In this document: in pieces, positions 1 through 21,962 of the stretch
Numbering within the stretch: position 1 is the first letter of the stretch
How the letters are laid out: the number at the start of each line of letters is the position of its first letter
DNA from: a virus
Direction: 5' to 3' (one strand)
Virus record (IMG/VR): IMGVR_UViG_3300031963_001021
Location: 1-21,962 of that record
Length of the DNA: 21,962 bases
Position numbers and translations under genes: made by a program
The notes under the pieces: model-generated
The model's database searches: none
Told to the model about the DNA's origin: nothing
What the model saw: the letters and a program-made list of their open reading frames with translations, nothing else

Positions 1-304
1 CAACTTCTAACAAGTCTTTAGGGCTGATTCCTGTTGCCACCGACACGGTAGCGACTTCATATATAGAACCGTGTCGGTCTATCCATTTTTTGAATCATAA
101 ATTAAATCAACATCTGCATATTGATTCATGTAATCTTCACCAAAGGCTAGATCAGTTTTGCCAGCATCTTTTTCTAATCGCCAAGCAAACCACCACAAAT
201 CTGTTTCCATTTGTAGTTCGCCTAATCTCTTACGCCAACCTGTTTTAAATTCGGCTTCAAAAGCCACCTTTACGGCTGGCGTAAGATCATAGGTAAGTTT
301 TTTA
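1..304. repeat. Left copy of the terminal redundancy (circular-contig overlap)
   Basis: This stretch matches 21659-21962 at every position except 11 (C here, T there), 130 (G/A) and 177 (A/T). It starts inside the frameshifted part of a tail-chaperone gene and ends inside that gene's 5' part. A repeat that cuts a gene at both ends and reads through in frame is what a circular or circularly permuted genome gives when assembled past its own start. The three differences look like population variants: two are synonymous and one is Leu/Ile. A true direct terminal repeat is less likely because replication usually keeps such copies identical. Confidence 0.9.
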
Positions 305-336
305 CCATCTTTTTTAACAATCTCAATTTTGTGCAT
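1..336 (-). CDS. Tail assembly chaperone, frameshifted long form (gpGT-like), cut by left edge
   Basis: A -1 slip at the heptamer at 91-85 lets ribosomes skip the TAG at 79-81 and continue W-I-D-R-H-G-S-I-Y-E and onward to the left edge. The complete extension is seen in the right-hand copy, where it ends at 21576. In total the product would be about 139 residues: 84 from G and 55 from the extension. The extension contains ATGISPKDLLEVDP, a segment of the type seen in actinophage T domains. A single-base difference between the two copies at position 11 is synonymous (TTG/TTA, Leu) in this -1 frame, which supports that the frame is translated. Confidence 0.75.
39..91 (-). promoter_or_regulatory. 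-1 programmed ribosomal frameshift signal (slippery site plus stem-loop)
   Basis: On the minus strand the heptamer A AAA AAT (91-85) lies in the zero frame as X XXY YYZ. It is followed by a six-base spacer (84-79) and then a perfect ten-base inverted repeat: ACCGACACGG at 78-69 pairs with CCGTGTCGGT at 48-39 around a 20-base loop. Slippery site, spacer and stem have the geometry of known -1 frameshift elements. The right-hand copy, 21697-21749, is identical. Confidence 0.85.
79..336 (-). CDS. Tail assembly chaperone, short form (gpG-like)
   Basis: An 85-residue protein directly after the major tail protein gene and, across the contig join, ahead of the tape measure gene. That is the usual place of lambda gpG-type chaperones, which coat the tape measure during tail assembly. 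The sequence has a central FEAEFKTGW segment, a METDLWWFAWR helix and an acidic C-terminal half, resembling actinophage chaperones. The last codons contain the slippery heptamer A AAA AAT at 91-85, and the stop TAG at 81-79 lies six bases after it. Function is inferred from position, size and the frameshift signal. The copy at the right edge has Ile for Leu in the WRLEKD segment. Confidence 0.8.
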   Translation of the reverse strand: MHKIEIVKKDGKKLTYDLTPAVKVAFEAEFKTGWRKRLGELQMETDLWWFAWRLEKDAGKTDLAFGEDYMNQYADVDLIYDSKNG

Positions 337-354
337 TGTCCCACCTTTTCTTTA

Positions 355-762
355 TTACGCGCTTGTTGATTTTGTTAATGCGGTCACAGGAAGCGAAACG
401 CTAACTGAAGCCACTGCATCCACAGCACCGTTTACAGGTGTCCAGGATGTGATAAGGCATGACATTGTGTAACTAGGATTAGTGGCTGTCACTGTTCCTG
501 ATACTGGTATTAACTTGATGTTAAGTTTTGTGCCTAGCGCATCCTCAAATAAACTGTTTACTGATGATGCTGCGAAGTCATTGTAAAGTTCAAGATTTAG
601 CGTAGGTCTTTCAACGCCGCCAATCATGTTCTGTACATTATCATTCATAGCAGTGATATCTACCTGATCAATTTCGCGTGCAAGGCTTACAGTGCTGACA
701 TGATCAGTAATAGTAGTTGTACCTACAATCACGGCAACTTTGTTACCCATAAATATGGCCAT
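355..762 (-). CDS. Major tail protein
   Basis: A 135-residue protein that should form the tail tube as stacked hexamer rings. Its N-terminal half reads as alternating beta strands with the segment REIDQVDITAMND, typical of the short siphophage tail-tube proteins. The C-terminal part is rich in Val, Ser and Thr and also beta-like. A good Shine-Dalgarno (AGAGG) sits a few bases before the ATG. It follows the presumed tail terminator gene and precedes the frameshifting chaperone gene, the standard order. Assignment rests on position plus this pattern. Confidence 0.8.
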   Translation of the reverse strand: MAIFMGNKVAVIVGTTTITDHVSTVSLAREIDQVDITAMNDNVQNMIGGVERPTLNLELYNDFAASSVNSLFEDALGTKLNIKLIPVSGTVTATNPSYTMSCLITSWTPVNGAVDAVASVSVSLPVTALTKSTSA

Positions 763-777
763 ATTTTTCCTCTCTTA

Positions 778-1188
778 CTAACCTATCAATTCAACCGAAT
801 ATTGATAACTTAGGTAGTCAATATTAGCGGATGTAATTGTGCCAGGGCTTGCAGACACAACCCTGAGCGTTTGTACAGCACCGCTTAATGTTTTATCAGC
901 CTCAATTGCGGTTTTAATTGAAGTTGAACCGGATGAAGCAAGTAGCCCATCCAATCTTTCTTGCCCATTTCTTTCGCTCATTCTTCCAACAACTACAATA
1001 ATCTGACATGTTGCAGAATCAAACCCTCTGTTTAATGTGTAATCATAATTCATAGACAATTGACCAACTATGGCAAAAGCATTGTTAGTTGGAATATTTG
1101 TAGAGTCAGGAACATAATCAAAAACACGCAAACCTGAAATAGTTTGTAATGCAGTTTTAAGATTATCTCTAACTGTGCTAGGGGTCAT
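778..1188 (-). CDS. Probable tail terminator or head-tail joining protein
   Basis: A 136-residue protein between the head-tail connector and the major tail protein, where phages usually encode the tail terminator (gpU-like) or a neck protein. It begins MTPSTVRDNLKTAL, an N-terminal helix, and continues with strands ending in YLSYQYSVELIG, the pattern expected for the tail terminator alpha/beta fold. The start ATG overlaps the connector stop in an ATGA junction, so the two are translationally coupled. No catalytic motif is expected. Other neck roles cannot be excluded from sequence alone. Confidence 0.6.
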   Translation of the reverse strand: MTPSTVRDNLKTALQTISGLRVFDYVPDSTNIPTNNAFAIVGQLSMNYDYTLNRGFDSATCQIIVVVGRMSERNGQERLDGLLASSGSTSIKTAIEADKTLSGAVQTLRVVSASPGTITSANIDYLSYQYSVELIG

Positions 1189-1850
1189 GCAATAACTTCT
1201 TTTTTGTATGCCCTGACCATTGCAGTGATATCTCTACCCACTGGCGACATTCTTACAACGCCCAAATCACCTAATCCTAAAATTCCACCTGGTGCATCCT
1301 TGCGCTTGTACAGATCGGCAGTAAGAATCAAACACGCCATGTTGATGTCACTAGGCACGGTTGGCCATCCCCATTTAGCAGTTACTTGAACGCCTGGGCG
1401 TAAACCATTTTGTGTAATGCCTGGGAATATAGGCCAGGTTTCAGTGTTAGATACCATTGTTAATTGTGTATATGGCCGGCCTAATGATGGCGCGGTTAAT
1501 GGGTCTAAAATATAATCTGTATTTAAAGTTAAGGTTTTGGCGTATGTACCGTTGCCGTTTGAATCGGTTTTGACAACTAAATCAGTTGTACTACCAATAT
1601 CATCTACATAAACAAATATATCTGAGTAGGCACGGTAAAGCCGGGCAGATGCGGCACTGTCTAAATAAAATCTACGGTTTGCAATCCGGTCAATTGATCG
1701 TGATGCTGATTCAACTAAATCTTCTAACAAGTCATTATCAGTGTTATCTGATATAGACATGTAATTTTTAATTTCAGTTAATGTTGCATATCCATTTGTT
1801 ATAGCCATGATCGGTATCCAAATTCTGTATTGCCCTGGGACATTAGACAA
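1185..1850 (-). CDS. Head-tail connector (adaptor) protein, gp6-like
   Basis: Directly after the capsid gene. The segment YATLTEIKNYMSISDNTDND followed by LVESASRSIDRIANRRFY is characteristic of the gp6-like connectors that plug onto the portal. This gives 221 residues from the ATG at 1850, which has GGAG eight bases upstream. The ATG at 1808 (207 residues, MAITNGYATL) fits the family's usual N-terminus better but has only a weak GGA. I keep the longer form because of its ribosome binding site. The C-terminal half contains a Gly-rich PGGILGLGDLG loop typical of the family. Confidence 0.75.
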   Translation of the reverse strand: MSNVPGQYRIWIPIMAITNGYATLTEIKNYMSISDNTDNDLLEDLVESASRSIDRIANRRFYLDSAASARLYRAYSDIFVYVDDIGSTTDLVVKTDSNGNGTYAKTLTLNTDYILDPLTAPSLGRPYTQLTMVSNTETWPIFPGITQNGLRPGVQVTAKWGWPTVPSDINMACLILTADLYKRKDAPGGILGLGDLGVVRMSPVGRDITAMVRAYKKEVIA

Positions 1851-1884
1851 ACTCCATTCTTTAAATACCGATCATAGTTAGAAT

Positions 1885-1912
1885 CCAGGCCACTGGAAGG
1901 GTAGCGGCCTGG
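1885..1912 (-). other. Hairpin just after the capsid gene
   Basis: In the 75-base gap between capsid and connector genes, CCAGGCC (1912-1906, minus strand) pairs with GGCCTGG (1891-1885) across a 14-base loop. It lies 14 bases past the capsid stop. There is no run of T after it on the minus strand, so it is not a classic intrinsic terminator. It may instead stabilise the capsid mRNA end or lower read-through into the tail genes. Confidence 0.5.
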
Positions 1913-1925
1913 AAACTTTATTACA

Positions 1926-3284
1926 TTAGAAGGATGGCGCGGCCAAACCTGTTCCGTTAATTTGTGCAATTGCACCTGGATAACGCTCGGCGGTGAACGC
2001 TGACATTCCGAATAGAACAATGTTCAACGCAACCTTGCCATTTGGTTCTTCAAATGTTACATAGGTTGGTGCTGCTGCTTCTTCCCATAGGTGTGTTTCG
2101 TTCAAATCAACTACAAAGATTGTATCTTGATTTGTACTGGTACCCTTATTGGTTGCAATGTTGGCATCAACAATAATAGGCAAGCCTAGAATTGAATAAC
2201 CTGAATTGCCATAAGAAGGTGTACCGTTTCCAACACCAATTGCGTTCATTGGGCTATTAGCCTGTGGCACAACTAATGGGCGGTTTGATCCATCTACACC
2301 AGCCAATAGGAATCCTAAACGGCGTGGGTGCATGATGATTGCATTTGGATTAGCAAATACAGTTGATTGAATCTGTTGGATTGCATCTGCAATCTTTGGA
2401 TACAAGCCCGCAACTGTTCCTGTTGTTGCTGTGTAAGTAACAAGGATTCCAGTTGTCATATTTACAAGTCCTAATGGTTGTCCACTTGAACCTGATCCAT
2501 TAAGTAGTGAATTATCCAACTTTGTGTGATAATCACGAATTAAATCACCTAACACAATGTTTTCAATGTTGTATCCGCGTAGAAGTGCTTGCTTTGATAC
2601 TGATTGCTGACCGGCAATTGTATTTACATTTACGGTTAGTGTTGTGTCTGCAATATCTTGCGATACTGCGGCTGTGTTTTGTGATGTTTGATATGCAGTG
2701 ATAGTTCCAGTGTTGATTTTAGAAATAACAACTGACATACCCTGTGTTGGTAGTTGGTGCTTGCGTGCGGCATCCGCAAATGGGCGACCAGCGCGTGCTA
2801 ATGGTGCATATAAATCAACTAGGTATTGTGGCACTACTAAACCTGCAAAGTTGGATGTTCCAACTGCACGCTTTTCAATTGCCATTTCCTGTTGGTGTCT
2901 TGCAATGCGTTGTGCGGCATCTGCATCAGTTTTGAAGTTTGCCTTTAGCGCATCAGTTAAGAAATCATTTCCTGATCTCTCTGAGTAAGTTAATTCCTCG
3001 CGTGTAACGGTAAAGCCACCTGCGCGAACTTCCTTCTTTGGCTCTACATTCGCATCAACCTTAGCGGCTAGATCAGCGGCTTTTTGGTTGCGAATTTCAA
3101 TATCAGACATCTGCTCAATTCTTTCATCCAACTTTTTGATCTCCAGGTTAAGGGCTTCTACATTAGCCAACTCAACCTCTGATAGATCGCGTGCTTCTTC
3201 AGCGGCGCGGTCTAAAGTTGCTTGAATGAGAGAAGTCTTTGCTTCGCGCTTCTCGCGTAGAGAAGCAAGAAAAGTATTAGACAT
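1926..3284 (-). CDS. Major capsid protein, HK97 fold, with N-terminal scaffold domain
   Basis: 452 residues. About the first 100 form a charged coiled coil (REKREAKTSL, LEIKKLDERIEQ), matching the delta/scaffold domain that HK97-type capsid proteins carry and that the prohead protease removes. The mature part begins around residues 105-130. It contains the N-arm and strand pattern seen in the family, including LLNGSGSSGQPLGLVN and a late IVLFGMSAFTAERY segment. The upstream protease and portal confirm the module. The start has a strong Shine-Dalgarno (TAGGAG) five bases before ATG. An 81-base gap precedes it, longer than most here, so it may have its own promoter or mRNA processing signal. 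Confidence 0.93.
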   Translation of the reverse strand: MSNTFLASLREKREAKTSLIQATLDRAAEEARDLSEVELANVEALNLEIKKLDERIEQMSDIEIRNQKAADLAAKVDANVEPKKEVRAGGFTVTREELTYSERSGNDFLTDALKANFKTDADAAQRIARHQQEMAIEKRAVGTSNFAGLVVPQYLVDLYAPLARAGRPFADAARKHQLPTQGMSVVISKINTGTITAYQTSQNTAAVSQDIADTTLTVNVNTIAGQQSVSKQALLRGYNIENIVLGDLIRDYHTKLDNSLLNGSGSSGQPLGLVNMTTGILVTYTATTGTVAGLYPKIADAIQQIQSTVFANPNAIIMHPRRLGFLLAGVDGSNRPLVVPQANSPMNAIGVGNGTPSYGNSGYSILGLPIIVDANIATNKGTSTNQDTIFVVDLNETHLWEEAAAPTYVTFEEPNGKVALNIVLFGMSAFTAERYPGAIAQINGTGLAAPSF

Positions 3285-3365
3285 TTTTCTCCTATTGTTA
3301 GTTGTTTAGTGAGAAGGTGTAACGCGCCGATAATCCGGGGTTAGGTGTTCTACGACTTGTCAAAA

Positions 3366-3602
3366 TTATATCTCTTTTTTTAAATCTTTCAGTATTTGGG
3401 CGGCAGTGTTAAATCTTGTTTTTTCTGAATCAATTTCTACGGTTTCTGCTCGGCTTTCGCCATACTCTGAAATGTTGATTGCTGTTAATTGATCTTCGGC
3501 CTGAGCCTGTGTTTTGTGGCAACCCAATATCTCATTAGTATCAGATTTGACTACTGCATACCCTTCGCAATCAGGATGATTACTTACTACGCTGTATGGC
3601 AT
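3366..3602 (-). CDS. Small protein carrying a detached CHKT/AVV domain
   Basis: A 78-residue protein between protease and capsid genes, overlapping the protease end by 23 bases. Residues 1-45 (YAVVKSDTNEILGCHKTQAQ, then LTAIN) match a small motif that I recall as usually fused to the C-terminus of actinophage capsid-maturation proteases or nearby proteins: Ala-Val-x-Lys, Gly-Cys-His-x-Thr, Ala-x-x-Gln-Leu. Here it is separate, followed by a charged tail. Role unknown. By position it could be a scaffold or protease accessory. The link to that motif is from memory of the family, not a search. Confidence 0.65.
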   Translation of the reverse strand: MPYSVVSNHPDCEGYAVVKSDTNEILGCHKTQAQAEDQLTAINISEYGESRAETVEIDSEKTRFNTAAQILKDLKKEI

Positions 3603-4131
3603 CTAATATCTTCCTTGCTTCATCTAATCTAGGTGTTAATTGTGGTTGGCCTTCACGCATACCGGTAACGCTTGCAAGTTCACCATAAGCACCAAAGGTA
3701 ACTAAAGATACTTCGGCTAGATGTGCTTTGATTCTTTCCATAACACCGTCAGGGCGTTTACGGTTTTTGATTGGCATAAATCCGACAGACAATTGATCTA
3801 ATGCACCATCTTTAACCAACTCTAATGCTTCATCACCTTCACGCGTTTTTGAGATTTTAAACTCAGCGTAAAGGCCTTCATCTGTTTCGCGCAATAATGT
3901 GGCACGGCCTAAAACATTATTCTCGCCATGACCTCTAAGAAGTTTGACTCGGTGCGGTGCTTTAATAACTTCGGCAAACACGCCTTTTCTAAATACTTCA
4001 ACCATTGTTTGTGTGATTCGTTGCTCTTTGTTGTAAGGCACGGCAATACCAAAAATGGTGCGGCCATCACCGTTAGCACGCAACTCTAAATCAACTGAGT
4101 AACTTCTATTTTGTATTTTTTCATCCGACAT
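3580..4131 (-). CDS. Prohead maturation protease, HK97 family (U35)
   Basis: 183 residues from the ATG at 4131, which has GAGG nine bases upstream. An ATG at 4140 would put that ribosome site next to the start codon. The protein shows the family's order: early TIFGIAVPYN, catalytic His in LLRGHGE, catalytic Ser in LDQLSVGF, then AHLAEVSLVTFGAYGELASV. It cleaves the scaffold part of the capsid protein inside the prohead. Length is normal for the family. It overlaps the portal end slightly, so the two are coupled. Confidence 0.93.
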   Translation of the reverse strand: MSDEKIQNRSYSVDLELRANGDGRTIFGIAVPYNKEQRITQTMVEVFRKGVFAEVIKAPHRVKLLRGHGENNVLGRATLLRETDEGLYAEFKISKTREGDEALELVKDGALDQLSVGFMPIKNRKRPDGVMERIKAHLAEVSLVTFGAYGELASVTGMREGQPQLTPRLDEARKILDAIQRSK

Positions 4132-5317
4132 AGTTTTCATCCTCTACTGTATCAACCACATCACTTTGCAATGACTCATCTTCTGCTTCTTCACCAATTT
4201 CATCTTCTTCTTCATAATCCATTGGATCAAGGTTTTCATAATCTCTAACTTCATCAACAGTTAGGAATTTATTAGACAAAGCAACAGCATAGGCATCATA
4301 TCTGCTTGCTGTATCTGTCTTTAACAATGAATCATATTTAAATGCTGCGGTTTGACCGCGAACAAGTAAATCTGAAAAGGCTGCTTCTATTCTTTCGGCA
4401 ATAGGTTGGATTGACCATTTTACTAATTGTAAATTTTCCTGTTCAACATTTGAATAAGTACGGCTAGAATTTGGTGATCCTAAAAAGTAAGGTGGCAAAC
4501 CTAATATGTTTGCCGCCTCTGTTAAGCCGGCTGTTTGCGCTTCAACCAATTGTGATTCTGCCGCATTGCTGCTTAACACTTCAAAATCTGTTGATGCGTT
4601 CATTACAACTGGCGATCTGTTGCGTGATGAGTACATTGCCATCCATGCTGTTTTTAAGGCATCTGCTTCTTCTTGAGTTAAATCAGGGTTTGCAGATTTA
4701 ATTACCGCTGTTGGATTTACGCCACCATCAAAATATCTTGATGCGTATTCATTAATAGCAATCTCTTTGCCTAATGCTTGTTTTGCAACTGCTAAAATTC
4801 CTTTACCAACTAAATCACCTGGCATTGTGAAATTTTTAATATGCAAAATTTCTGATTTGTCATAAGTGCGTTCATCAATACGGTAAATGATGCGCCCATT
4901 TTCTCTTGTAACTTGTACACGGTCAGGTGAAACAGGGTAGATGCTCTCCGGCAATCCATTAACACCTGCTTCACCCAAAACTGCGACATAGTTACCGTGA
5001 ATAATTAAAGCGGCTGCCATTGCACTAATTGTTTCCATACGCGTTTCAGTAGGCACAGGTCGCATTAAAATTTGTGGGGTTGGTGTTACTTCTCTTTTGT
5101 TGCGATAAGCACACAATGGCAATGCGCCAATTGCATCACTAATTAAAGTTATACCCCGATATATTGCCGGTATGCCTAATGCTGTATTTTGATCTACATA
5201 AGCACCAGCCCAATTACCTTCAAAGAATCGGCCAACGCGACCTAAAGAATCTACATACCCCTGTGATGTATAAACTAAGGATGGTTGTATTTGTCTTTTC
5301 AGTAATCGGCCTAACAT
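4121..5317 (-). CDS. Portal protein, HK97 family
   Basis: 398 residues. The N-terminus contains ALGIPAIYRGITLISDAIGALPL, the hallmark opening of HK97-type portals. It also has LRP-like MRPVPTETR, IHGNYVAVLGE, ILHIKNF, and LGLPPYFLGSP with SYSNVEQ-like TYSNVEQENLQ. It forms the dodecameric DNA channel at one capsid vertex. The C-terminal 35 residues are strongly acidic (DYEEEDEIGEEAEDE), which is common. The start ATG shares bases with the TAA of the small membrane-peptide gene (TAATG), so it is coupled to it. Confidence 0.93.
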   Translation of the reverse strand: MLGRLLKRQIQPSLVYTSQGYVDSLGRVGRFFEGNWAGAYVDQNTALGIPAIYRGITLISDAIGALPLCAYRNKREVTPTPQILMRPVPTETRMETISAMAAALIIHGNYVAVLGEAGVNGLPESIYPVSPDRVQVTRENGRIIYRIDERTYDKSEILHIKNFTMPGDLVGKGILAVAKQALGKEIAINEYASRYFDGGVNPTAVIKSANPDLTQEEADALKTAWMAMYSSRNRSPVVMNASTDFEVLSSNAAESQLVEAQTAGLTEAANILGLPPYFLGSPNSSRTYSNVEQENLQLVKWSIQPIAERIEAAFSDLLVRGQTAAFKYDSLLKTDTASRYDAYAVALSNKFLTVDEVRDYENLDPMDYEEEDEIGEEAEDESLQSDVVDTVEDENYVG

Positions 5318-5463
5318 TATTTACCTCTGTTTTCCAAAGCAATACCAAATAAAACTAAAAATGCACCTGACAATATTACAGCCACAACTGGATTAAATGT
5401 TGCGACACCTGCAACTATTAGCAAAGAACCTGATAGTTGTAAAGCGGATGGTAAATATTTCAT
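5317..5463 (-). CDS. 48-residue membrane peptide between terminase and portal
   Basis: Too short for usual cut-offs but clearly a gene. Its ATG overlaps the large-terminase stop (TAATG) and its TAA overlaps the portal ATG (again TAATG), filling the gap exactly. The product begins MKYLPSALQLSGSLLIVAGV and has a second hydrophobic stretch (VVAVILSGAFLVLFGIAL), so it is a likely two-helix hairpin. It ends in ENRGK. Function unknown. A superinfection-exclusion or membrane-tethering role is speculation. Confidence 0.8.
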   Translation of the reverse strand: MKYLPSALQLSGSLLIVAGVATFNPVVAVILSGAFLVLFGIALENRGK

Positions 5464-6878
5464 TAGTAGATTTTACTCCTTGCAACCGGCTGATCTTCTA
5501 TTTTGGTGACCACTCCATACCGTGCCAGTGTAACGGCAACAAGTGGCGTTATGTTAGTTGTGCTTTGGCGATTCCATGCCCAGGAATCTCCTAACGGTCT
5601 TTTGGTTGATCCCATTATTGCTACTCTTAAATTAGGATCATCTAAATGGCTAATGGTTTTAGCCTGTACCGCATCATAAAAAGAACCGCATGCCCTGGCA
5701 TAATCTCTTAAATGTATAGACATCACGCCAATATTCTGCTTTTCCAACTCTACAATTAAAGATGCAGCCGGTGATCCAGTATCAATAACAACCTTTGTGT
5801 TGTACTTTTTACACAACTCAACTATTCGCGGCAACACCCATGATGTACCTTCTTTACATTCAATAAGTTCAACCGGCGTAAAATCTCTTACCATGCCTGA
5901 TGCGGCGATTGAAGCCCGATCACGCTCACGCGATATATCAACTCCAAATACAATTTTGTTGCCAACCGTAATATCTGTTCTAGCCAAAGAATCCCATAAT
6001 TCGGTGTTAATGACCTGTACTGCATCTCGGGATGGCCATACATTCAACCATTCTTTTGTAAATATCTCCGGGCTGTTAGTTGCTGCCGCTTCTCGCACGG
6101 CATCTATCAATACGCCTTTTTTCTCATGCAATGATGGTATTGCCTGATACCACACTTCTTCATTTAAGTAATCAAAATCATCTGATGATGGACACCATTC
6201 AAACCAGGCTAATTTGTTTTGCGGTTCGGCAATCTCTCTATGGCCAATCTCCCGGTAATGCTCTAACAATTCAGATTCTCCAGGCCTACCGGCGTTAGAC
6301 AAAATCCATAATTGACCATTTCGCTTTGTTGCCAGGGTTGGCTGCAAGTTAGCAATTAGTGAAAGTGGATGTGTTAAGGCTTCATCAATAACCATTAAAT
6401 TCAAACTTAGGCCGCGTGCGCCTTTGTCATTAGGTGTGACAATGCCATAGGTAGAACCATTGCGCATATAAATTTTTTCACTGCCATTTACCCTGGAAAC
6501 CCTAGCAATGCGTTTAGAGAATTTAGGTGATAACTGAAAACTTAATAAATGTTCTTCCCACTTATTTTTGGCCATGTTGCGATCTTGCGCTGTATATGCC
6601 ACATGTCTTTTAGGTTGCAATAATTCATAAGCAATACGCGTTTCAATTAATTTTGATTTTCCGTTTTGCCTACCCACTTGCGCAGCCACAGTGCGGTACT
6701 TGTATAACCCGGTTTCATCTTTTTCTAAACCCACATCTGCAACTAGGCGTTGCCAATCAAAAAGATCAAACCCCAACAGTTTTGCGACCTGCGCCAACTT
6801 ATCGCCATCTGTATCAAAACTTGTATCTCTTTGTGATGCCCATCTAGGCGTACATAAGATTTTATTCAAACAAATCAT
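5463..6878 (-). CDS. Terminase large subunit
   Basis: The packaging motor: ATPase plus headful or cos-cutting nuclease. From the ATG at 6878 it has 471 residues; the frame is open to 6950, but that would overlap the small subunit more. Visible motifs: Walker A-like GRQNGKS at about 69-75, Walker B LMVIDE, coupling motif LWILSNAG, then nuclease-domain acids in FGVDISRERDRAS and VVIDTGSPAA. TPRWASQRDTSFDTDGDKLA near the start is typical of actinophage terminases. The overlap with the small subunit end is 17 bases. Confidence 0.93.
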   Translation of the reverse strand: MICLNKILCTPRWASQRDTSFDTDGDKLAQVAKLLGFDLFDWQRLVADVGLEKDETGLYKYRTVAAQVGRQNGKSKLIETRIAYELLQPKRHVAYTAQDRNMAKNKWEEHLLSFQLSPKFSKRIARVSRVNGSEKIYMRNGSTYGIVTPNDKGARGLSLNLMVIDEALTHPLSLIANLQPTLATKRNGQLWILSNAGRPGESELLEHYREIGHREIAEPQNKLAWFEWCPSSDDFDYLNEEVWYQAIPSLHEKKGVLIDAVREAAATNSPEIFTKEWLNVWPSRDAVQVINTELWDSLARTDITVGNKIVFGVDISRERDRASIAASGMVRDFTPVELIECKEGTSWVLPRIVELCKKYNTKVVIDTGSPAASLIVELEKQNIGVMSIHLRDYARACGSFYDAVQAKTISHLDDPNLRVAIMGSTKRPLGDSWAWNRQSTTNITPLVAVTLARYGVVTKIEDQPVARSKIY

Positions 6879-7134
6879 CCTCATCAGGTAAAGCGCAAGA
6901 ATCCCAAATTTCTCGCAACTCTTTAGATATGGATGGGATTGTGTGGCCACCTTTGCCGGATTCTTCTATGCGATCCCAGGCACGCGCCAGCCCTAATAGC
7001 ATCTCTCTTTTAACCTGATCAATATCATTACGGCCTGTAAGTGATTTGACCATTGCAGATGTGTGCCGGCCTAACTTTTTCTTTGGCTTACCATTTGCGA
7101 CTATTTTTAATGGCTTTGCGTTTTGCATTTCCAT
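6862..7134 (-). CDS. Probable terminase small subunit
   Basis: 90 residues from the ATG at 7134, which has GAGGGG seven bases upstream; earlier in-frame ATGs lack a site. It lies between HNH and the large terminase. The N-terminus is basic (KPKKKLGRH), followed by helices (VKREMLLGLARAWDRIEE) and an acidic tail (LPDEDDLFE). That layout suits a DNA-recognising small terminase, and small actinophage versions look like this. Assigned mainly by position. Confidence 0.7.
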   Translation of the reverse strand: MEMQNAKPLKIVANGKPKKKLGRHTSAMVKSLTGRNDIDQVKREMLLGLARAWDRIEESGKGGHTIPSISKELREIWDSCALPDEDDLFE

Positions 7135-7348
7135 AACTCGCCCCTCTTGAGTAATTGCAACTTGCACATGCTGGCCTTAGACTCCCCACCCAAAGTTCAG
7201 GTGAAGGAAAGGAATCAATAGGTGGTTCATGATCCAGCGTAGTGGCAACGGTCTTTTTGCAGTAAAAACACAATGGTTTTTGAGCCAAAACAATTTCTCT
7301 AATTTTTTTGTAATTCGCATTGTATTTTCTGCTTTTTATAGTTTTCAT
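7088..7348 (-). CDS. HNH endonuclease
   Basis: 86 residues. The core reads KPLCFYCKK (first zinc pair), LDHEPPI (the first His), then RPACASCNYSRGA (second zinc pair and the Asn). This is the ordinary HNH nuclease pattern of phages that encode it next to terminase. Such proteins work with the terminase in cos cleavage and genome packaging in HK97-like phages. It overlaps the small terminase gene by 47 bases. The C-terminus is basic. The Shine-Dalgarno is weak because the region upstream is A/T-rich. Confidence 0.9.
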   Translation of the reverse strand: MKTIKSRKYNANYKKIREIVLAQKPLCFYCKKTVATTLDHEPPIDSFPSPELWVGSLRPACASCNYSRGASYGNAKRKAIKNSRKW

Positions 7349-7458
7349 AAAAAATCTTTATTTTTTTTCAAACATTTTTGCGCTCGCCGGGGAGAGAGAA
7401 AACGCGAACGGCGGCGTATTCCGCACGCGTAACAAAATAGGAAAAAACAGCATTATTT
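7349..7458. other. Non-coding gap with GC-rich patch: cos candidate
   Basis: A 110-base gap between the last accessory gene and HNH. It holds a strikingly GC-rich patch (7380-7432) inside an otherwise very A/T-rich surround, including CGCTCGCCGGGGAG, CGCGAACGGCGGCG and a small hairpin GCGG-CGTATT-CCGC. An 8-base inverted repeat, CAAAATAG (7433-7440) and CTATTTTG (7464-7471), flanks its left part. Position just before HNH and terminase is where cos sites lie in related phages. The exact cut cannot be placed from sequence. Confidence 0.5.
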
Positions 7459-7719
7459 TTAATCTATTTTGCTAACCAAGATTGAGCAATTAGTTGATCC
7501 GGTTGAAGCAACCGCATACAAATCTTCACCTTCAGCCAAATCAATTAAGATTTTGTCATTGCTATCCAACTTCAACCCATTGCTTGAAGTCACGCCTGCA
7601 TTGCCAATGTACAAATTGCCTGATTCAACATGCAATCTTACTTTCCTTACCACATTATCTGTATCTACTATTTTAATTCTGCTAGTTGTAATTGCGAATT
7701 GGTTATTTGTTATCGCCAT
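7459..7719 (-). CDS. Small beta-rich protein of unknown function
   Basis: 86 residues from the ATG at 7719, which has GAGGAA about eight bases upstream and overlaps the glycosyltransferase end. The sequence alternates short polar and hydrophobic stretches (VRKVRLHVESGNLYIGNAG, KILIDLAEGEDLYAVAS), suggesting a small beta sandwich, with no cysteine pair or catalytic motif. A virion decoration role is possible for such folds but is a guess. It is the last gene before the cos candidate. Confidence 0.75.
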   Translation of the reverse strand: MAITNNQFAITTSRIKIVDTDNVVRKVRLHVESGNLYIGNAGVTSSNGLKLDSNDKILIDLAEGEDLYAVASTGSTNCSILVSKID

Positions 7720-8449
7720 TGATCTGTTCCTCACTCTGTAATCTTGCTCGCCTGAAGCGTTCAAAGTCTTTGTGTTGCTTCTGACCTATCCACATCTTGC
7801 GTTGATGTTCCATCTGCACACCTGTATGTGCATATAGTTTATACCCAAAACTCTTAGCCCTGATGCACCACAACAAATCTTCGCCAACCCATTCATGGTG
7901 CAGTGGCATATCCTGATAGAAGCACCACTTATCACCTTGATGTGTTTGATCTGCTTCTTTTACAAATCTTTCAAACACCGATCTATGAACAATGATTGCA
8001 CCTGTACCAGCAGCATCTACTTCAACAATAGAATCTTCTTCATAATCGTGCATAGCATACAACCCATTATCACTACCCAATTTAAAGATGCAAGGCACTG
8101 GTTCTAAATACAACTCACCAACATCCCACCCACCATGTACTACACCGGACACAATAGGCCGCTTATCTTTATCTGCTGCTGCCACCAATTTCTTGAAATG
8201 ATCAACAGTAAACCTTTGATCTGTATCAATCTGCAATAACCAATCATCTGTTGTTTTACTCAGGAATGTAGCAACAATCTGATTACGCAATCTACTAATA
8301 ACACCTGATCCTTGTAGGCTAATAAACTGGCCTAATTGCTTCTGTGATCTCGCAACATCCAAAATGCTGGTCATAAAATCTGTAACTACATAACCTGGTG
8401 ATGTAATGCCTATGGTTATTTTCTCTGTATCTTTCAAATGCTCATCCAC
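7703..8449 (-). CDS. Glycosyltransferase, GT-A fold
   Basis: 248 residues starting at GTG, with a TTG 12 bases on as the alternative. It opens with ITIGITSPGYVVTDFMTSIL, the first Rossmann strand and helix. It carries the metal-binding acidic motif in WLLQIDTDQRF, then VEVDAAGTGAIIVHRSVF and a W-C-F-Y-x-D region as in phage GT-A transferases. It would move a sugar from a nucleotide carrier to a virion or host-surface acceptor. With the glycosyltransferase at 14064 and the epimerase at 13189 it makes a small sugar set, although it is separated from them. Confidence 0.85.
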   Translation of the reverse strand: MDEHLKDTEKITIGITSPGYVVTDFMTSILDVARSQKQLGQFISLQGSGVISRLRNQIVATFLSKTTDDWLLQIDTDQRFTVDHFKKLVAAADKDKRPIVSGVVHGGWDVGELYLEPVPCIFKLGSDNGLYAMHDYEEDSIVEVDAAGTGAIIVHRSVFERFVKEADQTHQGDKWCFYQDMPLHHEWVGEDLLWCIRAKSFGYKLYAHTGVQMEHQRKMWIGQKQHKDFERFRRARLQSEEQINGDNK

Positions 8450-8595
8450 CCTTCATATTCAGCATCCGGATTATCTATAATCCATTGTTGCCTTATTTGG
8501 TTTTGATATGCCCAATCTACTTCATTTGTAGCCAATCCGCAGTATGGACACAACCGACTACCCATTACTTTGGTTACATGCTTACAATAAACCAC
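8434..8595 (-). CDS. 53-residue zinc-finger-like peptide
   Basis: Not found by length-limited gene callers. It starts at GTG 8595, overlapping the transglycosylase TAG, and ends at TGA 8434 inside the glycosyltransferase start. The product begins MVYCKHVTKVMGSRLCPYCG, a C-x-H plus C-P-Y-C-G zinc-ligand set, then a Gln/Trp-rich helix (YQNQIRQQWII) and an acidic end. Exact fit between neighbours and the ligand pattern support it. Role unknown; a nucleic-acid or protein-binding regulator is plausible. Confidence 0.75.
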   Translation of the reverse strand: MVYCKHVTKVMGSRLCPYCGLATNEVDWAYQNQIRQQWIIDNPDAEYEGWMSI

Positions 8596-9038
8596 TAATG
8601 CCAGCCTTTAGCATCAAAATGTTCAGCGGCTTTACAGGCATTAGGTTCACCATTGACCTGGCCATACCTATGGCTTATGTACTTCATGTGAAATGTAATT
8701 TGTTGTCTAGGTGTCTGCTTTAACACCATCTTATTTTTAATTTGGCCTAAACCATAATGCGAACCGTTCACCGCTTTGTAATTCCATCTTGATTCTCTAT
8801 ATACCAGGTAGTTGTAACAATTAAATTGATCCCAGGTTTTAAATGATTGATACGCATATAACTTTAAATTAGGTATTGAATTATCAGCGGAATGTGCTTT
8901 TTCAAAGCCAATCATGTTGGCTAAACATAGAGATATCCCAAGTAGCCAGCACCTCGCGAACTCACCCCTAAGGGGTTCGCGTTTTTGGCCTTTGAGCCAA
9001 ATGCGAAGGCTAGAGCCTAGCACAAGGTTAAAAATCAT
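8595..9038 (-). CDS. Secreted lysozyme-like lytic transglycosylase
   Basis: 147 residues. The C-terminal half reads NYLVYRESRWNYKAVNGSHYGLGQIKNK: catalytic Glu at residue 82 in R-E-S, followed by the Gly-Leu-Gly-Gln motif of goose-lysozyme/SLT folds. It continues to ISHRYGQVNGEPNACKAAEH, which matches short actinobacterial phage transglycosylases. Cys 74 and Cys 135 could form a disulfide. Residues 29-50 make a hydrophobic segment ending near AHSA, a plausible signal peptide. AGGAG lies ten bases before the ATG. Residues 18-30 are encoded across a strong hairpin, so the N-terminus may be shorter in reality. It lies far from the lysis genes. Confidence 0.8.
   Translation of the reverse strand: MIFNLVLGSSLRIWLKGQKREPLRGEFARCWLLGISLCLANMIGFEKAHSADNSIPNLKLYAYQSFKTWDQFNCYNYLVYRESRWNYKAVNGSHYGLGQIKNKMVLKQTPRQQITFHMKYISHRYGQVNGEPNACKAAEHFDAKGWH
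8955..8986 (+). terminator. Plus-strand intrinsic terminator-like hairpin
   Basis: CGCGAAC (8955-8961) and GTTCGCG (8975-8981) pair, with an inner CCCC/GGGG option, and are followed by five T (8982-8986). That is a textbook intrinsic terminator for plus-strand transcription, yet all genes are on the minus strand and this sits inside the transglycosylase gene near its 5' end. It may block antisense RNA or, as minus-strand RNA, form a leader hairpin. Confidence 0.55.
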
Positions 9039-9060
9039 AATTGCATAACTCCTAACATAA

Positions 9061-9075
9061 TCTCACTATGTGAGA
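9061..9075. promoter_or_regulatory. Palindromic operator-like dyad
   Basis: TCTCAC-TAT-GTGAGA is a perfect 6+3+6 dyad that abuts the CRP-like site with no gap. It could be a second protein-binding site, or an RNA hairpin in the transcript leader. Confidence 0.45.
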
Positions 9076-9091
9076 TGTGATTTACATCACA
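9076..9091. promoter_or_regulatory. GlxR/CRP-family binding site candidate
   Basis: TGTGATTTACATCACA fits the CRP-family consensus TGTGA-N6-TCACA at every position and the actinobacterial GlxR form TGTGANNTANNTCACA exactly, including the central TA. A near-identical site is at 12134-12149. Binding is inferred from the match and from both copies being in or at the edge of gene gaps. Confidence 0.6.
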
Positions 9092-9170
9092 CTAGGTTAA
9101 TTTCTTTTGAGTTCTTGTAATTAGATAACACACATAACAGGATTGATCGGGCATAACCCAATTCCCACAT

Positions 9171-9674
9171 TTACATCTGATTGGTTCGCTCATGCGCTCT
9201 CTCCAATAAAATATCTACTAATTCAATAAATGGGCGGCAATACCGCTTTTGAACCATGTAGAACCGTTCGGTTATATCTCTCTGTGCATCATAAAATTCC
9301 TGAATTGTCCAAAAATCTTTAGTTGCAGTTGGTATCACAAATAGATTATTTGTAATTTGGCTAATGATTATGTAGGCAAATGGCTTGATTATCTTGCTAT
9401 CAAATCCATACACCGTATCCACAATTAATGGGTTATGTGGGAAATCATCAACATCTGTAAATGACCTGCTACTGCTTTTGACCTCTAAAACCAGGTCATC
9501 AGCAATCACATCCTTTTCATTTTTTGTTTTGTCTTTAATCTCATCATGGGTAGTTGCAATGGTAAATGCAGGTACATCTACCTTTGGTACTCCAAAATGT
9601 GATAACAGGTCAGCCACATAAAGGTTGTAGCCATGCCCATCACGCATGGCTTTGTGATAATCAAATTTACCCAT
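9171..9674 (-). CDS. Probable PD-(D/E)XK-type nuclease
   Basis: 167 residues from the ATG at 9674; an upstream in-frame TTG is less likely. It shows the core of the PD-(D/E)XK nuclease fold: an acidic strand DVIADDLVLEVKSSS, where Asp and Glu-Val-Lys are the metal and catalytic residues. Next come FTDVDDFPHNPLIVD and a strand FAYIIIS. No other domain is seen. It closes the replication cluster, right behind the zinc-ribbon and ssDNA-binding genes. It is likely used in recombination or DNA processing, like phage RecB-like or Holliday-junction nucleases. Exact substrate unknown. Confidence 0.65.
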   Translation of the reverse strand: MGKFDYHKAMRDGHGYNLYVADLLSHFGVPKVDVPAFTIATTHDEIKDKTKNEKDVIADDLVLEVKSSSRSFTDVDDFPHNPLIVDTVYGFDSKIIKPFAYIIISQITNNLFVIPTATKDFWTIQEFYDAQRDITERFYMVQKRYCRPFIELVDILLERAHERTNQM

Positions 9675-9861
9675 GATTTTTGTACTCAATATGATTTACA
9701 CATCCACAACCCGCACATTTGCGTACGCCATTTACATTTAACATTCTAGGATCATTGCACCATTCGCAACATTCACTAAACGGCACTATGTCTAACTCCA
9801 CGCCATTATCTGTAAACCTGGCACGCACACCGTATGGATCAATCATTTCCATGTCACCCAT
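9667..9861 (-). CDS. Small zinc-ribbon protein
   Basis: 64 residues, starting at the ATG at 9861, which overlaps the previous gene's TGA (ATGGGTGA) and has AGGTGA six bases upstream. A longer open frame runs back into the ssDNA-binding gene but has no reason to be used. The C-terminal half has two cysteine pairs, CCEWC and RKCAGCGC, a zinc-ribbon knuckle, then HIEYKNHG. Function unknown. The neighbours suggest DNA binding or a replication-related regulator. Confidence 0.7.
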   Translation of the reverse strand: MGDMEMIDPYGVRARFTDNGVELDIVPFSECCEWCNDPRMLNVNGVRKCAGCGCVNHIEYKNHG

Positions 9862-10585
9862 TGTTTTCACCTGGGTACCACCACTTGCCAGCCTTTGACA
9901 TAACTGCCCACTTAGCATCACAACCCTTTGCGCAGGTATATCCATAATACGGTTTGCCACCTTTGCTGATTCCGGTTCGTAAAACCATCTCACCATGTTG
10001 GCAACTTTGTACCGCTGGCACATCAGTAGCCAAAGCATCTACTACTTGATCAACACTCATAGGTATTGGATTGTCATCAGGCTTTTTTTCCTCAACAAAT
10101 TGATGGCGCATAATTCTTTCCATCAACGCTGATTTGCTTCCAGGTTGTCCATAGATTGCTTTGGTAGGTGCAACTGGTTCAGTTGGCCTAGACAGCAATT
10201 CAGAATCTAAAGATTCCTTTGGTGTTACCGCCCAACTTTGCCTGTTCTTTGCCGCAATAACTTCTTGCTTAGATGCTACGCGCTTTGTGGCAGTTTTCAT
10301 GGCTGCTACTATTGCGCGCCCCCAAGCACTCGTTTCACAAATCATAAGTTCACTGCCGGCGGTCATGCCTTTGCCTGGTATTTGTTCCCACGCAACTGCA
10401 ACTCCAGGCCTTTGATCAAATGGATCACGGTAACAAGCCGCTGTATAAACCACATAAGTTTTACCTTCAACCTGCACAATGTCATAAGGTTTATTTGGGT
10501 TATATGGTTGCAATGATGCTTCAGGATAGGCTTCTTTCAATTGCGCTATGCGCTCAGCCACATCAACATAATCATTCATGTTCAT
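9854..10585 (-). CDS. Actinophage-type ssDNA-binding/annealing protein
   Basis: 243 residues. The N-terminal half matches a family common in actinophages: YVVYTAACYRDPFDQRPGVA, VAWEQIPGKG, then GSELMICETSAWGRAIVAAM, followed by ATKRVASKQEV. These proteins are usually annotated as ssDNA-binding or Erf-like recombination factors. The C-terminal 40 residues carry a zinc-binding segment (CQHGEMVLRTGISKGGKPYY, then CAKGCDAKW), which is also typical. It sits in the replication cluster, and the nuclease two genes on would be a natural partner. The exact biochemical class is not certain. Confidence 0.75.
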   Translation of the reverse strand: MNMNDYVDVAERIAQLKEAYPEASLQPYNPNKPYDIVQVEGKTYVVYTAACYRDPFDQRPGVAVAWEQIPGKGMTAGSELMICETSAWGRAIVAAMKTATKRVASKQEVIAAKNRQSWAVTPKESLDSELLSRPTEPVAPTKAIYGQPGSKSALMERIMRHQFVEEKKPDDNPIPMSVDQVVDALATDVPAVQSCQHGEMVLRTGISKGGKPYYGYTCAKGCDAKWAVMSKAGKWWYPGENNG

Positions 10586-10863
10586 TATTTATTTTCCCGA
10601 TCCCAAAGGCTTACAACCTTTTCCATTAGATACTCATTATCTGCTTCTAGCATCTTTTGGCGCATTGTTGGATGCGTTCTAACAGTAAATTTTTCTACCT
10701 TAACATTTGTATGTTTTGTATCGGCTGTACCGCGTTTGTATCCGCTTTTAAAGCCTTTGTCGTAACCGTTTTCAACGGCCACCATCCAGGTGACACCTAG
10801 CAAAAGTGCCACTAATGTAAACAGGCAGATTGTTATTAACCAGCCATATATTTCATAGTTCAT
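10585..10863 (-). CDS. Small single-pass membrane protein
   Basis: 92 residues. Residues 8-30 (WLITICLFTLVALLLGVTWM) form one clear transmembrane helix. A Gly/Tyr/Lys-rich linker (YDKGFKSGYKRGTAD) and a cytosolic-looking charged tail follow. The stop shares a base with the next gene's ATG. Function unknown. It lies between a small basic protein and the ssDNA-binding gene and might anchor replication proteins at the membrane, but that is a guess. Confidence 0.75.
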   Translation of the reverse strand: MNYEIYGWLITICLFTLVALLLGVTWMVAVENGYDKGFKSGYKRGTADTKHTNVKVEKFTVRTHPTMRQKMLEADNEYLMEKVVSLWDRENK

Positions 10864-11050
10864 ATTTCACCACTTCCTTGAACTTGTCTAACCAATAGGC
10901 TTCAACCATTTTGGCTGATAGCCTTCCTCTAATCTGCTTTGAGCCAATTGCTTTTTTGGCATGCTGGCGTATTAGAGAAGCCTTTACAAAATGCTTGCGG
11001 TTTTCATCCACATAAGCACCTGATTGTTTGTCATATTTAACTAATTCCAA
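10853..11050 (-). CDS. Small basic protein of unknown function
   Basis: 65 residues, very rich in Lys, overlapping both neighbours by about ten bases. The sequence VKASLIRQHAKKAIGSKQIR and the helix KMVEAYWLDKFKEVVK suggest a compact helical, possibly nucleic-acid-binding protein. No known motif is recognised. Its place between the Prim-Pol and membrane-protein genes puts it in the early cluster. Confidence 0.7.
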   Translation of the reverse strand: MELVKYDKQSGAYVDENRKHFVKASLIRQHAKKAIGSKQIRGRLSAKMVEAYWLDKFKEVVKYEL

Positions 11051-11529
11051 CTCATTACCTTTTCTAACTCAGCCGGCAATGCAACCGGATCAACATCATT
11101 AATTACCTGATAAACACTGCCATTTGGATGTATAGAAGGTGGCAGCACTACATAACCTTTGTGCTTGATGTCTATACCAGGTATTACCTTGCCTTTGAAT
11201 TGTTTTGATTTATCAGCAAGATAATAAAAGTGATAGCCATTATCTGTTTTAACTGTATGCGTATTAGATGCTACGCAAATGCGGCGATAAGATTCCCATA
11301 AAACCCTGGATGCAATATTGCGTATATCAAAATCTAAAACTACAAGATTTGATTGCACAATTGCTAAACCAATATTTAGATTAGAATCATCTTTAAACCA
11401 TTTTTTAACAATTGAAATATCACCGCTTGCATCTAAATAACCGTGGCGTAAAAACTTGCATGGTTCTTTAGATTGTGGTTTTAATGGCAATACCCACCAA
11501 CCCTTTTCTGCATAGGCTACGGCGTTCAT
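11041..11529 (-). CDS. Stand-alone primase-polymerase (Prim-Pol/AEP) domain
   Basis: 162 residues from the ATG at 11529, which overlaps the previous stop (ATGA). The domain follows the bifunctional Prim-Pol N-terminal pattern: GWWVLPLKPQSKEPCKF near the start, metal-binding Asp 66 and Asp 68 in VVLDFDIR, His 100 in DNGYHFYY, Asp 120 in GIDIK, and the closing YVVLPPSIH. In larger replication proteins this domain is followed by a helicase. Here it ends without one, and no helicase or polymerase gene is present elsewhere. It probably primes DNA synthesis for host enzymes. Confidence 0.8.
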   Translation of the reverse strand: MNAVAYAEKGWWVLPLKPQSKEPCKFLRHGYLDASGDISIVKKWFKDDSNLNIGLAIVQSNLVVLDFDIRNIASRVLWESYRRICVASNTHTVKTDNGYHFYYLADKSKQFKGKVIPGIDIKHKGYVVLPPSIHPNGSVYQVINDVDPVALPAELEKVMSWN

Positions 11530-11795
11530 GCGTAAACCCATGATCCACGGTAGTTGGTAGTAAAACAGTATTGACCAACTGCATTGTCAAAAGAAATGCT
11601 GTAATCCCATTTATTTTGTTTTAAAAATTCAGTAGCCAATATAACTGAAGCATAATTATCTACCCAATAAATAAATAAATGTGACCAACAAATTGTGTCA
11701 GCAAATCGGTCTTTTTGTTTTAGCCAATCTGATTCGGTAGCCCATTCCATTTGACATTCTGTTAAACCTTCAAATTGATTTGGTGTAAGTTTCAT
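11526..11795 (-). CDS. Hypothetical protein, 89 residues
   Basis: Acidic N-terminus (MKLTPNQFEGLTECQMEWATESD) and many aromatic residues (WSHLFIYWVDNYASVILA, DYSISFDNAVGQYCF). No motif is recognised. It is coupled at both ends: its ATG overlaps the previous TAA (TAATG) and its stop overlaps the Prim-Pol ATG. Probably a small early protein with a mixed alpha/beta fold. Confidence 0.75.
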   Translation of the reverse strand: MKLTPNQFEGLTECQMEWATESDWLKQKDRFADTICWSHLFIYWVDNYASVILATEFLKQNKWDYSISFDNAVGQYCFTTNYRGSWVYA

Positions 11796-12037
11796 TAGGC
11801 AATCCTTCTAACGCCTTTGTAGTAACCATCTTTAATGTCATTCTCAACATGTTTTACTAATTGTGATCCGACCAAATATCTCCATGACATATTTGTCTTT
11901 AATGTTTTGCCATTTCTTGTAATTTCATAACTAACATTGTCTAAAACTTTGATAGTTATAGATTTGTCAGCATTTTGAAAGATGGCAATGATTCCTGGCA
12001 GTTCGGACATATCTGCTTTGTTAAGTTGTACTTTCAT
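11795..12037 (-). CDS. Hypothetical protein, first gene of the early cluster
   Basis: 80 residues from the ATG at 12037, which has a strong AAGGGG seven bases upstream; the longer open frame has no such site. Composition is basic and polar with IIAIFQNADKSITIKVLDN, a probable strand-rich core, and YYKGVRRIA at the end. No motif is recognised. It directly follows the gap with a GlxR-like site, so it is probably the first gene made from that promoter. Confidence 0.75.
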   Translation of the reverse strand: MKVQLNKADMSELPGIIAIFQNADKSITIKVLDNVSYEITRNGKTLKTNMSWRYLVGSQLVKHVENDIKDGYYKGVRRIA

Positions 12038-12133
12038 AATTAACCCCTTCCGGTCAATTGCTTTTGTAAATCCAATTAAACACCCGGGGGCTGACAAATA
12101 CAATTACCTAAAAGGGTTTTTGCCAATTATTTT
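12038..12133 (-). promoter_or_regulatory. Probable promoter region for the replication cluster
   Basis: A gene-free gap; the CRP-like site at 12134-12149 lies at its upstream end. TTGGCA (12126-12121, five of six bases of a sigma-70 -35) stands 17 bases before a poor -10 candidate TTGTAT (12103-12098). The run CCCCCGGG is a small GC island nearby. If this is the promoter, the CRP-like site lies about 50 bases upstream of the start. The hexamers are weak evidence. Confidence 0.4.
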
Positions 12134-12149
12134 TGTGATCTACATCACC
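12134..12149. promoter_or_regulatory. GlxR/CRP-family binding site candidate
   Basis: TGTGATCTACATCACC matches TGTGA-N6-TCACA with one final mismatch and has the central TA of the GlxR consensus. The inner 14 bases equal those at 9077-9090 except for one base. It overlaps the last codons of the phosphoesterase gene and lies about 100 bases before the first gene of the replication cluster. Confidence 0.55.
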
Positions 12150-12909
12150 CAAAAGCCTTGCCCATTGCAGTAAATGAGCCATCTGCGTTAAATGGGATCA
12201 TCTCTACGCTGACATTGCCACGCTTAATGTGGATTATGACCGCCCCGGCTTGCCAGTTTGCATAGCCTCTAATGCCCAAATAAGCCATTTTTTTCATGTC
12301 ACAGGTATGACCACATTCAACACCCACTAAAACACGCTCTAAACGGCCATTAAAGGCTTCTGAATGGCATTGGTAGCCCATCCTATGAGTATGCCCTGTA
12401 ATGGTGCTACGCCCCCACCTTTTTGCAATATTCAGGGCAGTGCCGCCGCCAGCCCTGGAGATTGTGCCTTCATCCCCATGACAAAGCACAAAATTTGTTC
12501 CTGGTATCGGATAAGCCTGTTTTGCGTAATAAATGCCTAAATCATCAAATCCCATAAATTTGGAATATTGCAGTTCAGGTAATCCCATTAATCCTGGAAT
12601 CCTCTGCAATGATTTGTATAAGCGATCTGAATGATTTGATCTACTAACAACATCAGTTTTTAGATCATAAAGAATGTTTTGGCAGGTAACCCGATCCTCA
12701 TCAAGTGTTTGCATAAAAGATTCTGCCCTACCTTCACTAAACCTGGAAATGGTATTAAAATCCATTTCATCACCAACATTTAAAACTAAATCAAACTTGA
12801 AGGCATTAACTAATTTTTTTAAGTTAGTGACCGCTTCTGTAAATTGAAATGGGACTTGCAAGTCACTGACTACAAGATAGCGTGCGTTAAATGTTTTATC
12901 GCGCTTAAT
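12145..12909 (-). CDS. Metallophosphoesterase with apparent ATT (or ATA) start
   Basis: About 254 residues. Calcineurin-like metal motifs are visible: SDLQ at 15-18 (D-x-Q in place of D-x-H), NVGDEMDF (Asp 47), RSNHSDR (Asn 92, His 93; the GNH motif with Ser), VLCHGDE (His 144) and TGHTHR (His 173, 175). A TTG at 12861 is the first usual start codon but would delete the first motif. In-frame reading continues upstream (RYLVVSDLQVP) to ATT 12909 or ATA 12912, with GAGG just before, and then a stop. Substrate unknown: phosphodiester or nucleotide hydrolysis, perhaps in DNA repair. Confidence 0.8.
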   Translation of the reverse strand: MKRDKTFNARYLVVSDLQVPFQFTEAVTNLKKLVNAFKFDLVLNVGDEMDFNTISRFSEGRAESFMQTLDEDRVTCQNILYDLKTDVVSRSNHSDRLYKSLQRIPGLMGLPELQYSKFMGFDDLGIYYAKQAYPIPGTNFVLCHGDEGTISRAGGGTALNIAKRWGRSTITGHTHRMGYQCHSEAFNGRLERVLVGVECGHTCDMKKMAYLGIRGYANWQAGAVIIHIKRGNVSVEMIPFNADGSFTAMGKAFG

Positions 12910-12911
12910 TA

Positions 12912-13178
12912 TTAATCCTCATCTTCATCATCAGTGGGATCAATCCGGGGAATGATCTCATTTGGTTTGTTATCAATAACCCAATCAGGTATTGATTCCC
13001 CGGGTTCGGTGATTAACCAAAATGCAACCTCGCTAGAAAATCCTGCCGCCTTTGCTGCGCGAAACATCTCATTAAGTGTTATGTAGTGCATTTCAAGCCG
13101 ATTTAATTGTTCGGCTTTGCGTGGTGTACGCCTTCTGCGCTTTGGCGTTTTGCGGGGTTTTTTGTTTGCCATAGCCAT
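12912..13178 (-). CDS. Small charged protein, basic head and acidic tail
   Basis: 88 residues from the ATG at 13178; an ATG at 13172 is the alternative and no strong ribosome site decides. The first 25 residues are extremely basic (KKPRKTPKRRRRTPRKAE). The middle reads FRAAKAAGFSSEVAFWLITE then SIPDWVI, and the end is acidic (DPTDDEDED). The middle resembles small conserved actinophage proteins of unknown role. The basic head suggests nucleic-acid binding. The stop TAA is two bases from the phosphoesterase ATT start, so the two are coupled. Confidence 0.7.
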   Translation of the reverse strand: MAMANKKPRKTPKRRRRTPRKAEQLNRLEMHYITLNEMFRAAKAAGFSSEVAFWLITEPGESIPDWVIDNKPNEIIPRIDPTDDEDED

Positions 13179-13188
13179 TAATTTTAAA

Positions 13189-14067
13189 CTATACGATTCC
13201 GCGGATAGCACGCTCAACGCCTTCTTCTAGGCTAATTTTTGGCGTGTAATAATCGCTCATCATTGTTGGATCACCTACGCGATAAGCCACACCTGCCGGC
13301 TTGTCGGTCAAAATCTTAAACCGCTTAGCCGCTGTCTTTTCATGTCCCAGGACTTTTAACGCTATTTGTGCCAACTCTACAAATGTTGTAGGCCGACCAG
13401 TACAAAGATTTACAGTTTGATTGCAATCATTTCTAACCATAGTGATTACAGCATCTACAATGTCATCAATATGTATGAAATCCCGGGTAGTTGTTGCCTT
13501 ACCCCAAATATTAAATGGGTTTGCGTTCATAATGGCGCGTTCAATAATTGATGGAAATGGATAATCTAAATCTTGATCCGTTCCATAACCGCTAAATGGT
13601 CTAAGTGTTAGCACCTTTGCGCCTGATTCGCGTAGGTAATTCATAAGCATTTCACCTGTTAGTTTTGACCAGCCATAGGTCATATCAGGTTTACCCATCT
13701 TGCTGAAGTTAATATCTTTTTCTTTTAACTTACGCTTTTTGCTTAGGGTTTGTAGTTCAATTGGATAAGCGGCTGAGGATGAGAAGTAAACAAGATAGGG
13801 TTGTTTAGTTCTCACTGCCCATGATGCAAATTCGGCATCAATCGCCAAATCAACCGCTAATGCTAGAGGTTCATTTTCTATCAACATACGGCCACCAACC
13901 ACAGCGGCAAGATGTATTACTAAATCATATTGTTTTTTTTCTAACTGAAAAAACTTGCGGCAATCAACACCGTTTTTCAAATCAACCAAAGTTAAATTAG
14001 CGTGAGGTAACGCACGCCTAAATGCTTTACCAACAAAGCCATGTGATCCAGTTATTAATATGTTCAT
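13189..14067 (-). CDS. NAD-dependent sugar epimerase/dehydratase (extended SDR)
   Basis: 292 residues. The Rossmann nucleotide-binding motif TGSHGFVG is at 6-13, with LVIHLAAVVGG after it. VYFSSSAAYP holds the catalytic Ser, and YGWSKLTGE holds the Tyr-x-x-x-Lys pair. A typical C-terminal substrate-binding part has RDFIHIDDIVDAV and VNLCTGRPTTFVELA. It would make a nucleotide sugar; GDP-fucose synthase-like and UDP-hexose 4-epimerase-like enzymes share this pattern and I cannot choose. It overlaps the glycosyltransferase gene by an ATGA junction, so the two probably work together. Confidence 0.88.
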   Translation of the reverse strand: MNILITGSHGFVGKAFRRALPHANLTLVDLKNGVDCRKFFQLEKKQYDLVIHLAAVVGGRMLIENEPLALAVDLAIDAEFASWAVRTKQPYLVYFSSSAAYPIELQTLSKKRKLKEKDINFSKMGKPDMTYGWSKLTGEMLMNYLRESGAKVLTLRPFSGYGTDQDLDYPFPSIIERAIMNANPFNIWGKATTTRDFIHIDDIVDAVITMVRNDCNQTVNLCTGRPTTFVELAQIALKVLGHEKTAAKRFKILTDKPAGVAYRVGDPTMMSDYYTPKISLEEGVERAIRGIV

Positions 14068-14747
14068 CTATATTTTCTTACTAACTCAGCATATTCCGGG
14101 CTAGTAAAATATCTTTGTAGTGTTAATAAATCTTGTTCATACCATTTGGGTTGGTTTACCCTGGCATATCCTTCATCCATTTCAGCCTTACCTGCGGCTG
14201 GATGTAAATGTTCAATAATTACATCAGGTAAATATTTTAAATATTCTAAATCTAATCCAAGTTGCTTTACAAAATTGTCAAAAAATAAATGTACGCATCC
14301 AGGAAATGTCATGCCGCGTAACTCATTTACTAAATCGCGGGTCATGCCAAAGGCTGTTGGCAAATTAGCACCTTGCAATAAATCATCACCATAAACTATC
14401 CCGGTGTTTTGACCTAACGCCTGAATAAAGGCTTTATCCCAATTTTTTGTTCTAGGAAGGTGATCATCACCCATGAAAACAAAATAATCATATAAAGGAA
14501 ATTTAGTAATATCCAACAAATAAACTGCACCGGTATTAAGAGATTTAGCACAACCACCTGTTTTATTGTCGGCAGGTAATTTTTTATAGTTTTCACTTTT
14601 TGCGTACTCATTCCATTTTGGATCATCATTATCTATAACAATATATAAATCAGCCTCTGTATTTGTATCTTTAAAAGCCTGTGCCAATCTTTCGGCATTT
14701 TCAGGCCTACCCCTACTGGGTACAACCACGCACATCTTCATGGCCAT
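14064..14747 (-). CDS. Glycosyltransferase, GT-A fold (GT2-like)
   Basis: 227 residues. It begins MKMCVVVPSRGRPENAERLA, the first strand and loop of the fold, then DLYIVIDNDDPKW. YFVFMGDDHLPRTKNWD holds the Asp-rich metal motif and GIVYGDDLLQGANLP follows. This matches glycosyltransferases common in phages of actinobacteria. With the coupled epimerase gene it may glycosylate virion proteins or alter the host envelope. The first ATG at 14747 and the third-codon ATG are both possible starts. Confidence 0.87.
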   Translation of the reverse strand: MAMKMCVVVPSRGRPENAERLAQAFKDTNTEADLYIVIDNDDPKWNEYAKSENYKKLPADNKTGGCAKSLNTGAVYLLDITKFPLYDYFVFMGDDHLPRTKNWDKAFIQALGQNTGIVYGDDLLQGANLPTAFGMTRDLVNELRGMTFPGCVHLFFDNFVKQLGLDLEYLKYLPDVIIEHLHPAAGKAEMDEGYARVNQPKWYEQDLLTLQRYFTSPEYAELVRKYR

Positions 14748-14768
14748 AGGGTAGGGGATCGGGCTGAC

Positions 14769-14972
14769 TTACTTCTTAGATATAAGGATTTGGTACAGCG
14801 TGTCTAACTTTTCCTCTATGCGTGCAACCCTGCCTTCAAGATTATGGCGGCCATTATTATCCGGTTTTAATTCAGATAGATAATGCTTAGTCAGCCAGCG
14901 TACAGATGCTACTAAAGCACCTATTATTGTGACCGTTGAAACGGCTAAAGCCGCCCAATCGTTTAGGCTCAT
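14769..14972 (-). CDS. Small membrane protein in the lysis region
   Basis: 67 residues. Residues 6-26 (WAALAVSTVTIIGALVASVRW) form one transmembrane helix. A coiled-coil-like C-terminal part (LEGRVARIEEKLDTLYQILI) follows. The ATG overlaps the holin stop (ATGA). Such helix plus coiled coil proteins next to holins are common in actinophages and may be a second holin-like or lysis-control protein. The exact role is not known. Confidence 0.75.
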   Translation of the reverse strand: MSLNDWAALAVSTVTIIGALVASVRWLTKHYLSELKPDNNGRHNLEGRVARIEEKLDTLYQILISKK

Positions 14973-15163
14973 TTGCTATTAATTCCAAATGACTTGTCTT
15001 TTGGATCAAAATACCTGGCTAAAGGCGCAACTAAAGCACCAGCCAAAATTGATAACTCAGGCTTAACATCTGCAATCAAAGCCAGTGCAGTTGTTACAGT
15101 AGCAGCGGCAACGCTTCTTAAATATGACTTAATGATCTCTTTTTGTTTTGTAGTCAATTTCAT
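14969..15163 (-). CDS. Holin
   Basis: 64 residues. It starts with a basic amphipathic stretch (KLTTKQKEIIKSYLRS). Two weakly hydrophobic segments follow: VAAATVTTALALIADV and LSILAGALVAPLARYF, then a charged end (DPKDKSFGINSK). Size, two helices and position directly behind the endolysin gene (ATGA overlap) fit a holin, which opens the membrane for endolysin. The sequence resembles small actinophage holins. Confidence 0.75.
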   Translation of the reverse strand: MKLTTKQKEIIKSYLRSVAAATVTTALALIADVKPELSILAGALVAPLARYFDPKDKSFGINSK

Positions 15164-15633
15164 TCTAAACCTAACTCCTTTATTTTTAATTTAACTTGAT
15201 TACGGTTTAACGCAATTTCAAAGTGCATGTCATCTTTACGCTTTTTGTAGTTGCCGCCCCAGGCTAAACCGTATTTAGTTATGAGTAGGTTAATTGTATT
15301 ACGCTGATCCTTGTTAAATGTATTTGACTTGCCTAAAGGATGTTTAATTGCATTTAGATCAATTGCAGTGCCGGATGAATGATTGCTTAAAACTCTATCT
15401 GATCCCCGGGTCATGCGAAAGGCATAACCCCAATCATCCAATTTGCCCTGGTCAATAGGTTCAACTAATTCATGAAATTCTTTGCAAAAGTTAATTAACA
15501 ACGGTGCTACCGCTTTTGCACAGGCCAATTTGATGGTTGTACCTGGCACGGTAAAAGATTGGATTCCAATAGCGGCGCGATCCTCACTAGCCGGCCAACC
15601 ATTCGGGCTAGTGAGTTCTCTAATAATTGCCAT
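15160..15633 (-). CDS. Endolysin, M15 (VanY-like) peptidase
   Basis: 157 residues. The zinc-peptidase M15 motifs are all there: SNHSSGTAIDLN (first His and the Asp six residues later), GLAWGGNY (Trp-Gly-Gly) and DMHFEI (second His and Glu). The N-terminal part looks like a short substrate-binding region. It is expected to cut peptide cross-links in peptidoglycan as a D,D- or L,D-peptidase. There is no signal peptide, so release needs the holin next door. No cell-wall-binding domain is seen. Confidence 0.9.
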   Translation of the reverse strand: MAIIRELTSPNGWPASEDRAAIGIQSFTVPGTTIKLACAKAVAPLLINFCKEFHELVEPIDQGKLDDWGYAFRMTRGSDRVLSNHSSGTAIDLNAIKHPLGKSNTFNKDQRNTINLLITKYGLAWGGNYKKRKDDMHFEIALNRNQVKLKIKELGLE

Positions 15634-15646
15634 TACCTAACATGCT

Positions 15647-15862
15647 TTATGAAAGCAATAAGCGCGCTTCTGCTTCGGTAATGCCCAACTTTTTTAACAA
15701 ATCGGCTTTTGCTTTTGCTTGTATTGCTTGTTGTTCTTCGGCTGCAATACGATCTTGTTCGGCTTTTGCTTTAGCCGCTTCAAGATCAGCAATTTCTTCT
15801 GCCGTTAATTCAACAATACTGGTTTCACCTGTTGAACAATCTACGATTACTTTAGTTGGCAT
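15647..15862 (-). CDS. Coiled-coil peptide ending the tail-tip cluster
   Basis: 71 residues from the ATG at 15862, which has AAAGGAG seven bases upstream. It opens VIVDCSTGETSIVELTAEEI and then becomes an Ala/Glu-rich coiled coil (AKAKAEQDRIAAEEQQAI), ending LGITEAEARLLL. This pattern recurs in short phage proteins beside tail-fibre genes. It could be a fibre chaperone or part of the tail tip. The Shine-Dalgarno lies between the preceding gene's stop and this ATG. Confidence 0.75.
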   Translation of the reverse strand: MPTKVIVDCSTGETSIVELTAEEIADLEAAKAKAEQDRIAAEEQQAIQAKAKADLLKKLGITEAEARLLLS

Positions 15863-15875
15863 TTCTTCTCCTTTG

Positions 15876-16403
15876 TTAAGCGTTTGATATTCCGTATAAA
15901 TAAAATGATGAGCCTGATGCAAGTGATGCGGTTAAGTAGGGAGTTAAAGTTATAGCAGAAATTGCAGTTGTATCACGATACAACGCTGCCATTGCTAGAA
16001 CATCTGCATCAGTAGCACTATTATTTTCCCATCTATTATTAATAGATATAGGTTTATTTTGAGATACAGTATAAGATGGAATATAGATTTCAATGCTTGA
16101 AAAAGTATTGCTGGTTGAACTAGAAGCAGGAAATTTTACTTGGAAAAAAATGGATTGGTTTGAATCTCTACCTGAGTTAGCACTCATTGAAGGCGTATTC
16201 AAAAAAGTATCAGAATACTTAGTTCCAGTTGAAGGAGAATCAGAATTAAAATTAACCTGCAATAAATCGTTTCCGCCAGCGTGAGTGCTTCTAACAGAAC
16301 ACCTCAACACCAAATCCGTATATGTAGCAGGTATTGCCGAGAAGGTAACAGATGCCGCACTTGATGATAAAACATTTGAACTGATTAAAGTATAGGTTGC
16401 CAT
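15876..16403 (-). CDS. Adhesin-like tail protein, paralogue 3 of 3
   Basis: 175 residues. It begins MATYTLISSNVLSSSAASVT and shows the family's FSAIPATYTDLVLRCSVRS, then NFNSDSPSTGTKYSD and a C-terminal TPYLTASLASGSSFYLYGI. It is the most diverged of three neighbouring genes that share the same beta-sandwich plan. Position after the tail-tip gene and the low-complexity Ser/Thr content suit a receptor-binding or baseplate protein. The gene ends just before the coiled-coil peptide. Function inferred. Confidence 0.7.
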   Translation of the reverse strand: MATYTLISSNVLSSSAASVTFSAIPATYTDLVLRCSVRSTHAGGNDLLQVNFNSDSPSTGTKYSDTFLNTPSMSANSGRDSNQSIFFQVKFPASSSTSNTFSSIEIYIPSYTVSQNKPISINNRWENNSATDADVLAMAALYRDTTAISAITLTPYLTASLASGSSFYLYGISNA

Positions 16404-16405
16404 AG

Positions 16406-16915
16406 TTACGCCTTTAGTATTCCGTAGAGTGTTGCGGTTGTGCCTGTGTTAAAAGTGGCTGCGGTTAAAGTTCCAATAGCAACGGTTGTAATTGCGCTCG
16501 TAGAACGCCATAAACCAACAGTTCTAGTAAGAGTTCCTGAACCATTGTAATCGCTTGAGTTTTCACTTAATAGAGTTTTATTAGTAGAACCAGCATAGGA
16601 AAATATATCTATTGTTAATAATTGTGGAATTGTTGTTGATGAACCAATGTCAACATTATCACAAAGAATTAAAGAACTTTGGCTAGTTAATCTACTTGAA
16701 TTGGCGGCTGACCCAGTTCCCCTCAATCTAGTTATACTATAATTAGTTCCAGTATCAGAATTAAATCTAACCCTTGCGTCCTCGCCGCTAATAGAAGTTG
16801 TATAGGTCATAACTATTCTTAAGTCTGTATATGTTGATGGAATAGAACTAAAAGTTATTGTGGCATTAGCACTACCCAAAGTAGTTGATGCAATTTTCTC
16901 GTATGTGGTTGCCAT
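16406..16915 (-). CDS. Adhesin-like tail protein, paralogue 2 of 3
   Basis: 169 residues from the ATG at 16915, which has AAAGGA four bases upstream; the frame is open farther up but overlaps the previous gene. The pattern is MATTYEKIASTTLGSANATI, TFSSIPSTYTDLRIVM, VRFNSDTGTNYSI, DIFSYAGSTNKT, then GLWRSTSAITTVAI and GTTATLYGIL. The same ordered blocks occur in both neighbours. Two bases separate this stop from the next gene's ATG. Probably a trimeric or ring-forming receptor-binding or baseplate protein. Confidence 0.75.
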   Translation of the reverse strand: MATTYEKIASTTLGSANATITFSSIPSTYTDLRIVMTYTTSISGEDARVRFNSDTGTNYSITRLRGTGSAANSSRLTSQSSLILCDNVDIGSSTTIPQLLTIDIFSYAGSTNKTLLSENSSDYNGSGTLTRTVGLWRSTSAITTVAIGTLTAATFNTGTTATLYGILKA

Positions 16916-16916
16916 A

Positions 16917-17498
16917 TTATCCTTTGATTCCGTAGAGGGCGAAGGTTGTTCCTGTAGAAAACCCACCACCTGCTTGATCTTCAAATGTAATAGATGTAAT
17001 TGCGGATGTTGACATCCATACAGAGGAGTTAAGATATATGCGACCACTGCCATTCAAGTCAGCACCTGAAATTGATCTAACAGTCTTATACTTAGATGTA
17101 GAAGCGTAATCGTGAATATCCATAATTGTTGTTGCATATACAGATGCGGTTGCGCCTGAGTCCACCATAGCCCATCCAAGAAATGATGTGCCACCACTTC
17201 CAGTTGCCGTAAATCCTTCAGCACTAGCGGCAGAACCATCACCATATAATCTATGTACTGGGTAAGAATTGCTAGTATCAGAATTAAATGTAAACCATAA
17301 AGATCTTGCAGAACTGCCTGCACTATAAAGGTTTCTACCTAATATTCTAATTTGTAAATGGCTATAGGTAGCAGGTATAGAACTAAATGTTATTGTGCCG
17401 CTTGAACCTGTGCCAGTAGCACTAGCAATAGATTCATAAGCAGTGCCGCCGCCAGCCGCCGCACCGCCACTATCTAATATCCCAAGTATTAAAGACAT
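16917..17498 (-). CDS. Adhesin-like tail protein, paralogue 1 of 3
   Basis: 193 residues from the ATG at 17498, which overlaps the preceding TAA (TAATG). The first 15 residues are extra, Gly/Ala-rich (DSGGAAAGGGTAYESIAS). Then come TFSSIPATYSHLQIRILG, WFTFNSDTSNSYPVHRLYG, DIHDYASTSKYKT, VWMSTSAITSI and GTTFALYGIKG. It is the first and longest of the triplet. The Gly-rich head may link it to the tail tip. Function inferred from position and repeat plan. Confidence 0.75.
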   Translation of the reverse strand: MSLILGILDSGGAAAGGGTAYESIASATGTGSSGTITFSSIPATYSHLQIRILGRNLYSAGSSARSLWFTFNSDTSNSYPVHRLYGDGSAASAEGFTATGSGGTSFLGWAMVDSGATASVYATTIMDIHDYASTSKYKTVRSISGADLNGSGRIYLNSSVWMSTSAITSITFEDQAGGGFSTGTTFALYGIKG

Positions 17499-17878
17499 TA
17501 GGCAATGCCACCGACAATATACCAACTATCGGTACTGACTTTAATCAAACTTGCTGCCTTTATAGTGCTAGTAATAACCGGATTTGTTGATACTGCGCCG
17601 CTTGATGCAATTGTTACACCTGCGCCTTGAACAATGGATACAGTGCCGCCTGAAGCAATTTTAATCACATTAACAACGCTACCAGTAGTCATGGCCACAC
17701 TTGAATAAGGTGGGATTGTAATAGTTGTTGTACCTGTATTTGAATAGGTGATAAGTTTGTTATCTGCATCAGCCAAAACTAATGTATCTGATGTGCTGGT
17801 AACTGCCCTAACTGTTAGGTTAGCGATACTGTTCATTTGTGCCGCTGTTAGTACCTGACCAACTGAAAAGGTTGCCAT
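17498..17878 (-). CDS. Tail-fibre or baseplate protein, beta-rich
   Basis: 126 residues. It starts MATFSVGQVLTAAQMNSIAN, a frequent opening of tail-fibre and baseplate proteins. It continues with LADADNKLITYSNTGTTTIT, VNVIKIASGGTVSIVQGAGV and LIKVSTDSWYIVGGI, the alternating-strand pattern of phage fibre or spike proteins. TAGGAG is a good ribosome site. It sits between the tail-tip protein and the three paralogues. It may be the fibre stem on which the adhesins dock. Confidence 0.75.
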   Translation of the reverse strand: MATFSVGQVLTAAQMNSIANLTVRAVTSTSDTLVLADADNKLITYSNTGTTTITIPPYSSVAMTTGSVVNVIKIASGGTVSIVQGAGVTIASSGAVSTNPVITSTIKAASLIKVSTDSWYIVGGIA

Positions 17879-17888
17879 TTATGATCTC

Positions 17889-19139
17889 CTAATAGGCCAA
17901 AGAATCTTCATCTAAAATTCCATCCACATCTGATGATAGCAAAAAACCGGATGCAAAGGGTTGGGCGCAAGTAAATGTAACCAAAAAAGATTTTGGCGTT
18001 ATTTGATAGGTAAGGCCGGCAATAACGCTATCAGTAACCACATTGCCAGCCGGTAGGGTTTGAGTAACCTGGATTGGATCAAACATGTCTAAATTTAAAG
18101 CGGCTACAACCCGATCAGGATCATCCTCGCCATAGGCATCAACTGTTAATGAGTTTAACTGGATATTTACGCCTTGCTCTTTGCGTGAAGCAATGATCAT
18201 TAAAGCCTGGTTTAACGCATCTGCATCTGTTTGCATGATGCCACTTCTTACACGGCTGTGTTGGAAATAATCCTCAATACTTGCTGTGTCACTGGCTGTT
18301 TGAGCAATACCACCGGTTCTAGTTACTGTCACTTTATTAATCATTTGATAATCTGAAATATCAAATTCAACTGCCTGATAAGTAACATCACCTGATCCTG
18401 GCACATCACTAAAATTTGTTAATGTGCCACCTGATGCTGTGATGATGTCTGTGCGTGACATAAATTTTGCATATCCGCGCTCATCCATATAAAAAGCACC
18501 CAGGTCTGTGGCCTCTACAACCTGGCAGGCAGATAATAGTGATCGTGATGTGCCATCATCTGCCTGTACAGTTGTGGTTGCGGTTGTAGAAATATCTCGC
18601 ATACCACCTGGCCATTCACCGGCATCCAACAAACTTGTAATTCTGTCCGCTGTTGTTTGTCCGGCTATGCCGCCTGTAACTGATGTAATGGTGGTTAAAT
18701 TTAATAACTGAAATCCATCTACGCATGACAATGTTACATAGGCTGGATCAAATCCAGTTGGGCTTTGATAATTCCATTCCTGTACATAAAATGATCCTAA
18801 ATTGTATGAATTGCCGGCAAACTCAGCGGTAAAGCGAATCTTGCGCATAGGTTTGATCTTGCCATATAAACTGGATGAAGTATTGGCTGGATTAAATTCA
18901 CCTGTTTCATCAACAAAGATAATTCTTGCAGTGCCGCCAGTAAATGAATCTGATGATCTGTTAAATGCTCTGCGTATATAAGTTTGTGTTACATAAGGCG
19001 TAATATCTATTACATCCGCTGCGGCTGTACCTAATACAGAATAATCTAATGGTGTTGCGCTATTGTCCAAAATTAAAGCAGGATCAAATGATGCGCCATT
19101 AGAAAAATCAATTTCAACCTTCAATACTGCGGCTGGCAT
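17889..19139 (-). CDS. Minor tail (tail-tip) protein, Dit/Tal-like
   Basis: 416 residues directly after the tape measure gene, where siphophages encode distal-tail and tail-tip proteins. N-terminal part: VIDITPYVTQTYIRRAFNRS, DETGEFNP, LYGKIKPMRKIRFTA, FYVQEWNY and VTLSCVDGFQLLN. This is the usual actinophage minor-tail opening. The later half has RTGGIAQTASDTASIED and ends IAGLTYQITPKSFLVTFTCA. Most siphophages use two or more proteins here; this phage seems to make do with one. The start overlaps the tape measure stop. Confidence 0.82.
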   Translation of the reverse strand: MPAAVLKVEIDFSNGASFDPALILDNSATPLDYSVLGTAAADVIDITPYVTQTYIRRAFNRSSDSFTGGTARIIFVDETGEFNPANTSSSLYGKIKPMRKIRFTAEFAGNSYNLGSFYVQEWNYQSPTGFDPAYVTLSCVDGFQLLNLTTITSVTGGIAGQTTADRITSLLDAGEWPGGMRDISTTATTTVQADDGTSRSLLSACQVVEATDLGAFYMDERGYAKFMSRTDIITASGGTLTNFSDVPGSGDVTYQAVEFDISDYQMINKVTVTRTGGIAQTASDTASIEDYFQHSRVRSGIMQTDADALNQALMIIASRKEQGVNIQLNSLTVDAYGEDDPDRVVAALNLDMFDPIQVTQTLPAGNVVTDSVIAGLTYQITPKSFLVTFTCAQPFASGFLLSSDVDGILDEDSLAY

Positions 19140-20899
19140 TATCTACCCAAATTAGTTAATTGAGTTACTGCACCTGCTCGGTTTAGGTTATACAAAGCAT
19201 CCTGGATTACTGATTGTAATTCGCCTTCTGAGATTACTGATCCGGCTACATTTACATTTACAGTAGTGCCAAAACCGCCCATGCGATCTAATGGCACTAC
19301 CGCTTCTGCGCCCGCTTCACCAATCATTGCAATGGTTGGCTGATTTACAATACCACCATCTGCCATTCTCGGTAGATTGCCAAAATCCATATAAGACATT
19401 TTGGTTGGTGTAATACCTTCTGCATAGGCAGGTTTACCAGTACCAATTGGCACGGTGTAATCAATATTGCCCAAAATTTTAGGTGCTACACCGGTTTGAC
19501 CACCCAAAGGTATAGAAGCAATCTGTTGTAACAATGCCAACATCTTACGCAATTCTTCATTTGCGGCAAAAAGTTTTTGTAAATAAAGCACTACCTCAGT
19601 TGTGCTAATACCCCACTTTTTAGCCAACATATCAATTTCTTCTGTTGAAATAACGCCATCTTCAATTACCTTTAATACATCAGCATATCTTTCGGCTTCA
19701 TTTACGGCGGCGGCTGTGCCATCTGCCAACTTCTGCAAAATCTTAACTCTGATTTCATCCTCAGCATTTAATTTGCGGCTTAAAGCGGCTTGTAGATTAA
19801 TGCGATCAATATCAAATATTGCTTGTAATTCTGATCTCTTTTTATCTAATAATTGTTGCGCTACCTTTTCTTTAGTTGTTAATTTTTCGGTAGCCAAAAT
19901 TTTCTTTTGAATATTAGCAATCATCTCATCAAAGGTAAGAATTTTCTTAGTGGTTTGAACTCTATCTTCTCTTTGATTTGCGCTAATTTTTTCTAGGCTA
20001 ATTGCTTTAATGCCAGCATTTTCTATTTTTTGTAAAGTTCCGTATTCGCCAACAAATCCTTCTATTGCAACTTTGGCTAATTCGCCAAAAATGCCTAAAC
20101 CTTCTTTTTTTGTAACGGCAGCAACACCTATTAATATATTGCTAAATTGATTGGCAGTTTTTTCAAGATCAGTTCCTAAATTTTGAATTAAAGGCCGACC
20201 TTCCGAAATAATTGCATAAGCAGTTAGCATGCCCTGGCCTAATGTTTCAGTGGCTTCTCCTGCACTAATTCTAAATGCTTTAATTTGTCCATCTAAAGTT
20301 AATGTGGCTGCTTCGGCTGATCCAGTATATTTTTGTAAGGTTTGCATTGTTTTTGCAAAGCCCATTGTTTTGGCTTCTGCGGCAGTAAAGCCTACGCCTA
20401 ATGCACCGATAGATTTATAGTTGCCAATAGCGGCTTTAGTAATGGCATCTAATGTTGTGCTTAAATCTTTACCTGTACCTGCACTAACATCTAAAGCCAG
20501 GCGTAATAAACCCTGTGATGCTTCCAAATCACCTGTTTGTGCTATCAATTGCTGCAATGCTGGAATTAATTGATTTTCACTCACATTTGTAGCAGATTGC
20601 AAACCTTCTATAAAAGCACCAACCTCTGATGCCATGCCACCGCGACCTATGCTATTCAAAGTCAATTTTAATGATTTATCTAATTGTTCTTGCGCCAAAG
20701 CCGCTGATAATGATCTTTTGGCTAGTAATGCCATACTTGCCGCTGTAGCAATACCGCCAGCAGCCAAACCTGCACGCAATCTAAATGCTGATGATGCTAC
20801 AAACTTATCAAAACCTTTTAACTCTTTTGTGGCACGCTCTAAACCTTTTTTATCAAACTTGGTAAGAAAGTTAATTGCAACATATTGACTCAGTGCCAT
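19139..20899 (-). CDS. Tape measure protein
   Basis: 586 residues, the longest gene, in the standard place after the chaperone and gp10-like genes. It begins VAINFLTKFDKKGLERATKE, the usual first helix. Long Ala/Lys/Glu-rich helices follow, with hydrophobic stretches near the start (AGGIATAASMALLAKRS). The C-terminal part has NQPTIAMIGEAGAEAVVPLD, a widely conserved tape-measure motif. At the usual 1.5 angstrom per residue this predicts a tail of roughly 90 nm, short but normal for a small phage. No lysozyme or peptidase domain is seen. Confidence 0.92.
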   Translation of the reverse strand: MALSQYVAINFLTKFDKKGLERATKELKGFDKFVASSAFRLRAGLAAGGIATAASMALLAKRSLSAALAQEQLDKSLKLTLNSIGRGGMASEVGAFIEGLQSATNVSENQLIPALQQLIAQTGDLEASQGLLRLALDVSAGTGKDLSTTLDAITKAAIGNYKSIGALGVGFTAAEAKTMGFAKTMQTLQKYTGSAEAATLTLDGQIKAFRISAGEATETLGQGMLTAYAIISEGRPLIQNLGTDLEKTANQFSNILIGVAAVTKKEGLGIFGELAKVAIEGFVGEYGTLQKIENAGIKAISLEKISANQREDRVQTTKKILTFDEMIANIQKKILATEKLTTKEKVAQQLLDKKRSELQAIFDIDRINLQAALSRKLNAEDEIRVKILQKLADGTAAAVNEAERYADVLKVIEDGVISTEEIDMLAKKWGISTTEVVLYLQKLFAANEELRKMLALLQQIASIPLGGQTGVAPKILGNIDYTVPIGTGKPAYAEGITPTKMSYMDFGNLPRMADGGIVNQPTIAMIGEAGAEAVVPLDRMGGFGTTVNVNVAGSVISEGELQSVIQDALYNLNRAGAVTQLTNLGR

Positions 20900-20901
20900 A
20901 A

Positions 20902-21576
20902 TTAACCTCTAAATTCTTTGCCTAGATATTTTTTAAGTACGCCGTATAGATTATCATTTACTTGGCCACCTAATTGTTGTGATGCCCTATAAATCAATCT
21001 TTTTTCTTTGTAAGCACCACTGTTAGCAGTGCCTTGCAATTTGCCAATAAATGATTCACTCGCATTTTGGTTACGGCTAACACGCCTAGTTCTACTTCTT
21101 GATTTAGATGAACCAAAACCTGCCAACTCATAAATTATACCTGGTACAGATTTATTTATTACGGCTATTGCGGTTACACCAAATGTAACGCCTTTAATTC
21201 TTTGTACTTTACTTTTAGCCGTGCTTACTCTTATGCCGCGTATAACTTCTGTTTGTGACCATTTCCAACGGCTTCTTTGATTCTCGCCAATTGTTCTACC
21301 TCGGTGAACATTGTCATTAGCCCAACCCCATTGTGGTGGGTAATTTGGTTCAACATCACGCCATCCCGGAAACGGTGAATGTGGTACAAAACTTTGTGCT
21401 AATTTGGCAACAGGCTTAACAGCCTTGCTTAATTCCCTTCTAAATTCTTTTTGTAAATCAGGATCTACCTTTTTCATTTTTTCAAGAAGTTCAGTTAAAT
21501 TTTCAACATAGATTGATGGCACTACTGCCAATGATCTAGTACGGCCAGGAAGTTCCGCATATCTTGGTTTAATCAT
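20902..21576 (-). CDS. HK97 gp10-like virion protein
   Basis: 224 residues. The stretch DLQKEFRRELSKAVKPVAKL, then FVPHSPFPGW, resembles the HK97 gp10-like tail-completion family, followed by a basic Arg/Ser-rich part (SKSRSRTRRVSRNQN). In most phages such a gene lies between connector and tail terminator. Here it is between the tail chaperone and the tape measure, and it is larger than the usual 120-150 residues. The ATG overlaps the chaperone stop (TAATG). Function is assumed from the family resemblance, which is moderate. Confidence 0.6.
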   Translation of the reverse strand: MIKPRYAELPGRTRSLAVVPSIYVENLTELLEKMKKVDPDLQKEFRRELSKAVKPVAKLAQSFVPHSPFPGWRDVEPNYPPQWGWANDNVHRGRTIGENQRSRWKWSQTEVIRGIRVSTAKSKVQRIKGVTFGVTAIAVINKSVPGIIYELAGFGSSKSRSRTRRVSRNQNASESFIGKLQGTANSGAYKEKRLIYRASQQLGGQVNDNLYGVLKKYLGKEFRG

Positions 21577-21962
21577 TACTTCCGCCTAACTGTTGCCTTC
21601 TTGTTGTTGTAATAGCGTTCTTGCAAGATGGCTTTAATGGCTGAATAAATCGCTGGATCAACTTCTAATAAGTCTTTAGGGCTGATTCCTGTTGCCACCG
21701 ACACGGTAGCGACTTCATATATAGAACCGTGTCGGTCTATCCATTTTTTGAATCATAAATTAAATCAACATCTGCATATTGATTCATATAATCTTCACCA
21801 AAGGCTAGATCAGTTTTGCCAGCATCTTTTTCTATTCGCCAAGCAAACCACCACAAATCTGTTTCCATTTGTAGTTCGCCTAATCTCTTACGCCAACCTG
21901 TTTTAAATTCGGCTTCAAAAGCCACCTTTACGGCTGGCGTAAGATCATAGGTAAGTTTTTTA
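21576..21962 (-). CDS. Tail assembly chaperone GT, second copy, cut at its 5' end by the right edge
   Basis: This copy contains the complete frameshift extension: after the slip at 21749-21743 the reading frame runs 55 codons to TAA at 21578-21576, directly against the next gene's ATG. The short form would stop at TAG 21739-21737. The start codon lies beyond the right edge; the same gene's 5' end is seen in full at 336. The extension contains TVSVATGISPKDLLEVDP and ends YYNNKKATVRRK. It is the same gene as at 1-336, repeated because the contig is circular. Confidence 0.78.
21659..21962. repeat. Right copy of the terminal redundancy (circular-contig overlap)
   Basis: Matches 1-304 with three substitutions (21669, 21788 and 21835). 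It shows that the genome closes at about 21,658 bp and that the reads came from a mixed population. Confidence 0.9.
21697..21749 (-). promoter_or_regulatory. -1 frameshift signal, second copy
   Basis: Identical to the left copy: heptamer A AAA AAT at 21749-21743, spacer 21742-21737, ten-base stem arms at 21736-21727 and 21706-21697. None of the three differences between the two repeat copies falls inside the element. Confidence 0.85.

Follow-up and report, generated by a model that had tools for sequence, protein, structure and literature searches.

We find that this freshwater phage very probably carries a programmed -1 ribosomal frameshift signal in a tail assembly chaperone gene of the lambda G/GT type. 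The window, the whole stretch of DNA analyzed here, is IMG/VR record IMGVR_UViG_3300031963_001021 with a length of 21,962 bases. On its minus strand the 85-codon gene G ends in ...TCA AAA AAT GGA TAG, and there we located every part of the element described in the original prediction: a slippery heptamer, a 6-base spacer holding the stop codon, and a 10-base stem. The stem is a perfect 10-bp pairing of ACCGACACGG with CCGTGTCGGT that encloses a 20-nt loop and has its base 6 nt past the heptamer. As had been predicted, a -1 shift opens 55 further codons that reach the next gene, the stop codon TAA of this extension (T) overlapping the following ATG by one base (TAATG). The features of the region are as follows.

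355 to 762, minus strand: major tail protein, directly preceding G (matches the PHROG major tail protein family, E 9.9e-14).
79 to 336, minus strand: gene G with 85 codons, complete in this copy at the start of the contig, a probable chaperone by gene order (homologues 26-37% identical in phiPsal1 and related contigs).
21737 to 21962, minus strand: 3' part of gene G, present a second time at the end of the contig (assembly overlap).
21743 to 21749 (second copy 85 to 91), minus strand: slippery heptamer A_AAA_AAT in the zero frame (read from the sequence; in place in 150 of 150 untruncated relatives).
21737 to 21742 (second copy 79 to 84), minus strand: 6-nt spacer GGATAG, which includes the zero-frame stop TAG at 21739-21737 (this TAG is present in all relatives).
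21727 to 21736 (second copy 69 to 78), minus strand: 5' arm of the stem, ACCGACACGG (637 of 640 cells paired over 64 elements).
21697 to 21706 (second copy 39 to 48), minus strand: 3' arm of the stem, CCGTGTCGGT (same pairing statistics).
21576 to 21743, minus strand: T extension in the -1 frame, 55 codons and TAA (third bases vary in the -1 frame, 38 of 52; homologous to T of phiPsal1).
20902 to 21576, minus strand: next gene, 224 aa, its ATG overlapping the T stop (weak match to phiPsal1 gp17).
19139 to 20899, minus strand: tape measure protein (PHROG tail length tape measure, E 3.8e-9).

The element had been reported as seen twice, but both sightings belong to one locus read at the two ends of the contig. 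Positions 1-304 repeat 21659-21962 with 3 mismatches, and the related contigs L004 and L005 run across the end join of the window; on these grounds we rejected two independent copies (21697-21749 and a twin at 39-91). The mismatches lie at 11/21669, 130/21788, and 177/21835; two are synonymous and one exchanges Leu and Ile in G. Given the imperfect overlap, the contig seems to combine two strain variants that differ slightly. The variant at 21669, previously put forward as a sign of selection, is indeed synonymous in the -1 frame only (TTA/TTG, Leu; the residue changes in both other frames), and taken alone it is weak evidence.

A_AAA_AAT is an in-frame heptamer of the X_XXY_YYZ type, and the 10-bp stem follows it after 6 nt, within the 5-9 nt spacing of structures downstream of frameshift sites (PMC5009743). 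Most ribosomes would read G and terminate at the spacer TAG, and the hairpin would pause some of them with the AAA and AAT tRNAs on the heptamer. The paused tRNAs would re-pair one base back as AAA AAA, and the shifted ribosomes would go on with TGG ATA GAC, adding a T domain of 55 residues. We infer that such shifting occurs, its rate, and tandem slippage as the step involved.

The single sequence is suggestive of this reading, and its stem alone proves nothing, for heptamer and stem could be by-products of chance or of coding that have no role in decoding. About 200 heptamers of the X_XXY_YYZ type are expected in a genome of such make-up; among 40 Markov-simulated genomes, the best stem near any such heptamer measured 11 bp in one and 10 bp in two more, and the z-score of an 80-nt fold is a modest -2.66. 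Because a stem of this kind is thus within the reach of chance, the case rests on comparison with relatives, and the comparative evidence settles it. We also considered a pseudoknot formed by the loop and downstream sequence, but the candidates comprise only 4-5 bp of near-invariant letters and are without support. Neither an Rfam scan nor a tRNA scan returned a match.

We gathered relatives by comparing proteins with G and with the major tail protein; the heptamer was not used in their selection. It stands in register, 10 nt before the stop, in 150 of 150 related loci not truncated within G (several loci share a contig; distinct sequence contexts number at most 87), and exactly 55 further -1 codons are present in 147 of 147 loci with a complete T. 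An alignment of related contigs had been proposed as a check, and in it slippery site, spacer stop, open -1 frame, and stem are all conserved. Loss of the heptamer or the stem, or stops in the -1 frame, had been named as findings that would speak against the prediction; we encountered them in no untruncated relative.

The pattern of variation follows the two reading frames. Among 94 distinct GT sequences, zero-frame third bases are variable at 64 of 81 positions in G, and after the heptamer it is the -1-frame third bases that vary, at 38 of 52 positions compared with 13 of 51 and 9 of 51 at the other codon positions. Variability thus switches from the zero frame to the -1 frame at the heptamer, which is itself invariant down to its third bases. 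This switch and the 55 codons found in all complete relatives mark the -1 frame as a selected coding frame. The spacer is constrained as well: its Ile codon is always ATA, a codon used for 21% of Ile residues genome-wide; ATA and the following G supply the TAG stop. In the L221 group a Leu codon takes this place, CTA or TTA, either of which again yields TAG, and TAG is also retained where GGA becomes GGC or GGT. Comparison of the sequences thereby establishes the layout, its conservation, and selection for coding in the -1 frame.

Two other routes to expression of T have to be weighed against these data. If T were translated by re-initiation after the G stop, G and T would be separate proteins and no fusion would form. 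T does begin near the G stop, and phages, as is generally known, often re-initiate translation where genes overlap. There is, however, no ATG near the beginning of T, its first GTG falls within the 3' stem arm, and the invariance of the heptamer, third bases included, would still need explaining, so that we regard this route as very improbable. The other route is transcriptional slippage, in which RNA polymerase would add one A in the A6 run and some mRNAs would encode the fusion directly. The product would be nearly the same (junction SKKW versus SKNW), in distant relatives the run is 7 or 8 A long, and shorter runs may also permit slippage in some organisms (PMC1088944). In every close relative, however, the run consists of just six A, while selection against runs prone to slippage usually becomes apparent at nine (PMC1088944), which makes transcriptional slippage unlikely. 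Nor would it need a conserved, covarying hairpin at the spacing of ribosomal frameshift sites, and we give it little credence next to ribosomal frameshifting.

The stem provides a second line of evidence. Across 64 distinct elements, pairing holds in 637 of 640 cells, whereas 2000 column-preserving shuffles averaged 607 paired cells and never exceeded 621. In a set of 26 distinct rows the paired share is 99.2%, and it falls to 29-50% when positions are matched with a shifted partner. Pair 5 takes four forms, A-U, G-U, C-G, and U-G. A tree computed from the flanks, with the element left out, shows both sides of pair 5 changing together in seven of seven supported independent comparisons (the average over random pairings is 6.9, with no comparison running the opposite way, and the sign test has a median p of 0.016), double changes being confined to this one of the ten pairs; recombination that moves the hairpin as one piece between lineages could inflate the count of independent events. 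The ten pairs of the original prediction are the correct ones. RNAfold adds an 11th (T-A), which is present in the window only and is not conserved in relatives.

Third bases of the -1 frame within the stem are fixed where pairing demands it (GAC, CAC, GTG, TCG/GCG), and the first one outside the stem varies freely (GTG/GTT/GTA). The change at pair 5 replaces Ser by Ala in T. Judged from these sequences, the hairpin is itself under selection: maintaining the RNA pairing at pair 5 costs a residue change in T, and the hairpin constrains the T protein sequence.

The layout extends to phiPsal1 (MG835450), a contig obtained from cultured Pontimonas salivibrio, a member of the Microbacteriaceae (PMC6106888); we reached it via its major tail (tail tube) protein. 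Its homologue of G is gp16 (35% identity over 69 aa), which ends in TCA AAA AAA TAA, that is, in A_AAA_AAA followed by a stop, with a hairpin predicted downstream. The -1 frame continues as a homologue of T (ISPRELMELDP versus ISPKDLLEVDP). This T (L224:6677-6840) is without annotation in the record, which leaves a gap of 100 bases behind gp16 and gives gp17 a start overlapping the -1-frame T region. phiPsal1 thus shares homologous G and T and the gene order with the window, and differs in its longer A run, its different hairpin, and the missing annotation of T. Related contigs have the same layout, one of them 89% and three ∼62% identical in G. Arthrobacter phage Swenson (MF140429, L378:2357-2818) has a weakly similar G, annotated as hypothetical, before the tape measure gene, and a T-like frame in -1 (VELALATNIAPSVWAAESTEVIATALTILEERK); a search of its G/T region for an X_XXY_YYZ heptamer found none.

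An origin of stem and heptamer by chance or as by-products of coding would accommodate the simulated genomes and the modest fold z-score described above. It is at odds with the compensatory changes in the stem, the fixed third bases within it, the switch in the frame of variation at the heptamer, and the recurrence of the layout in phiPsal1, and its probability is in our estimate negligible. The reading of the element as a G/GT-type -1 frameshift signal, by contrast, gains support from relatives that keep heptamer, stop, frame, and covarying stem, and from phiPsal1.

Gene order places G where a G/GT chaperone would be sought. Read along the minus strand, the major tail protein is followed by G, T, the 224-aa gene, and the tape measure, so that G and T lie between the major tail protein and the tape measure, with T in the -1 frame, as in lambda, and one gene separates T from the tape measure. 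No family matches the 224-aa gene (20902-21576) convincingly; its positional counterpart in phiPsal1, gp17, shows weak similarity to it (E 0.005). Searches of G against PHROGs and Pfam yielded no match to a tail-chaperone family, and a model of G of moderate confidence (pLDDT 76) gave no fold match among solved structures in the PDB. Significant matches of G in the viral library are phage proteins without a named function. We found no GT in bacterial and archaeal genomes, and none in cultured phages when these were searched directly; a further scan with a mixed alignment returned mostly the same contigs. The earlier description of G as a tail chaperone gene thus agrees with gene order and frameshift layout, which together identify G as a probable tail assembly chaperone, but finds no counterpart in a match to a named family.

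Among annotated phages, the major capsid protein (window positions 1926-3284) matches mycobacteriophage capsids only, at ∼34-37% identity, and those similar to the tail protein infect Rhodococcus and Pontimonas; together the two proteins point to an actinobacterial host.

Frameshifting of the lambda G/GT type is widely conserved among long-tailed phages (PMC5009743), and the lambda case has been characterized in detail (Levin 1993; Xu 2004, 2013, as described in PMC5009743). The system described here resembles lambda in that a short gene lies between those for the major tail protein and the tape measure, and a -1 slip at a heptamer near its 3' end adds a short T domain. It differs in the extra gene before the tape measure, in the strong covarying hairpin that follows the heptamer, and in that we detect no sequence homology of G to named chaperone families. 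The heptamer is also different, A_AAA_AAT rather than the G_GGA_AAG of lambda. In its heptamer it can be likened to the g-t site of the haloarchaeal virus HCTV-2, A_AAA_AAC, which is likewise of the A_AAA_AAY kind and ends in an Asn codon (PMC5009743), but the host there is archaeal and the codon is AAC, not AAT. The pairs 17.5/17.5* of SPP1 and gpG/gpT of TP901-1 are G/GT pairs of Gram-positive siphophages with other -1 heptamers, TTTTTTC and GGGAAAG, and the portions of the sources consulted describe no conserved stem for them (PMC6316719, PMC4493119).

A_AAA_AAT, ending in the Asn codon AAT, is a slippery site unfavored in E. coli. We tentatively suggest that in this freshwater lineage of probable actinobacteriophages frameshifting might depend on a strong hairpin because the heptamer is a poor slippery site for bacterial ribosomes, and that the hairpin might in turn drive the evolution of T, with Ser/Ala switching at pair 5; we consider this possible rather than probable. 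By analogy with lambda, many copies of G and few of GT would coat the tape measure protein, and the T part would recruit the major tail protein; we infer these binding roles of G and T from that likeness. The principle is well known. The analysis points to a probable chaperone in a widespread group of freshwater phages whose G matches no named family, and the comparative evidence for a tail-chaperone frameshift site followed by a stimulatory hairpin is unusually clean, with compensatory changes in the stem, a stop kept in the spacer, and a switch in the frame of variation. This would aid the annotation of related genomes, such as phiPsal1, in which T is missed.
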